A stretch of DNA of 64,000 nt from Chloroflexota bacterium. Its GTDB lineage: Bacteria; Chloroflexota; Anaerolineae; Aggregatilineales; Phototrophicaceae. The position numbers were made by a program, and so were the translations under genes. Positions 1 to 64,000 of the stretch are shown here, in pieces (position 1 is the first letter of the stretch; each line of letters starts with the position of its first letter). The notes beneath the pieces are model-generated. The model was not told where the DNA came from. It made no database searches and saw only the letters and a program-made list of their open reading frames with translations. The stretch covers positions 1 through 64,000 of the forward strand of contig JAPOXG010000130.1 of assembly GCA_026707225.1 (NCBI GenBank), given 5' to 3'.

Positions 1-99
1 CTGAGCATCTAGTATACTCTCTTTACTAGGTGTCCAGTTTTTCAGGACCACTACAGGGTGAAAGATACGCGCTAGATTGACCCGGTAGCGGCAAAGCCT

Positions 100-124
100 T
101 GTAGGGACGACCTGGCCTCGTCTG
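100..124. repeat. degenerate member of the GTAGGGGC palindrome family
   Basis: A GTAGGGACGA stretch followed by a weak complementary core resembles one unit of the intergenic palindrome family described elsewhere in the window. It lies upstream of the first gene. Its second arm is degraded, so this is a tentative member. Confidence 0.35.
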
Positions 125-179
125 GTTATGCCTCGGCTGGAATGCTAGAATGGACGCATCAAGCCAGCGGAGAAGAAGC

Positions 180-1193
180 ATGAGCGTTGCGCCGGATGCG
201 ACAAGTGGTCCCGAATTGGCGCTGTCCGTCGTCATCCCCGTCTACAATGAAGAGGGCAATATAGAACGGCTGTACGCCGAGCTGACTGAAGCGCTGACCG
301 AGATCGGACGCGATTACGAGGTCATCGCCATCAATGACGGCAGCCTGGACCGCAGCTACCAATTGCTGAACGCCCTTCAAGCGCGGGACGAGCGCTGGCA
401 TATCATTCATTTCCGGCGCAATTTCGGGCAGACGGCGGCGCTGGCGGCCGGCTTTGACGCGGCGCGCGGCGAAGTCGTCGTGACCATTGACGCCGACTTG
501 CAGAATGACCCGCGCGATATTGAGCCGATTCTCGAGAAATTCGCCGAGGGCTACGACATCGTCAGCGGTTGGCGGCAAAACCGCAAAGAATCGCTTTTCC
601 TGCGCCGCATCCCCTCAGCGCTGGCGAACCGCCTCATCTCGCGCAGCACCGGTATCAGGCTGCACGACTACGGCTGTACGCTGAAAGCCTATCACTTTGA
701 TGTGGTCAAGGGCGTCCGGCTGTATGGCGAGCTGCATCGTTTCATCCCGGCGCTGGCCAGCCAGATGGGCGTGCGCGTCGCCGAGGCGCCGGTCAAAGAT
801 CGGGCGCGGCGCTGGGGCAGCAGCAAGTACGGTTTCGGCCGCACCTTCAAGGTCATCCTCGATTTGATCGTTGTCGTCTTCGTTCTCAGTTACTTCAATC
901 GCCCGCTCTACGTTTTTGGCGCGGCCGGCTTCATTGTCGGCGGAATCGGGGCGCTGCTGGGCGCCTATCTGACCGTCTTCAAGCTGCTGACCGAGAACAA
1001 AATCGGCGATCGGCCGCTGCTGCAGTTGGCGGCGCTGTTGATAGTGCTGGGTGTGCAGCTCATCAGCACCGGCATCGTCGCCGACATGATCATGCGTACT
1101 TATCACGAATCCCAGCACAAGCCGATTTACTTCGTCCGCGAGCGGCGGCCAAGCAAACCGGTTGACGAAGTCGCCGAGCTGGAGCGGGTTTAA
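180..1193 (+). CDS. GT2 family glycosyltransferase (DPM1/GtrB-like), membrane-anchored
   Basis: The protein (337 aa from this start) is a GT-A fold transferase that probably moves a sugar from a nucleotide donor to polyprenyl phosphate at the inner face of the membrane. The opening VVIPVYNEEGNI strand, the INDGSLD motif, the DADLQNDP metal-binding motif and the GYDIVSGWRQNR segment are typical of the dolichyl-phosphate mannose synthase/GtrB group. Two hydrophobic helices near residues 235-300 form the C-terminal membrane anchor of GtrB-like members. I chose the ATG at 180 because GGAG stands seven bases upstream; an in-frame ATG at 150 has no such site. The first motif reads NDGS instead of the usual DDGS. 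Its stop overlaps by four bases the stop of the convergent LppX-like gene. The sugar is unknown. Confidence 0.9.
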   Translation: MSVAPDATSGPELALSVVIPVYNEEGNIERLYAELTEALTEIGRDYEVIAINDGSLDRSYQLLNALQARDERWHIIHFRRNFGQTAALAAGFDAARGEVVVTIDADLQNDPRDIEPILEKFAEGYDIVSGWRQNRKESLFLRRIPSALANRLISRSTGIRLHDYGCTLKAYHFDVVKGVRLYGELHRFIPALASQMGVRVAEAPVKDRARRWGSSKYGFGRTFKVILDLIVVVFVLSYFNRPLYVFGAAGFIVGGIGALLGAYLTVFKLLTENKIGDRPLLQLAALLIVLGVQLISTGIVADMIMRTYHESQHKPIYFVRERRPSKPVDEVAELERV

Positions 1194-1918
1194 GCGGCGG
1201 GCGGGTTGAAGCCGCGCGGGGCGTCATAGTCATAGAATCGGATGCGCCAGACCGATGGCGCCGCCTCAGGATCGCGGGCCGTCTCCAGCATGAGGATCTC
1301 GATCAGCGCCAGGCGCCCATCCTCGACGCTCAAGTAGGCATCGATTTCAACATCGTCAATCGGATCGATAAAACCGAAGAGCAGACCCGCGACCGCGTCG
1401 CCGGCGGCGGTCGCTTTGATATGCCAGGTCGGCTGCTCGTCAACCAGCGCGGCGGCGGCGATAGTCGGCTCCCGCAAGTCTGTCATCACCTTTTCGATGC
1501 CATCCCCCGGCGCCAGCAGACGGCTGACATCGAATCCTTCAAATGCGGGCAAGGGAATCCAGGGCGCGCCACCGGGGAAGCTAAGCCATTGACGGTCGGC
1601 CTGCGCATAAATGTCCATCGTCAGGGGAATGATGAGGCGCAAGCGCGCGCTGATATACAGTTCGTCAGGGCTGATGGCTTGGGCATCGGCGCCTTCGAGC
1701 GTGGCTCGCAGCATATTGACGCCGTCGAAACTCAGCGACAACTGGTAGGGCTGGCCCCGCTGTTCGATCGCCAGCCGGAAGCTCTCGGCCGATTGCAGCT
1801 GCGCGACCGCGTCATTCAGCAAAAGCTGAGGCGCGGCAGCCTCCGCCTCTTGCGCCTGAGACAGCCCCGCGCCAGCCAATAGCGCGGCAAGGATGATCAA
1901 GACTATTCGACTCTTCAA
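1190..1918 (-). CDS. exported LppX/LprG-like protein
   Basis: This 242-residue protein starts with a clear signal peptide (basic MKSR, a hydrophobic stretch of about 15 residues, then SQAQ as a plausible signal peptidase I site). The mature part begins with 'LLLNDAVAQLQSAESFRLAIEQ', a pattern I associate with the LppX/LprAFG lipid-binding lipoprotein family. Members of that family usually carry a lipobox Cys, which is absent here, so the protein should be periplasmic or secreted. The start codon is TTG, preceded by a G-rich stretch. It may bind a lipid or polyprenyl compound, which would suit the neighbouring polyprenyl synthase, but that is inference. Confidence 0.6.
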   Translation of the reverse strand: MKSRIVLIILAALLAGAGLSQAQEAEAAAPQLLLNDAVAQLQSAESFRLAIEQRGQPYQLSLSFDGVNMLRATLEGADAQAISPDELYISARLRLIIPLTMDIYAQADRQWLSFPGGAPWIPLPAFEGFDVSRLLAPGDGIEKVMTDLREPTIAAAALVDEQPTWHIKATAAGDAVAGLLFGFIDPIDDVEIDAYLSVEDGRLALIEILMLETARDPEAAPSVWRIRFYDYDAPRGFNPPAA

Positions 1919-2061
1919 TTCGCGGTCTCGCCCCCTGCCAGAGTGCCAATCTACCGGTCAATACGCGCCCGTCAGCGAAACGTCGCCCGCTGTCAATGAT
2001 GTCGTCAGGTGACAGAATCTCGATGCTGTTGCGGGCGCGAGCAGGTTCTTCCGCCAGCCCG

Positions 2062-3165
2062 CTAAAACTCGCGCTCGATGAGATATTGCGCCCAAAGCGC
2101 AAGCAGATGACGGTGCTCATTTTCCGGCAGCGGCGCCAGTTGCGCCAGCGCCTCTCGCACAAAACGACGCGACAGGTCTTGCGCGTATTCGATGACGCCC
2201 AGCTCGCGAATGAGCGCGGCCATGGCCGCAATGTCAGCGGCGCTCGCGGAAGCGTCGCCCAGGCTGCGCAGGATCCGCTGCCGCCCTCGCTCATCAGCCC
2301 GTTCCAGCGCCTTGAGCGTCAGCAGAGTGGATTTGCCCTCGCGAATATCGGAGCCGACCGGTTTGCCCAACTGCGTCTCATCGCCAACGATGCCGAGGAT
2401 GTCGTCCTGAATCTGAAAGGCGGCGCCACAGAGGCTGCCAAAGCGGGCGATCGCCTGAATTTCTGGCCGGTCTGGCGCGGCGTCATTCAGCGCGATGGCG
2501 GCGCCCGCCCGGCCCGCGAATTCATAAAGCGCGCCGGTTTTCTTCCACAACATATCGAGGACCTGATCCTCGCTGAGTTGACGCGCGCGCCCGGCATACT
2601 GCACATCGAGCGCTTCGCCCTCCACCAGCCGGGGCGTCACCTGGATCGCCAGCTCCTGCGCCAGCCGCAGCACAACCGCCGCCGAAACGCCGCGCTCGAG
2701 GTGCGCTTCGAACATGAGCGACCAAGCCCAGGATTGCTGCACATCGCCGGTGAGCATGGCGATCGTCCGCCCGTAGTGCTCGGCATCGTCAGTCCCCCAG
2801 CCAAATTCTTCCCGCGCCCGCCGCGCGAATTCATGGTGCACGGTGGAGCGCCCGCGGCGCGTGCTGTCGCGGTCGATCACATCATCGTGAACCAGGGTCC
2901 AGGTGTGGTAAATCTCGATGGCGGCGGCGACGGGCAAAGCGCGCGATTCGTCGCCGCCGAGCGCGCCGCAAGCGAGCATGGTCACCGCCGGGCGCAGCGA
3001 TTTGCCGCCCCCCGTCACATAGCTGTAGACCGCCTCGCGGATATGCGCGGGCCGAAACCGCTCGATGAAGCGCTCCTGCATCAGATAATCCAGCAGCAGT
3101 CGCTTGCGGCTCTCCACCGCCTGCAGCAGCGCGGCGTAAGCCAACTCGCCGGTCGATTCAGCCAT
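2062..3165 (-). CDS. polyprenyl diphosphate synthase (trans-isoprenyl)
   Basis: The enzyme condenses isopentenyl diphosphate with an allylic diphosphate to build a longer trans-polyprenyl chain for quinone tails, carotenoids or lipids. The length (367 aa) is a little above the usual 320-330. GGGKSLRP near residue 52 is the substrate-binding GxKxxRP motif, DDVID at 94-98 is the first Asp-rich motif, and QIQDDILGIVGD further on is the second, followed by the typical GKPVGSDIREGK loop. The chain length cannot be read from sequence. A putative promoter lies upstream at 3202-3230. It is followed downstream, on the same strand, by the LppX-like gene after about 140 bases. Confidence 0.92.
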   Translation of the reverse strand: MAESTGELAYAALLQAVESRKRLLLDYLMQERFIERFRPAHIREAVYSYVTGGGKSLRPAVTMLACGALGGDESRALPVAAAIEIYHTWTLVHDDVIDRDSTRRGRSTVHHEFARRAREEFGWGTDDAEHYGRTIAMLTGDVQQSWAWSLMFEAHLERGVSAAVVLRLAQELAIQVTPRLVEGEALDVQYAGRARQLSEDQVLDMLWKKTGALYEFAGRAGAAIALNDAAPDRPEIQAIARFGSLCGAAFQIQDDILGIVGDETQLGKPVGSDIREGKSTLLTLKALERADERGRQRILRSLGDASASAADIAAMAALIRELGVIEYAQDLSRRFVREALAQLAPLPENEHRHLLALWAQYLIEREF

Positions 3166-3201
3166 TCAGTGACTCGATCCAGTCAGTTTGTCTTTCGCTC
3201 A

Positions 3202-3230
3202 TTGTATCATCTCGTCAGGGCGCGCCCAAT
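3202..3230 (-). promoter_or_regulatory. putative sigma70-type promoter of the polyprenyl synthase gene
   Basis: On the minus strand TTGGGC (3225-3230) and TACAAT (3202-3207) are separated by 17 bases, with the ATG 36 bases further on. The -10 matches five of six consensus positions; the -35 matches four. Confidence 0.4.
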
Positions 3231-3300
3231 GAGATCGGCGCAGGCAGGCAATCCCTTCCCAATGAAACTCCCTTGCGTGAAAAGCATATACACATAATTC

Positions 3301-3330
3301 GCCGCAGAGGACACAGAGGACACAAAGAGA
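3301..3330. repeat. short purine-rich direct repeat (gaggacacagaggacacaa)
   Basis: Two consecutive copies of a GAGGACACA unit lie in the intergenic region upstream of the polyprenyl synthase gene. Similar strings recur between genes in many environmental genomes in my recollection, but I cannot verify this and no function is known. Confidence 0.4.
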
Positions 3331-3411
3331 GCGCCGATGAAATGCCACAATCTGTGGAAGCCGGGCGGCTGTCGCGGCGATAAACTGAGGCGATGGCCAG
3401 AAAGCGCTGGC

Positions 3412-4164
3412 TCAGTATAGACGCGTGATAGAGATATCTCGCAGGTGGAGCGATTGCTCATGCGGGATATCGAGCAGCCCATGGCCGAACCGGCCTTGGG
3501 GCTTGACGATCGCGTATTGATTGTCGATCCAAGCGATGAAGCCCAAGCGGCTTTGGGGAACCTGCCGCGCGCGCAAAACTTCCGCGCCATCAACGGCGAA
3601 GATGGCGCCATCCCGCCGCCATTCAATGCTGTAAGTATGGAACTCTTCAAGCAGGGACGGGTCAAGCGCCGTCTCGCTGACGCCGATGGCCGCTTGCCCG
3701 AGGGACCAAAACGCGTCGTAAAGCGGTCCGCTGCGCATGAGCAGAAAGCCGAGCGGCGCGAATGGCAGCAGCGCGCAAAAGCGCCAGTTCTTCGCATTGA
3801 AGGTAGCCGCTTTCCAGCCATTGCCAGCCAGGCCTTGCGCCAGCGCGATATCGGTCGCTCGCCCGCCAAAGAAGAACCAGAGGGCTTGCGGCAGGCGAAA
3901 TCGGCGCTCGCCGGGGACAAAGGCATGATTCCAAAAGCCGAAGCCGGCCGTGCCGCTAATTTCGCCGCGGGCGCGGGCGCGCAGCTCCAGGCGCAGAGGC
4001 GGCTCATTGACGAATTCTCGAGCGGCCGCGCTGTAGTCGCTGATTTGCGCGTCATGGTAGGCGGAAGCGGGGCCGGCCGGCAGCGTCAGTCTGATCTCAT
4101 CGGAGGCTTGCGCAACGAGACCGCCGCCGAGCTCGTTCAGGCGCCATTCGCTTGAAGGATCCAT
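3412..4164 (-). CDS. concanavalin A-like / GH16-like jelly-roll protein, non-catalytic
   Basis: This 250-residue protein has no signal peptide. The segment EFHTYSIEWRRDGAIFAVDG near residues 185-204 closely matches the strand pattern 'FHtYaieWtpd-IrwyVDG' of GH16 glucanases and related concanavalin A-like folds, and most of the rest is short beta-prone stretches. I do not find the GH16 catalytic ExDxxE motif, so it is more likely a lectin-like or structural protein than a glucanase. A hydrophobic run near residues 130-145 could be buried strand rather than membrane. It begins seven bases after the stop of the SH3 lipoprotein gene on the same strand, so the two are probably co-transcribed. Confidence 0.55.
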   Translation of the reverse strand: MDPSSEWRLNELGGGLVAQASDEIRLTLPAGPASAYHDAQISDYSAAAREFVNEPPLRLELRARARGEISGTAGFGFWNHAFVPGERRFRLPQALWFFFGGRATDIALAQGLAGNGWKAATFNAKNWRFCALLPFAPLGFLLMRSGPLYDAFWSLGQAAIGVSETALDPSLLEEFHTYSIEWRRDGAIFAVDGAEVLRARQVPQSRLGFIAWIDNQYAIVKPQGRFGHGLLDIPHEQSLHLRDISITRLY

Positions 4165-4170
4165 AGGGGC

Positions 4171-5409
4171 TCAACTCACGACGAAGTTGCAGCTTTCCTC
4201 TTCGAATACGGTATTGGCGCCGGGTCCGAATGAGGCGTAGCCATCGCTGATGGGATTGCGCCAGGTGACGCGGTAGGTGATGAGATAGGGACCGGCATCC
4301 AGCGGACCAAAAGGCACATACCAGTAGACGACGTGCTGCTGCCCACTGCGCGTCGGATCAAGACGATACAGGTTCACATTCTCAATTGGCGCGCCATTGA
4401 CGCGCAGCTCGTGCGTGGCGTTGGTCATGTGCTGCCGCAGATAAGTCTCGGTGCTGGCGAACCAAGCCCAAAAAATTTTGATCGTCGAGCCGGCGGTCAA
4501 ATTCGCTGGCGCCGGGATGCCAAAAGCGGGGTCGTTGCAGAAGGCGAAAACATTGACGTTGTAGAGCGGCGTCGCCGGGGAGCCAGCTGACGTGGGCGCC
4601 CTGGCGGTCGGCGCGCTCGCCTGCTCGGCCGGGCGCGTTGGCGCGGCATCGGCTGTGGCGGTCATATCGGCGCCGACCAGCACCGTCGCGGTCATCCTCA
4701 TGGCGTCGACATCGGCGATGGGCACATTGACGACCAGGACGCCATCATCCGCCTCATCGCTAACTGCGGCGGCATCGCCCACTTCGACGATGATTCGCGT
4801 CTCTTCACTAATCCGCTGCGCCTCGCCCTCCGCCGGCAGCGCAGTGGGCGCCGGTTCTTCAATCCGCAGCAAGGACGCGCTTACCCAACCTTCGTCGCCA
4901 GCTTCCAGCCGGATCTGATACCAGTCGCCGTCGTCGTTCTCTCCGATGACCTGGACGCCGCTGTCCGGCGCCAGCGATCCAATGACGGCGAACTGCGTGC
5001 CCGGTCCGCGGCGCACATTGATGCGCCCTTGCGCGCGGACGAGGCCGAAGACGATTGGCGTCGCGCTCGGCGCGCTGCTGGCGGTGGCGGTCGGCGTCGC
5101 GGTGGCGGTGTTGGTCGCGGTGGCGGTCGCCGTGGCGGTTGGCGAAAGCGTCGGCGTCGCGGTATCGGAGGGCGTAAACGTTGGCGTGATGGTCGGCGTG
5201 GCGGTCGCGGTGGCTGGCAGCAGCGCTTCAAGGCTGCAGCCGCTTAGCGCCACAGCCAGCGCCAGCGCAGCGATCCATAGTCGCGGAATCTGCGCGGCGG
5301 CACAATGACAAATCTTCAATCGCGCGGGGGGCAAGGGCGAGGCTCTCCTCATCAACGAAGGCCTGGGCGAACATGCGGTCCGGCGCCAGCTTGAGGCATT
5401 CTCAATCAT
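4171..5409 (-). CDS. SH3-domain lipoprotein with Thr/Ala/Pro linker
   Basis: The protein (412 aa from the ATG at 5409) has a hydrophobic segment ending in the lipobox LSGC near residue 57, then a low-complexity linker of TATAT/TPT units, then a bacterial SH3 domain at about residues 128-184 (GRINVRRGPGTQFAVIGSL, DGDWYQIRL, GWVSASLL), and a C-terminal Ig-like region of about 130 residues. It should be anchored outside the membrane and bind cell wall or a surface glycan. The 50-odd residues before the hydrophobic core are unusually long for a lipoprotein; an internal TTG at 5317-5319 would give a conventional signal peptide. On the other hand TATAAT stands five bases before the ATG. The true start is therefore uncertain. 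Confidence 0.75.
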   Translation of the reverse strand: MIENASSWRRTACSPRPSLMRRASPLPPARLKICHCAAAQIPRLWIAALALAVALSGCSLEALLPATATATPTITPTFTPSDTATPTLSPTATATATATNTATATPTATASSAPSATPIVFGLVRAQGRINVRRGPGTQFAVIGSLAPDSGVQVIGENDDGDWYQIRLEAGDEGWVSASLLRIEEPAPTALPAEGEAQRISEETRIIVEVGDAAAVSDEADDGVLVVNVPIADVDAMRMTATVLVGADMTATADAAPTRPAEQASAPTARAPTSAGSPATPLYNVNVFAFCNDPAFGIPAPANLTAGSTIKIFWAWFASTETYLRQHMTNATHELRVNGAPIENVNLYRLDPTRSGQQHVVYWYVPFGPLDAGPYLITYRVTWRNPISDGYASFGPGANTVFEEESCNFVVS

Positions 5410-5414
5410 CCACC

Positions 5415-5444
5415 ATTATAGGGGCGATTCCCGCAAGCGCGCAA
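5415..5444 (-). promoter_or_regulatory. putative promoter with TATAAT abutting the start codon
   Basis: On the minus strand TTGCGC (5439-5444) and a perfect TATAAT (5415-5420) are 18 bases apart. TATAAT is only five bases from the ATG at 5409, so transcription would begin at or inside the first codons: either the mRNA is leaderless or the real start codon lies further in. Confidence 0.5.
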
Positions 5445-5518
5445 AGCCGTCTCGCGGCAAGGGAGTGCATATCCCTCTTGACTTCCGCAGGCCAGCCGAG
5501 TATGCTTGGGGTTGCTAA

Positions 5519-5591
5519 GTGCCTGTAGCTCAGTGGATAGAGCACTGGTCTACGGAACCAGGTGTCGGGAGTTCGAATCTCTCCAGGCACG
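5519..5591 (+). tRNA. tRNA-Arg (anticodon ACG)
   Basis: The 73 bases fold as a complete cloverleaf: acceptor GTGCCTG pairs fully with CAGGCAC, the D arm is GCTC/GAGC, the anticodon stem is CTGGT/ACCAG around the loop CTACGGA (anticodon ACG), and the T arm is GGGAG/CTCTC with loop TTCGAAT. The discriminator is G and no CCA is encoded. A terminator follows at once. Confidence 0.97.
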
Positions 5592-5599
5592 ATGATTTG

Positions 5600-5624
5600 A
5601 GCCAGCCGCGCGCTGGCTTTTTTC
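5600..5624 (+). terminator. rho-independent terminator of tRNA-Arg
   Basis: AGCCAGC (5600-5606) pairs perfectly with GCTGGCT (5612-5618) around a five-base loop, and six T residues follow. It begins nine bases after the tRNA. Confidence 0.9.
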
Positions 5625-5730
5625 TTTGCGCTAGCTTCGCGCTCAGAGTCACGGCGAATTTGTATACTAGTGCTTATATGCGGGTTATACTCGAAATGGT
5701 AGAAGACTAAAGAGTTTTAGGGGAAATAGA

Positions 5731-6636
5731 ATGGCTGAAAATGGATATCGAGTCGCGCCAAAGGGCTTCACCAAGGCGCAGTGGGAAACGTTCTTGCGCG
5801 ATGGCATTATCATCATTGAGGATGCGCTATCGCAAAATGAAATCGACGAATACCTGGCGGCGATTGATCGTCTCACGGAGGCCGACCCCGACTATAAAGA
5901 AGGCGACCGCTTCTATCGCCAGAATTTCGTCGAGTTGGACCCAACACTGGCGGGGCTGATTGATCATCCGCGCCATGTCGGCTACGCCTACGACATTTAT
6001 GGCGAGCTGCTCAAACTGCACGAGACGCAGTTGTTCCTGCGGGAGCCCATGCAGGTTCAGCGCAACAAATGGCACCCGGACGGCGCGCGCGTCGTGCCTT
6101 ATGGCGTCTTTTCGCCGGTGCTGCCCTTGCAGATCAAGGTCGCCTATTGGCTGACCGATTTACCAAAGGCGGATATGGGCAATCTGGTCGTCTTGCCCGG
6201 CAGCCACCGGACACAATACCAGCAAGCCTACGACACCTATGACACGCTGCCGGGCGAGCTGATTCTGCAGGTGAAGCGCGGCGCCATGACGGTGATGCAC
6301 AGCAGCATCTGGCACAAGGTCGAGCCGAACCTCAGCAACGTTACGCGCAAGAACTTTTTCATCGCCTATTGCCCGGCCTGGGTAACCGCGGCCGACCGCA
6401 TCCATTCCGACCCCGAGTGGCTGAAGACCCTGAATCGCGAACAGCGCATCATCATGCGCAATTACAGTCATGGCTATGATTACGCCAAGCCGCCGCGGGA
6501 CGATTTCCCGCTATTCCTGGATCGGGAAACCGGGCTGGATCACGACCCCGACATTTATCACGAGCGCGTGATCATGGAGCGGCGCAAGCGCTTGACCTTC
6601 CACGAGAAACTTGAGCTGGCGCAGGCGGGGGCGTGA
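5731..6636 (+). CDS. phytanoyl-CoA dioxygenase (PhyH) family protein
   Basis: This 301-residue protein is a cytoplasmic Fe(II)/2-oxoglutarate dioxygenase of the PhyH family, which hydroxylates varied small molecules. The iron ligands are visible: H115 and D117 in NKWHPDG, and a distal His in SSIWHKVEPN, with an Arg in NVTRKNFF that would bind 2-oxoglutarate. The N-terminal FLRDGIIIIEDALSQNEID helix-strand is also typical. The start is supported by AGGGGAAA about eight bases upstream. The gene stands alone between the tRNA-Arg terminator and a sulfatase on the other strand. Two TATACT-like boxes lie upstream (5663-5668 and 5686-5691), neither with a well-spaced -35. The substrate is unknown. 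Confidence 0.85.
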   Translation: MAENGYRVAPKGFTKAQWETFLRDGIIIIEDALSQNEIDEYLAAIDRLTEADPDYKEGDRFYRQNFVELDPTLAGLIDHPRHVGYAYDIYGELLKLHETQLFLREPMQVQRNKWHPDGARVVPYGVFSPVLPLQIKVAYWLTDLPKADMGNLVVLPGSHRTQYQQAYDTYDTLPGELILQVKRGAMTVMHSSIWHKVEPNLSNVTRKNFFIAYCPAWVTAADRIHSDPEWLKTLNREQRIIMRNYSHGYDYAKPPRDDFPLFLDRETGLDHDPDIYHERVIMERRKRLTFHEKLELAQAGA

Positions 6637-6717
6637 TTATACCCCCCATCCCCGAAGGTCTAAGTCTACGCGACCTACGTAGCCCCGTGAGTCGCCCGTA
6701 GCCACCTTTTGTCAATG

Positions 6718-6743
6718 CGGGCGCCCCAAGGGTCGCCCCTACA
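6718..6743. repeat. GTAGGGGC palindrome, one unit
   Basis: Read on the minus strand it is GTAGGGGCGACCCTTGGGGC plus CGCC, with core GACCC/GGG. A degraded second unit precedes it at about 6666-6700. It lies between the 3' ends of two convergent genes. Confidence 0.75.
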
Positions 6744-6765
6744 ATTCTCATGGCAAACGAAGATG

Positions 6766-8235
6766 TCAGTCGTCGGCGTCGACAAAGCGGCGGAACTTGG
6801 GCGCTTCGCCCGGCACGGGCGAATTGGTGAAGACGCCGCGGGCCACCACCGCCTCGCGCCCGCCGAGTGATTCGATGCGCCGCGCTTGATCGGCTTTGGC
6901 GCGCTGGTCCACCGCTTCTGGATTGATGATCCGTCTCAACTTGGCTTCATAGTCAGCCAGCAGTTGCCGCGCATCCTCATTCGGCGAGAGCGCCAAATCG
7001 TTCAATTCCTCGGGGTCCGCGATTAAATCAAAGAGCTGAGCGGGCGCGTCAACGTGATAGATGTATTTGAAGCGCCGGTCGCGCAGCATATAGTAAGCAT
7101 TGCGCGAGCCGATCGCGTGATATTCGGCGAAGACAGTACGATCTTGCTCGTCGCTGGCGGCGATGTCCCAGAGTGAGCCGCCCGGCCGGTCGATGCCATC
7201 AGCTGGCGGGGCGCAGCCGACAGCGTCCAGAATTGTAGGATAGCAATCGATCAGCGAGATCGGCGTAGATACAACTTTCCCCGCGGGCACATCGGGACCG
7301 GACATGATGAAGGGAATGCAGGAGGCTTCTTCGTACATGGTGAATTTGCCATAGATGCCGCGCGCGCCGATATGCTCGCCGTGATCGGAGGTGTAGATGA
7401 CGCGGGTCGAATCGCGCAGATTCAAATCGTCAAGCGCCGCGAGCACCTGCCCGATCTGCTGGTCGAGGAAGGCGCAGATGCCATAATAGACGGCGTTCAA
7501 GCGGCGGATGGTCGCTTCCGGGAAGGGCTGCTCGCTGCTGAAAAAGCAGCGCATGTAGTCGTATGCCGGGTGGCGGGGCCAATCTTCCGCCCGCCACTGC
7601 GGCGGCATTCTCAATTCGTCCTGTGGATAGAGCTTGTAGGTCTCCGGCGGCGAGAACCAGGGCGGATGCGGCGTTACAAAGGAGAGGAATAGCGCCCAGG
7701 GATCATCCTCATTTGCGTGATCGCGCAGCCATTGAATGGCGTTTTCACGATTTCGGATGTCATATTGCTGATACGTTGAATCAGCGGGTCCCGCTTCTTC
7801 AATGGCGGGGCGCCAATCGCGCCGAATCGAGCCATCGCGGATGCCGCTGGCTGGGTCGCCGATGCCGTCCACCACATGCAGCGGCTCAATTTCCTGCCGG
7901 AAGCCGTTGTCGTCCGCGGCGCTGCGAAAATGCAGCTTGCCGATGGAATCGACAACTATGCCCTGCTCCCTGAGGCGATGCCCCCAGCTGGGCACACTGC
8001 CATCGTAGGGAAAGCCGTTGTCCCAATTGCCAATTTTGTGCACATACTGACCGGTGGCGAGGGCGGCGCGGACCGGCACGCAGATGGCGCAATTGGTGTA
8101 GGCGTTGCTGAAGCGCGTGCCCCGTGCCGCCAGCCGGTCGAGGTGGGGCGTCCGCACGATCGGATGCCCGGCGCAGCCCATCGCCGCGCCCTGATGCTGG
8201 TCGGAAATGATGAAGAGCAGGTTTGCTGGTTTCAT
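6766..8235 (-). CDS. type I sulfatase, cytoplasmic
   Basis: The product (489 aa) belongs to the alkaline phosphatase-fold sulfatases that remove sulfate esters from sugars or other molecules. The N-terminal metal site is FIISDQHQ, and the formylglycine motif CVPVR has Cys52 in the CxPxR pattern; TSDHGEHIGARG and KFTMYEE are later active-site motifs. I prefer the ATG at 8235 because GAAGGA stands about eight bases upstream, over an in-frame start at 8265. There is no signal peptide, unlike most polysaccharide-lyase-type sulfatases, which suggests action on imported oligosaccharides. No formylglycine-generating enzyme is encoded in the window. It runs divergently from the Ldh_2 gene with 130 bases between them. 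Confidence 0.9.
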   Translation of the reverse strand: MKPANLLFIISDQHQGAAMGCAGHPIVRTPHLDRLAARGTRFSNAYTNCAICVPVRAALATGQYVHKIGNWDNGFPYDGSVPSWGHRLREQGIVVDSIGKLHFRSAADDNGFRQEIEPLHVVDGIGDPASGIRDGSIRRDWRPAIEEAGPADSTYQQYDIRNRENAIQWLRDHANEDDPWALFLSFVTPHPPWFSPPETYKLYPQDELRMPPQWRAEDWPRHPAYDYMRCFFSSEQPFPEATIRRLNAVYYGICAFLDQQIGQVLAALDDLNLRDSTRVIYTSDHGEHIGARGIYGKFTMYEEASCIPFIMSGPDVPAGKVVSTPISLIDCYPTILDAVGCAPPADGIDRPGGSLWDIAASDEQDRTVFAEYHAIGSRNAYYMLRDRRFKYIYHVDAPAQLFDLIADPEELNDLALSPNEDARQLLADYEAKLRRIINPEAVDQRAKADQARRIESLGGREAVVARGVFTNSPVPGEAPKFRRFVDADD

Positions 8236-8365
8236 TGGGCGTCCTTCAATTGCGACCTGTTGCACGGAAGGAATGTTAGCATATTGCCGAGGACGAGGGC
8301 AAACGGCCTGTTCGCGGCTTGTCCTGCGTTTTGCCTGCCGCTAAACTCTTTCAGATTGTTCGCCC

Positions 8366-9430
8366 ATGAGCCAGGAATCGACCTTGACTTTCACCATTCA
8401 GGCTGCGCCGCTTGAAGCCCTCGCGCGTGACATCTTCGCCGCCGCGGGCGCGCCTGATGATATTGCGGCCGCCGTCGCCCAATCGCTGGTGATGACCAAC
8501 CTGCTGGGACATGACTCCCACGGCGTCTTGCGGGTGACGCAATACATCAGCATGATTCGCCGAGGCATGATCCAACCGGCTGAGCGGCCGCGCATTCGCA
8601 AGCGCTTTGGCGCCACGGCGATGGTGACGCTCGGTTATGGCTTCGGGCAGATTGGGGCGCGCTTCGCTGCCGAGCTGGCGATCGAGATGGCGCGGGAGCA
8701 TGGCATCGCGGCGGTATCGCTGGGGCAGGCGACGCACGTCGGGCGGCTGGGCGAGTGGACGGGGATGATCGCGGCGCAGGGGCTGATCGGGATTGGCTTC
8801 GCTGGCGGTGGATTCTCTCAGGGCTTTGTCGCGCCTTATGGCGGGCGCGAGCGCCTTTTCAGCACCAACCCGATGTCTTTCGCCGTGCCCTGCGGCGATG
8901 AAGGAACGCTGCTGCTGGACTTCGCCACATCGGGCGTGGCGCATGGAAAAGTCATGCTGGCGCAGTCCAAGAGCGCGCCCGTGCCGCAGGGCATGATGCT
9001 GGACAAAGCGGGACGCCCGACGACGGCGGCCGCCGATCTGGACGCGGGCGGCGTCCTGCTGCCGATGGGGCTGCACAAGGGATCGGGCTTGTCGATGATG
9101 ATGGAGATCATCCCCAATCTGCTGGCGGGCGACCGGCCGATGAGCTCGCCCGAGTTTCATTTCGGCAATCCGGCGCTGTTCATGGCGCTGCTGCCGGAAG
9201 CCTTCGACGAAGCGACCGACTTCGCCATCCAGGTCGAGGCGCTGAAGGCGCGCGTCAAGGCGGTCAAGCCGGCCGCTGGCTTTGAGGAGGTGCTGGTTCC
9301 AGGCGAGCCGGAAGCGCGCTCCTATGAGGAACGCGTGAACGAAGGCATAGCGCTGCCGGATCGGGTATGGGCGGATCTATGTGGAGTGGCGGGAGAGTTG
9401 GGCGTTTGTGTACCACCCCTTGAGGCATAA
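8366..9430 (+). CDS. malate/L-lactate dehydrogenase family (Ldh_2) oxidoreductase
   Basis: This 354-residue protein belongs to the NAD(P)-dependent Ldh_2 family (YlbC/ComC/MdH type), which oxidises 2-hydroxy acids and is unrelated to classical lactate dehydrogenase. The LLGHDSHGVLRV motif with the catalytic His, ATHVGRLGEWT, FSTNPMSFAVPC and the C-terminal GLHKGSGLSMMMEI are characteristic. Its place between a sulfatase and a fucosidase suggests a step in sugar-acid catabolism. One idea, inference only, is oxidation of L-lactate formed by the non-phosphorylative L-fucose pathway. No strong ribosome-binding site is seen before the ATG. Confidence 0.88.
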   Translation: MSQESTLTFTIQAAPLEALARDIFAAAGAPDDIAAAVAQSLVMTNLLGHDSHGVLRVTQYISMIRRGMIQPAERPRIRKRFGATAMVTLGYGFGQIGARFAAELAIEMAREHGIAAVSLGQATHVGRLGEWTGMIAAQGLIGIGFAGGGFSQGFVAPYGGRERLFSTNPMSFAVPCGDEGTLLLDFATSGVAHGKVMLAQSKSAPVPQGMMLDKAGRPTTAAADLDAGGVLLPMGLHKGSGLSMMMEIIPNLLAGDRPMSSPEFHFGNPALFMALLPEAFDEATDFAIQVEALKARVKAVKPAAGFEEVLVPGEPEARSYEERVNEGIALPDRVWADLCGVAGELGVCVPPLEA

Positions 9431-9526
9431 CTTGGAGGCGATAGAAGACGTCGACCCAATGGCTCGCCCCCACAGATCCACAGGAACGGGCGAATTTAAG
9501 AGCAAATCGACAAGGAGCAGAACAGC

Positions 9527-10768
9527 ATGTACCAACCGAAACCGACGAAGGGCAACACCGACTGGTTCAGGCATGACCGCTTCGGCATGTTCATTCACTG
9601 GGGGCTCTACGCCCTGCCGGCGCGGCATGAGTGGGTGAAGAACCGCGAAGAACTAACCGACGAGCAATATGCGCCCTACTTCAAATACTTCAATCCGAAA
9701 CGTTTCAATCCCGACCACTGGGCGGAATTGGCGCAGGCGGCCGGCATGAAGTACATGGTCATCACCTCCAAGCATCACGAGGGCTTCTGCCTCTGGGATT
9801 CGCAATACACCGATTACAAGGCGACCAACACGCCCTGGGGCAAAGATTTGCTGGGCGAAGTGCTGCGCGCCTTTCGCAGCCGTGGCCTCAAGGTCGGCTT
9901 CTATTATTCGCTGATCGATTGGCATCATCCCGATTTCACCGTCGACATGCGTCATTCGCAGCGCAACCACCCCGAGCGCGCGGCGCTGAATCAGGGTCGC
10001 GATATGAGCAAATATCGCGCCTACATGAAGAATCAGGTGCGCGAGCTGCTGACCAATTTCGGCAAAATTGATGTGATCTGGTACGACTTCTCTTACCCGG
10101 GTCCGGACGGCAAGGGGCGCGACGACTGGGACAGCGAGGGGCTGGAGACGCTCAGCCGGACGCTGCAGCCGGAGATTATCATCAACAACAGGCTGGACCT
10201 GCCCTCCTCAGCCGACATTTACACGCCGGAACAGTTCCAGCCGCGCGAGTGGGTGCAGGTCGATGGCCAGCCGGTGGTCTGGGAAACCTGCCAGACTTTT
10301 AGCGGTTCCTGGGGTTATCATCGCGATGAAGCCACCTGGAAGAGCCCGGGTCAGTTGATTCGCATGCTGGTCAACACCGTGTCGACCGGCGGCAACCTGC
10401 TGATGAATGTGGGTCCGACCGCGCTGGGCGAATTGGACAGCCGGGCGGAAGATGCGCTGGGCGTCTACCGCGACTGGATGGCGCAGCACAGCGAGTCGAT
10501 CTACGGCTGCACGGCCAGCGCGTTCACAGCGCCGCAGGATTGCCGCCTGACGCAGAATGGCGAGCTGCTCTACGCGCATATTTACGCCTATCCCTTCCGC
10601 CATTTGCATATCGACGATATCGGCGACCGAATTGAGTACGCGGAGTTTTTGCACGATGGCAGCGAGGTCCACTTCACGGTGGATGAAGCGGGGACGGCAA
10701 GCCTGCAGCTGCCAGTGCTGCAGCCGCGCAGCGAAGTGCCGGTGATCAAGCTGTATTTGAAGTCTTAA
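9527..10768 (+). CDS. GH29 alpha-L-fucosidase (1 of 5)
   Basis: The enzyme (413 aa) hydrolyses alpha-L-fucosides with retention. FGMFIHWGLYALP near the start, SKHHEGFCLWDS, YYSLIDWHHPDF and NLLMNVGPTALG are GH29 landmarks; the nucleophile should be Asp187 in VIWYDFSYP. There is no signal peptide, so it is cytoplasmic. An AAGGAG lies about ten bases before the ATG. It follows the Ldh_2 gene on the same strand after about 95 bases that contain half of a palindromic repeat (9461-9474). It resembles the copy at 35425 in size and layout. Confidence 0.93.
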   Translation: MYQPKPTKGNTDWFRHDRFGMFIHWGLYALPARHEWVKNREELTDEQYAPYFKYFNPKRFNPDHWAELAQAAGMKYMVITSKHHEGFCLWDSQYTDYKATNTPWGKDLLGEVLRAFRSRGLKVGFYYSLIDWHHPDFTVDMRHSQRNHPERAALNQGRDMSKYRAYMKNQVRELLTNFGKIDVIWYDFSYPGPDGKGRDDWDSEGLETLSRTLQPEIIINNRLDLPSSADIYTPEQFQPREWVQVDGQPVVWETCQTFSGSWGYHRDEATWKSPGQLIRMLVNTVSTGGNLLMNVGPTALGELDSRAEDALGVYRDWMAQHSESIYGCTASAFTAPQDCRLTQNGELLYAHIYAYPFRHLHIDDIGDRIEYAEFLHDGSEVHFTVDEAGTASLQLPVLQPRSEVPVIKLYLKS

Positions 10769-10780
10769 TGCGAAGATCTG

Positions 10781-10863
10781 TGTAGGGGCGACCTATCAGG
10801 TCGCCCGCTGCGAAACCACGCCTTCACGCCCGGCTACGGGCAACCTGATACGTCGCCCCTACA
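10781..10863. repeat. GTAGGGGC palindrome, inverted pair of units
   Basis: Two units face each other: TGTAGGGGCGACCTATCAGG plus TCGCCC at 10781-10807 and its inverse ending GTCGCCCCTACA at 10863. The core GACC-TATCA-GGTC is self-complementary and differs from the cores of other members. It separates two convergent genes. Confidence 0.85.
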
Positions 10864-10872
10864 TCTGCCGCG

Positions 10873-12474
10873 TCAGCCGGAATACGCCACTTCCAGAAAC
10901 TGATTGACAGCGACGTCCCGCAGCCTTTCTTCGATGCCATTGGGCCAGCGGATGAGAATCTCGCTAATGCCCGCCTCGCCCAAGCCGAAATGGAGGGCGG
11001 TGTCGTTGCCGGCGCCGAGGCTGGAGCCGCATTTCACTTCTTGCAGCAACGTCCGCTCATCATCGGTTGTGATGTAGACGCGCGCGCCAATGGCATCGCG
11101 ATTGATATCGCCGCCGCCAACGAGCCGAATGTTGATCCAGTTGTTGGCCGCGCCTGCCGCGCCGGTGTTGCGATAGAGCGCGTAGCCTTCATTCCAGTTG
11201 CCCAGCACAAAATCGAGAAAGCCATCGCGATCATAATCGGCATAAGCCAAGCCCATGCTCGGCTTCAGATCGACCAGCCAATCCGACGGCGTCACATCGG
11301 CAAAGCTGCCGTCGCCTCGATTCTTGAACAGAAAATCGCGATATTCGAACATCATGCCTTCGGGGCCGGTCTCGATATCAAACTGGATGAACTCGGTGGC
11401 GGTGAGGAAGAGATCAAGCCAGCTGTCATTGTTGTAATCAAAAAAGACGGCGCCCCAACCGACCGCGCTGCTGGGCCCTACCATGACGCCGGCCTCCTCG
11501 GCGACATCGTCGAAGCTGCCATCGCCCTGGTTTTGCAGCAGCACCATGCCGTTCACCATATCCGAGAAGTAGAAATCCAGGTCGAGGTCGTTGTCATAAT
11601 CGCCGACGGCCAAGCCCATGCCATGGATGAAGGTGCGCGCGCCCGCTTCTATCGAGACATCGCGCCAACACCAACCCCCGCAGCCTGGTCCCTCGTTGCG
11701 CCAGAGGATATTTCCCAGCATGTTCTTGAACTGGTCATTGACGACATAGATATCGGGATCGCCATCGCTGTCGTAATCGGTGAAGCTGGCGCTGAAGCCG
11801 GCGCCCAGCAGCAGGTCGTAATCCAGCAGGCGCGTGACGTCCTCAAAGCTGCCGTCGCCACGATTTCGATAGAGCGTATCGCGCGCTTCGTCGTGCTCGC
11901 GCGTGATGTTGGGGTCGCCGCATTCGGGGAAGCAGGACCAGTTGACGACATAGAGATCGAGAAAGCTGTCGCCATCGAAATCGCCCCAGGTGGCGGTGGT
12001 GCCCTTGCCCGCGTCGCCCACGCCAGCCTGCTCGGTTACATCGGTAAAGCCGCGTCCGCTGTCGTTATGGAAAAGCGTATTGGCGCCGTGGTTCAGCACA
12101 TAGAGATCTAGCCAGCCATCGTTGTCGTAATCAGCCCAGACGGCGCCGCCGGTGTCGACGTCGACCAGCGCGACTTGCGGCGACAATGTCGAGACGGCAA
12201 AGCTGCCATCGCCTTCATTGCGATAAAGCACGCTGGGATCGCGATTGCCGGTGACATAGAGATCGAGCCAGCCATCGCGGTCATAATCGCCCCAGGCTTG
12301 GCCGATGCCGAGATAGCCGGTGATGAAGTCGTCGTCGAAGAGCTGCCAATCGCCGCTGTGGGTGGCGCTGATGCCGGCCGCTTGGCTGACATCGACGAAG
12401 GGTTCGAGCTTGCCGATGGCGGTCAGACAAATCACGGCGATTATGAGAATGGCGGCACGGGCAGTGGACTTCAT
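10873..12474 (-). CDS. FG-GAP/VCBS repeat protein with C-terminal UnbV/ASPIC domain (CRTAC1-like)
   Basis: The protein (533 aa from the ATG at 12474) has an N-terminal hydrophobic signal segment followed by about seven to nine repeats of the form 'DYDRDGWLDLYV', each a calcium-binding FG-GAP beta-propeller blade. The C-terminal part, with RDAIGARVYI, GAGNDTALHFGLG and LIRWPNGIEERL, is the UnbV/ASPIC domain. Such proteins are exported or surface-bound and are thought to bind glycans or other proteins. The same frame stays open upstream to 12984 but overlaps the permease gene and is not a plausible coding extension. It lies between a fucosidase and the sugar ABC transporter, so a role in sugar capture is possible. 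Confidence 0.85.
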   Translation of the reverse strand: MKSTARAAILIIAVICLTAIGKLEPFVDVSQAAGISATHSGDWQLFDDDFITGYLGIGQAWGDYDRDGWLDLYVTGNRDPSVLYRNEGDGSFAVSTLSPQVALVDVDTGGAVWADYDNDGWLDLYVLNHGANTLFHNDSGRGFTDVTEQAGVGDAGKGTTATWGDFDGDSFLDLYVVNWSCFPECGDPNITREHDEARDTLYRNRGDGSFEDVTRLLDYDLLLGAGFSASFTDYDSDGDPDIYVVNDQFKNMLGNILWRNEGPGCGGWCWRDVSIEAGARTFIHGMGLAVGDYDNDLDLDFYFSDMVNGMVLLQNQGDGSFDDVAEEAGVMVGPSSAVGWGAVFFDYNNDSWLDLFLTATEFIQFDIETGPEGMMFEYRDFLFKNRGDGSFADVTPSDWLVDLKPSMGLAYADYDRDGFLDFVLGNWNEGYALYRNTGAAGAANNWINIRLVGGGDINRDAIGARVYITTDDERTLLQEVKCGSSLGAGNDTALHFGLGEAGISEILIRWPNGIEERLRDVAVNQFLEVAYSG

Positions 12475-12493
12475 TCGGCTAGTGATGGGACAC

Positions 12494-12567
12494 TGTAGGG
12501 GCGATTCTGTAAATCGCCCGATGTCGTAATTGTGAGTTTGTGGGCGACTCATAGAGTCGCTCCTACA
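12494..12567. repeat. GTAGGGGC palindrome, inverted pair of units
   Basis: The first unit has core GATT-CTGTA-AATC and the second, inverted, GACTC-ATA-GAGTC; the arms TGTAGGGGC and GCTCCTACA are shared with other members. It lies between the 3' end of the permease gene and the start of the FG-GAP gene. Confidence 0.85.
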
Positions 12568-12587
12568 ACGCGCATGTTTGGCGATGC

Positions 12588-13475
12588 CTAGCCCTTGACG
12601 CCCGAGGTGGCGATGCCTTCGACGAAGTAGCGCTGGCCGAAGACGAAGATGAGCAAGACGGGGATGACCGCGATCGTCGCCACCGCCATCATCAGGTGCC
12701 ATTCGGTGTTGCCGTAGGCGCCTTGATATTGGACCAGGCATACCGGCAGCGTCTGCACATCGGGCGTGCGCAGATAAAGCAGCGGACCGAAAAAGTTGTT
12801 CCAATTGCCAATGAAGGCGAAGATAGCGAGGGTCGCCAGCGCCGGCTTGGACAGCGGTATGAATATTTGCAGCAAGATGCGCGCGTGCCCGGCGCCGTCG
12901 ATCTTGGCGGCGTCGACCAATTCTTCCGGAATCGTCAGGAAGAACTGGCGCAGCAGGAAGATGAAGAAGGGCCAGCCGAACCATGGCGGCACCATCAGCG
13001 GCAGATGGGTATCCAGCCAGCCGAAGCGGTTGAAGAGCACATACTGCGGCACCACCAGCGCTTCATTGGGCAGGAGCATGGTCGCCAGCACAATGGCGAA
13101 GAAGAAATTCTTGCCGCGCGCTTTCAGACGGGCGAAGGCATAAGCGGCCAATGTGCAAGAGACGACATTGCCGATGATGTTGTTGATGGTGATCTTCAGC
13201 GAATTCCAAGTGCAGGTGGTGAAATTGACATAACCGTAGCCATACCAGCCGTCAGCGAAATTCTCCCATTGCACCGTTTCCGGGATGAGACGCGGTGGAA
13301 AGGCGAATACCTGGTTCAACGGTTTTAACGCGGTCGACACCATGACGATGAAGGGCAAGACAAAGGCGACGCCGAGCGGAACGAGCAGAGCGAAAGTGAG
13401 AATATAGCCGATGGCGCGGCGTCCATGGATCGATTTGCGCCAGCTGACGCTTTCTTTGCGTTTTCGCGCCGTCAT
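12588..13475 (-). CDS. sugar ABC transporter permease (MalG/CUT1 type)
   Basis: The 295-residue inner-membrane protein is the second permease of a CUT1 carbohydrate importer. It has about six hydrophobic segments and the EAA loop EELVDAAKIDGAGHARIL, which contacts the ATPase. Its start overlaps the stop of the upstream permease by four bases, showing translational coupling. No ATPase gene is present in the operon, so it probably shares an MsmK-type ATPase encoded elsewhere, as many CUT1 systems do. Confidence 0.93.
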   Translation of the reverse strand: MTARKRKESVSWRKSIHGRRAIGYILTFALLVPLGVAFVLPFIVMVSTALKPLNQVFAFPPRLIPETVQWENFADGWYGYGYVNFTTCTWNSLKITINNIIGNVVSCTLAAYAFARLKARGKNFFFAIVLATMLLPNEALVVPQYVLFNRFGWLDTHLPLMVPPWFGWPFFIFLLRQFFLTIPEELVDAAKIDGAGHARILLQIFIPLSKPALATLAIFAFIGNWNNFFGPLLYLRTPDVQTLPVCLVQYQGAYGNTEWHLMMAVATIAVIPVLLIFVFGQRYFVEGIATSGVKG

Positions 13476-14386
13476 CCGGTGTCAGCCTCGTAGTAGACCC
13501 AGCGCCTGCCAACCCAGAATTGGGCGCCCGTCAGCACCATGAGCACGACGAACATGATCCAGGCGACGGCGGCGGCGATGCCCAATTGCAGGAATATGAA
13601 TGCGTTCTCCCATAAGTACCAGATTAGGACGTTGCTGGATTCGCCCGGCCCGCCCTCGGTCATCACGCGGATCTCAGTGAAGTTTTGGAAGGAACTTACG
13701 ACAGAAATAATGATCACGAAGAAAAGAACAGGCGAAAGCATGGGTAACGTCACATTTCGGAACTTCGCCCAGAGACCGGCGCCGTCGATTTCCGCTGATT
13801 CATAAAGCTCTTTAGGGACGCCCTGCAAACCGGCCAGCAAAATAATCATGATTGGGCCGACCGAAAACATGCTCATCAAGATAAGCGACGGCTTGACCCA
13901 GGTCTTGCTGAATATCCAGGGCGGACCCTGGATGCCGATTTGTTTCAGCGAATAATTCAAGATGCCAAGGCGCGGATTGAAAATCCAGATCCATACCAGC
14001 GCTACCGCCACGCCCGCGGTCACCGTCGGCAGATAATACACGGCGCGGAAGAAGGCGATGCCGGGCACTTTCTGATTCAACAGGACCGCCAGCAGCAAGG
14101 CGAATGACACGCCGAATACCACTCGCCCGACGACAATGTAAAGGGTATTGCCGACCGAGGTCCAAAAAATCGGATCGTCAAAAAGCTTGGCATAGTTGTC
14201 CAGCCCGATGAATTGCAGATCGTCCAGCGAAATGCGCCAATCGGTGAAGCTCAATCCCAACATGCCGAAGACCGGACCGGCGCTGAAAACAACCAAACCA
14301 ATCAGCCAAGGCAGGATGAACAAATAAAAGATTCGTTCTTCCCGCCTGGCGCTCGCTGAAATGGGACGTGAAAATCGCCTCATCAT
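13472..14386 (-). CDS. sugar ABC transporter permease (MalF/UgpA type)
   Basis: This 304-residue protein is the first permease of the same importer. Its first transmembrane segment is YLFILPWLIGLVVFSAG near residue 25, and the EAA loop is KELYESAEIDGAGLWAKF. The start is a double ATG (14381-14386) with only a weak ribosome-binding site. An 85-base gap with a strong hairpin separates it from the upstream binding-protein gene. Confidence 0.93.
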   Translation of the reverse strand: MMRRFSRPISASARREERIFYLFILPWLIGLVVFSAGPVFGMLGLSFTDWRISLDDLQFIGLDNYAKLFDDPIFWTSVGNTLYIVVGRVVFGVSFALLLAVLLNQKVPGIAFFRAVYYLPTVTAGVAVALVWIWIFNPRLGILNYSLKQIGIQGPPWIFSKTWVKPSLILMSMFSVGPIMIILLAGLQGVPKELYESAEIDGAGLWAKFRNVTLPMLSPVLFFVIIISVVSSFQNFTEIRVMTEGGPGESSNVLIWYLWENAFIFLQLGIAAAVAWIMFVVLMVLTGAQFWVGRRWVYYEADTG

Positions 14387-14417
14387 TGATCTTGCGCTCG
14401 TTATAATGCCAGCAGAA

Positions 14418-14448
14418 CTGAGGGAGACCGTCGAAGGATCTCCCTCAG
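14418..14448 (-). promoter_or_regulatory. intercistronic hairpin between binding-protein and permease genes
   Basis: CTGAGGGAGA and TCTCCCTCAG form a perfect ten-base stem around an eleven-base loop. No T-run follows, so it is more likely an mRNA-stabilising or partial-attenuation element that raises binding protein over permease, as known for malE-malF-type operons. Confidence 0.7.
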
Positions 14449-14471
14449 GTTGTGCAATCTAGGAGACCGAA

Positions 14472-15785
14472 CTACATGTCGGCGACTTCGTCGAGCGCAG
14501 CCTGCCCTTCTTCCTGAATGGTGGCGATCGCTTCGTCAACCGAAGTCTCGCCCAGACGCAGCAAGTCGGCTTCGCGGCCCAAAATCTGGCTGACCTGCGC
14601 GGCCGCCAGCGACTGGAAGGGAGGACCAGTCACCGCGTAGTCGAACATGGCTTCCAGGAAGTAGTGACCGCTTGGCGGCGCCGGGTCGGATGTCAACCAG
14701 GCTTCCAAGCCCTCCGGACGCGCCGGTGAACCGCGGCCCGAGAGGCTCCACATGAAGATCATGCCCTCGAGTGAGAGGTATTCACGCAGGTAACGCCAGG
14801 CGATATCCGGCTTGTCGCTTGTCGGCGTGATGCCATAACCGCTGCCGAAGGCGCCGGTATAGCGCGAGCCGTCCGCGCCCATCGGCGTCGGCGCGACATC
14901 CCATTCGAAATTCGCCAGCGCGCGCATGCTCGGCGTGCTCCAAGTGGCGATATGGCCCATCGCGGCGACGCCGGCGCGGAAGGGCTGCGAGTTGGGGAAT
15001 GCTTCCATCTCGGTGCCGCTTGCGCCCGCGTTTTCCACGTGCGTCAAGTTATACCAGTGGTTGAGCGCCGCGCGAACTTCGGGCGTGTCCATCGTCATCG
15101 CGGATTCGTCTTCATTCATGTGGACGCCGCCCCAGGCGCCGGTGAAGAAGCCGCCACCGCCGTTGCCCAGGTCCAGCCGTCCGTCCCAGCCCCAGATGCC
15201 GGCATCGGAATCGGTCAGCTCCATGGCGGCCGCCGCCATATCTTCCATCGTCCAGTCTTCGCTCGGGTAATCCACACCAGCGGCATCAAACATGTCCTTG
15301 TTATAGCCGAGGATGATCGGACCGTGATCATAGGGCAGCGCGTGGATGCGGCCGTCAACGCGGTAGAGGCGCACCGACTCTTCCCACATGCCGTCGACGT
15401 TGAATTCTTCGTCGGCGGTCACGATATCGTGGATATCAATGATGATGCCCTCATGCGCCCAAGGCGTGGCGCGGCTGCCATGTACGTAGATGATATCGGG
15501 CAAGGTGCCGGCGGCAGCCCAAGCGGGCACGACATTGTTGTGATCAGCCCAGGTATTGTAGGTGATGGCGACCTTGATATCAGGATGCCGCTCCATGAAG
15601 CCTTCATCGTATTCGGCCTGGCGCGGGCGGAAAGCCGCTTCCCAATGGCGGCCGAAGGTCAGCTCCACCTGGTCTTGCGCAGCCGCGATGCTGCTCAATG
15701 GTCCCAAACCCGCGAGCGCGGCGCCGGTGCTGGTCGCGGCTGTCAACTTAAGGAAATCGCGCCGTGAAAGTTTTTCTGTACTCAT
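14472..15785 (-). CDS. sugar ABC transporter substrate-binding protein (family 1), Tat-exported
   Basis: The protein (437 aa) is the extracellular solute-binding component of the CUT1 importer. It opens with a twin-arginine signal, LSRRDFLKLTAATS, followed by a hydrophobic stretch and cleavage near AAAQ. The FGRHWEAAFRP, YNTWADHNNVVPAWAAAG and GSRATPWAHEG segments and total length fit family 1 sugar-binding proteins. AAAGGA lies about seven bases before the ATG. A good promoter is found at 15931-15959. The context of fucosidases and sulfatases suggests fuco-oligosaccharide uptake. Confidence 0.92.
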   Translation of the reverse strand: MSTEKLSRRDFLKLTAATSTGAALAGLGPLSSIAAAQDQVELTFGRHWEAAFRPRQAEYDEGFMERHPDIKVAITYNTWADHNNVVPAWAAAGTLPDIIYVHGSRATPWAHEGIIIDIHDIVTADEEFNVDGMWEESVRLYRVDGRIHALPYDHGPIILGYNKDMFDAAGVDYPSEDWTMEDMAAAAMELTDSDAGIWGWDGRLDLGNGGGGFFTGAWGGVHMNEDESAMTMDTPEVRAALNHWYNLTHVENAGASGTEMEAFPNSQPFRAGVAAMGHIATWSTPSMRALANFEWDVAPTPMGADGSRYTGAFGSGYGITPTSDKPDIAWRYLREYLSLEGMIFMWSLSGRGSPARPEGLEAWLTSDPAPPSGHYFLEAMFDYAVTGPPFQSLAAAQVSQILGREADLLRLGETSVDEAIATIQEEGQAALDEVADM

Positions 15786-16155
15786 GTCGGTTCCTTTCTA
15801 TACCAATATCTCGGACGAGAATACGACTGCGGTAAAGATACTCGTTGGCGGCACCTCCTTCGACCAAACAACGACGATCCTTCGGCGGCGCAAGGTTAAG
15901 CTACCTTTCACCGAAGCGGTTATGTTTCGTATGGTAAACGAGGATTGGATTTTTGTCAAAGACTTATTGAACGCGCATTCGGTTGCGCCACGCTGATGAA
16001 CTGCCGATAACTTGCCTTGCTCGCGCGAGCAGACAAGTTTATCATCTTCAGAGCGCGTCAAGCGTAGTCGCGGTCACTATCCGGCTGCGGCGAGCTTGTC
16101 GCCGTTTTCTTAGGCGCGGGCTCAGCTCGTTTCCCGCCAAATATGCAGAAGCATT
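15786..16155. other. divergent intergenic region
   Basis: The 370 bases between the ABC operon and the GroEL-like gene contain no credible gene. They hold the promoter at 15931-15959, about 145 bases of leader for the binding-protein gene, and on the other side the unassigned upstream region of the GroEL-like gene. I saw no CIRCE or clear LacI-type operator. Confidence 0.6.
15931..15959 (-). promoter_or_regulatory. sigma70-type promoter of the sugar ABC operon
   Basis: A perfect TTGACA (minus strand, 15954-15959) and TACCAT (15931-15936) are separated by exactly 17 bases. It points toward the binding-protein gene, whose ATG is about 145 bases downstream, leaving a long leader. Confidence 0.8.
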
Positions 16156-17763
16156 ATGCCACAACCCAAAGTCATTCATCAGCCGAGTACGCAGCAAGCG
16201 CTGAGGCGCGGCATCACGACGCTGGTGAAGGCCATCGCGCCAACGCTGGGACCGACGCCCCGCCGCTCTATCGCGCGCAACCAAGGCAAATTTGAATTGC
16301 TGGACGACGGCGGCGTGATCGCCCGGCGCATCATCGCGCTGCCGCAACAAGACGACGATGTCGGCGCGATGCTGCTGCGCCAGGTGCTCTGGGCTGTCCA
16401 CCAGCATGTCGGCGATGGCGCCGCCACCACCGCCGTGCTTTATGAGCGAATTTACCAGGAGGGGCTGCGCTTTATCGCCGCTGGCGCAAACCCGATGCGG
16501 CTGCGCGCCCGCCTCATGGAATTGCTGCCGACGGTCAGCGACCGCTTGCTGGCTGATGCGCGCCCGCTCGCCAACGAGGAGGAACTCAAGGCGCTGGCTT
16601 TCTCCGTCTGCTATGACGAGGAGATGGCGGCTGTCCTGGGCGACGTTATCGGCGCCCTCGGGCACTATGGCCAGGTCGATATCCGCGCCGGGCACGGACG
16701 CCGCATGGAATACAACTATGTCGAAGGCAGCTACTGGCGTGGCGGCGCCCAATCAAAGGAGATGCTGCGCGGCTTCCAGCGCCCAATCGCCGAGATGCAA
16801 GACGCCGCCATCTTGGTGTCGGACATGGACATCGAAGAACCGCGCGACCTCGTGCCGCTGATGAGCTTGGCACTGCGACGCGGCATCAAGCGCTTGCTGC
16901 TGATTGTCGCTTCAATTTCAGACACCGGCTTGTCGGTCGTGCTGGACAAACGCTTGCGAAACCAAATTCAGACCATTGTGGTCAAGATAGACGCTTACCA
17001 TCCGGGCGAGCACAGCGTCGCGCTGGAAGATATTGGGCTATTGACCGGCGCGCGGCCGCTGCTGCAGAAGGCGGGCGAATCCCTGGAGGGCCTTCGCGCG
17101 GACGACTTTGGCGGGGCGCGTTGGGTTTGGGCTGATGACAAGAATTTTGGCTTCGCAAGCGGCAAAGGCGATCCGCGACAATTGCGCGAGGTCGTTCGAA
17201 GCCTGCGCAAAGCCTACGCCGCGGCCGAAGAAGACGATGATCGGCGGCGCTTGCTTGAGCGGCTGGGACGCTTGAATGGCGGGCTCGCGACCGTCTATGT
17301 GGGCGGCATCGCCGAAGAGGAAATCCGTGGGCGCAAGGAGCTGGCGGAACGGGCGATAAGGGCTTTGCGGCTGGCGGCCGATCACGGCGTCTTGCCCGGT
17401 GGCGGGCTTGCCTTGCTGCGCTGCCGCGATTCCCTGTTGGCGGAAGCAAAAGAGCAAGCTGAACTCGAGAGCCGCGCCGCTCGGCTGATCATGGCGCAAG
17501 CGGTCCAGGCGCCGATACGGCAAATGCTGGCGAACGCCGGCTACGACCCGAGCGAAGCGCTGGCGCTATTGGCGAACCTCGCGTCGACCGCCGGCATTGA
17601 CCTCATGCGCGACGAAATCGTCGACATGTCGGCGGCTGGCATCCTTGATGTGGCGCGGGTGCAAATCGAGGCATTAAACCGCGCCGTATCGAGCGCCGCC
17701 CTGGCGCTGACCATTGATGTGCTCGTGCTGCATCGCGAGCCGGAAACGATGACGGATCCCTAG
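16156..17763 (+). CDS. divergent GroEL-type chaperonin paralogue, probably ATPase-impaired
   Basis: The 535-residue protein aligns with GroEL from APTLGP near residue 28 through HVGDGAATTAVLYERI (GroEL GDGTTTATVL) to GVLPGGGLALLR (GroEL GVVAGGGVALIR). The Asp equivalents of GroEL D52 (in LLDDGGV) and D87 (in GDG) are kept, but alignment back from the GGG motif puts Arg399 at the position of the catalytic Asp398, and two of the three Thr of the GDGTTT loop are Ala. The C-terminal GGM tail is absent and no groES lies nearby. It is unlikely to be the housekeeping chaperonin. The next gene starts one base after its stop, so the two are probably coupled. Confidence 0.85.
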   Translation: MPQPKVIHQPSTQQALRRGITTLVKAIAPTLGPTPRRSIARNQGKFELLDDGGVIARRIIALPQQDDDVGAMLLRQVLWAVHQHVGDGAATTAVLYERIYQEGLRFIAAGANPMRLRARLMELLPTVSDRLLADARPLANEEELKALAFSVCYDEEMAAVLGDVIGALGHYGQVDIRAGHGRRMEYNYVEGSYWRGGAQSKEMLRGFQRPIAEMQDAAILVSDMDIEEPRDLVPLMSLALRRGIKRLLLIVASISDTGLSVVLDKRLRNQIQTIVVKIDAYHPGEHSVALEDIGLLTGARPLLQKAGESLEGLRADDFGGARWVWADDKNFGFASGKGDPRQLREVVRSLRKAYAAAEEDDDRRRLLERLGRLNGGLATVYVGGIAEEEIRGRKELAERAIRALRLAADHGVLPGGGLALLRCRDSLLAEAKEQAELESRAARLIMAQAVQAPIRQMLANAGYDPSEALALLANLASTAGIDLMRDEIVDMSAAGILDVARVQIEALNRAVSSAALALTIDVLVLHREPETMTDP

Positions 17764-17764
17764 T

Positions 17765-18625
17765 ATGACTTCGGACGACGCGAGCGACAGAACAAACGGC
17801 TTGCTGGCGGCGGGCGGCGGCGTCTATGCGGCCAGGCAGTCGGGATTATTTCAGATTGGCGCCGGCGGCGAAGAGCGAAATCTGTATCAATCCTGGATGC
17901 CCGAACAAGCGCTGCCGACCTTGGCGATTGCCACGGCCGGCGATCTGCTGCTGGCCGGCATCAATGGCGGGGTCGCCCGCTCCCAAGATGGCGGCGCAAG
18001 CTGGACCGCGCAACCATTTCGCGCGCCCGCGCCGTTGGTGACTTGCCTGGCGCTGTCGCCCAAATTCGAAGAAGACGGCTGCGCGTTGGCCGGCGCCTTT
18101 GAAGATGGCGTCTTCCGCTCGACCGATGGCGGCGAGAGCTGGATCGCTGTCAACCACGGCTTGTTCGATCACAGCGTCTATTCGCTGGCGCTGTCGCCGA
18201 ATTTCGCCCATGACGGCATCGCTTGCGTCGGCACGGGCAGCGGCATCTACCGCAGCAAAAATGGGGGCCGCCTCTGGTGGGATTTGACCATGCCGGCGGG
18301 CGACGAAACCGTGCTGAGCCTTGCGATAGCTGAGAGCGGCGCGCTATTTGCCGGCTGCGAAGCGCATGGACTGCTGCGTTCACGCGATGCGGGCGAGAGT
18401 TGGGAGGCGCTGCTTGAGACCGAGGGCGCGGTGAACGGCGTGGCCCTGGCGAAAGACGGGGCGCTCATCGCACAGGTGGATGACGGCGTATGGCTTTCGC
18501 GCGACGATGCCGCTAGTTGGAGCGAATTGGCGGCGGACAATGTGGACTGCATGGCGCTGGGCGCTGACGGCGAGACGCTGCTTTTGGCGATGGCGGATGG
18601 GAGCATAAGGCAGCTATACATTTGA
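17765..18625 (+). CDS. BNR/sortilin-type beta-propeller protein
   Basis: This 286-residue protein has no signal peptide. It consists of about six or seven propeller blades, several with the BNR/Asp-box form: SQDGGASW, STDGGESW, SKNGGRLW, SRDAGESW and SRDDAASW. The fold resembles the Ycf48/YVTN family and the sialidase propeller, without sialidase catalytic residues that I can identify. It begins one base after the GroEL-like gene and is presumably translated from the same mRNA, which suggests a partner or client relation. The function is unknown. Confidence 0.75.
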   Translation: MTSDDASDRTNGLLAAGGGVYAARQSGLFQIGAGGEERNLYQSWMPEQALPTLAIATAGDLLLAGINGGVARSQDGGASWTAQPFRAPAPLVTCLALSPKFEEDGCALAGAFEDGVFRSTDGGESWIAVNHGLFDHSVYSLALSPNFAHDGIACVGTGSGIYRSKNGGRLWWDLTMPAGDETVLSLAIAESGALFAGCEAHGLLRSRDAGESWEALLETEGAVNGVALAKDGALIAQVDDGVWLSRDDAASWSELAADNVDCMALGADGETLLLAMADGSIRQLYI

Positions 18626-18647
18626 TTAGCAGACCGAAATCGACTGT

Positions 18648-18678
18648 TGTACGGACGAGCCGGTGGCTCGCCCATACG
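18648..18678. repeat. GTAGGGGC palindrome, GAGCCGGTGGCTC core
   Basis: TGTACGGAC is followed by the palindromic core GAGCC-GGT-GGCTC and GCCCATACG. It lies between two genes; an ATG inside it is the reason the next gene can be miscalled too long. Confidence 0.8.
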
Positions 18679-18701
18679 AATTAGTAGAAAGGCGCTTGGA
18701 A

Positions 18702-20093
18702 ATGACATTTGAACCCACACTGGAATCGGTAGGCGCGCACGAAGTCCCGGACTGGTATCACAATGCCAAGCTGGGCATCTTCATTCACTGGGGGCTGTAT
18801 TCAGTGCCGGCTTGGGCGCCGGCCGGCGGCGATATTGGCGAAGTGTTCCAGAGCGGCGACATGAGCGACTGGTTTCGCGTCAATTCTTATGCCGAGTGGT
18901 ATCTGAATACGCTCAAGTTTGAGGATGGTCCCACGCGCGCTTGGCACAACAAAAACTACGGCAGCAATTTCCAATACGATGACTTCGTCGCCGGCTTCAA
19001 TTCGGCATTAAGGCGCTGGGATCCCAGCGAGATGGCGGCGCTCTTCAGCGAGGTCAACGCGCGTTATGTCGTTCTGACCACCAAGCACCATGACGGCTTT
19101 CTGCTTTGGAACAGCGAGATCCCCTGCCCGCATAAGGCGAATTACCACACCATGCGCGATGTGGTCGGCGATCTGACCGACGCCGTCCGCGATCAGGGCC
19201 TGCGTATGGCGCTCTATTATTCCGGCGGGCTGGATTGGGCTTTCAACGAGGCGCGCATCGAAGACGTCCAGGACGTCTGGGGCACGATTGTGCAGAGTCC
19301 CGAATTCGTCGAATACTCGGTCGCGCATTGGAAAGAACTGATCGACCGCTATCAGCCCTCGATCATGTGGAACGATATCGGCTACCCGGCGGGGGCCGAC
19401 CTGGGCGAGCTCTTCGCCTACTATTACAACAGCGTGCCCGATGGCGTCATCAACGACCGCTTCACCCAATCGCGCGATCAACGGCCGAAAGCCGGCGAGA
19501 AGCTCACAGTGCCGCGTGGACCTCATTTTGATTACATCACGCCGGAATACGCCACTTTCGATGAGATTCAGGAGCTGAAGTGGGAGTGCTGCCGCGGCAT
19601 CGGGCACAGCTTCGGTTACAACCGCGCCGAGGGAGATGAGCAGCTGCTGGCTGAGGACGAGCTGATTCAGATGTTCGTCGATATCGTCAGCAAGAATGGC
19701 AATCTGCTGCTGAATGTCGGACCAATGGCCGACGGCTCGATCCCGGAAAATCAAGCCGACCGGCTGCGAGCGTTGGGCCGCTGGCTGGATCGCAATGGGG
19801 AAGCCATCTTCGATACCCGCCCCTGGGGGCGCGCCGAGGGAAAGACGACGCAAGGCTTGGATCTCCGCTTCACGGTGAAAGACGGCGCCCTATACGCCAC
19901 ACTGCTGGGCAGTCCAGCCGAGAGCGAGATCCGCATTGAGAGCCTGGAGGCGCCCGCTGGCGCGAGCATTCAATTGCTGGGACGAGATGGCGACCTTGAC
20001 TGGCAGGGTGATGGCTCGGACTTGACGATTCGCTTGCCGGACTTGCCCACAGCGCCGGCGCATTCGCTACGCATTCAGGGCATCGGTGGCTAG
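18702..20093 (+). CDS. GH29 alpha-L-fucosidase (2 of 5)
   Basis: The enzyme (463 aa) shows GIFIHWGLYSVPAW, TTKHHDGFLLWNS, YYSGGLDWAFNEA and NLLLNVGPMADGS; the expected nucleophile is Asp225 in IMWNDIGYP. I use the ATG at 18702, with AAAGG about ten bases upstream; the in-frame ATG at 18663 lies inside a palindromic repeat. No signal peptide is present. The following MFS transporter begins eight bases before its stop, so hydrolase and transporter are co-translated. Confidence 0.93.
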   Translation: MTFEPTLESVGAHEVPDWYHNAKLGIFIHWGLYSVPAWAPAGGDIGEVFQSGDMSDWFRVNSYAEWYLNTLKFEDGPTRAWHNKNYGSNFQYDDFVAGFNSALRRWDPSEMAALFSEVNARYVVLTTKHHDGFLLWNSEIPCPHKANYHTMRDVVGDLTDAVRDQGLRMALYYSGGLDWAFNEARIEDVQDVWGTIVQSPEFVEYSVAHWKELIDRYQPSIMWNDIGYPAGADLGELFAYYYNSVPDGVINDRFTQSRDQRPKAGEKLTVPRGPHFDYITPEYATFDEIQELKWECCRGIGHSFGYNRAEGDEQLLAEDELIQMFVDIVSKNGNLLLNVGPMADGSIPENQADRLRALGRWLDRNGEAIFDTRPWGRAEGKTTQGLDLRFTVKDGALYATLLGSPAESEIRIESLEAPAGASIQLLGRDGDLDWQGDGSDLTIRLPDLPTAPAHSLRIQGIGG

Positions 20094-21378
20094 CTTGACG
20101 CCAAAAGTCGAATCAACCGTCGATAGCAATCTGCCTTGGAACTTCTCGGTCAATCTGATCGATATCACCTTTATCACGCTGGCTTTCAGCATCATCTCGC
20201 GCGAGACGATCACGCCCCTATTGATCAGCAATTTAACCGATTCCAAGATTGCCATCGGATTGGCGCCGGCGATCTACAGCATCGCCTATTACTTGCCGCA
20301 GCTCTTCGCGGCCAATCACGCCGAACGCTTGAAACGCAAGCTGCCCTTTGTCATGGTTGTAGGGGGCTTGCTTGAGCGCGTGCCTTATCTCTTCGCCGGG
20401 CTGGCGATACTGCTCTTCGCCGAGAGCGCGCCCCTTATCGCCTTGCTCTGCATTTATCTCGTAATCGGGCTGGGCGCTTTGGGAAACGGTGTGGCGACGC
20501 CGGCTTGGTTCAGCATGATCGGCAAGGTGCTGCCGGTGAATCGGCGGGGCATCTTCTTCGGCGTCAGCGAAGGCTTGGGCACGCTGATGGGCATCGTCGG
20601 CGCTTTCTTTGTCGGCCGCGTGCTGGACGAGATGGGCTACCCGCTTAATTTCGCCACTTTGTTTCTCGTTGCCGCCGTCTTCATGGGCATCTCCTGGATC
20701 GGCTTGGCGCTGAACCGCGAGCCGGAAAGCCCGATCGTCAAGGAGCACATTCCCTTCAGCCAATATTTTCGGCGCTTGCCGGCGATATTGCGCGACAATC
20801 AAAATTTCCGCCGCTTCCTGCTGAGCTACTCCATCAGCCGCTTGAGCACGATGGGCGTCGGCTTCTTCATCGTTTTTGGCAACGAGAATTTCGAATTGAC
20901 TGGCGCCGATGTCGGCTTGCTCACCGCGATCTTGATCGGCAGCCAAGCGGCGATGCAACTGCTGCTGGGCTGGCTGGCTGACAAACGCGGTCACAAAGCC
21001 AATCTGACCGTCTCGGGATTCGCCCTGGCGCTCGCGGCAATGGTGGCGTTGGGCGCAACCGACTTGCGCGGACTGATCCCCGCATTCATCTTGCTGGGCG
21101 TCGGGCTGGCCAGCGACCACGTTTCGCGCTTGAACATCATCCTGGAATTCGCGGCGCCGGAAGATCAGCCAACCTTCATCGGGTTGGCCAATACCTTGCT
21201 GGCGCCGGTCGTCTTCCTGGCGCCGATCCTGGGCGGCTGGCTGGCCGACTTCGGATTCGAAGCGCTCTTTATGCTGATGGCAGGCTGCGGGCTGGCCGGC
21301 GGCATGCTGCTCTTCACCTGGGTGAAAGAACCGCGTTATCAGCCGCCCCAGCCAATCAGCCCCAAGCAGCGACACTGA
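20086..21378 (+). CDS. MFS transporter (first of a tandem pair)
   Basis: This 430-residue membrane protein has the hydrophobic pattern of about twelve transmembrane helices and the loop ADKRGHK between helices of the second half. It starts with GTG overlapping the fucosidase stop by eight bases; a TTG at 20095 is an alternative. It is clearly paralogous to the next gene, sharing LPQLFAANHAERL, TPAWFSMIGKV, RRGIFFG and FRRLP. The operon context suggests transport of a fucoside or fucose; the substrate is not shown by sequence. Confidence 0.9.
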   Translation: MASLTPKVESTVDSNLPWNFSVNLIDITFITLAFSIISRETITPLLISNLTDSKIAIGLAPAIYSIAYYLPQLFAANHAERLKRKLPFVMVVGGLLERVPYLFAGLAILLFAESAPLIALLCIYLVIGLGALGNGVATPAWFSMIGKVLPVNRRGIFFGVSEGLGTLMGIVGAFFVGRVLDEMGYPLNFATLFLVAAVFMGISWIGLALNREPESPIVKEHIPFSQYFRRLPAILRDNQNFRRFLLSYSISRLSTMGVGFFIVFGNENFELTGADVGLLTAILIGSQAAMQLLLGWLADKRGHKANLTVSGFALALAAMVALGATDLRGLIPAFILLGVGLASDHVSRLNIILEFAAPEDQPTFIGLANTLLAPVVFLAPILGGWLADFGFEALFMLMAGCGLAGGMLLFTWVKEPRYQPPQPISPKQRH

Positions 21379-21379
21379 C

Positions 21380-22681
21380 TTGGGCGCGCGCTTGGATGCC
21401 GATGTGGCCGATTCCGCCGATCGCCTGGTTGAGAAAAACCTCAACTGGAATTTCAGCGTCAACGTGCTTGACAATATGTTTTACGCGCTGGCGATCAGCC
21501 TGGTTTCGCAAGAGACCATCATGCCGCTGCTGGTCAGCGAGATGACCGATTCGACCATCGCCGTCGGCTTGATTCCCGCCATCTTCAGCCTGTCATTCCT
21601 GCTGCCCCAGCTATTCGTCGCCAACCATGCCGAGCGCCTGCCGCGCAAGCTGCCCTTCGTTTTGCTGGGCAGCGGCTTGCTGCAGCGCCTGCCCTACCCC
21701 TTGATCGGGATCGCGCTGCTGCTTTTCGCTGTCGAGGCGCCGGGCTTGGCGCTGCCGCTCTTCTTCATCGGCATCGCCACAGCCGCATTTGGCGGCGGCA
21801 TCGTTACGCCAGCCTGGTTCAGCATGATCGGCAAGGTAGTGCCAACCCGGCGGCGCGGCATCTTCTTCGGGCTGGCGGATGGCGCGGGCCTGCTGATGGG
21901 CGTTATTGGCGCTTACTTCGTCGGACGCGTGCTCGATATCATCGATTATCCGGGCAGCTTCGCCCTGCTCTTCCTGGTCGCGGGCTTGATCCACGCAATA
22001 TCCTGGTTCTCGCTCTCGCTGACCCGCGAGCCGGCGGGCGAATCCGTCAAGGAGGCGCTGACATTGCGCCATTACTTCCGGCGGCTGCCGGAGGTGCTGC
22101 GCGGCCACGCCAATTATCGGCGCTTCCTCGTCGGCTATGCGCTGCTGCGCCTGAGCATGATGTCGGTGAGCTTCTTCATTGTATTCGGCAATATCAATTA
22201 CCAGCTGAGCGGCGCCGATATCGGTTTGCTGAACGCGGTTTTCATTGGCTCGCAGGCGGTCCTGCGGCTGCTCTTCGGCTGGCTGGGCGACCGCTGGGGG
22301 CATAAGCGCAACCTGGTGATCTCGGCGCTTTGCCTGGCGCTGGCTGCTTTTTTCGCTTTGAGTTCGTCCACCATTGCCGGGCTGATACCGGCCTTCATCT
22401 GCCTCGCCTGCGCCATTTCCAGCGATGGCGTTTCCCACTTCAACATCGTGCTGGAATTCGCTGATCCGGCCGATCAGCCGACCTATATCGGCTTGACCAA
22501 TACTTTGATGGCGCCATTCACCTTTGTTGGTCCGATCGTCGCCGGCTGGATCGCGGAAGCCCATGACATCAATCTGCTATTCGTCGTTTCACTGGGCTTC
22601 GGTCTCATCGGCGCCGGTCTGCTGTGGCGCTGGGTGCGCGAGCCGCGGCATATTAACTATCGGATATCAGGAAAGACATAA
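21380..22681 (+). CDS. MFS transporter (second of a tandem pair)
   Basis: This 433-residue transporter shares with the preceding gene LLPQLFVANHAERLPRKLPF, VTPAWFSMIGKV, RRRGIFFGLADGAG and DRWGHKRN, so the two arose by tandem duplication. It starts with TTG at 21380, one base after the preceding stop. An internal start after the first 20 residues is possible because those residues are not part of a membrane segment. Divergence between the copies may mean different sugars. Confidence 0.88.
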   Translation: MGARLDADVADSADRLVEKNLNWNFSVNVLDNMFYALAISLVSQETIMPLLVSEMTDSTIAVGLIPAIFSLSFLLPQLFVANHAERLPRKLPFVLLGSGLLQRLPYPLIGIALLLFAVEAPGLALPLFFIGIATAAFGGGIVTPAWFSMIGKVVPTRRRGIFFGLADGAGLLMGVIGAYFVGRVLDIIDYPGSFALLFLVAGLIHAISWFSLSLTREPAGESVKEALTLRHYFRRLPEVLRGHANYRRFLVGYALLRLSMMSVSFFIVFGNINYQLSGADIGLLNAVFIGSQAVLRLLFGWLGDRWGHKRNLVISALCLALAAFFALSSSTIAGLIPAFICLACAISSDGVSHFNIVLEFADPADQPTYIGLTNTLMAPFTFVGPIVAGWIAEAHDINLLFVVSLGFGLIGAGLLWRWVREPRHINYRISGKT

Positions 22682-22692
22682 CGGGAGATACC

Positions 22693-24147
22693 ATGAGCAG
22701 GATATATCAAGCGACCTGGGATTCGCTGACGCGCCATGAAACGCCCGGCTGGTTCAACGACGGCAAGTTCGGCTTGTATGCCCACTGGGGCCTCTACAGT
22801 GTGCCGGGATTCGGCAATGAGTGGTATGGCAAGTGGATGAATGACCCCACGCATGAGATTCATCAGCGCCATGTCGAGACCTTTGGCTCGCCGGCTGATT
22901 ATGGCTACACGAAATTCATCGATGGCTTCACAGCCGAGCATTACGATCCCGATGAATGGGCGGAGCTATTTGCCGCCAGCGGCGCGTCTTATGCTGGATT
23001 TTCGCTGGCGCATCACGACGGCTTCGGCTTGTGGGATAGCGATGTCTACCGCTGGAATGTCGGCAAGATGGGACCGAAGCGCGATCTCTATGGCGAGCTG
23101 GCGGCGGCGCTGCGGGCTCGCGGACTGCGACTGGTGGCGCCCTTCCACATTATTCGCGGCTTTAACTGGTTCCTGGCCGGCTGGAATCAGTGGGAGCAGA
23201 CCTTTGACGCGGCCGCCGTCGAGCGCGGCCTGGCCGAAGGCTGGGAGCTCTTCGACCGCGACTTCGCCGATTTCTACTGGGTGCGGCAGACGAGCCAGTT
23301 TGAGGATTTCTTCGAGGATTGGCAGCTGAAAGTGCGCGAGGTGATCGACAAATACCGCCCCGATATGATGTGGTTCGATGGCGGCAAGTTCCGCGATGAC
23401 GGCTACGAAGAGACGGCGCTGGAGATCCTCGCTCATTATCTGAATCAGGCGGTCGCCTGGGGGAAAGAGGTGCTGGTGCTGAACAAGCTGCCGGTCAGCA
23501 TGCAATATAATTTCCATCCCGACTTCGGAGTGATCAATTTCGAAAAAGGGCGCGACCGACCCCTGCAATTCGAGCGCCCCTGGAACGACGACATGCGCAT
23601 CGGCGATCAATCCTGGGGCTGGGTGGAGAATCAGCAATACGCCAGCGGGCATACCCTGCTTAGCAAGCTGATCGATTGCGCGGCCCGCGGCGGCACCATG
23701 ATGCTGTCGCTCTCGCCCAAACCAGATGGCACGATCCCGGCGGGACAGCGCGAGTCGCTGCTGGAAATGGGCGCCTGGCTTAGCGCGAATGGGGAAGCAG
23801 TCTATCGCACAGTGCCCTGGACGACCCACTCCGAGGGCGACCTGGAGAAGCTCTGGCATCATGAGCGCGGGCACAAGTTCTGGGTCTATGACCGCTGCAA
23901 TGCCGATGACCGGCGCTATACCCAGTCTAAAGACGGGGCGACAGTCTACGCGATGACCTTGGGCATTCCGCAGCAGTCAGTTACCTTTGAAGCGCTCCAC
24001 GACGGTATCGGCATTGAGCAGGTGTCGCTGGTCGAATCCGATCAGCCGATTCGCTGGGAGCAGACGTGGGCCGGCTTGACGATCGACACGAGCGAAGTCG
24101 CCTTCAAGACCGAGCTGGCGGCTGCCTGGAAGGTGGCGCTGAAGTGA
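22693..24147 (+). CDS. GH29 alpha-L-fucosidase family protein (3 of 5)
   Basis: The 484-residue protein has FGLYAHWGLYSVPGFGNEWY, LAHHDGFGLWDS and KMGPKRDLYGELAAAL; the expected nucleophile is Asp229 in MMWFDGGKF. It belongs with the copy at 33839, which shares the GNEWY and MGPKRD signatures, and differs from the shorter copies. GGGAG stands seven bases before the ATG. No signal peptide is seen. The next gene overlaps it by four bases (GTGA). Confidence 0.9.
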   Translation: MSRIYQATWDSLTRHETPGWFNDGKFGLYAHWGLYSVPGFGNEWYGKWMNDPTHEIHQRHVETFGSPADYGYTKFIDGFTAEHYDPDEWAELFAASGASYAGFSLAHHDGFGLWDSDVYRWNVGKMGPKRDLYGELAAALRARGLRLVAPFHIIRGFNWFLAGWNQWEQTFDAAAVERGLAEGWELFDRDFADFYWVRQTSQFEDFFEDWQLKVREVIDKYRPDMMWFDGGKFRDDGYEETALEILAHYLNQAVAWGKEVLVLNKLPVSMQYNFHPDFGVINFEKGRDRPLQFERPWNDDMRIGDQSWGWVENQQYASGHTLLSKLIDCAARGGTMMLSLSPKPDGTIPAGQRESLLEMGAWLSANGEAVYRTVPWTTHSEGDLEKLWHHERGHKFWVYDRCNADDRRYTQSKDGATVYAMTLGIPQQSVTFEALHDGIGIEQVSLVESDQPIRWEQTWAGLTIDTSEVAFKTELAAAWKVALK

Positions 24148-25073
24148 GTTTACCGACTTCGCGGCTTCCGTCGGCCCCTTCTGTCAGCGCGGCGCTGAAC
24201 ACGCTGGAGCTGGATTACGGCGAGTTCAGCATTCATGCCTTGCCATCAACATTTTCCAACTTCAGCCATCGAGTCGATATCGAATTGCGAGATGGCTCAA
24301 CCCGGAAAATCGTCCTGCGCCGTTACAATCCGGATAAGTACGCAGACGGGCATGACAAGCAACGCTGCGAGTTCCACGCGCTCAAGCTGCTGCATAAGCA
24401 GGGCATCCCGGTTCCAAAGCCGCTCCTGCTGGATGAGACCGGCGAGCTGCTGGGCCTGCCCGGCATCGTGACCGCTTTCGTCGAGGGCGCGCCGATTGCG
24501 TTGCCGGCCGAGGCGCATCGCTGGGCCGCGCTGGCGGCGCCGACCGCGCGCATGCTGGCGCGGATTCATCAGACGCCTTTCAGCGAAGCCGACAGACGCT
24601 TCCTGATGGATGACAACGTCGAGGTCGCCTGGTTCATCAAGGACGGCGACATCCCCGATTACATGCTCGCCGACCGCGATGGCGAATTGATCTGGCGGCT
24701 GGTGAAGCAGCGCTGGGGGAAATGGGCGCCGGTCGAGCCGCGCTTCGCCCATACCGATTATTGGGCGGGCAACATCTTGTGGCAGGACGGTCAAATTAGC
24801 GCGGTTGTCGATTGGGAAGAAGCCGGTTATGGCCATCCCGCTGCCGATGTCGCGTATTGCCGAATGGGATATTTTATCGAGGGCATCCCGGAAGCGGCTG
24901 AGACATTCTTGCGCGCTTATGAGGCGGAAGCCGGCTGGAAGCTCACTGACCTGGCGCTATTCGAATTGGCCGCCTGCGCGCGCCCGATGATTGCCCCGGA
25001 GGACTGGTTCGCCCATCCCTACATGGAAGCGGGCTTTCGCCGATTTATTGAGCAAGCGAGGGAGCGACTGTAA
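24144..25073 (+). CDS. aminoglycoside-phosphotransferase-fold small-molecule kinase
   Basis: The 309-residue protein has the APH fold: a Lys-bearing strand region RKIVLRRYNP, the catalytic loop HTDYWAGNI (HxD...N) and the metal motif AVVDWEEAGYG. I place the start at GTG 24144 because GTGA overlaps the fucosidase stop; a longer open frame from 24066 lies inside the fucosidase. APH-fold enzymes phosphorylate antibiotics, choline, homoserine or sugars. As last gene of an operon with a fucosidase and transporters, it may be a sugar kinase, but this is inference. Confidence 0.8.
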   Translation: MSLPTSRLPSAPSVSAALNTLELDYGEFSIHALPSTFSNFSHRVDIELRDGSTRKIVLRRYNPDKYADGHDKQRCEFHALKLLHKQGIPVPKPLLLDETGELLGLPGIVTAFVEGAPIALPAEAHRWAALAAPTARMLARIHQTPFSEADRRFLMDDNVEVAWFIKDGDIPDYMLADRDGELIWRLVKQRWGKWAPVEPRFAHTDYWAGNILWQDGQISAVVDWEEAGYGHPAADVAYCRMGYFIEGIPEAAETFLRAYEAEAGWKLTDLALFELAACARPMIAPEDWFAHPYMEAGFRRFIEQARERL

Positions 25074-25107
25074 CCTCTTGCGTACAATTTCTTGTTAGAA
25101 TCCCAGA

Positions 25108-26646
25108 TCACAACAATCTCTGCTGTTTTGTCAAGTACAATTTGCTTGTTGTATCCAGCAAGTTCTCTAACGGCGTAGTTGATTTCTCAGTATCTGAAAC
25201 AGAATCCAGTAATTGGACTAGATCTACTGACTCGTAAATTGCGTGAAGGTTGATGCGTTTCAGTAGACTCTTCGTGATGGGTCTTTTTGAATCAGGAAAT
25301 ACAATACTATTGAGAAACTTAGCAACCGTGGGGTGATTCAAAAGTCCTGCAACAATCAAAGCCTCCCATTTTTCCTGAAAGGACAGAAAGTAGCATGTGT
25401 CGTCCAAGAAAATCACTTTTCCCTTATAGCTAGATATAAGCACAAACCTTGGTGGCAAATAAAAGCCCGAAACTGCAACTTTGTAAGGTGCGAAACAGTA
25501 TTCACCAATCCCAAACATGGAGAAGCGTGGGACATTTCGATAGATAGTTGATTTCCGGGCATCAAGTCTGTCAGCGTATTTGTTCAAATATCGCCACAAC
25601 TTTGGCGCATGATCTTGAATAAATGTCGTACTTTGGCCGAGTTTCCGCTGTGTAACAAGAACATATTTTCTAGGCACAAAACCGGAACTGACTGTACTCA
25701 CATCCGAGCTTTTAATAAGTGGATAAAGATAATCACTTTCAACGTCAACAACTTCGCCGTAACCGTTAACTAGAATGCCGTCATTACAAGTCAATTCCAT
25801 AATCTTCGAAGCGTCATGCTTGACGCCTTGCCGCCAAACTAATGAGCATTTGCCATCGACAAACGAAACTTGGCGATATGCATGTAAATCAGCAACGATT
25901 TCCTCTCCAGAGAATCCGAAACTCCGCGCAGGGTACGAGCTAGCTAAGCTTTCATATTCCTCAACATCGTAGCACAAGTCTCCTTGGTTTTGTTCCAATA
26001 CAAACAAACCAGCATCTACCGCAACGTTAAACCACTTTTTAGCATCTACATGGTAAAGCGACATGCGATTGACAGGTAGCTTATTCTGCAGAGCAAATCG
26101 TGCCACCTTTCTAGCAACTGATGTTTTGCCCAGCAATGCAATAGTGACAGGATCGGAAAAATACTCACGCATCAGTTTCAGCCAAATTGCTTCAGCGATA
26201 TCAAAATTTGACTTACCGGTTATGGCATCAAATCCTGACTGTCGCTGGAAATTGGACTTTTTGGGAAGGTTGCTACCATCCATTCTCCCTTGTTCAGCAA
26301 TCGTTACCCAAGGAGGATTTCCGACGATCAGTAGAGGTGACTCTCTATTCCAACGCAACAATGCGGTTAAATCAGCTTCAAATATATCTTGGTGAATAAT
26401 TGAAATGCGAGTATTGCCAGAAAAAATTTTCTGCGACTCTTCTACGTAGTGCCGCTGGATTTCCAATCCGATTATTTCCCGAACATTTTGAGATTGTTCC
26501 GTAAAAGCTCGAATAAAATTCCCGAGTCCGCAGGTTGGTTCCAAGATTCGCTCCCATGTCCGACCATCTGCGAAAAGGTGAGATACAATCTCTCGTGCAA
26601 ATGGAAGCGGTGTCTGGAAGTCGCCCAGGAGTTTTCTGCGTTTCAC
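25108..26646 (-). CDS. N6-adenine DNA methyltransferase of a type II restriction-modification system
   Basis: The protein (512 aa) has the AdoMet-binding motif ILEPTCGLGNFIRAF and the catalytic NPPW in LIVGNPPWVTIAEQG, as in adenine-specific methyltransferases. The C-terminal half, from roughly residue 250, is probably target recognition (for example SGFVPRKYVLVTQRKLG). I set the start at GTG 26646, whose GTGA overlaps the stop of the endonuclease gene, giving four-base translational coupling; the frame remains open to 26694. Base composition is clearly richer in A+T than the flanking genes, as expected of acquired DNA. The recognition site is unknown. Confidence 0.88.
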   Translation of the reverse strand: MKRRKLLGDFQTPLPFAREIVSHLFADGRTWERILEPTCGLGNFIRAFTEQSQNVREIIGLEIQRHYVEESQKIFSGNTRISIIHQDIFEADLTALLRWNRESPLLIVGNPPWVTIAEQGRMDGSNLPKKSNFQRQSGFDAITGKSNFDIAEAIWLKLMREYFSDPVTIALLGKTSVARKVARFALQNKLPVNRMSLYHVDAKKWFNVAVDAGLFVLEQNQGDLCYDVEEYESLASSYPARSFGFSGEEIVADLHAYRQVSFVDGKCSLVWRQGVKHDASKIMELTCNDGILVNGYGEVVDVESDYLYPLIKSSDVSTVSSGFVPRKYVLVTQRKLGQSTTFIQDHAPKLWRYLNKYADRLDARKSTIYRNVPRFSMFGIGEYCFAPYKVAVSGFYLPPRFVLISSYKGKVIFLDDTCYFLSFQEKWEALIVAGLLNHPTVAKFLNSIVFPDSKRPITKSLLKRINLHAIYESVDLVQLLDSVSDTEKSTTPLENLLDTTSKLYLTKQQRLL

Positions 26647-27293
26647 AACAGACTCTCTACACCGTCGACTTTTCCTGCATATTCTATGGACCAACTATAC
26701 TGAAGCCGCCACTGAAGAGCATTGGAAATCGTTATGTAACCTTGCAACGGCCAAGTCTCCACTATTCGATTAGCCAAGTGTCTGCGACCAATTTCATCGA
26801 GAGGGAGATTTCTCTCTTGGAGAAACGTGTCAATATCGTCTAAGTTTGCGTCGTTACTGAGAATGTCGATAAGCCCCTTTGTTGTCTGATAATCACCTGT
26901 TCTATCTTCTTCTATAAATATAGCGTCGCTAAAGTTCAGATAGGCCGTCTCAGTTTCCGAATCATCTCGTTTATCATATACAAATACCATGAGATGGTAT
27001 CCCAGTCCGTATACTTTCTGATCGGCAGTTCTGAAAGGACATGAAGACTGGGGTTGACGATGTAAGGTCACCTTCAAATCAATGCCAAGTGCAGGGAAAT
27101 CAATCCCTCTTGCGGAACTCCCAACTTCGTAACGATAATTTGTTCTCAAAAAACTATGAAATTCATGTTCAACATATGTTCCCACCGTTTTGCCGTCGGT
27201 TATCCCAAAGAGTGTGTCAACACCATGTGAACTTAAGTCTCGGAGAAATTTTCCAGCCTCGAGTTTTATGTATTCGATAGTAAGATCCTTCAT
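26643..27293 (-). CDS. PD-(D/E)XK type II restriction endonuclease
   Basis: The 216-residue protein lies directly upstream of the methyltransferase. YVEHEFHSFL, then SSARGIDFPALGIDLKVTLH, fits the PD-(D/E)XK nuclease core: an early Glu, an Asp, then DLK. A good ribosome-binding site (GAGGTGATC) stands about four bases before TTGAATG. It is richer in A+T than the neighbours. A role as endonuclease is inferred from this core and the methyltransferase partner; the exact family is not recognised. No controller (C) protein gene is visible. Confidence 0.75.
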   Translation of the reverse strand: MKDLTIEYIKLEAGKFLRDLSSHGVDTLFGITDGKTVGTYVEHEFHSFLRTNYRYEVGSSARGIDFPALGIDLKVTLHRQPQSSCPFRTADQKVYGLGYHLMVFVYDKRDDSETETAYLNFSDAIFIEEDRTGDYQTTKGLIDILSNDANLDDIDTFLQERNLPLDEIGRRHLANRIVETWPLQGYITISNALQWRLQYSWSIEYAGKVDGVESLL

Positions 27294-27488
27294 TCAAGAT
27301 CACCTCAGATCGCTGAGACACAATACAATCATTATTATTGGAAGATATGTAGACATTTGGTAGCCCTGATGTTGAATCGAAGTGAAGATGCTTTGCCCGA
27401 TGACAATTCGAAATTTATGCCGACAAAACTCAAAATACGCTTCTCGCTCACGTTTCGATATTGCGCTACTTAGAATTGAATTCCCAAT

Positions 27489-28910
27489 CTAATCCACATC
27501 CAAATGGTAGCGCTCATCGCCGACCTCGGCTTGCAGGCGATGCAGCTCCGTTTTGAGCTCGACAAAGCGGTCGGCATAGGCGGGCTCGTCGACCACATTT
27601 CGCATTTCATAGGGATCGAGCTCGAGATCAAACAGCTCCCATTCGGGGTCGTAGGTCTCGTCGATGCTGCCTTCCGTGCCCATGGCGTCGGCGTAATAAT
27701 AGATTAGCTTGTAGCGATGGGTGCGGATGCCGTAGTGGGCGTAGACGTTGTGATGCGTCTTGTGCATCCAATAGCGATAATACATGCTCTGGCGCCAGTC
27801 CGCCTGCGTCTCGCCCCCGAGCTGCGGCGCGAAGCTGCGCCCCTGCATCGCCGCGGGCGTCGGCAAGCCGGCCAGCTCGAGGTAGGTCGGTCCAAAGTCG
27901 ACATTGAGAATCATGTTTTCGTTGACGCTCCCCGCTTTGATGACGCCGGGATAACGCATGATATAAGGCATGCGCAGCGATTCTTCATACATGAAGCGCT
28001 TGTCATACCAGCCGTGATCGCCCAGGAAAAAGCCTTGATCCGAGGTGTAGACGACGACCGTATTCTCGGCCAGCCCTTCGTCATCGAGATAATCGAGCAG
28101 GCGCCCCACGTTGTCATCGATGCTGGCGACCACGCGCAGATAGTCTTTGATGTAGCGCTGGTAAGCCCATTTGCGCAATTCCATTTCCGGCAAGTCGCGC
28201 GGGATTTCGGCTTTTAGATCGAGCGGACTATGGTGGACGCCCATGCGCATCTCGGCGGCTTCGGCGGCCGAGGCGCGGTTGGCGTAATCGTCGTAGAGCG
28301 TCTCCGGCTCCGGCACGTCTTCGTTGAGGTACATGTGGGCGTGTTTCTCGTCCGGCTCCCAGCAGCGGTGCGGCGCCTTGTGGTGGCACATGACAAAGAA
28401 GGGCTTCTCTGCATCGCGTTCTCGCAAAAAGTCCAAGGTCATATCGGTGATGAGATCGGTGACGTAGCCTTGCACCGGTCGCCGCGTTGATCCCTCTCCC
28501 GCTTTGAAGATGAAGGTCGGGTTGTGATACAGCCCTTGCCCCGGCAGGACCGCCCAATCGTCAAAGCCGGTCGGCTCGTGCGCCGGACCCTGCCCCAGAT
28601 GCCATTTGCCGAACATGCCGGTCTGGTAGCCGCTGGCTTGCAGGTCTTTGACGAAGGTGGGCAGACGGTTGTCCATGGGCGTGCTCAGCGTGGTGACGCC
28701 ATTGACATGATTGTAGGCGCCGGTGAGGATGGTGGCGCGGCTGGGCGTACAGATGCTATTGGTGCAGAAAACGTTGTCAAAGCGCATGCCTTCATCGGCG
28801 ATGCGATCGAGATTGGGCGTCTGGTTGATGCGCCCCCCATAACAGCTCATAGCGTGCGAGGCATGGTCGTCGGACATGATGAAGAGGATGTTGGGGACTT
28901 CGTCTGGCAT
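27489..28910 (-). CDS. type I sulfatase, cytoplasmic
   Basis: The enzyme (473 aa) has a canonical formylglycine motif CTPSR with Cys54, the metal-binding FIMSDDHASH at the N-terminus, GKWHLGQG and TSDQGFFLGDHGWYDKR. These place it with arylsulfatase/choline-sulfatase/iduronate-sulfatase-like enzymes. I chose the ATG at 28910; an in-frame TTG at 28964 would add 18 residues with no signal peptide either way. It lies next to the restriction-modification island but has normal high-GC composition. The C-terminus ends 'YHLDVD'. It is only distantly similar to the sulfatase at 6766. Confidence 0.9.
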   Translation of the reverse strand: MPDEVPNILFIMSDDHASHAMSCYGGRINQTPNLDRIADEGMRFDNVFCTNSICTPSRATILTGAYNHVNGVTTLSTPMDNRLPTFVKDLQASGYQTGMFGKWHLGQGPAHEPTGFDDWAVLPGQGLYHNPTFIFKAGEGSTRRPVQGYVTDLITDMTLDFLRERDAEKPFFVMCHHKAPHRCWEPDEKHAHMYLNEDVPEPETLYDDYANRASAAEAAEMRMGVHHSPLDLKAEIPRDLPEMELRKWAYQRYIKDYLRVVASIDDNVGRLLDYLDDEGLAENTVVVYTSDQGFFLGDHGWYDKRFMYEESLRMPYIMRYPGVIKAGSVNENMILNVDFGPTYLELAGLPTPAAMQGRSFAPQLGGETQADWRQSMYYRYWMHKTHHNVYAHYGIRTHRYKLIYYYADAMGTEGSIDETYDPEWELFDLELDPYEMRNVVDEPAYADRFVELKTELHRLQAEVGDERYHLDVD

Positions 28911-29024
28911 GAGGTTGGGATTCTCTTGTGTATCGATCGTTACGGCGGGGGCAGGAACAAACAATCGAACGCTTCGCGCTAGATTTCGCAGTCTTCGTTG
29001 CCGTCAGTCAGTTGAATGAGCCTT

Positions 29025-29321
29025 CTACAATTGAAGCAAGCCAATGCCGACCAAGCCGACCAAGGCATTCAGGGCAGCAACAATTATTGACAATGTTACG
29101 GCGAGAACAGCGCCAAATGCGGTAACACGTGTGCGAAATTCACGATTCTTGTTGATTTCTTGGCGGATGTCGCCTGTTTCCTTCTCAATAATCGCTGTTA
29201 TATCCTTCAGCAATTGCGCGTTTTGCTCACGAACAAAGTCCTTGGTAGCTAATGCGTCAAGCTTGCCTCGGAGTTCGCCTATCTCACTTGCATGCCTGGT
29301 CACTTGCTCCTGCAAATCCAT
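29025..29321 (-). CDS. small coiled-coil membrane protein, unknown function
   Basis: This 98-residue protein has a heptad-like helical region (residues about 1-60, rich in Glu, Lys and Gln) and a single hydrophobic helix at about 68-95 (VLAVTLSIIVAALNALVGL). I recognise no family with certainty; the layout resembles small DUF1640- or holin-associated proteins. GAGG lies 11 bases before the ATG. Composition is a little richer in A+T than its neighbours. Confidence 0.55.
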   Translation of the reverse strand: MDLQEQVTRHASEIGELRGKLDALATKDFVREQNAQLLKDITAIIEKETGDIRQEINKNREFRTRVTAFGAVLAVTLSIIVAALNALVGLVGIGLLQL

Positions 29322-29403
29322 GTTACTGATGCCTCAATGTAAACTGCGCTGAAAAGTTACGCACATTATATCGGAAAATGCAGGATTTGAAAACAGTTTT
29401 GAC

Positions 29404-30453
29404 TTATGCCACGGCAACATAAGGATGATCTTCCGCGAGCAAACCTTCTTCTTTCAGCACATCCCAGAATGCGGCCGGCGCCTGGACGGACATGGCATCG
29501 ACATTGGTCTTGACGCGCTCCGGTCGGCTGGTGCTGAGAGCCAGCGCGACAATGCCCGGATGCGATTTTCCGAATTGGATGCACACTTCGGACGGGATCT
29601 GTCCATGCTGTTCGCAGAGCGCGAAGAATTTCTCGCGCCAGGCGAATTTCTCCTGGTGTTCCGGATTCGCCGGATCCAGCTTGACATAATTGAAGAACTC
29701 GCCGCCGGTGAGGAAGCCGGCGTTGAAGACGGCCGAATTGATGATGGCGACGCCCTTGGACTGCAGCGAATCCATGAAGGCCAGCAGATCCGGCGGATGC
29801 GAATAGAGCGTGTAGCTGTTGGCGAACATGACCCAATCGAGCGCGACCTGCGCGTCAATCTCGGCGATCGACTTCCAGTTCTTGGCGCCGACGCCGATGC
29901 CCTGCGCCGCCCCCGCCGCTTTCAATTCGCCGAGCGCAGTGTAAGCGGCCAGAATGTCGCCGAAACGCCGTTCGCGGTCGGCTGCTGATTCGGCCGCGTC
30001 GAGGTATTCATCGGGGTCATGCACCGAGACCAGCTGGGTGCTGTAGTCGCCTCCGAGCAGCTCCAGCCCCTGTTCAAAGCATTTGCGGATGCCCGCGTAG
30101 CTGATGTCTTGCACGGCGTCATGCTTCAAGCCGAACCAGGCGCCCGGCTCGAATGTCGGCTCGGGCGTCGTCAAGGGCGCGCGCAGCCAAGCCAGCTTGT
30201 TGCTGATGATGACCTCATCATCGCCCAGGCCAAGCTCGCGCAGGCAATCGCCCATCACTTCAAGCGCCAGCCCGGCGCCGTATTTGCCCGCCGAATCGAT
30301 GACGACTGGTCTAGGCAAATGTTCCACAATGGCGCGCATCGTCTCCAGCTTTGACGCGTAAGAAAACTCGCGGAAGAGATTGCCCAGCGCCGTCGAGCCG
30401 AAGATCAGCGGCGGCGTCATTAATCCGGTGTTGCCGAAGGGGATTGGCTGCAT
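29404..30453 (-). CDS. aldo/keto reductase, D-threo-aldose/L-fucose 1-dehydrogenase-like
   Basis: The 349-residue enzyme is an NAD(P)-dependent TIM-barrel oxidoreductase. The catalytic tetrad is visible as Asp in VIDSAGKYG, Tyr in the same segment, Lys in IISNKLAW and His in LVSVHDPDEYL. The N-terminal GNTGLMTPPLIFGSTALGNLF and the SAGKYG form are those of the D-threo-aldose 1-dehydrogenase/pyridoxal 4-dehydrogenase branch, which oxidises L-fucose to L-fuconolactone. The start at 30453 has AAGGAG six bases upstream. Its position in a fucosidase-rich region supports a role in L-fucose oxidation. Confidence 0.85.
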   Translation of the reverse strand: MQPIPFGNTGLMTPPLIFGSTALGNLFREFSYASKLETMRAIVEHLPRPVVIDSAGKYGAGLALEVMGDCLRELGLGDDEVIISNKLAWLRAPLTTPEPTFEPGAWFGLKHDAVQDISYAGIRKCFEQGLELLGGDYSTQLVSVHDPDEYLDAAESAADRERRFGDILAAYTALGELKAAGAAQGIGVGAKNWKSIAEIDAQVALDWVMFANSYTLYSHPPDLLAFMDSLQSKGVAIINSAVFNAGFLTGGEFFNYVKLDPANPEHQEKFAWREKFFALCEQHGQIPSEVCIQFGKSHPGIVALALSTSRPERVKTNVDAMSVQAPAAFWDVLKEEGLLAEDHPYVAVA

Positions 30454-30614
30454 GGTCGCTCCTTGCCGATGTCTCACGGGTTTCAGTTAAGTATAGGGCA
30501 GCGGCCGCGCCCGCGCCAAGCTGGTTCTGCCAGCGCCGGGTGTGTTGTGTCTTGGCGATACTGTGTTAAAATGTCGGCGTGAACATGCGCAAGGTTCTTT
30601 TCTTGGAGGTGGTC

Positions 30615-33600
30615 ATGTTTCAGCTTTCGCCTGCTTTTCTCAATCCCCGCAAGCTCTTCCTTATACCGCTCATCATCATAATATCCCTGTGTGCTGGCGC
30701 GGGGGCGCGGGCGCAGGACCCCAGCCCGACGCCGGGCGGCGTCTCCAACGTCCGCGTCTCCAACGTCACCTGGAATCTGGTCAAAGTCGAATGGGATGAC
30801 GCGTCGCCCAGCTCGGACTATGGCTATGGGGCTCACTTCTATGTTGGGGGTAATCGGCAGCATTCGTATTATCGGAGCTCCGACTGGCAACCATATATTA
30901 TTGCGCAGAACCTGTATTACGTGCGCCCCAGTACGGCTTATAGCAAAGTCGTGATCAGCAAGTGCAGGAAGGCGGTCAATGACTGCGACGATATAGAATG
31001 GGTTGATGGTCCTGGCTTCACCACAACGGCGGCGCCGGCCGCTTTGCCCCAGTCGCTCAATCCCAGCGTCAGCGCGATCACCGGAACCTCGGCCAGCATC
31101 AGCTGGAGCGCCTTCGCGGCGCATGTGGCTACCCTGGGCAGCATTGATTCTTATTGGCTTTATGTGAGGCTCACCGGCCATTCTATTGGCGCGCCCTATC
31201 AGTTCCCCGCCGCCGACGATACAACCGCGTCGTTTAGCGGCTTGAAGCGCGGTCGGGCTTATACTGTGCGATTGAGCGCGCTGATCAACGAAAGCGGAAC
31301 CTACAAAGCGTATGAGGTCAGCGTCGGCTTTGATACACTGCCGCCGACCGCGACGCCGACTCCGCCGGGTTTTGTGCCTTCGCCGACGCCGATACCGGAA
31401 AGCGAGATTGTTTCCGATATCACCAGCGACAGCTTTACCGTCAAATGGAACGGCAGACCCGGCATAACGTATTGGGTGGAGATCTTCGAGGTCCTTCCCT
31501 GTGAGACCTGCGTATTAGGCTATCGCGAACACAATAAGTTTTTCTGGCACAACATCAGGGGCGCGAAACTCCATACGTACAAGTTTAAGAGATTAAAACC
31601 CGATACGGTCTACGGAGTAGACCTCTTAGAACATGCTTATGAGAATTTCTACAAAGTCATATATGGAAATAATGAGATCCGGACGCTGCCGGCTGCGGGC
31701 CAAGGCAGCGACAGCCCGCCGCGGCGGCAGGCGCAGGCCAGCACCGGCTCATTCGGCAAGCTGCGAATCAGCGACATCGACATGAACAGCGCCACGGTCC
31801 TCTGGGATGGTCCCACAAGCGACGGCGATGTTTATTTGGTTACCGTCGAGATGGACGGCGAGCTTCACGTCCACAACACCGCCAACGCGACTGAACTTGC
31901 CTTGAGTTCTCTGCGGCCCGGTAAGAAATACAGCGTCGAAGTCCAGCGGTTTCGGTCGGTGATGACCGGGCAAGGGCAAGAATATCAATCAGCCGGCTCG
32001 CTGCGCGGCAGTTTCACCACGCTGCTCACGGCAGCCGATACGCCGACCGCCACCGCTGCCAGCACGGCAACCGCAACAGCCAGCCCGACGAACAGCCCAA
32101 CGTCAACAAACACCGCCAGCCCGACGACTGCGCCGACTGAAAGCCCAGCGCAGCCGCCGAGCCAACTGCCGACAGACGGCAGTCTGGGCCTGGCTTTCAG
32201 CGCTGTTTCCAAAGACCACATCAGCGTCATCTGGCCCGATATGGGCGAGGATACGCTGCTCTACTACCTAGAGATCAGCGGCGGCAAACTTTATGACTTC
32301 GCCATGATACACGACCACGAGACCACCGCGCATACATTCGGCGGCTTGGCGGCTGACAGCGCCTATACTTTCCTCTTCACAGTCATAAACCATGACGGCA
32401 GCTCGGAAACCATCCGCGAGACCGCGAAGACGCTGGCCGATGGTCAAGCTCCACCGCCAAGCGATCCGCCGACCAACACGCCGACACCGACGAACAGTCC
32501 CGCGCCCAGCGCCACGCCGACGCATACCGCCACGCCGACGCATACCGCGGTTCCACAGCCCCCGGACACTGCGCTGGCTCTTAGCTTTAGCGGCGTTTCC
32601 AAAGACCATGTCACCGTCAGCTGGACCGATATGGGCGATGTGTCGATGTACTTGCTGGAAATCAACGGCGGCGGGCATTACGATTTCGCCACTTTGAACA
32701 ACGGCGCGACCGCGCACACCTTCGGCGGTCTGCCAGCGGGGACGGCTTTTGCTGTCAGCTTGACGGTATACGCCAAAGACGGCAGCTCGCTAAGCAAAAC
32801 TGATTCGGTCAGTACGCTGGCTGACAGTCAGGATCAAGCGCCGCCGTCCGCAACGCCAAGCTCGACGGACAGCCCTACCCCGACGCCCATGCCGACAAAC
32901 ACGCCAACTGCGACGCATACGCCCGTTCCGCCGCTGCAGCAGCAGGCGCAAGTCGATGAGGGGCTGCTGGCGGAAATCGAAGCCAAGATCGCCCGCCACC
33001 GCGACGAGACCGGACGCGCTGACTTGGTTATCGCATTCACCGCCGCCCGCGAGGCTTTGAGCGGAAAAGACTCGGTGGCCAAGGCGCTAGAATTGGCGAC
33101 GTATGACAGCGAGATTTGGAATCGCATCCGCGCGGCGCTGCAGGGCTTGAAGAGCCAGAACCCTCTGCCGCCGACGAACACGCCTGTCCCGCCGCCGACG
33201 AATACGCCCGTCCCGCCACCAACGAATACGCCTGTCCCGCCACCGACCAATACGCTCGTCCCGCCACCAACGAATACGCTCGTCCCGCCACCGACCAACA
33301 CGCCCGTTCCGCCGCCAACCAACACGCCTGTCCCGCCGCCGACCAATACGCCCGTTCCGCCGCCGACCAATACGCCCGTTCCGCCGCCGACGAATACGCC
33401 TGTCCCGCCGCCGACGAACACGCCTGTCCCGCCGCAGCCGCAGGTCGACGCCGGCTTGCTGGCGGAGGTGGAAGCCAAGATTATACGGCACCGCGATGAG
33501 ACGGGCCGCGCCGATTTGGCGGCCGGCTTCAGCGCGGTCCGCGATGGCTTGCTGGGCAATATCTCGCCGGACGAGGCGCTGGCCGCGATCCAGCCCGGCT

Positions 33601-33656
33601 GGAATAATGATCTCTGGAATCGCGTCCGCGCGGCGCTGGAGGCGATGAGGGGTTAA
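30615..33656 (+). CDS. large exported FN3-repeat surface protein with Pro/Thr linkers
   Basis: The product (1013 aa) has a signal peptide (RKLFLIPLIIIISLCAGAG, cleaved near RAQ) and several fibronectin type III-like domains ending in 'AYTVRLSAL'/'AYTFLFTVI' patterns. Linkers of PTPTNTP type separate them. Near the C-terminus about eleven 24-base copies encode PPPTNTPV. A helical domain of about 70 residues occurs twice, before and after this linker (each opening with VDxGLLAExEAKI and containing RHRDETGRADL). The start at 30615 is chosen for GGAGG five bases upstream; a GTG at 30579 is in frame. It has no LPxTG or membrane anchor and may be secreted or wall-associated. Confidence 0.85.
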   Translation: MFQLSPAFLNPRKLFLIPLIIIISLCAGAGARAQDPSPTPGGVSNVRVSNVTWNLVKVEWDDASPSSDYGYGAHFYVGGNRQHSYYRSSDWQPYIIAQNLYYVRPSTAYSKVVISKCRKAVNDCDDIEWVDGPGFTTTAAPAALPQSLNPSVSAITGTSASISWSAFAAHVATLGSIDSYWLYVRLTGHSIGAPYQFPAADDTTASFSGLKRGRAYTVRLSALINESGTYKAYEVSVGFDTLPPTATPTPPGFVPSPTPIPESEIVSDITSDSFTVKWNGRPGITYWVEIFEVLPCETCVLGYREHNKFFWHNIRGAKLHTYKFKRLKPDTVYGVDLLEHAYENFYKVIYGNNEIRTLPAAGQGSDSPPRRQAQASTGSFGKLRISDIDMNSATVLWDGPTSDGDVYLVTVEMDGELHVHNTANATELALSSLRPGKKYSVEVQRFRSVMTGQGQEYQSAGSLRGSFTTLLTAADTPTATAASTATATASPTNSPTSTNTASPTTAPTESPAQPPSQLPTDGSLGLAFSAVSKDHISVIWPDMGEDTLLYYLEISGGKLYDFAMIHDHETTAHTFGGLAADSAYTFLFTVINHDGSSETIRETAKTLADGQAPPPSDPPTNTPTPTNSPAPSATPTHTATPTHTAVPQPPDTALALSFSGVSKDHVTVSWTDMGDVSMYLLEINGGGHYDFATLNNGATAHTFGGLPAGTAFAVSLTVYAKDGSSLSKTDSVSTLADSQDQAPPSATPSSTDSPTPTPMPTNTPTATHTPVPPLQQQAQVDEGLLAEIEAKIARHRDETGRADLVIAFTAAREALSGKDSVAKALELATYDSEIWNRIRAALQGLKSQNPLPPTNTPVPPPTNTPVPPPTNTPVPPPTNTLVPPPTNTLVPPPTNTPVPPPTNTPVPPPTNTPVPPPTNTPVPPPTNTPVPPPTNTPVPPQPQVDAGLLAEVEAKIIRHRDETGRADLAAGFSAVRDGLLGNISPDEALAAIQPGWNNDLWNRVRAALEAMRG
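33168..33432 (+). repeat. 24-bp coding tandem repeat (PPPTNTPV), about 11 copies
   Basis: Copies vary at synonymous positions (ACGAACACG, ACGAATACG, ACCAATACG), and two copies have Leu for Pro. The repeat stays in frame, so copy number changes would only alter linker length. Confidence 0.9.
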
Positions 33657-33679
33657 GCCATCCCCGCCCTTTCTAATAC

Positions 33680-33708
33680 GGTGGATGCGCGGCCTGTGCA
33701 TCCACCGA
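33680..33708. repeat. perfect ten-base hairpin after the FN3 gene
   Basis: CGGTGGATGC and GCATCCACCG form a perfect stem around a nine-base loop, 24 bases after the stop codon. No T-run follows. It could be a terminator-like structure or a relative of the palindrome family with a different arm. Confidence 0.55.
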
Positions 33709-33838
33709 AATCGACGCTTCTCGCGGCCGCGGCTAGGAAGCGAAATTCTAGCGAGCAAAACGCAGTGAGAACTTGCGCGGTTGACTTTAGCTTTTATGAT
33801 AAAAGGCGAAGGATTAGCCTTAGCGATCGGAGAATGCA

Positions 33839-35254
33839 ATGAAAAAATATGAACCGACTTGGGAATCGCTGAGCCAATACGAAATCCCCGAATGGTATTT
33901 GGATGCCAAATTCGGCATCTTCATCCACTGGGGACCCTACTGCGTGCCCGCCTTCGGCAACGAATGGTACCCGCGGCGGATGTACCTGCGGGACGACCCC
34001 GCCTTTGAGCGCCATCGCAAGACCTGGGGCTATCACACCGAATTCGGCTACAAGGACTTTATCCCCATGCTGACGGCGGAGAAATTCGACGCGGGCGAGT
34101 GGGCGCGGCTATTCAAGGAGGCCGGCGCGCGCTTCATCATGCCGGTGGCCGAGCACCACGACGGCTTCGCGATGTACGACAGCGAATTAACCGACTGGTG
34201 CGCCTCCAAGATGGGACCGAAGCGCGATATCTGCGGCGAGTTGGCGGACGCCGCGCGCGAGCTGGATATGGTCTTCGCCGTCTCATCACATCGCGCCGAG
34301 CACTGGTGGTACTTTGATGGCGGGCGCAGCTTCCCCTCCGATGTGCAGGACCCGGCCAACGACGGTCTCTATGGGCCGGCGGTTCAAGCCTCCAGGGACA
34401 AGTTCAATCGCGAAGAGTGGAGAAAGAAGGACTGGACGCCGCGCCCGGACGCCAAGTTCCTGGAAGATTGGCTGGCGCGCTGCTGCGAATTGGTGGATAA
34501 GTATCAGCCGCAGGTCGTCTGGTTCGACTGGTGGATTGAGCAGGTCGTCTTCGAGCCCTACCTGCAGCGCTTCGCCGCCTACTATTACAACCGCGGCGAA
34601 GAATGGGGGAAAGGCGTCGCCATCAATCACAAGTACGACTCGTACCCGGAAGGCGTGGCCGTCTTTGATATCGAGCGTGGCCAGCTGAGCGATATCCGCA
34701 ATTTCTTTTGGCAAAACGACACCTCGGTCTCCAAGAATAGCTGGGGTTACATTGACCATCACGACTACAAGACGGCCGGCGATATCATCGCGGACCTGGT
34801 TGATATCGTCAGCAAGAATGGCGCGCTGCTGCTGAACATCGGTCCGCGCGCTGATGGCACGATTCCCGAGATTGAACAGGAGATGCTGCGTGAGATCGGG
34901 CGCTGGATCGCGGTCAACGGCGAAGGCATCTACGACAGCAGACCCTGGAATGTCTATGGCGAAGGACCTACCGAGGTGCCGGAGGGCGCTTTCACCGATA
35001 CGCATCGCAATCCCTTCACGCCAGCCGATATTCGCTTCACGCGGAAGGGGAACACAATCTACGCCTATCTTCTGGCTTATCCAGAGGGACAGGCGCTGAT
35101 CAAGGCGCTGAATACCGTGGACATCGCCAAGGTGAGGATGCTGGGTTCTGATGAGACGATCAGCTGGCGCCAAGACGACAGCGGTCTGCGCTTGTCGGCG
35201 CCGGCGACGCCGCCCTGCGATCATGTCTGCTGTTATGCGATTGAGTTGAGCTAA
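33839..35254 (+). CDS. GH29 alpha-L-fucosidase family protein (4 of 5)
   Basis: The 471-residue protein has FGIFIHWGPYCVPAFGNEWY, AEHHDGFAMYDS, KMGPKRDICGELADAA and ALLLNIGPRADGT; the expected nucleophile is Asp230 in VVWFDWWIEQ. It groups with the copy at 22693. A GGAG lies seven bases before the ATG. There is no signal peptide. It is followed, beyond a repeat-containing gap, by another GH29 gene in the same direction. Confidence 0.92.
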   Translation: MKKYEPTWESLSQYEIPEWYLDAKFGIFIHWGPYCVPAFGNEWYPRRMYLRDDPAFERHRKTWGYHTEFGYKDFIPMLTAEKFDAGEWARLFKEAGARFIMPVAEHHDGFAMYDSELTDWCASKMGPKRDICGELADAARELDMVFAVSSHRAEHWWYFDGGRSFPSDVQDPANDGLYGPAVQASRDKFNREEWRKKDWTPRPDAKFLEDWLARCCELVDKYQPQVVWFDWWIEQVVFEPYLQRFAAYYYNRGEEWGKGVAINHKYDSYPEGVAVFDIERGQLSDIRNFFWQNDTSVSKNSWGYIDHHDYKTAGDIIADLVDIVSKNGALLLNIGPRADGTIPEIEQEMLREIGRWIAVNGEGIYDSRPWNVYGEGPTEVPEGAFTDTHRNPFTPADIRFTRKGNTIYAYLLAYPEGQALIKALNTVDIAKVRMLGSDETISWRQDDSGLRLSAPATPPCDHVCCYAIELS

Positions 35255-35317
35255 CCCTCCTTGACTCATAAAGAGCGGAAGAGTGAACGATTGCAAAAGA
35301 ATCACACACAAGCACAT

Positions 35318-35396
35318 AGGGTCAGCCACCGGCTGACCCGTACAACTAGCGTCTTTTATTCGTCTGTACGGGCGAGCCGGTGGCTCGCCCCCCCAC
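35318..35396. repeat. two palindrome units (GGTCAGCC/GGCTGACC and GAGCC/GGCTC cores)
   Basis: The first unit (35318-35344) has stem GGGTCAGCC/GGCTGACCC and ends CCGTACA; the second (35365-35396) begins TGTACGGGC and has core GAGCC-GGT-GGCTC, like the member at 18648. Both lie in the 170-base gap between two fucosidase genes. Confidence 0.8.
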
Positions 35397-35424
35397 AACT
35401 TAAGGTTCGAAACAAGGAAGTAAA

Positions 35425-36678
35425 ATGACAGAAATCGAATACTTCAAACCGGAACGGGGTCAGCGGCCCGGCGCCAACGAAGACCCGCGGCTGGATTGGT
35501 GGCGCGAAGCCAAGTTCGGTATGTTCATCCATTGGGGCGTTTACAGCATTCCAGCGGGCGTCTGGCAGGGAGAGCATATCCCCGGCATCGGCGAGTGGAT
35601 CATGCTGCGCGCCGAGATTCCCATCGCGGAATATGAAAAGCTGGCGCCGCAATTCAACCCGGTCAAGTACGATGCCGATCAGATCGTCAAGCTGGCGAAG
35701 GCGGCCGGGCAGAAATACATCGTGCTGACATCCAAGCACCACGATGGCTTCTGCATGTACGGCAGCAAAGAAACCGACTACAACATCGTCGATGGCAGTC
35801 CTTTTGGCCGCGATGTCTTGGGCGAGCTGGCCGATGCCTGCGCGCGCGAGGGGATCAAGCTCGGGCTCTATTATTCGCAGACCCAAGACTGGCATCACCC
35901 GGATGGCTTCGGCAACACTTGGGATTTCAACGAAGACGAGCAAGATTTTGGCGACTATATCGACAATTACGTCAAGCCGCAGGTGCGCGAGATTCTGACG
36001 AATTATGGACCGATCTGCATCATCTGGTTTGATACGCCGCGCATCATCGAGCGCCATCAGAGCCAGGAGCTGCTCGATCTGGCGCACTCGCTGCAGCCGG
36101 ACTGCCTGGTCTGCGGGCGGCTGGGCAACAAGCTGGGCGATTACGCCACCGCGCAGGACAACGCCATCCCGCCGGAGCTGCAAGCCGAGATCGATTGGGA
36201 GACGCCGGCAACCATCAACGATACCTGGGGCTTCAAGACGCATGACCACAATTGGAAGTCGCCGGCGCAGTTGATCCAGAACCTGGTCGATATCGTCAGC
36301 AAGGGCGGCAACTACTTGCTGAACATCGGTCCCGATGCCGAGGGCGCGATACCCGAGCCGAGCATCGAACGCTTGCGCGCGATGGGCGCCTGGCTGGATC
36401 TCAACGGCGAGTCGATCTATGGCACGCAGCCCGGCCCTATTCAAGGCGAAGCGGCTTATCGCACGACGCAAAAGGGCGATGCCGTTTACCTGCATGTTTT
36501 CGATTGGCCCGCAGACGGGGGAATCGCGCTGCCTGACCTGGCCGCTTCATCAGCGTCCTGGCTGGATGCGAGTTGCGATGCCACCTTGAGCCTGTCCCGC
36601 GACGGCGAAAGCACGACGATTTTGGGTTCCGCGGAAGCGCCGAAGGAGCACGTGACGGTGATTCGGTTGCAGTTGTGA
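35425..36678 (+). CDS. GH29 alpha-L-fucosidase (5 of 5)
   Basis: The 417-residue enzyme has FGMFIHWGVYSIPAGVW, TSKHHDGFCMYGS, YYSQTQDWHHPDGF and NYLLNIGPDAEGA; the expected nucleophile is Asp203 in IIWFDTPRI. CAAGGAAG stands a few bases before the ATG. No signal peptide is present. It is of the shorter type, close to the copy at 9527. Confidence 0.93.
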   Translation: MTEIEYFKPERGQRPGANEDPRLDWWREAKFGMFIHWGVYSIPAGVWQGEHIPGIGEWIMLRAEIPIAEYEKLAPQFNPVKYDADQIVKLAKAAGQKYIVLTSKHHDGFCMYGSKETDYNIVDGSPFGRDVLGELADACAREGIKLGLYYSQTQDWHHPDGFGNTWDFNEDEQDFGDYIDNYVKPQVREILTNYGPICIIWFDTPRIIERHQSQELLDLAHSLQPDCLVCGRLGNKLGDYATAQDNAIPPELQAEIDWETPATINDTWGFKTHDHNWKSPAQLIQNLVDIVSKGGNYLLNIGPDAEGAIPEPSIERLRAMGAWLDLNGESIYGTQPGPIQGEAAYRTTQKGDAVYLHVFDWPADGGIALPDLAASSASWLDASCDATLSLSRDGESTTILGSAEAPKEHVTVIRLQL

Positions 36679-36702
36679 TACTAACGCCGCCAAATCATGA
36701 AT

Positions 36703-36774
36703 TGTAAGGGCGTTCCGCCGAAACGCCCGCCGATGTTTTGGATGAGGAAGGGCGAGACAAGTCTCGCCCCTACA
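36703..36774. repeat. GTAGGGGC palindrome, inverted pair of units
   Basis: The first unit TGTAAGGGC has core GTT-CCGCCG-AAAC; the second ends TCTCGCCCCTACAC with core GAGAC-AA-GTCTC. It separates the convergent fucosidase and hydroxylase genes. Confidence 0.85.
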
Positions 36775-36779
36775 CGTCC

Positions 36780-39473
36780 TTACATAGCGGGATGGCCCAA
36801 CCCCGCCTGCACCCTTGCCGGTGTGAAAGGGATTTCCCGAAGGCGCAGGCCGACGGCGTCGCAGATGGCGTTGGCGATGGCGGCCGGCGTCGGATTCTGC
36901 GCCGCTTCGCCCGCGCCTAACATCGGCATCTCGGGCCGATCGAGGATCAGCGTCTCAATCTTGGGCGCGGATTCGAATCCCAGGATCGGATAGGTTTCCC
37001 AATCGACGCTGGTGATGCCGCGCGCGTCGAACGTGACTTGCTCGAAGAGCGTCCAACTAGCTGCCTGTACGAAGCCGCCTTCGAGTTGATTGCTCAGCCC
37101 ATCGGGATTGACCACCTGCCCGGCGTCGGTGGCGATGACGACGCGCTTGAAAGCGATGCTCCCGCTCTCTCGATCAACCGCCAGTTTGACAATGACAGCG
37201 CAATAGCATTGGAGATTCTTGTATTGTGCCAGCGCCAAGCCCCAGCCTTCGCCGTCGTCACTCGCAGCGCGACAAGCTGGCCAATCCACCACATCGGCGG
37301 CTGCCTGCAGGACGGCGCTCGCTCGCTGGTCGGGCAGATGGCGCAGGCGAAATTCAAGCGGGTCCATCTCGGCGGCATGCGCCAATTCATCCATGAAGGA
37401 CTCGATGGCGAAGACATTGGCGTAGGCGCCCAGGCTGCGCAGCGCCGAGACCCGCAGCGGGCTCCCGGCGGCCGCATGGCGTATGACGCGCTTTCGCGGC
37501 AGCTTGTAAATGGGATCGGCATTGCGATGAGCGCCGGATTGGAAGCCGCCCATGGGCCGCGGCGCCTGGGGCGCAAAGGGCTGCGCCAGATGCCAAGACG
37601 CCAAGAGACCGGAAGTCTCCAAGCCGACCGCCGGACGGGTCGAGTGCGCGTAGCTCCAGACATCGTGGTTCCAGTCGATGATATCGCCGTCCCGAGACAG
37701 GCTCGCCCCCATCCGCATGACCATCGCCGAGCCATAAGGCTCCCAGGCATGCTCGTCCCAGCGCGTCCACTTCAGTGAAATCGGCTGGCCGGGCAGGGCG
37801 CGCGCGACCAATGCCGCATCCAGCGCGACATCATCGGCGCCGTTGTGACCGTAGCAGCCAGACCCTTCCACATGAATGACGCGGATCTGCGCTTCGTCCA
37901 GCGCCAAGGCCTGCGCCAGCGCCCCCCGCAGCATGAATATCGCTTGCGAGTGTGACCAGACCGTCAGCCGATCACCCTGCCAAAGCGCGACGGCGGCGGA
38001 TGGGCCGAGCGAGGCATGCATTTGAAAGGGACGGCGGAAGGTCGCGCCGAGCGTTTGCTTTGCCTTCGCCGGCTTTTTGATCGGCGGGATCGGGTCATCG
38101 ACGGCGGCGCCATCGACGATCAGATTCGACTGCGCCGGCTTCTCAAGCAAGTCGCGGTAGATATCTTCAGCGGCGGGCAATTCCCCCCCGTACGTCCACG
38201 CGGCCGCAGCGCGCGCGCCATCCAGCGCCGCCAGCGCCCATTCCTCGCGCTCGGCGACGATAGCGATAAACTGGCCGTCTTGTACTACTTCTACGACGCC
38301 GGGCAGCGCGCTGACTGACTCGCGATCGAATCCGACCAGCCGAGCATGATAAACCGGCGGGCGCAAGACGCGAGCGTGCAGCATGGCGGGCAGCTGCATA
38401 TCATGCACGTAGCTCGGTCCGCCGCTGACCTTGCCCAAGAGATCGAGCCGCCGCGCCGAGGCGCCGACGACTGTGTAATCGGCCGGTTTCTTCAGTCGCG
38501 CGCCGCCGGTGATGGGTCGGTTGAAGCGCCGGCCAGCCATCAGATCCCAGTATGTCGCGCTCCGCCCCGTCTTAGGGTCGGTGATGAGGCCATCGACCAC
38601 CGGCAAGGCATCGGCTGGCGTCAATGAGTCCAACTGCTCATAAGCGAGCGCCAACAGATGATGGCGCGCTTCGGCGGCCGCGCCGCGGATGGCGACACCG
38701 CTCGTTTCCAGCGACCGGCTGCCGGTCGTCCCGCCTTCATCGGGGCTGCGCTCGGTGTCGGCATTCGCGACTCGAACGCGCCTGAGGGCGACGTCCAACT
38801 CGTCGGCGGCGATCTGCGCCAGCGCCGTCGTAATGCCCTGCCCCAGCTCCACCTTGCCGCTGAAAATGGTGAGGCTGCGATCGTCGTTGAAACGAAGCCA
38901 GTCATCGATCTGCTCATGGGCGTCGAGCGAGGGCGACCGGTGACGCGGCGTCGCCGAGCGGTCGACCGGCGCTGGCCGGATGACCTCAGAGATCGGCGCC
39001 CGCTCGGGCCGGCCGACGCGGAGCTTGATCGCCCGCCGAACGCGGTCGTAAACGCCACAGCGGCAGAGATTCCGCGATAGCGCCGCGCGAATGTCTTCGT
39101 CTGATGGATAGCGGACGCGATTTAGCAGGCCTTGCGCGGCGATGATCATGCCCGCTGTGCAGAAGCCGCATTGCCCAGCCTGCTCCTCCAAAAAGGTTTC
39201 CTGCAGCGGATGCAAATCGTCCGCCCCGGCCAAGCCTTCCAGCGTCGTGATTTCCAGTCCCGCCAGATGGCTCACGGGCAACTGGCAAGAGGGTACGTCG
39301 ACGCCATCGACCAACACCTTGCAAGCGCCGCAAAGCTCGGTCCCGCAGCCGTATTTGGCGCTCTTCAAGCCGAGGTCATTGCGCAGCGCATAGAGCAGCG
39401 GCGTCTCCGGGTCGATGTCAAGCTGGCGCGTTTCGCCGTTGACCTGGAGCGTGATCGTTTCTGACGCCGCCAT
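36780..39473 (-). CDS. fused molybdopterin hydroxylase (xanthine dehydrogenase/isoquinoline oxidoreductase family)
   Basis: One chain of about 897 residues joins the 2Fe-2S subunit to the molybdenum subunit. CGTELCGACKV and its downstream Cys bind the plant-type cluster; QCGFCTAGM and NLCRCG bind the second. The molybdenum part begins near residue 190 (VELGQGITTALAQIAADEL) and ends with the catalytic Glu motif LGAGEAA. The FAD subunit of xanthine dehydrogenase is missing, so the layout matches the IorA-IorB or nicotinate/aldehyde hydroxylase type with another electron acceptor. I favour the ATG at 39473, with GAGGA about nine bases upstream. No cofactor-insertion gene lies nearby. The substrate is unknown. 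Confidence 0.88.
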   Translation of the reverse strand: MAASETITLQVNGETRQLDIDPETPLLYALRNDLGLKSAKYGCGTELCGACKVLVDGVDVPSCQLPVSHLAGLEITTLEGLAGADDLHPLQETFLEEQAGQCGFCTAGMIIAAQGLLNRVRYPSDEDIRAALSRNLCRCGVYDRVRRAIKLRVGRPERAPISEVIRPAPVDRSATPRHRSPSLDAHEQIDDWLRFNDDRSLTIFSGKVELGQGITTALAQIAADELDVALRRVRVANADTERSPDEGGTTGSRSLETSGVAIRGAAAEARHHLLALAYEQLDSLTPADALPVVDGLITDPKTGRSATYWDLMAGRRFNRPITGGARLKKPADYTVVGASARRLDLLGKVSGGPSYVHDMQLPAMLHARVLRPPVYHARLVGFDRESVSALPGVVEVVQDGQFIAIVAEREEWALAALDGARAAAAWTYGGELPAAEDIYRDLLEKPAQSNLIVDGAAVDDPIPPIKKPAKAKQTLGATFRRPFQMHASLGPSAAVALWQGDRLTVWSHSQAIFMLRGALAQALALDEAQIRVIHVEGSGCYGHNGADDVALDAALVARALPGQPISLKWTRWDEHAWEPYGSAMVMRMGASLSRDGDIIDWNHDVWSYAHSTRPAVGLETSGLLASWHLAQPFAPQAPRPMGGFQSGAHRNADPIYKLPRKRVIRHAAAGSPLRVSALRSLGAYANVFAIESFMDELAHAAEMDPLEFRLRHLPDQRASAVLQAAADVVDWPACRAASDDGEGWGLALAQYKNLQCYCAVIVKLAVDRESGSIAFKRVVIATDAGQVVNPDGLSNQLEGGFVQAASWTLFEQVTFDARGITSVDWETYPILGFESAPKIETLILDRPEMPMLGAGEAAQNPTPAAIANAICDAVGLRLREIPFTPARVQAGLGHPAM

Positions 39474-39509
39474 CTTTGCCATCCTCGTCCGACACCGGGT
39501 TCGCAACGG

Positions 39510-39532
39510 AAAAGAGCCCGACCAGCGGGCTC
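39510..39532 (-). terminator. rho-independent terminator of tRNA-Ser
   Basis: On the minus strand GAGCCCG and CGGGCTC form a seven-base stem around CTGGT, followed by TTTT. It begins eight bases after the tRNA and separates it from the hydroxylase gene. Confidence 0.85.
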
Positions 39533-39539
39533 CTCAAGG

Positions 39540-39623
39540 CGGAGAAGGTGGGATTCGAACCCACGTACGGTTTCCCGTATCCGCTTTCCAAGCGGACGCA
39601 CTAGGCCTCTATGCGACTTCTCC
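39540..39623 (-). tRNA. tRNA-Ser (anticodon GGA)
   Basis: The minus strand folds as a class II tRNA: acceptor GGAGAAG with CTTCTCC and discriminator G, anticodon stem TCCGC/GCGGA around TTGGAAA (anticodon GGA), a long variable arm (TACGGGAAACCGTA) and the T loop TTCGAAT. No CCA is encoded. Confidence 0.97.
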
Positions 39624-39705
39624 GTGAATCCATAACTGTATGTGCCTTCACTGTAAGTATAGCAAGCGTGGGGCAAGTTTCCAAGTTGAAAGCGAATAAA
39701 GGCGA

Positions 39706-40827
39706 TCAACGACCGAATATCGGCGTTGGCGTCGCCAGCAGCGGCACGAGATAATCCGCCGAGCGCCGGCCGGATTGCGGGAGCCCGGCGCGGTAGCCGG
39801 CGTTCTCAATGTAACAGAGGATGCCCATGGTGATCGCATGGGCGAGCAGGTCGTGCTGGCTGGTGAGGACTTCCTTGTCCGCCAGCATGAAGCCCATTTC
39901 GAGAATGACGCCGGGCGTCAACGGATGGATTTTGCGCCAGGCGTGATTGTTGATCATGTCTTCGGTCTCAATGTAGCTGCGTTCCAGCGGGATGTTGGCG
40001 GCGTAATTAAGGGCGATGCATTCACGCAGGAAGACATCGTTGCCGGTATCCGGGCGCGCATCCGACTTGGAGACGATGAAGCCCGTTACTAGCTCGCCAA
40101 AGTCAATGCAGGAATTGGCATGAATCGAAACCAGCGCATCGGCGCGATAATCAACCAGGCGCGGGTCAAACTCATCAAGCATATCAACCGTGAAGTTCAA
40201 GGCTTCAAGATTGTTGACCACGCGGGTCGCCACCGCGTAATTGATGGACTCTTCAGTGAGGACGACCCGTTTGAATTCGTCATAACAGACAGCGCCAGGA
40301 TCGTAATCCAGCCGCTGGCCCCGCCCCCGATGTCCGGAGATGATGCCGATACGGCGGAGCCATTGTGGCGTCTGCACCGGCGTTGGCGGAGCCGCCCCGA
40401 TACCGGCGATGATCGCATCGCGCTCAAGCTGCAATCCCTGAACGACAGCTGGATTCAGAAACTCCGGGTTGACGAAAAACATCAGCAGAGTCGCCACCAG
40501 CGCTGTGCTCAAGATGACGACGGACAAAGTGCCAAAGAACCCGCCCGCCATGCTGCCCGGCTGGGGTCGGCGCAAGACGAGCCGCGGACGCACGCGCCGA
40601 ATCTGATGCGCCGCTTCCGCTGGTTCCAGGCTGGGCTCGCCGGCGTCGCCGTTCTGCGCTGCCTTGGGCTGCTTCTCGGCATCGTCCGCGCTTGGCTCGG
40701 CCGCCGCTGGCGCCGGCTTGAGAGCCGCTTTCGCCGCCGCCTGCCGCATCAACTCGACGAAAATCGCCGAGGCGGAGTGTTCGCCTTCGTCGTTATTCGG
40801 CTTGTCGTTGACCGGTTCGTCGGTCAT
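39706..40827 (-). CDS. membrane-anchored N-acetylmuramoyl-L-alanine amidase (Amidase_3-like)
   Basis: The 373-residue protein has a cytoplasmic Ala/Pro/Glu-rich N-terminus (about 90 residues), a transmembrane helix at about 97-120 (GGFFGTLSVVILSTALVATLL), and an extracellular zinc amidase domain. Zinc ligands are likely His in IISGHRGRG, His in LVSIHANS and a Glu before them; the catalytic Glu is in VILEMGFML. The enzyme should cleave peptide stems from peptidoglycan. A TATAAT box lies upstream at 40872-40877. The long charged N-terminus is unusual for this family. Confidence 0.82.
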   Translation of the reverse strand: MTDEPVNDKPNNDEGEHSASAIFVELMRQAAAKAALKPAPAAAEPSADDAEKQPKAAQNGDAGEPSLEPAEAAHQIRRVRPRLVLRRPQPGSMAGGFFGTLSVVILSTALVATLLMFFVNPEFLNPAVVQGLQLERDAIIAGIGAAPPTPVQTPQWLRRIGIISGHRGRGQRLDYDPGAVCYDEFKRVVLTEESINYAVATRVVNNLEALNFTVDMLDEFDPRLVDYRADALVSIHANSCIDFGELVTGFIVSKSDARPDTGNDVFLRECIALNYAANIPLERSYIETEDMINNHAWRKIHPLTPGVILEMGFMLADKEVLTSQHDLLAHAITMGILCYIENAGYRAGLPQSGRRSADYLVPLLATPTPIFGR

Positions 40828-40871
40828 GGCGGTGGATCCGTTCCAATCAGATCGGCATAGAACCCACCACC

Positions 40872-40877
40872 ATTATA
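40872..40877 (-). promoter_or_regulatory. TATAAT -10 box of the amidase gene
   Basis: A perfect TATAAT stands 44 bases upstream of the amidase ATG, just after the stop of the kinase gene. I see no good -35; the sequence TATAATGGTGG is shared with the box at 5415. Confidence 0.4.
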
Positions 40878-40890
40878 GGGGAATTCCCTT

Positions 40891-43800
40891 TTAAGACTCG
40901 CACTCGAGGCGATAAGATTGACGCTCGGCGCATGAGAGATCGCGGATGTAACGGTTTTGGCGCGCCCACTCAATCAAGTCATCAGCCGTCCGCTTAATGA
41001 CCCAGCGGCGCAGCGTATAATCCTGCCCGGCAGAGACGCCAAAGCCTTCACCGGCTGCCAGCACGATTTCCTGTATCCAGTCCGTATGCTGTTCAAAGCG
41101 ATTGAGTTCTTCGCCCGAGGCGATGTCCCACATGCGCACTGTCGTATCCGATGATGTCGTAAAGAGCGTGTTGCCGTCTTCGGTGATGGCGATGCCGAAG
41201 GTGTTGCCGGCGTGGCCGACGAATTGGCGGATCTCTTCGCCGCTTTCGATGTCCCACATCCTGACCGAGTCGTCCCAGGAGGTGCTGATGATGAAGCTGT
41301 TATCGGGCGCCAGGCGCGCGTAATTGACGATATGGCCATGTCCTGCGAAAGTTTGCAGCAGTTCGCCGCTTTCGACATCCCAAAGGCGCACCGTGCGATC
41401 GGCGCCGCCCCAGTCCCCGCTGGCGCTGACCATCAGTTTGCCATCGGCGCTGACGTGCACGCCATTGACCGCCACCTCATGACCGATGTATTCGCGCAGG
41501 ACTTCACCGCTCTCGATGTCCCATAAGCGGATGATGGCATCGCTGGAGCCGGAGACGAACTGGGCGCCATTCGGCAGCAGATCAATCATGAAGACGCTGG
41601 CGTCCTCAATGGTGTAGCGCTGGATTTCGGCGCCGGTTGCCAGGTCCCAGCGGCGGATAGTGCCATCCCATGAGGCGGAAAGCAGCTGCTGGCCATCGGC
41701 CAGGAAGCGCACCGAATCGACCGTGTCTCCGTGCCCAGCCAAGGTCATGAGCGCTTCGCCCGTTTCGGCGTCCCAAATCCGCGCGCTGGCGTCAAGCACG
41801 GCGACGGACTCGGGCCCAAACAAGGGACCCGAACCGGAAGCGAACAAGGATCCATCCGGGCTGATATCAGCCGCCCAGACCCAATTGCTATGCCCGGTGA
41901 ATACCTGCGCCTGCGTTCGATTGCGCAAATCCCAAAGGTAAGCCGAGCTATCGGCCGGGCTGTCCCCCCCATCGGGGAAGTTGCCGGCTTCGCCCAAGCC
42001 GATCAGCAGGTATTCGCCGTCGGGAGAAAACTCAATGTCTTGGATGCGATCGCCCAAGTCCACGTAACTGGTAACCTGAACGCCTTTGTCGATGTCCCAA
42101 ATCTTGACGCTTTGATCGCGCGAGGCGGTCGCCAGCAGCGCGCCGTCGGGAGAGAATTCAAGATTCGCAATCGTATCGCGGTGCGCGTAGAGACGCCCCC
42201 GCTCTTCACCGGTCTGGGCGTCATAGAAGCGCGCCGTGCCGCCCAGCGCGCCGCTCCAGGTCGTCGCTGCGATAGTCGCTCCATCCGGGCTGAATTCCAC
42301 ATCGCGCACGAATCCAACGCCGTCTGGCGGAATGGTCAATATGTTTTCGCCGCTGGCGACATCCCAAACCTGGATCGTGTTGTGCTCCGCCGTCCGGTCG
42401 CTTTCCGATATGCCAATGGCGGCGGAGGAACTGGCCAGCCGGGCGCCGTCCGCGCTGAAGCTCAGCTTGAAGACATAATCGATATGCTGCTGCAAGACAT
42501 GCAGCGGCTGGCCCGTGCTGGCGTTCCAAAGACGCACGGTTGAATCGGCGCTGGAAGAAGCCAGCGTTTCGCCGTCGGCGCTGAATTCGACATCGGTCAC
42601 GATGTCCTCATGGCCGCTGAGGCGATAGCGCTCGTCGCCGTCAGCCACCTGCCACAAGCCGACCGTCATATCCGACATCGCGGCCGCGATCAAGGTGTCA
42701 TCCGGGCTGAAGGCGACTGCGTTGACCGGACTGCCTGTCGCAATGGAGATGACGCTTTCGCCTGTGCTCGTATCCACGAGATAGACGACGCCCTCCGAGC
42801 CGGCGTAGGCGCCGAGCGAGCCGTCCGAATTGAAAGCCACGCCCAGGATAGACTGCGGCGAATCGCTGAAGCGGAAACGCGGACCGGGTGAGAAGGTGGC
42901 GGCGCCGAGAATGCGCAATACTTCCGCTTCCGTCGGCTCGTAGACATGGCGCGCCTCGATTGCCACCGGCAGAGCCAGCGCCGGGTCATGCTCGCTGAGC
43001 GCGGTGCGGGCGTTGGCGGCCAGCGCCAGGCTCAGATTCTTGCGTTCGTTGACCTCGGCGACGTGCATGGCATCAACGGCAATCACGCGCTGCTCGTCCG
43101 CGATGGAACGCTGCTCTTCGGCTTGATTTCGCTGGTCAAAGGCGAAGAGGCTCAAGATGACGGCGAGCAGGGCCGCCACACCGAATATGGCGGCGGCGAT
43201 GCGCATATTGCGCGCCTTCTGCCGCTCAAGCTCCCGTTCCCGCTCCTGACGCGCCCGTTCAATCGCCTCGTGCTCATCGCGGGCGGCGAGGCTGGCTGAA
43301 AGAAATTCCAGTTCCAGCTCATTGAGCCGCAGGTTGGTGCTCTCCGCCCATTCTTCAAAGGTCAGCAGGCGATTGCCCTGCATCAAGTAGCTCTTGTCCT
43401 TCTTCGCCGACTCCCATTCAAGCGCCGCGTTCAGCAATTCGCGTTCCAGGCGGACGTCGTTGCGGCTCTCGGTCAGCCATTCGCGCAGGCGCTCCCAGCG
43501 GCGGATCAGCGCCTCATGCGCGACTTCGACTGTCGGGCTGCGCGTGGCGTCATCGCGGTCGAAGGTAAGCAAGCGATAGCGCCCGAAACGGTCAATGACG
43601 TCTTCCACCACATCACGGTCGCCCAAGGTCAGCAGCTCCGTCTGCAGAATGCGGCGGCGCGTGTCTTCCTGGCCCTCGCCCAGCGTGACCAGGCGCAAGA
43701 ACATCTGCCGCGCCATGTTCTGGCCCGCCTCATTAAAGCGTTGGTAGACCTCTTCGGCGCGCTTCGCCAAAGCCCCCAGCGTGCCGCCGATGTCTTGATA

Positions 43801-45489
43801 AGCGGCGCCGGTCAACAGCGCGCCTTCGCGGCGTTCGAAGAGTTCAGTCAAGGCGTATTGCAGCAGCGGCAAGGCGCCGGGCTGTTCACGGACGTCATCA
43901 ATGATGGTTTCTACCAGCCCCTCTTCCAATACCGCGCCGACGCGTGAGGCAGGTCCGCTGATCGTCTCCGCCAATTCCTCATCGTTCAGCGGCAGGACGA
44001 GTTCGGTGCGCGCCCGGATGAGCTCGCCGAAGCCTTGGTACATCAGCGGCCGATCGTAGAAGTCGGCGCGCAAGGTTGCGATAATGATGATAGGGCTGTT
44101 TGCCGCGTCGACGGCATTCAGAATCAGATCGAGAAATTGCTGGCGATCGCTCTCTTGCTCCACCTGTGTGAACAGCTCTTCAAACTGGTCAATCATCAGC
44201 AGCAGCTTGCTGTCAGTGGTAGGCAAAGCCTCGTAGACGCCGCGCGCCAAGCCATCGACATGTTCGCGCAGGGTCTCGACAACGCCCGGCAGCGGCGAAG
44301 TCGAGACGCTCAAAAGGGCGGCCGCCAACTCCTCCAGCGGCACCTCGCCCGGTACCATTTCGGCATAGAACCAATTCTCCGAGCCCGGGATGCGGCCCGT
44401 TCGCAAGGCGGGCAAGACGCCCGCTTTCACCAGGCTGGACTTCCCGCTGCCGCTCGGGCCGATGACGGCGAGGAAATTGCTCTCAACAACGGGTTCTTGC
44501 AGGCGGTCCAGCACACGTTGGATCATAGCGGTGCGGCCGAAGAAATCGGCGGCGTCCGCCTGTTGAAAGGCGCGCAAACCTTTGTAAGGATTCTTGGTCT
44601 CGATCAATTCAAATTCGGAGAGGTCAAGCTCTTCCAGCTCGATCTCCACGGTGGCTGCCCCGCGGCGCAGCGCCTCCTGAAACTCCATCACCAAGGAAAT
44701 CGCGTCTTCGTAGCGCTCGCTTGGATCTTTGGCGGTGGCGCGCTGGATGATGGAATTGAATGCGGGCGGCAAGTTGAGCGCGGTGTGATCAATCATGGGC
44801 AGCGGCTCGTTGAGGTGTTTGTAGACCAGGGTGGCCAGCGTCTCGTCAGCGAAGGGCCGGCTGCCCGAAAGCATCTCATAGAGCATAATGCCGAAGGCGT
44901 AGACATCGCTTTGCGTGCCGGCGCCTTCACCGCGGATTTGCTCGGGCGCCATGTAAGCGGGCGTGCCGACCAGCGTGTCTGACCCATTGCTGGCGTCCGC
45001 GCCCACCTCTTTCGCGATTCCGAAGTCGCTGAGATAAGCGTTGGCGCCGTCATCCAAAAAGATGTTGTCAGCCTTGATATCCTGATGCACGACGCCGCTG
45101 TTGTGGGCGAAGTTCAGCGCGCTGCCGACTTGCTCCACAATCTTGGCTGTTAACGCGATGTTCAGTTTGCCCTCTCGCTCAATCAAGTCGCGCAGGCTGC
45201 CAGCGCGCAAGTAGCGCATGACCAAGCAGGTACTGTCTGGCTCCCGCCAGAAGTCGTAAAGCGGCACGATATGAGGATGCTCGAGCCGGGCGACCACCTG
45301 AGCTTCGCTTTCGAATCGACGAATGAATTCTGGCTGGTTGGCGTATCTGGGCGAGACGACCTTTATTGCCACATCGCGCGTGACCACGCTCTGGTGGGCG
45401 CGATAGACAACGCCAAAGCCGCCTTGTCCCAGCAGATCGCCAAATTCGTAGCCCTTAATTGTTTGACCCGATAACTCTAGTATTTCCAT
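40891..45489 (-). CDS. Ser/Thr protein kinase - nSTAND ATPase - transmembrane - WD40 fusion
   Basis: The 1532-residue protein has, in order: a Ser/Thr kinase at about 13-270 (GQGGFGVVYRA, VAIKVV, VHQDIKADN, SDFGIAKE, TPAYMAPEQ); an nSTAND-type ATPase from about 300 (NPYKGLRAF, Walker A GPSGSGKSSLV near 343, Walker B LLLMIDQFEELF); a membrane helix near 760-780 (AAAIFGVAALLAVILSLFAF); and about 14 WD40 repeats from 860 to 1510, enough for two seven-bladed propellers. The catalytic loop reads HQD, a non-RD form, but the catalytic Asp and DFG are kept. The propellers should face outside the cell. GGGAG stands six bases before the ATG. It is probably a sensor that couples an external ligand to phosphorylation. 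Confidence 0.93.
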   Translation of the reverse strand: MEILELSGQTIKGYEFGDLLGQGGFGVVYRAHQSVVTRDVAIKVVSPRYANQPEFIRRFESEAQVVARLEHPHIVPLYDFWREPDSTCLVMRYLRAGSLRDLIEREGKLNIALTAKIVEQVGSALNFAHNSGVVHQDIKADNIFLDDGANAYLSDFGIAKEVGADASNGSDTLVGTPAYMAPEQIRGEGAGTQSDVYAFGIMLYEMLSGSRPFADETLATLVYKHLNEPLPMIDHTALNLPPAFNSIIQRATAKDPSERYEDAISLVMEFQEALRRGAATVEIELEELDLSEFELIETKNPYKGLRAFQQADAADFFGRTAMIQRVLDRLQEPVVESNFLAVIGPSGSGKSSLVKAGVLPALRTGRIPGSENWFYAEMVPGEVPLEELAAALLSVSTSPLPGVVETLREHVDGLARGVYEALPTTDSKLLLMIDQFEELFTQVEQESDRQQFLDLILNAVDAANSPIIIIATLRADFYDRPLMYQGFGELIRARTELVLPLNDEELAETISGPASRVGAVLEEGLVETIIDDVREQPGALPLLQYALTELFERREGALLTGAAYQDIGGTLGALAKRAEEVYQRFNEAGQNMARQMFLRLVTLGEGQEDTRRRILQTELLTLGDRDVVEDVIDRFGRYRLLTFDRDDATRSPTVEVAHEALIRRWERLREWLTESRNDVRLERELLNAALEWESAKKDKSYLMQGNRLLTFEEWAESTNLRLNELELEFLSASLAARDEHEAIERARQERERELERQKARNMRIAAAIFGVAALLAVILSLFAFDQRNQAEEQRSIADEQRVIAVDAMHVAEVNERKNLSLALAANARTALSEHDPALALPVAIEARHVYEPTEAEVLRILGAATFSPGPRFRFSDSPQSILGVAFNSDGSLGAYAGSEGVVYLVDTSTGESVISIATGSPVNAVAFSPDDTLIAAAMSDMTVGLWQVADGDERYRLSGHEDIVTDVEFSADGETLASSSADSTVRLWNASTGQPLHVLQQHIDYVFKLSFSADGARLASSSAAIGISESDRTAEHNTIQVWDVASGENILTIPPDGVGFVRDVEFSPDGATIAATTWSGALGGTARFYDAQTGEERGRLYAHRDTIANLEFSPDGALLATASRDQSVKIWDIDKGVQVTSYVDLGDRIQDIEFSPDGEYLLIGLGEAGNFPDGGDSPADSSAYLWDLRNRTQAQVFTGHSNWVWAADISPDGSLFASGSGPLFGPESVAVLDASARIWDAETGEALMTLAGHGDTVDSVRFLADGQQLLSASWDGTIRRWDLATGAEIQRYTIEDASVFMIDLLPNGAQFVSGSSDAIIRLWDIESGEVLREYIGHEVAVNGVHVSADGKLMVSASGDWGGADRTVRLWDVESGELLQTFAGHGHIVNYARLAPDNSFIISTSWDDSVRMWDIESGEEIRQFVGHAGNTFGIAITEDGNTLFTTSSDTTVRMWDIASGEELNRFEQHTDWIQEIVLAAGEGFGVSAGQDYTLRRWVIKRTADDLIEWARQNRYIRDLSCAERQSYRLECES

Positions 45490-45862
45490 GGATTTCTCCC
45501 AGGAGGCAAATCGGTAACTTCTTCATATAATTGCGTCTCAGTATAACATACTCCAAGTGGGCTGACAGCAAGCGCGGCGCCGGGGAGTGCTGTGCGCCAT
45601 GGATGCAGTCTACAATCCTGTCGAGAGCGCGGGGGCGACAGAAAATATCGCCCGTCCTTCAAACGATTGATCGCCCCTAGATTTGAATTGCCTCGGCAAC
45701 GGCGCTTTCCCGTTGAAATCCAGTCAATTCAGCGGGTTAGGCAGCGATATCAATGTCTACGTACAGTCTGCGATTCGGCAATGTTCAGGCGCTGGCGCTG
45801 GATGGAATCGGCGTGCTTGAGCCCGATTGGCTGCGCCGTCCCTGGTCGAACGACCGCGCCAC
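45490..45862. other. intergenic region upstream of the kinase gene
   Basis: These 373 bases hold the kinase ribosome-binding site and a TATACT box (minus strand, 45540-45545) about 50 bases upstream of its ATG, with no clear -35. A 45-codon frame at 45753-45890 (+) has no ribosome-binding site and overlaps the next gene, so I do not call it. Confidence 0.5.
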
Positions 45863-47500
45863 TCAACCGGAACCGAGCGGGACGCCATAAAAAATCAAGG
45901 CGTGACGGTCGGTTGAGGCCGCAATCATCGTGCCGTCGGGGCTGAAGCTGACATGGTAGACGCCTCCATCAGTCTCGCGGGACGCGATCAGTTCATGCGA
46001 CTCCGCATCCCAAATGGAAATGACGCCCTCAGCCGCGCCAACCACCAGCATGGAGCCGTCGGGGCTGAAATCGAGCGATGTTACGTTGCTGGTCGGCAAG
46101 GCGTAGCTCGCGACAAAATCAAATTCAGCGGGTCCACTGATCAAGAGATTGTCCGATACGCGCGCCAGCGCTACAGCTGAGAACAGATCGACGTTTCTAT
46201 CCATAGCGATAATCGGAGCGCCGAAATCCCTGTTCCATGTACTGACGCCGCTGCTCGCCTCCCAACGGCGTTTCACACCGTCGTCCGCTCCGGTAAAGAT
46301 GAGGTCCTTGTGCGGATTAAAGGCAATCGTGTTTATCAGTCCAGTATGACCGGAAAGAATCGCCTGCTGCGCGACCGTCGGCAGATCCCAGACGATTGCG
46401 GCAAAGTCGCGATCCACATCCAGGTGCGTGTAGGCTTCGCGCCCGGCGCTGACGAGTCGATCGCCATCCGGGCTGAAGGCAAGCGTGGAGACCGGACCCG
46501 CGTGGGCGTTTAAGCGCAGCCGCTCGCTGAATGTCAATGGCGCGCCATCGTGGATCTGCCATAGTCGCAGCAGGCCTGATTCACTGCCGACAACGAACTG
46601 TTCGTGATTCGGTCGAAAGGCAAGCGCGGCGATACCCTCGTCCAATTCCAGGATTTGCGGCGCCAGCGTCGGCTGATGCAGGTCGTAGACCCAGACGCCA
46701 TCCGAGCCGGCCGCGCCAGCCAAAATGAGGAAACGGCTATCAAACGACCAATCATGAAGCGGCTGGAAATTGCCGCCGACGCGCCCGAATTCGAGCAGAT
46801 AGGGTATCAGGCTGGCGTTGAGCGCTTCACGGCTGGGCAAGAAAAGCGGGGTCGCCGGCTTGACCAGGTAGCGGCCCGCGCCCGATTCGGCGATGTAACC
46901 GGTCTGCCCGTTCACCAGCGCCAGCCACCACACGTAGCCGTCAACGCATTCGGGACCGCCGGTGACGCCGAGGGTCCAACCCGACGGGATCTGCAACAAG
47001 ACCTGCGCATCGGCGGCAGGCTGCCCACGCATATTCAAAGGTCCGTCCACGATCTCCACATCCATGCCCACATTGATTCGCGAACGCAGGTATGTTCCGT
47101 CGGCGGCGCTGTCGCCACAGAGCCGATTGACATATCTCGATACGGTCTCGGCGACAGCCCCGGTCGCCGCCGGGTCAATCTGACCGCAATAGACGACGAG
47201 CGCGCTATCATGGGAGACGCGATAATCGTGGGTGATTGCATTATGCGTCAGCTGGAATTGGTAGCCGAGGACGGGGGCGCCGCTGCCGGCCGCGGTCAGG
47301 CAGCCGAGCGAGCTGTCCGCGAAATTCCTCTGCTCCCAGCGCCAATTCGACAAGTTGCCGATGCCGACGCTGTATCCGAGCCGCGCGCTCAAATCAAGCA
47401 GAGCCGCGTCGATTTGCGTGGGCGCGCCCTGCCCCAACGACGGCGTCAACATGCTTGTCAACATCATGACGATGGCGATCCTGATCACGACTGTTTTCAT
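45863..47500 (-). CDS. secreted SH3/WD40 protein
   Basis: The 545-residue protein has a signal peptide (MKTVVIRIAIVMMLTSMLT, cleaved near LGQG), an N-terminal region with four Cys, an SH3-like segment (about 155-220, INVGMDVEIVDGPLNMRGQP and GYVWWLALVNGQTGYIAESG) and about seven WD40 blades (for example FSPDGDRLVSAGREAY, FSPDGSMLVVGAAEG, FSPDGTMIAASTD). The start at 47500 has GGGGA about eight bases upstream; the frame is open to 47563. It lies in the same direction as the kinase-nSTAND-WD40 gene and both carry WD40 propellers outside the membrane, which suggests joint function. Confidence 0.82.
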   Translation of the reverse strand: MKTVVIRIAIVMMLTSMLTPSLGQGAPTQIDAALLDLSARLGYSVGIGNLSNWRWEQRNFADSSLGCLTAAGSGAPVLGYQFQLTHNAITHDYRVSHDSALVVYCGQIDPAATGAVAETVSRYVNRLCGDSAADGTYLRSRINVGMDVEIVDGPLNMRGQPAADAQVLLQIPSGWTLGVTGGPECVDGYVWWLALVNGQTGYIAESGAGRYLVKPATPLFLPSREALNASLIPYLLEFGRVGGNFQPLHDWSFDSRFLILAGAAGSDGVWVYDLHQPTLAPQILELDEGIAALAFRPNHEQFVVGSESGLLRLWQIHDGAPLTFSERLRLNAHAGPVSTLAFSPDGDRLVSAGREAYTHLDVDRDFAAIVWDLPTVAQQAILSGHTGLINTIAFNPHKDLIFTGADDGVKRRWEASSGVSTWNRDFGAPIIAMDRNVDLFSAVALARVSDNLLISGPAEFDFVASYALPTSNVTSLDFSPDGSMLVVGAAEGVISIWDAESHELIASRETDGGVYHVSFSPDGTMIAASTDRHALIFYGVPLGSG

Positions 47501-47537
47501 CGGCGATTCCCCGTTTCGCGCGGCGGTTCTCAGCAGC

Positions 47538-47543
47538 ATTATA
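47538..47543 (-). promoter_or_regulatory. TATAAT -10 box of the secreted WD40 gene
   Basis: A perfect TATAAT lies 37 bases upstream of the ATG at 47500, in the 112-base gap between divergent genes. No strong -35 is apparent at the usual distance. Confidence 0.45.
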
Positions 47544-47612
47544 GCATGGCGGGCGCCGTCCATTGGGCGGCCGCTTGCTCTGCAACTGAATCAAGGCCGC
47601 TGCTTGCAAGTC

Positions 47613-50390
47613 ATGGCACAATTTGACAAAATGATGTTACATCGTAACGGGAGCCTACGGAAGAAAGCCGCCCCTGTGGCATCGGCGCTGGAATACGTCA
47701 TACTTGGTCACTACGTCGACGAGCGTGGTAAGACGGGCCGCAAACTGCTCATGTTTAACGGCGCCCTGCCTTCGCTTGACCCCAGATTTTATGCGCAACT
47801 GGTCGACCTTGCGCCAATGCCGGATGCGGCTGGAAAGGCCGGCGCGGCGCTGGTCCTGGTTGATTATGACGGAGAACGAATGCTGTTGGCGGCCATCCAG
47901 CCGGCGGCGGACAGCCCGACGTCTCATACTGAGCACCACGTGTTTATGCCGGCGGACGCGCTGGCGGAATCGGCGCTGCAGCTTGAGCAATGGCTGGCTT
48001 TGCTGCCGGAATATTCGGCTGATATCGACAGAACTCTGCCGCTGCTGCAGCCGCCTGATACCATAGCGATTGACAGCGACGCGCGTGCGGAGAACCTTGG
48101 GCGCATCCTGGACGAATTGCCGGATGACCGTTTTGACCATGTGTTGACCTTGCTTGGCGCCCTCGTCCACGAACGGGGCTTGGTCATTGCCGGGTATCCG
48201 CCCGACTTTCAGCAGCGGCTGGCGCTAATCGCGGGCTTGCAAGCGCTGCTGCCCGGCCGGCTCGCCGCGCGATTGTCCTTCGCCAGTCATGCGCCCGCGA
48301 AAAGCCAGCAACGCCCGCGGCTGTCATTCGCTGATAAGGTTGACGACGCCTCTGGCTGGGTCTACGACTGGGCCTCACCGAGCGTCATCGCCGATGTCAC
48401 GGATCATGCTTACTTTGATGTGCTGCGCGCGCTGTGGGGCGGGGATGTTCTTGATCTAGCGGCCGAGATTCAGAGCCTGGCGCGGCTCGCCGGTTCGGGC
48501 GCCGTAACGGGCGATCTAGGGCGAGAGCTCGACCAGATCGCGGAACGCTTTTGGATCGATCACCAGGTAAGGGCGCCGGCCGATGAAGTCACCACCGAAG
48601 CGATTATTCGGATCTTGGATGGCGCTGCGCCGCCAAGCGAGGAGATGCGCCGCCAGTACATCAGGAAGCTACTGCAAAACGCGCTCGGAAAGCGAGACGC
48701 CGCCGCCGGCAAACGCGTGGCGGAAGAGCTTGAAAAGGACGCCTCGCTGGAAAGCGACTTGTCCGAGATCTTTGACGCGATGCTGGAAGATCAGCCGGAC
48801 GCGGTCTACGTCTTCATCCGCAATCGGCTGATGAACCTGGGCGTCGACAACGCCTGGATTCCCCGATTGCAGACGGCCGCGCGCAACTCGTTGGAAGTCG
48901 CTATTGAGGAGGGCGATGTTGGCACTTTGGCTGGCTGGCTGGAACTCATCGCGCACGAGCCGCAGACCTATCAGCTTCACGATATGCTGCAAGAGGCCAT
49001 TCTGCAAGCCAGAAAGCGCGCCTATACCGACGGCGAGCTCGGCATTCACCTGATTCTGATCGCGGTCCGCCGCGTACCGGATATCATCAACAAGCTTTAC
49101 CAGGACGAACGGCTGATCAACGCTCTGGAATCCAAAGTGCGTACCGCCCTGCAGCAGACGTCGGCGGCATCGCTTGAGCAATTGATCGACGAGAAGACCG
49201 AGTACTTCCTGCTGGCTTTGCATCACGGCATCCAGGTCTCGGACGAGATATTGGTCACCTTGCCCACAGTGAAGCGGCTCTGGTCGCTGTATGAATCGGA
49301 CGAGCGGGTCAATCTGCCGGCGGTATTCCGGCCGCCGGCGGCAGCGCGCCTGCTGGCGACCGAGGCTAGCCATCAATTGACGGGCGAGGCGCTAGACTTC
49401 CTCTTCGCATCCGTCGTCGCTTGCGATGATCGCAAACTAATCGTGGATACCGCGCATCACTTCGCAGACCGCGATCTGCTGTTTCCGCGTTTGAGCCAGG
49501 CGCTGGAAAGCGACGTCATGCCCCTGGACAAAGTGCTGTCCGTCATGAGCGTGGTCGGCGGCAGCAAGAGCGCGCCGCCACATGAAGTGATCGACACCTA
49601 CTTTACCCTGCTCGATTATTATCAATGGGAACCGCAGACGCAGCGCCTGATGGAAGCGCTCTCAAGGCTGCTGGCGAAGCACCCGGAAGCGCGGGTATCA
49701 TACCGGCATCTGTGGCGACTGTTTGAGGCCTGCCATGAATTAGAGGCTGAGGGCGCGACGCGCGTTTCGATGACGCATCTGCTGCTGCAGTACGGCGAGG
49801 AGGAAGACCTCTCAGTCGTGTTGGAGGGCTTGGGACGGATTTGGCGGCAGATCGGTTTGAGCAAGGCGCTGCAAGGCGCGGTGAATGCCTGGTGGCGGCA
49901 GTACACACATCGCTTGAGCCTAACGCAGCTGCAGCGGCTGGAGCGCGAACTGGAGCCACAGCGGCAGCTTGAGCCGCAAAAGCACATTCTCTTTTCGGCG
50001 CTGGCGATGCGGCGCTGGCTGCACAGCCAGGACCCGGTTGAGCTGGCAAACTCAATCAACACGACCTATACCATCCTGGAGCATATCACCGAAGCCTTTG
50101 ACGCCGAGCATATCCATGAGATAGACTCGGGCACGATCCGGCGCGAGTTGGACGAAGTCGGGCGCGGGCTTTCATCGGAGCAGCGCCACATCTTGGCGAA
50201 TAATCTGCGCAACCTCGCCCACCGGATCACCAAGATGGCGGAGAGACGCAGCAAGCCGTCGCTCATTCGCAGTGATGACAGCATCGAGCGTCAATTGCAG
50301 CAGGGCGAAGCGAATCCGCAGGGCTCAATCGACATGATGAAATGGATCGCCGGTTATTTGGACGGCGCCCACCCCCACAGCGAAGAATAA
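47613..50390 (+). CDS. large predicted helical protein, possible GAP1-like, unknown function
   Basis: The protein (925 aa from ATG 47613) has no signal peptide or membrane helix. The first 300 residues are mixed alpha/beta (YVILGHYVDERGKTGRK, LLALLPEYS) and include LLPGRLAARLSFASHA, which reminds me of the 'LLPxxLRxxLSFxT' segment of GTPase-associated protein 1 (GAP1) modules of bacterial NTPase-linked systems; this is recollection, not a search. The remaining 600 residues are almost all helical, like an adaptor or repeat scaffold. Frames open upstream to 47355, but they overlap the divergent WD40 gene. The start is weakly supported, as no ribosome-binding site is clear; ATG 47631 is an alternative. 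It is transcribed divergently from the WD40/kinase pair. Confidence 0.65.
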   Translation: MAQFDKMMLHRNGSLRKKAAPVASALEYVILGHYVDERGKTGRKLLMFNGALPSLDPRFYAQLVDLAPMPDAAGKAGAALVLVDYDGERMLLAAIQPAADSPTSHTEHHVFMPADALAESALQLEQWLALLPEYSADIDRTLPLLQPPDTIAIDSDARAENLGRILDELPDDRFDHVLTLLGALVHERGLVIAGYPPDFQQRLALIAGLQALLPGRLAARLSFASHAPAKSQQRPRLSFADKVDDASGWVYDWASPSVIADVTDHAYFDVLRALWGGDVLDLAAEIQSLARLAGSGAVTGDLGRELDQIAERFWIDHQVRAPADEVTTEAIIRILDGAAPPSEEMRRQYIRKLLQNALGKRDAAAGKRVAEELEKDASLESDLSEIFDAMLEDQPDAVYVFIRNRLMNLGVDNAWIPRLQTAARNSLEVAIEEGDVGTLAGWLELIAHEPQTYQLHDMLQEAILQARKRAYTDGELGIHLILIAVRRVPDIINKLYQDERLINALESKVRTALQQTSAASLEQLIDEKTEYFLLALHHGIQVSDEILVTLPTVKRLWSLYESDERVNLPAVFRPPAAARLLATEASHQLTGEALDFLFASVVACDDRKLIVDTAHHFADRDLLFPRLSQALESDVMPLDKVLSVMSVVGGSKSAPPHEVIDTYFTLLDYYQWEPQTQRLMEALSRLLAKHPEARVSYRHLWRLFEACHELEAEGATRVSMTHLLLQYGEEEDLSVVLEGLGRIWRQIGLSKALQGAVNAWWRQYTHRLSLTQLQRLERELEPQRQLEPQKHILFSALAMRRWLHSQDPVELANSINTTYTILEHITEAFDAEHIHEIDSGTIRRELDEVGRGLSSEQRHILANNLRNLAHRITKMAERRSKPSLIRSDDSIERQLQQGEANPQGSIDMMKWIAGYLDGAHPHSEE

Positions 50391-50476
50391 CCAGCTAACT
50401 TGATAATACTATTTCCTTTGTTTTCAAAGTAAAATCAAATCATTTACGAGCCGGCGCTAAGGAGAAACTCGGGCGC

Positions 50477-50824
50477 ATGGAAAAGCTGTTCACCTATGGT
50501 ACGCTGCGCAATCCGGCGACGCAGCAGAAGCTGCTGGGCCGCACCTTGGGCGGCGGCTTGCAGGATACCCTGCGCGGCTATCGGCTGGCGAAGCTCACCG
50601 GCATCCATGAAGTGTATTCGATCCTGCAGCCGCATCCCGGTTCCGCCGTTGAGGGCATGCTCTTTGAAGTCAGCGCCGATGAGCTCAAGCGTCTGGATGA
50701 TTACGAGGGCGACGCCTACCTGCGGGTGAGCGTCCGGCTGGTGAGCAAGACCCGCGCCTGGGCTTATACGGAAAACCCCAAATCAAGCTTTCGCATTCAT
50801 ATCGAGCCGCCCGACAGCCCATAA
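50477..50824 (+). CDS. gamma-glutamylcyclotransferase-like (AIG2/GGCT) protein
   Basis: This 115-residue protein has the substrate loop FTYGTLR near the start and the catalytic Glu in LDDYEGDAYLR, the signature of the AIG2/gamma-glutamylcyclotransferase fold. These enzymes form pyroglutamate from gamma-glutamyl compounds. GGAG lies 12 bases upstream of the ATG, a long spacing. It follows the large helical protein on the same strand after about 85 bases. Confidence 0.85.
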   Translation: MEKLFTYGTLRNPATQQKLLGRTLGGGLQDTLRGYRLAKLTGIHEVYSILQPHPGSAVEGMLFEVSADELKRLDDYEGDAYLRVSVRLVSKTRAWAYTENPKSSFRIHIEPPDSP

Positions 50825-50857
50825 CATGCAATGAAATTCCCAATGAATCGAAATGCC

Positions 50858-50942
50858 TGTACGGGCGAGCCGGCGGCGCGCCGCTATAAGGCTCCAAATG
50901 TAGGTGAATTCGTTGGGGCGATCCGGTGGCTCGCTCCTGCAA
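50858..50942. repeat. palindrome family, two units
   Basis: The first unit begins TGTACGGGCGAGCC with core GCCGGCGGC; the second, TTGGGGCGATCCGGTGGC, ends GCTCCTGCAAC. It lies between two genes of the same direction. Confidence 0.7.
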
Positions 50943-50961
50943 CAGCGCGGAAAGACGCTGA

Positions 50962-52137
<1,176 letters not shown>

Positions 52138-52151
52138 TACATCCAATATGA

Positions 52152-52226
52152 TGCAGGGGCGCTACGCCGCGCCGCCCGTCTTGCATGCAAGGTTTTTGCG
52201 GGCGTTTCAGCGAAGCGTCCCAACAT
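52152..52226. repeat. palindrome family, two units
   Basis: TGCAGGGGCGCTACGCCGCG plus CCGCCC, then an inverse arm ending AAGCGTCCCAACA with core GTTTC-AGC-GAAGC. It lies between the oxidoreductase and guanine deaminase genes. Confidence 0.65.
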
Positions 52227-52236
52227 ATAACCGACA

Positions 52237-53565
52237 ATGGTGTATCCAATGACGGACCTCGCCCTGCGCGGCGCGACATATACGCTGGTCGCCGATCCCT
52301 TTCTCAACGCGGCCTCGGACTGCGTCGTCTATGAGCCGGACGGCTGCATCCTGATACGCGAGGGACTCATCCGCGAAATCGGCGCCTATGCCGACCTGCG
52401 CCACAAGCTGCGAAACGACATGGAACTGCGCCACTATCCCGATGCGATGCTGATGCCGGGTTTTGTCGACGCCCACATCCATTATCCGCAGGTCGAGATC
52501 ATCGGCTCCTACGGCGCGCAGCTATTGGAATGGCTGAACAAATACACCTTCCCGGCGGAGGCGCGTTTCGTCGATGACGATCACGCCAGGCGCGTCGCCG
52601 ACTTCTTCATCAGCGAGCTGCATCGGAATGGCACAACATCGGCATCGGTGTTTTGCACTTCGGCGCCAGGCTCGGTTGACGCCATTTTCGAGGCGGCGCA
52701 GCGCTTCAATATGCTGCTGCTGGCGGGGAAGATGATGATGGACAGCCATGCGCCAGCCAACCTGGTTGATAGCGCCCAATCCAGTTACGACGATTCCAGG
52801 GCGCTGATTGAGCGCTGGCACAAACGCGGGCGCTGCCTCTACACGGTGACGCCCCGCTTTGCCCTGACCAGCAGCCGGCGGCAGCTCGAACTGGCCGGCG
52901 CCTTAATGCGCGAATTCCGCGATGTCCGCTTGCAATCGCATATTTCGGAGAACCGAGCCGAGGTCGCGCGCGCCGCCGAGCTTTATCCAGAGCGCAGAAA
53001 TTACACCGACATCTATGGTCACTACGGCTTGCTGGACGAACGCGCGATATACGGGCACGGCATCCATCTGTCGGAGGACGAGCTGCGGCGCTTCCATGAA
53101 ACCGGCGCCAAGATCGCCCACTGCCCCACCTCGAATTTCTTCATCGGCAGCGGCTTGTTCGACATCGCGAAGACGAAGAACGAGGCGCGGCCCGTCACCG
53201 TCGGGCTGGGCACCGATGTCGGCGGCGGCACCAGCTTCTCCATGCTGCAGACGATGAGCGAAGCTTACAAAATGGCGCAGCTGCGCGGCATTTCGCTGAC
53301 GGCGACGCAGTGCTGGTATCTGGCGACGCTGGGCAGCGCCGAAGCGCTGGGCTTGGCGGACCAAGTCGGCAGCCTGCAGCGGGGCTGCGCCGCCGATATC
53401 ATCGCGCTGGACCCACGAGCCACGCCTCTGCTGGAGCTGCGCGCCGATGTCGCCGGGTCGCTGGACGAGCTGCTATTCGCGCTGATGATCTGCGCCGATG
53501 ATCGGGCGATCGCGGCGACTTATGTGGCGGGCGACCTGGTATATGAGCGCGATCCTTCTCCCTAG
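52237..53565 (+). CDS. guaD: guanine deaminase
   Basis: The 442-residue amidohydrolase converts guanine to xanthine in purine salvage or catabolism. MPGFVDAHIHYPQ carries the zinc HxH, TPRFALTSS is the guanine deaminase signature, and HISEN, HGIHLSEDE and GLGTDVGGGTSFSM supply further metal and substrate residues. ATG 52237 or ATG 52249 could be the start. Its stop overlaps that of the convergent GT39-like gene by four bases. Confidence 0.92.
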   Translation: MVYPMTDLALRGATYTLVADPFLNAASDCVVYEPDGCILIREGLIREIGAYADLRHKLRNDMELRHYPDAMLMPGFVDAHIHYPQVEIIGSYGAQLLEWLNKYTFPAEARFVDDDHARRVADFFISELHRNGTTSASVFCTSAPGSVDAIFEAAQRFNMLLLAGKMMMDSHAPANLVDSAQSSYDDSRALIERWHKRGRCLYTVTPRFALTSSRRQLELAGALMREFRDVRLQSHISENRAEVARAAELYPERRNYTDIYGHYGLLDERAIYGHGIHLSEDELRRFHETGAKIAHCPTSNFFIGSGLFDIAKTKNEARPVTVGLGTDVGGGTSFSMLQTMSEAYKMAQLRGISLTATQCWYLATLGSAEALGLADQVGSLQRGCAADIIALDPRATPLLELRADVAGSLDELLFALMICADDRAIAATYVAGDLVYERDPSP

Positions 53566-55535
53566 CTGGCCCCGCCCACTTCGATTGTCCCCAACTCGAC
53601 ATAGCTGCTGTCGCCGACCGGCAGGCGCGCCGATGGATCATTGATGTCGTAGAGCCCGGCGATCAGGCGGTATTCGCCTGCGGTCAAGTTTGCCGGAACA
53701 AGCAGACCGTGATTATCGACTATCGACTCGCCTGGCGACCAGGCTGTGGTCCTGGATGAGCCGCCGACCGGTTCACTATCGCGCTGGGCGACCAGAACGC
53801 CTTCGCTATCCAATAGCTGGAGGAAGACTTTGTAGCGCCCGCTCGGCGCTGCAAGCGCGGTCCAGACCAGTTGAACTTGCAGGACATCGCCAGGCGCCAA
53901 AGTTGTTGTGCTCAGCGCGACGGCATCGAGTGAAATCTCGTCGGCGAAATCACGGGCGAGAACTGTGGGCTCGCTCATGTCCGCCGGGCTGACGTACATA
54001 ACATGGCGCAGGTCATCGACCCAGCGATCATCCACTTCAAAGGCGCCGCGGTTGAGCGTCGTCTCCACGACCAAATTGGGGTCCTGCTGTTCAGCGCCGT
54101 AGAAGATGACCTGCAGTCGATCGTGCGCGGCGATGATGTCCCGCGCCTGGTTGCGGGTCGCTTCGTCATCGCCCTCCAGCGGCAAGGGGTAGACGGGCGC
54201 TTCCCCACGGTAATAGTAGCGCAGCAACTCTTGCAAGCCGGGCGCGCTGACGATGACGGCGTCGCCGGGGCGCAGATCGCTTTCAATCTGCCTTGCCAGG
54301 CCGCGCATGTCATCGCGCTGGAAAGCGGGATGGTGATAGAGCGGCGCCAACCCGCGAATGAGCGCCAGTAGATAGATCGCCAGAGCCAGGGCGGAAGCCA
54401 GCTTGGGGAGGGCGCGGAGGTACGATGGACCCTGGCGAATTGGCAGCTGCCATAGGACCCAGACGCCGCCGCCCAGCCACAATGCGCAAGCCAACTGCGC
54501 CGGCAGCAAGAAGCGCAGAAAGCCTTGCCCCAAGCCTACGAAGAGAAAAATGGCGATTGAGATCAGCGCCCAGGCAACTGGCAGCAGCGCGATCCAGCGG
54601 TCTCGCTGGCGGCGCGCTGGCGGGAACAGCCCCAGCAGCAAGAAGATGCAGGCGACCAGCCACAGATTGCTCGCGCTCAAATCAAATGCGCTGCCAAACG
54701 CCAAGTGTTCTATCAGCTCGTGCAGCATCTGATCGATTGGAAGGCGCTGCAAGCGATGCGAGCGGCTGCCCAATTGCGCGATGGCCACCGGCAGCCAGGG
54801 CAGAAACAGCATCAGCGTCAAGGCATGCGCCAGCGGGACTTTGAGCCAGCGCCGCCAAGGCAGAGGCGTCGACTGCCTGGCCGGCCTATCGCGGATGAGC
54901 GATGCGCAGCACCCAAGCGTCACCAGCGCCGCCTGCGTCAGAATCACGAAAGCCTGCGCGAAATGCGTGTAGAGGCCAAGCGCATTGATCAGCCCCAGCG
55001 CAATGACTCGTCCCCAACCATTTTTCTCGCCGGCGCCGGCCTCGCGCTCGCGCAAGATATCAAGCCAGAGCCACATGCTGGACGCGGCGATCGCCGTCAG
55101 CATAGCGTACATGCGCGCTTCTTGCGCATAGTAGATGCTGAAACTGTTGAATGCGACCAGCGCCGCCGCCGCCAGCCCGGCGACCGGATGAAAAAGGCGC
55201 GCGCCCAGTCCATAGGCAAAGGCGATGCTGATGATGCTGAAGAGCGCCGAGGGCATGCGCAGGGCGAATTCTGATGCGCCGGTTAACTCGCGCCACCAGC
55301 CCAACAGCGTGAAGTAAGCCGGGACATGCACATTGGTCTGCAAGTGGGATACCAGTTCGGGCAGCGTCCGCGTCGAATGCGCGTAGGCGACGCCCTCGTC
55401 ATACCAAAGCGACTGCGCGCCGAGGCGGTGGAAGCGCGCCGCCGCCGCTAACAAGAGGATGATGATCACTAGCGAAATGAACAGCGGGCGTCTCCCATTC
55501 CCGCGCCTCAGCGCCGGCCCCGTCTCGGCGGTCAT
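53562..55535 (-). CDS. GT39-like integral-membrane glycosyltransferase
   Basis: The 657-residue protein has about ten hydrophobic segments and the extracytoplasmic acidic pair D46-E47 in SLWYDEG, as in ArnT/PMT-type enzymes that use polyprenyl-phosphate sugar donors. The C-terminal 200 residues are soluble and beta-rich and probably face the outside. The GT2-type enzyme at 180 could make its donor, although the genes are 53 kb apart. Its start overlaps the stop of the upstream GH39-like gene by four bases. Confidence 0.82.
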   Translation of the reverse strand: MTAETGPALRRGNGRRPLFISLVIIILLLAAAARFHRLGAQSLWYDEGVAYAHSTRTLPELVSHLQTNVHVPAYFTLLGWWRELTGASEFALRMPSALFSIISIAFAYGLGARLFHPVAGLAAAALVAFNSFSIYYAQEARMYAMLTAIAASSMWLWLDILREREAGAGEKNGWGRVIALGLINALGLYTHFAQAFVILTQAALVTLGCCASLIRDRPARQSTPLPWRRWLKVPLAHALTLMLFLPWLPVAIAQLGSRSHRLQRLPIDQMLHELIEHLAFGSAFDLSASNLWLVACIFLLLGLFPPARRQRDRWIALLPVAWALISIAIFLFVGLGQGFLRFLLPAQLACALWLGGGVWVLWQLPIRQGPSYLRALPKLASALALAIYLLALIRGLAPLYHHPAFQRDDMRGLARQIESDLRPGDAVIVSAPGLQELLRYYYRGEAPVYPLPLEGDDEATRNQARDIIAAHDRLQVIFYGAEQQDPNLVVETTLNRGAFEVDDRWVDDLRHVMYVSPADMSEPTVLARDFADEISLDAVALSTTTLAPGDVLQVQLVWTALAAPSGRYKVFLQLLDSEGVLVAQRDSEPVGGSSRTTAWSPGESIVDNHGLLVPANLTAGEYRLIAGLYDINDPSARLPVGDSSYVELGTIEVGGAS

Positions 55536-57259
55536 CGCCTGCGCTCTCGCAGCGCCAAAATCACCGTGCCCAGCGCGACCGCCGCCAAGGCGCCGCCCAA
55601 AGCCAGCCAGGAGAGCAGTCGGCTCAAGCTGCGATCATAAACGGCGATTTCATCCACAACGATCGGTCCGGCGCCAAAACTGACGCGCCGCTTCTGCGCC
55701 ATCCCGGGCGAAAGCTCGAATCGAGTCGCCCGCCAGGCGGCCTCTATCGCCTCAACGGGACGCCAGCGGATCTCCAGCGCGGTGCCATACGCAGTGAATT
55801 GCAGCCCGGCTTCGAATCGCCTGGCACGGCCGAAGCGAGCGCTGGCATCGGGTACGGTCGCGCTCTCCCCTTGAATCTGCCAGCTCTCAGCCTGATGCCG
55901 GCCGCGATACAGAATCGGCGCCTGATTCTTCAAGTACGCTTGCACGCTGTAATAAACCGGCAGCGGCGTAAAGGTCGGTTTCTCAGGTTGGTAATCCGGC
56001 TCGACCATGCGGAAGTAGTAGAAAGCCTGATTTGCTTCAAACGGGTCTTTCCGCGTGAAGAACCAGTACATGACGTTGCCGACCCAGGGCCACTCCTGCT
56101 GGATGCGCTGGTAGAATATCGGCATATAGCGAGCGGCCTGCTCTTCGCTGACGCTGCCATAGGCGCCGTGGAGGCTGATCTGCTCGGGCGGCAGCTCAGC
56201 ATCGAGGGTGGCGTTCCAGGCCGCTTCGCTGAGCCAGATGGGCTTAGAGAAATCGCCATTGCGCACCATGATATCGCGATAATAGCTGTGGCGTGCCACA
56301 TTGACCGAGGTGGCGCGCAGGCGTCGATCGGTGGGTCCGCTGCGCAAGCCATAACCCTGAGCCGAGAGCACATCAAAACAGTCGCCGCCGCCTTGATCAT
56401 AAAGCGCTTGCAAGAAGACCAGATCGCTCAGGTCGCGCGTCCCGTCAAGCGCGATGGTCGGGGCGATCGCGCCGCTGATCACCACGATTTCGGGATCGAC
56501 TTCCTTCAGCGCCCGGTAGCTGCGGCAGAGCAAGTCGACGTAGCCGGCTGGATCGATGGGATTGTTGCCCCACTCGGGGTAGATGTTCGGCTCGTTCCAG
56601 ATTTGATAGTGGCTGACGCGCCCTCGATAGCGCCGAGCCACGGCTGTCGCGAAATTGACGAAGTCCGCCAAGTCATCGGGGGGCGCGCGGTCGCCGGCGG
56701 CGGGATCAGCGCGCGTCCAGGCCGGCGGATTGCTCAGGCGCGCCATCAGACGCAAGCCATAGGCTTCGGTCAATTCGACGATCTGGTCGTATTTCACCCA
56801 GGTATCGATCGTGTCCGGCTGGCCGTCGCCATCGCGATCAAGCCGGGAATCGGTATAGCGCCCGCGCCCGTCAACCTCGAGGTCTTCCCAGGGGAACTCC
56901 TGTCGCAGCCAGACGAAGCCGGCCTCGCGGATCATGCGCAGCATGGCTTCAATCTTCGGGCGCTCGACTTCCTGCTCCAGAAAGGTATTGATGCCGTAGG
57001 GATAGGCGGCTTTGTTGTCGATCGGCGCCAGCGCTGCGGTCTCCAGCGGGTGACGGATGAGGTTGCCCGCCACCTCGACCATGCCGCGGATTTGCCCGGC
57101 GACCGATTCCTCGCCGGTCTGCGTCCAGATGAATTGCCAAGCCAAGCCGCGGCTGCGCAAGTCCATAGCGAGCGCGATCAGGACGAAGACCACGACAACT
57201 GTGATGAGCGCGGCCCGTTTGCGCCGGGAAACGACTGTACTCGATGAGCTATTCGACAT
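55532..57259 (-). CDS. membrane-tethered GH39-like (clan GH-A) glycoside hydrolase
   Basis: The 575-residue protein has an N-terminal membrane segment (residues about 17-34) and a TIM-barrel domain with the acid/base Glu223 in QIWNEPN and the likely nucleophile Glu345 in WLSEAAWN. A C-terminal segment RLLSWLALGGALAAVALG is a second membrane helix. The family is GH39-like or an uncharacterised GH-A member; the substrate is unknown. The start at 57259 stands seven bases after TATAAT, which suggests a leaderless mRNA. It is coupled to the downstream glycosyltransferase gene. Confidence 0.78.
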   Translation of the reverse strand: MSNSSSSTVVSRRKRAALITVVVVFVLIALAMDLRSRGLAWQFIWTQTGEESVAGQIRGMVEVAGNLIRHPLETAALAPIDNKAAYPYGINTFLEQEVERPKIEAMLRMIREAGFVWLRQEFPWEDLEVDGRGRYTDSRLDRDGDGQPDTIDTWVKYDQIVELTEAYGLRLMARLSNPPAWTRADPAAGDRAPPDDLADFVNFATAVARRYRGRVSHYQIWNEPNIYPEWGNNPIDPAGYVDLLCRSYRALKEVDPEIVVISGAIAPTIALDGTRDLSDLVFLQALYDQGGGDCFDVLSAQGYGLRSGPTDRRLRATSVNVARHSYYRDIMVRNGDFSKPIWLSEAAWNATLDAELPPEQISLHGAYGSVSEEQAARYMPIFYQRIQQEWPWVGNVMYWFFTRKDPFEANQAFYYFRMVEPDYQPEKPTFTPLPVYYSVQAYLKNQAPILYRGRHQAESWQIQGESATVPDASARFGRARRFEAGLQFTAYGTALEIRWRPVEAIEAAWRATRFELSPGMAQKRRVSFGAGPIVVDEIAVYDRSLSRLLSWLALGGALAAVALGTVILALRERRR

Positions 57260-57266
57260 GCGACGA

Positions 57267-57272
57267 ATTATA
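57267..57272 (-). promoter_or_regulatory. TATAAT -10 box of the GH39-like gene
   Basis: A perfect TATAAT lies seven bases from the ATG at 57259. With the usual start six to eight bases downstream, transcription would begin at the A of the start codon. A -35 is not clear. Confidence 0.45.
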
Positions 57273-57410
57273 GCCGCAGCGCCGACGATTGGCATAGCGC
57301 AGCATGGCGTCGGCCGCCTGCGCGCGGCATGCGAGACCTAGAGTCCTGCGCGGACTTTGATTTGCCCGCCGAACTATGGTTTACTTGTGGCAAATAGCCT
57401 CGGTGATCGA

Positions 57411-58880
57411 ATGCGTTTCCGATCCTGCATTGTCGCCCTTTTTCTTCTGCTGCTGCCCTTCGCCACTGGCGCGCAGGGCGCTGTTGAACGCGCTGACTGC
57501 ATGGAAACGCCCTATGGCTATCTGGCGCGATGCGGCTATGTCACGCTGCCACAAGATTATGATAATCCTGACGCTGGCCAAGTAGCGATCTATTTCACGC
57601 TGATCCAGGGCCGCAGCAGCCAGACGCTGCCCGATCCCCTCGTTTATCTGGTCGGCGGACCCGGCAGCAGCGGCACGCAGTTGCTGCAGATCTCGTTCAG
57701 CAAATACCTCAAATACTTCGCCAATGAGCGTGAGATCGTCGTGATTGATCAGCGCGGCACCGGGCTATCCAATCCGCCGCTTTATTGCCGCGAGGCACTC
57801 TTCCGCCTAAGCGAAATCTTGCAGAGCCATCACGAAGAACACGCCGAGCTGGTGCTTGAGATCCTGACCGAGTGCCACGAGCGGCTGACCCGCAGCGGCG
57901 TCCAATTCAGAACCTACCACAGCGAGAATATCGCCCGCGACATCGTCCAGGTGCTGCGCGCACTGGGCTATGAGCAATGGAATCTGGTCGGCGTGTCTTA
58001 CGGCTCGCGTTTGGCGCTGGAAATGATGCGCGATTACGCGCCATCCATTCGCAGCGTCATCCTCGATTCGGTGTATCCGCCGCAAGCAGACATCTACCTG
58101 GACGCCTACTATCACGGGGAACGCGCTCTGCAAGCGCTGTTTGCCGCTTGCTCGGCAGCAGAACGCTGCAGCGCGCGCTATCCCGATTTGGAGACTGTAT
58201 TCCATCGCGTTTACGAGCGCTTGAATGAGACGCCGCTGCGGGAGAGTTATGCGCTCCCGCGCTTCAACACGCTTGACATCAAGATCAGCGGCTACCGGCT
58301 ATATGACTGGATCTTCAGTTGGCTCTACGAAATCGATTCGATCCGGCAGATCCCTAAAATGATTTACGATCTCGACCGCGGCTTCGCCGAAAACGCCGCG
58401 CGCCTCGGCGTCGCCTTTGAAGCGAGTATGACCTCGCTCAGCCTGGGCATGCACTATACCGTCCAATGCCAAGAGGAGTACGATTCCGCGCTCAACCGCG
58501 ATTATTACAGCATGGTGGAAGCCCATCCCCATCTCGGCGGCTACCTGCGCTACCCGGTGGAGGGCTTGTCGACCTTGTCGCGCCTTTGCAACATGTGGCG
58601 GGCGGAAGCGCGGCCGCTAAGCGTCAATGATCCGGTGCTTAGCGATGTGCCCGCCCTGCTGCTCTCGGGCCACTATGACCCGATTACGCCAGCGGTCTAT
58701 GCGGACATGGCGAGCGAGACGCTTTCGGTCGCGTACAATTTTGTCCTGCCACATGTCGGGCATGGCGTGCTGCGCTCGGAGCGCTGCGCCGTTGACATCG
58801 CGGTGGATTTCATCAATGCGCCCCTGAGCGAACCCGATAGCAGTTGCATCGCCCGGACGCGCGCCATCGAATTCGACTAA
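57411..58880 (+). CDS. exported alpha/beta hydrolase, S33 TAP-like peptidase
   Basis: The 489-residue protein has a signal peptide (MRFRSCIVALFLLLLPFATG, cleaved near GAQG) and an alpha/beta hydrolase fold of the tripeptidyl aminopeptidase type: oxyanion LVGGPGSSG, VVIDQRGTGLS, nucleophile Ser in GVSYGSRL, Asp in GHYDPITP and His in HVGHGVLR. The start at 57411 has GGTGATC upstream; the frame is open from 57357. Its last eight codons (TRAIEFD and stop) recur downstream at 59949-59972 as a remnant of a tandem duplication. Confidence 0.88.
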   Translation: MRFRSCIVALFLLLLPFATGAQGAVERADCMETPYGYLARCGYVTLPQDYDNPDAGQVAIYFTLIQGRSSQTLPDPLVYLVGGPGSSGTQLLQISFSKYLKYFANEREIVVIDQRGTGLSNPPLYCREALFRLSEILQSHHEEHAELVLEILTECHERLTRSGVQFRTYHSENIARDIVQVLRALGYEQWNLVGVSYGSRLALEMMRDYAPSIRSVILDSVYPPQADIYLDAYYHGERALQALFAACSAAERCSARYPDLETVFHRVYERLNETPLRESYALPRFNTLDIKISGYRLYDWIFSWLYEIDSIRQIPKMIYDLDRGFAENAARLGVAFEASMTSLSLGMHYTVQCQEEYDSALNRDYYSMVEAHPHLGGYLRYPVEGLSTLSRLCNMWRAEARPLSVNDPVLSDVPALLLSGHYDPITPAVYADMASETLSVAYNFVLPHVGHGVLRSERCAVDIAVDFINAPLSEPDSSCIARTRAIEFD

Positions 58881-59040
58881 TCGGTCTCAGCCGATATTGG
58901 GCAGAATTTGATTTGCGCCTGGCGGTTCGTTATCATTCGCATACCTTCCGAAAATGTGACAGTGTGTCCACGCCTCATTGCGGCAATAGACTTCGCGTGG
59001 GCGGCCTTCGCCCAGCCGGGGGTGATTGGGATAGGTGAAA

Positions 59041-59883
59041 ATGAACGACATCGAACAATACGAATTTGATCGACTCGGATACTTCGTCATCCCCAACTTC
59101 CTCACCGACGCCGAAGTGAGCAGCCTCTCCGCCGCCATCGACGCCGCCGAAGAAGACGCGCTGGCGCAGCTGGATCGCCCGCCGGACAAGATCAGCGCAC
59201 ACGGCATTCGCTATCGTCACAATCCCGAAAAGGGCTACTTCGTCAGCGGCGCGCGCGAAGAAGGCAACACCCTGATCATCGAAGATTTCTATAACGCCGA
59301 TCCCGCCTTCGATATCTTGATTGATCATCCACCGACGATGAAATACATTCGCGCCATCGTCAAGGAACGCCCGACGATCAACAACAGCGAGATTCGCATC
59401 CGCTACCCCGGCAACCAGACGGGATCGCACATGGGCGGACCAGTCAGCCCCAAACATCGCTACACTTATTCGGATCAAGGCATCGACTGCATGATGGTGC
59501 GCATGGTCTACTTCGTCCACGATGTGAACCCGGGCCAGGGCGAGTTCTGCGTCGTGCCCGCCACGCACAAAAGCAACATGGCCTCGCCCTACGAAGGCAG
59601 CGACCCCGACAAGGAACCGGGCATGATCGGGCTGCCGGTCAAAGCCGGCGACGCCATCTTGTTCACGGAAAACCTGCGCCACGGCGGCTTTACCAATCGA
59701 TCAAATCAGACGCGCAAAACGCTGCATATCGGTTATGGTCCCTTCTGGATGAAATCGCAAAATCACAGCACCATGGACGAAGAGCCCTACGTCTTGCCCA
59801 GCACCTTCGCGCGCTGGAACGATGCGCAGCGTTTGCTTTTCCGCGCCCACCGCACCTTGTTGGACAACCGCGGAAATGATTGA
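59041..59883 (+). CDS. PhyH-family protein, HxG motif (copy 1 of tandem pair)
   Basis: The 280-residue protein belongs to the phytanoyl-CoA dioxygenase superfamily, with the distal His214 in LRHGGFTNRSN and FCVVPATHKSN between. Where typical members have HxD, it reads H130-M-G-G in TGSHMGGPV. Gly at the third position is the change that in SyrB2/WelO5-type enzymes vacates a ligand for a halide; here it may also be a subfamily trait. AGGTGA supports the ATG at 59041. Gene start and stop lie 1089 and 1092 bases before those of copy 2. The two 3' halves are almost identical. Confidence 0.8.
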   Translation: MNDIEQYEFDRLGYFVIPNFLTDAEVSSLSAAIDAAEEDALAQLDRPPDKISAHGIRYRHNPEKGYFVSGAREEGNTLIIEDFYNADPAFDILIDHPPTMKYIRAIVKERPTINNSEIRIRYPGNQTGSHMGGPVSPKHRYTYSDQGIDCMMVRMVYFVHDVNPGQGEFCVVPATHKSNMASPYEGSDPDKEPGMIGLPVKAGDAILFTENLRHGGFTNRSNQTRKTLHIGYGPFWMKSQNHSTMDEEPYVLPSTFARWNDAQRLLFRAHRTLLDNRGND

Positions 59884-59972
59884 TATTGAACGACAGGAAC
59901 TCGCGGGGATCCCTTGCATCACCCTGCGTGATTCACGCGTCGACGCCGACACGCGCCATCGAGTTTGAGTGA
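59876..59972 (+). pseudogene. junction remnant: 5' end of esterase fused to 3' end of S33 hydrolase gene
   Basis: From ATG 59876 the first 19 codons match the esterase gene at 60968 (MIDIERQELAGIPCITLRD). The match then stops, and 59949-59972 matches the last eight codons of the hydrolase gene at 57411 (TRAIEFE plus stop). The frame ends at 59968. This is the junction of a tandem duplication and is not likely to be a functional gene. Confidence 0.8.
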
Positions 59973-60129
59973 GCGCCCCCGCCGCGAGCGCCCAGTATTT
60001 GACTTGAGCGGTCGGGTTCGCTATGTTTTGGTGAATGCCCGCTGCGCGGATTGCTAGCCTTGAGGCATATTCCGAATTTTAATGGCTCTCAAGCGTTAGC
60101 AAAGTGCGGAACCACCGCCAGGGATGGCA

Positions 60130-60975
60130 AAAATGAACGATATCGAGAAATACGAATTTGACCGGCTGGGTTACCTTGTCATTCCGAACATGTTGACCGA
60201 CAAACAGGTGAAGAATCTCTCCGCCGCGATTGACGCCGCGGAAGAAGACGCGCTGGCGCAAATGGATCGCCCGCCGGACAAGATCAGCGCTTACGGGCTC
60301 GAATATCGTCACAATCCCGAAAAGGGCTACTACGTCAATGGCGCCAAGGGCGAGGGTAATACGCTGCTTATCGATGAGTTTTTTAATATGGATCCGGCTT
60401 TCGACATCCTGGTTGATCATGCGCCAACTATGGCCTACATCGGGGCGATCGTGCAGGAACGATCGACGATCAACAATTCAGAAATGCGCATTCGTTACCC
60501 CGGCAACCAGACGTCTTCACATTGTGGCGGCCCTGTTGGCTTGAAGCTCCGATATAATTACAACGCGCGTGGAATCAACTGCATGATGGTGCGCATGGTC
60601 TACTTCGTACACGATGTGGGACCAGGCCAAGGCGAATTCTGCGTCGTGCCCGCCACGCACAAAAGCAACATGGCCTCGCCCTACGAAGGCAGCGACCCCG
60701 ACAAGGAACCGGGCATGATCGGGCTGCCGGTCAAAGCCGGCGACGCCATCTTGTTCACGGAAAACCTGCGCCACGGCGGCTTTACCAATCGATCAAATCA
60801 GACGCGCAAAACGCTGCATATCGGTTATGGTCCCTTCTGGATGAAATCGCAAAATCACAGCACCATGGACGAAGAGCCCTACGTCTTGCCCAGCACCTTC
60901 GCGCGCTGGAACGATGCGCAGCGTTTGCTCTTCCGCGCCCACCGCACCTTATTGGACAACCGCGGAAATGATTGA
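60130..60975 (+). CDS. PhyH-family protein, HxG motif (copy 2 of tandem pair)
   Basis: The 281-residue protein has the same layout as copy 1, with H131-C-G-G in SSHCGGPV and an identical C-terminal part from FCVVPATH to the end. The first two-thirds differ at many positions. AGGGA upstream supports ATG 60130 over the in-frame ATG at 60124. The esterase gene starts at 60968 within its stop region, an eight-base overlap, so both are translated from one mRNA. Confidence 0.8.
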   Translation, partial: KMNDIEKYEFDRLGYLVIPNMLTDKQVKNLSAAIDAAEEDALAQMDRPPDKISAYGLEYRHNPEKGYYVNGAKGEGNTLLIDEFFNMDPAFDILVDHAPTMAYIGAIVQERSTINNSEMRIRYPGNQTSSHCGGPVGLKLRYNYNARGINCMMVRMVYFVHDVGPGQGEFCVVPATHKSNMASPYEGSDPDKEPGMIGLPVKAGDAILFTENLRHGGFTNRSNQTRKTLHIGYGPFWMKSQNHSTMDEEPYVLPSTFARWNDAQRLLFRAHRTLLDNRGND

Positions 60976-61777
60976 TATAGAACGACAGGAACTCGCGGGG
61001 ATCCCTTGCATTACCCTGCGTGATACGCGGGTGGCTGAGGCGCCGGTGATTATCCACTATCATGGCTGGACCGGCGGCAAAGGCGCGCTGGAAACACCCG
61101 ATCAGAGCCAGGCGCGGCTGGCGTCGGCCGGCTTTCTGGTGGTGGCGCCGGATTGTTACGAACATGGCGAACGCGCGACCGACGCCTGGTTCCGCGCCCA
61201 ATTCAACGGCTGGGCATTCATCTGCCAGGCGATGGACCAAACCAGAAAGGAAGCGGCCGCGCTCTACGAAGCGGTCATGGGATTACCCTACAGTTCGACG
61301 CATAATCCGCAGGTGACGGGCGGCTCCATGGGCGGCTTGATCGCGCAGATGGTCTTCGCCGAGAACAGCGACTTCGCCTCGATGGTATCGGTCGTTGGCC
61401 GCTCCAGCTTTTACCAGGCTGACGAATGGTGCCGGGAAGCGCAAAGCGGCAGCTGGTGCGATGACTGGTGCGCCGAGTACGCCACCCAATCGCACCCGGA
61501 GCGCTTCACCGACCGGCCCCTGCTATTCATCGACGGCGCGCTCGATGCCGACTGCCCCGCCGAGACCAACGCGGAGACTGTACGTCTGATCAACGAAGCG
61601 GGCGGGCAAGCCGAGCACTTCGTCGATCCGGATTTTGGTCACGGCTTCTCGCCGCCGATGCGCGAAAAGTTCGTCGATTGGCTTGTGGAACACGGACAGC
61701 CGCCACTCCAAACTTCGACTATGACGACCACTGTAGGGGCGACCCTTGGGTCGCCCGCCGAAGCGCAAGATCTGTAG
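60968..61777 (+). CDS. alpha/beta hydrolase (dienelactone hydrolase/prolyl oligopeptidase-like esterase)
   Basis: The 269-residue enzyme has IIHYHGWTGG as oxyanion region, the nucleophile Ser in VTGGSMGGL, an Asp in GALDADCPAE and a His in FGHGFSPP. The frame extends upstream to 60914 but inside the dioxygenase gene; the ATG at 60968 is chosen by overlap and by the duplicate at 59876. The last 15 or so codons (TMTTTVGATLGSPAEAQDL) are encoded by a palindromic repeat, and the stop TAG is part of the next repeat unit. No signal peptide is seen. Confidence 0.85.
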   Translation: MIDIERQELAGIPCITLRDTRVAEAPVIIHYHGWTGGKGALETPDQSQARLASAGFLVVAPDCYEHGERATDAWFRAQFNGWAFICQAMDQTRKEAAALYEAVMGLPYSSTHNPQVTGGSMGGLIAQMVFAENSDFASMVSVVGRSSFYQADEWCREAQSGSWCDDWCAEYATQSHPERFTDRPLLFIDGALDADCPAETNAETVRLINEAGGQAEHFVDPDFGHGFSPPMREKFVDWLVEHGQPPLQTSTMTTTVGATLGSPAEAQDL

Positions 61778-61800
61778 GGACTATCTATCAGGTCGCCCGC
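61732..61800. repeat. GTAGGGGC palindrome units, the first inside a coding end
   Basis: The first unit, CTGTAGGGGC with core GACCC-TT-GGGTC, lies in the last codons of the esterase gene. The second, CTGTAGGGAC, reads ATCTATCAGGTCGCCCGC, and its TAG is the esterase stop. Confidence 0.85.
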
Positions 61801-61824
61801 AAGCATCAGCTGGAGACTATCCCC

Positions 61825-62565
61825 ATGCCGCACGATGTTGACAAGATAATCGCCGAAATCGAAGCGCGCAGCTATTGCATCATCCCGTCAGTGATCTCGC
61901 CGGAAGAGGCGGACGAAGCGCGTGAAATCCTCGAAGGTCTGTTGGAGGCCGAGGCGACCGACGCATCGCGCGCAGCCAAGACCCAGCGCGTCGGCGGCAT
62001 TGCGGTCAAGCACCCGATCTTCGTCGAGCTCATGGCGCATCCCTTGATCGTCGCCATCTGGAAAAAGTACCTGGACGAAGACGTCATCTGCTCGACCTGG
62101 ACCGCCAACACCAGTTTCCCCGGCTTCGGCACATACAAGTGGCATCCGGATTTCCCCTTCCAATGGCTGAATTACCCCTGGCCGGATACGCCGGTAAGCG
62201 GGCAGACGATCTGGCTGCTGGATGACTTTTCGGTGGAGAATGGCGGCACCGGCATCATGCCCTACAGCCATAAGAAGGGGCATCGTCCGCCGGCCGACAT
62301 GATCGACAAGTGGCATCCCGATGGCGAGATCCTCACCGGCGTCCGCGGCAGCGTCATGGTATATCACGGCGCCACCTGGCATACCGCCCGCCCCAACAAT
62401 AGCGAGGCGCCGCGCAGCGCCCTATTAGGAATGTATACCCGTCCTTGTTATATTACGCAGGAAGACATGCTGGCGCAGTTGCGATTCATCGCTGAGCCGT
62501 CCGAAATCGTGCAGCAGCTGATGGGCGCCAAGCGTCGCCAGCCGGTCATCATCGCCAATCGCTAG
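61825..62565 (+). CDS. PhyH-family dioxygenase with canonical HxD
   Basis: This 246-residue protein keeps the full Fe(II) triad: HPD in YKWHPDFPFQ, distal His in HGATWHTARPNN, and an Arg in APRSALLGMY. It differs from the HxG tandem pair both in sequence and motif. I place the start at ATG 61825, 47 bases after the esterase stop; an upstream open frame is only an overlap with the esterase. The ribosome-binding site (GGAG) is present about eight bases upstream. The substrate is unknown. Confidence 0.82.
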   Translation: MPHDVDKIIAEIEARSYCIIPSVISPEEADEAREILEGLLEAEATDASRAAKTQRVGGIAVKHPIFVELMAHPLIVAIWKKYLDEDVICSTWTANTSFPGFGTYKWHPDFPFQWLNYPWPDTPVSGQTIWLLDDFSVENGGTGIMPYSHKKGHRPPADMIDKWHPDGEILTGVRGSVMVYHGATWHTARPNNSEAPRSALLGMYTRPCYITQEDMLAQLRFIAEPSEIVQQLMGAKRRQPVIIANR

Positions 62566-62691
62566 TTTGAGATCGGCAGCTATCGGGAGACGAATAAAAT
62601 CTAAAGCAGGGACTGTGAGGAGGACTTATCGGCAATTCCTTTAATTGAGAGGTATGATGGCGTAGCAAGACGCAAACATAAGGAGAACGAT

Positions 62692-64000
62692 ATGTTTTAT
62701 GCGAAACGTGTACTGCTAATCTCAGTTCTGGCGCTGGCGCTGGTCTCAGTATTGAGCCTCGCCGTCGCCCAAGATGAGGAACTGGTCTTTGGCGACCTGC
62801 CGCGCAGCGAGACCTTCATCGTCGCCTCGCAGGCGCCGCACAATGATGTCTGGGACAGCTTCAATTACTATCAAGCCGGCACCTACAACAACGCCACCGG
62901 TTACGCCAATGTGGTTCATGAGCCGGCTTTCATCACCGCCAACGGCTTTTACCCCTGGCTGGCGCAATCTTGGGAATACAATGAAGACGGCACGGAGATG
63001 ACGCTGGTCATTACCGAAGGCGCCAATTGGAACGACGGCGCGCCCCTGACGATGGATGACTGGCTCTTCACCTTGCAATACAACAAAGACCACGCTGACA
63101 AGGGCATTTCCTGGTCGGGGTTCTTGGCGAACGTCGAATGGAGCGCCGAGGGCAGCAGTATCACATTCACGCTGCCGGACACCAACTGGCGCTTCCACTA
63201 CAACTTCGGCGGCCTCGGCACATTCAGCCCCATTCCCAAGCACGTGTGGGAAGGTCAGGATCCAACCACATTCAAGAATCCGAATGCGGTCCATTCCGGT
63301 CCCTACCGCCTGGTCAGCAGCAACCCCGACACGCGCACGACGATTTGGGAGCGGCGCGATGACTACTGGGATCCGGACCGGTTGCCGGCGCCGAAGTATC
63401 AAGTCTGGCTGAAGCGGCCCGAAGCTGATGTGGCGGTCTTCGAATGGGAAGAGGGCAACTTTGATTTGGGGCGGATGCCTTTCAGCGTAATGACCCGGAT
63501 CATGAGCTCGAATCCGCATATCAAACCGCTGGTGCATCAGGACCCCTGTCCGCGCGCGCTCATCTTCAATACGCTAAATCCGCCGCTGGATGACAAGCTC
63601 TTCCGGCGCGCTTTGGGTCTGCTGCTGAATCGACAAGCGGTGGCTAACCTGGCGAATGTACCCGGCTATGTAACGCCGGTGCTTTGGCCGAATCTGGGCG
63701 AGCCTGACGAACGCTACTACGATGCGGCGGCGGCTGAAGAATTCCAGGTGACCACCTTTGATCCCGAAGCGGCAGCAGCGCTGCTGGATGAAGCCGGTTA
63801 TCCGCTGGTGGACGGGGCGCGCGTCAATAAGGACGGCGAGCCTATTTCGCTTGACGCGCTCTACATCGATATCGGCAACCCAGCCTGGACGGTCTGGTCT
63901 TGGCTGCTGGCTGAACAAGCGGAGTTGGTCGGCATCGAGATCAATCCGCGTCTGCTTGATATTCCGACCTTCTTTACGCAGTTGCCCAACGGCGAATTTG
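62692..64000 (+). CDS. ABC transporter substrate-binding protein family 5 (partial, cut by window end)
   Basis: The frame is open to the last base, giving at least 436 residues without a stop. It opens with a signal peptide (VLLISVLALALVSVLSLAVA, cleavage near AQDEE). EGANWNDGAPLTMDDWLFTLQY and NAVHSGPYRLVSSN are the N- and middle motifs of family 5 peptide/oligosaccharide-binding proteins. AAGGAG is seven bases upstream of the ATG, and TATGAT at 62653-62658 is a possible -10. No lipobox Cys is seen. The ligand is unknown; family 5 proteins also bind sugars. Confidence 0.9.
   Translation, partial: MFYAKRVLLISVLALALVSVLSLAVAQDEELVFGDLPRSETFIVASQAPHNDVWDSFNYYQAGTYNNATGYANVVHEPAFITANGFYPWLAQSWEYNEDGTEMTLVITEGANWNDGAPLTMDDWLFTLQYNKDHADKGISWSGFLANVEWSAEGSSITFTLPDTNWRFHYNFGGLGTFSPIPKHVWEGQDPTTFKNPNAVHSGPYRLVSSNPDTRTTIWERRDDYWDPDRLPAPKYQVWLKRPEADVAVFEWEEGNFDLGRMPFSVMTRIMSSNPHIKPLVHQDPCPRALIFNTLNPPLDDKLFRRALGLLLNRQAVANLANVPGYVTPVLWPNLGEPDERYYDAAAAEEFQVTTFDPEAAAALLDEAGYPLVDGARVNKDGEPISLDALYIDIGNPAWTVWSWLLAEQAELVGIEINPRLLDIPTFFTQLPNGEF

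Follow-up and report, generated by a model that had tools for sequence, protein, structure and literature searches.

The window that we analysed, a stretch of 64,000 nucleotides from a Chloroflexota bacterium, carries close to its end two neighbouring genes for PhyH-type oxygenases, followed by a hydrolase gene, a further PhyH gene and an open frame for a substrate-binding protein that runs off the window (Table 1). The open reading frame of copy 1 encodes 282 amino acids and has a GTG start, with an ATG at codon 3, and that of copy 2 encodes 283 amino acids and starts with ATG. Both proteins match the Pfam PhyH model (PF05721) over its full length (E 2.5e-13 for copy 1 and 4.6e-12 for copy 2), with scores of 51.2 and 47.1 bits against a cut-off of 22 and with model positions 1-212 of 213 covered. 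The canonical 2-His-1-Asp motif HxD/E of PhyH proteins is absent in both. In the alignments, copy 1 shows H-M-G-G at the HxD site, while H133-C-G135-G of copy 2 aligns there, and the distal H217 and R228 of copy 2 are kept. Reading frames, Pfam matches and alignments thus confirm the original prediction that HxG stands in place of HxD in both copies and that the distal His and Arg are retained. It had also stated that the PhyH genes at 5731 and about 61825 keep HxD, and indeed both read WHPD.

Table 1. Features of the gene pair and its downstream neighbours in the window.
Feature	Position	Strand	Basis
HxG PhyH oxygenase copy 1 (HMGG type); FTENLRHGG holds the acid and distal His	59035..59883	+	ORF, Pfam PhyH, alignment
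Relic behind copy 1, from the 5' end of the hydrolase gene downstream	59884..59940	+	Sequence comparison; L038/L039 fragments
HxG PhyH oxygenase copy 2 (HCGG type); H133, G135, E213, H217, R228	60124..60975	+	ORF, Pfam PhyH, alignments, model
Alpha/beta hydrolase (dienelactone hydrolase/esterase-like)	60968..61777	+	Pfam DLH 1.3e-9; conserved next gene in related loci
Canonical HxD PhyH (WHPD), operon partner	61825..62565	+	Pfam PhyH 5.3e-20
SBP_bac_5 substrate-binding protein, open frame running off the window	62605..64000	+	Gene clusters in related loci, Pfam

Copy history and operon context

The last ~300 bp of the two copies are 97-100% identical, compared with ~70-83% over the first ~480 bp; the near-identical C-terminal stretches extend over 59515-59940 and 60607-61030. 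Because the C-terminal halves are nearly the same, the copies are not independent witnesses over this part, but at the HxG motif itself each counts separately. The HMGG and HCGG types are old paralogues, which adjoin each other also in four related loci (L038, L039, L040 and L043). The C-terminal half of copy 2 is closer to the HMGG-type than to the HCGG-type paralogues, which points to a gene conversion from copy 1 to copy 2. Some 50 bases of the relic behind copy 1 match the sequence that follows 60975 almost exactly, and hydrolase-like fragments lie 3' of the first copy also in L038 and L039. Given this leftover of a hydrolase start, the original duplication probably took in the hydrolase.

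The likely ATG of the hydrolase (60968) overlaps the stop codon of copy 2. For the HxD partner, the nearest solved relatives are SptF and kanamycin B dioxygenase, and the substrate-binding protein has its nearest matches among mannoside/oligopeptide-binding proteins of the Thermotoga type. Most related loci share the order HxG PhyH, DLH-like hydrolase and HxD PhyH, and in the lineage of the window the genes for SBP_bac_5, OppB and OppC come after the HxD PhyH. The Caldilineaceae loci often have permeases upstream, with an SMP-30/gluconolactonase-like gene and a protein kinase on the downstream side. In a third group (L051-L055 and L065-L067) the hydrolase and the HxD partner are missing; Gfo/Idh/MocA dehydrogenases precede the HxG gene, and the opposite strand encodes an ASRT protein, a class II aldolase and a Peripla_BP_4 periplasmic binding protein. 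The conserved operon, which the pair heads and which has an SBP5/Opp importer in the window's lineage, suggests the catabolism of an imported compound, and one may speculate that this substrate is sugar-like or aminocyclitol-like.

A conserved acid beside the distal histidine

Scanning 84,980 species genomes furnished 33 loci of the subfamily, including one fragment. Almost all of these lie in bins assigned to Chloroflexota, several of which carry the label Anaerolineae or Caldilineaceae, and a single locus lies in a Phycisphaerae bin; more orthologues were found in Planctomycetota (L270, L271 and L280). A full orthologue is present in 24 of the 34 genomes searched of the window's own genus and in none of the 27 searched outside this genus but within its family and order. 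The genome itself has 42 PhyH matches in 4.3 Mb, a strong expansion like the one reported for Poribacteria (PMC3909097). Of the matches that we compared, HxG is confined to this pair and a more remote copy with HSGG on contig C73.

In the alignment of 34 subfamily members, which come from Chloroflexota and the Phycisphaerae bin, H133, G135, E213, H217 and R228 are invariant down to 47% identity, showing that the glycine is not there by chance. The acid lies exactly four residues before the distal histidine in all of them (E213-x3-H217). These data bear on the idea that the pair are catalytically dead or regulatory subunits, which would join the HxD PhyH downstream of them in a heterodimer, as TlxI joins TlxJ. 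Many related loci do have an HxD PhyH as the second gene after the HxG gene, and the weak PDB matches include TlxI, which is known to act as a chaperone-like PhyH partner. However, TlxI has lost the 2-oxoglutarate arginine, whereas the subfamily keeps both His, the acid and the Arg without exception, although a dead subunit would not need them, and in the loci of the third group the HxG gene is present but the conserved partner cluster is missing. We regard such a subunit role as very improbable.

We compared 185-186 PhyH proteins, taken from Chloroflexota and a single Planctomycetota genome, and found that the acid column most associated with the loss of the HxD acid is the one four residues before the distal histidine (position -4). 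With automatic calling, an acid is found there in 34 of 37 proteins without the HxD acid versus 11 of 149 with it; after correction of L102 and L103, which were mis-called and are both really HLGN, the numbers are 36 of 39 versus 9 of 147. Nearly all HxG proteins fall into one supported clade, in which the residue at -4 is always Glu or Asp. Distant relatives also combine HGG, HSGG, HLGN or HRG with FTE, FVD, FNE or FSE, with the acid at -4. The same picture emerged from 199 Planctomycetota genomes: every match without the HxD acid has Glu or Asp at -4, and the only HxD-type match (L279) has neither.

When both motif regions were left out of the tree, so that it was free of the trait columns, the HxG proteins with the acid grouped together with HygX in one clade of 35 rows (SH-aLRT 97), to which both window proteins belong; HygX sits on a long branch, and its exact place inside the clade is unsure. 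The suspicion that the HxG trait may define a subfamily is hence borne out, with the glycine invariant in the 34 aligned members and a single supported clade. On this tree the traits need only three changes, and there is one informative independent pair. This is close to a single event, so that the counts given above overstate the statistics. The association of HxG with the acid means conservation after essentially one change, not repeated coevolution.

Nested inside the HxG clade is a branch with the motif HADYG, comprising L034 from the window's own genome (contig C101) and its relatives L254-L268, in which HxD is present and the Glu at -4 is still kept. Retention of the Glu despite HxD indicates that it may have another role. 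One can think of an oxygenase with only two His ligands, with water in place of a carboxylate as in human AspH, where E213 would bind the substrate or tune the iron from the second shell. AspH works with two His ligands (PMC10947486), and the HADYG branch, which keeps the Glu alongside the HxD acid, fits this idea. It does not account for the fact that HxG goes almost exclusively with Glu or Asp at -4, and we consider it unlikely.

Two other acids were considered and rejected. E120 is invariant in the subfamily but is replaced by Tyr, Phe or other residues in distant HxG relatives, and D164 is an acid in most HxD proteins too.

We also observed a separate PhyH group (HAGE/HSGE/HAAE; L234, L240, L244 and L245) that has HxG or HxA without an acid at -4. 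Its relatives L232 and L237 have HSD. The group is possibly an HxxE ligand variant.

HygX and the halogenases

The nearest solved protein, both by sequence and by structure, is the hygromycin B orthosomycin oxygenase HygX. The structural match has a Z of 23.5 (2.5 A rmsd over 220 aligned residues); other PhyH structures reach 21-23, so that the rank alone is only suggestive. In the AlphaFold model of copy 2 used here the mean pLDDT is 80.8, and values below 50 at residues 133-139 show that the HxG loop is poorly predicted. In the alignments HygX has the motifs YLHGGNSELL, with H102, and NEALMHG, with E202 and H206, and the corresponding Arg is R217. HygX thus shares with the pair the PhyH fold, the glycine motif at the HxD site (HGG), the acid at the distal site (E202-x3-H206), the Arg 11 residues past the distal His and the clade in the tree. 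It differs by an identity of only ~21% and by ~11 extra residues after HGG. The original structure abstract reportedly describes variation in the metal coordination of HygX. The PDB entries (4xc9, 4xca, 4xcb and 4zpi) contain Fe, or Ni and 2-oxoglutarate, and a review describes HygX as a nonheme iron, alpha-ketoglutarate-dependent oxygenase (PMC8234114). While HygX belongs to antibiotic biosynthesis, the window pair is part of an importer operon; we saw no antibiotic biosynthetic neighbourhood around it, its neighbours being the hydrolase, the HxD PhyH, SBP5, OppB and OppC.

The canonical PhyH oxygenases EctD, human PhyH, KanJ and FtmOx1 carry the HxD motif. The pair has in common with them the fold, the distal His and Arg and the match to the PhyH Pfam model. 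Unlike the clade, HxD proteins are usually without an acid at -4.

The original prediction had left the choice between a halogenase and a different metal ligand. In the first case, the glycine would free a coordination position that chloride or bromide could take, as in SyrB2, WelO5 and AdaV, and a halogenated product would result. HxG/A is the accepted signature of Fe/2-oxoglutarate halogenases, the Gly is present here, as Gly or Ala is in AdaV, WelO5, BesD and SyrB2, and many relatives apparently derive from bins of sponge-associated, hence marine, origin. Set against this, the clade has an invariant candidate acid at -4, a difference to be read with the halogenases compared at the HxG/HxA site only. 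HygX shares these motifs and is classed as an oxygenase (PMC8234114), the operon with its importer looks catabolic, and a mining paper cautions that HXA/G searches yield false positives. None of the 50 structural matches listed is a halogenase, but such an absence is not evidence. The proposed search of homologues for an alternative acid ligand gave Glu or Asp at -4 in every HxG member of the clade. Since this acid, which the prediction itself had named as speaking against its idea, is conserved, and HygX is described as an oxygenase, the halogenase option is unsupported and in our view highly unlikely; the other ligand is the better of the two.

Proposed function and meaning

We believe that the pair are probably HygX-like Fe(II)/2-oxoglutarate PhyH oxygenases, with the carboxylate moved beside the distal histidine and with a substrate delivered by the importer of the operon. 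Membership in the HygX-like clade explains the HxG motif. This clade has lost the HxD aspartate, and the iron carboxylate most likely comes from E213, for which some branches have Asp. Iron would then be held by H133, H217 and E213, and R228 would bind 2-oxoglutarate. The pair probably hydroxylates or oxidises a substrate imported via the SBP5/Opp ABC importer, after which the alpha/beta hydrolase and then the second, HxD-type PhyH would act. Three elements of this reading are inferred: the metal ligation by E213, the oxygenase chemistry and the catabolic role.

It is quite possible, and we put it forward tentatively, that a PhyH clade across Chloroflexota and Planctomycetota has moved its iron carboxylate from HxD to E/D-x3-H. 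The HADYG branch with both acids would then complete a natural relocation series, and the pair would add an uncharacterised substrate class within a catabolic operon. HxG/A serves in genome mining for iron halogenases. In such searches the clade would be a false positive, for which E/D-x3-H at the distal His would be a simple filter. Finally, our data suggest that HygX, the only solved member found here, represents a common and nearly uncharacterised group of oxygenases in marine and sponge-associated bacteria.
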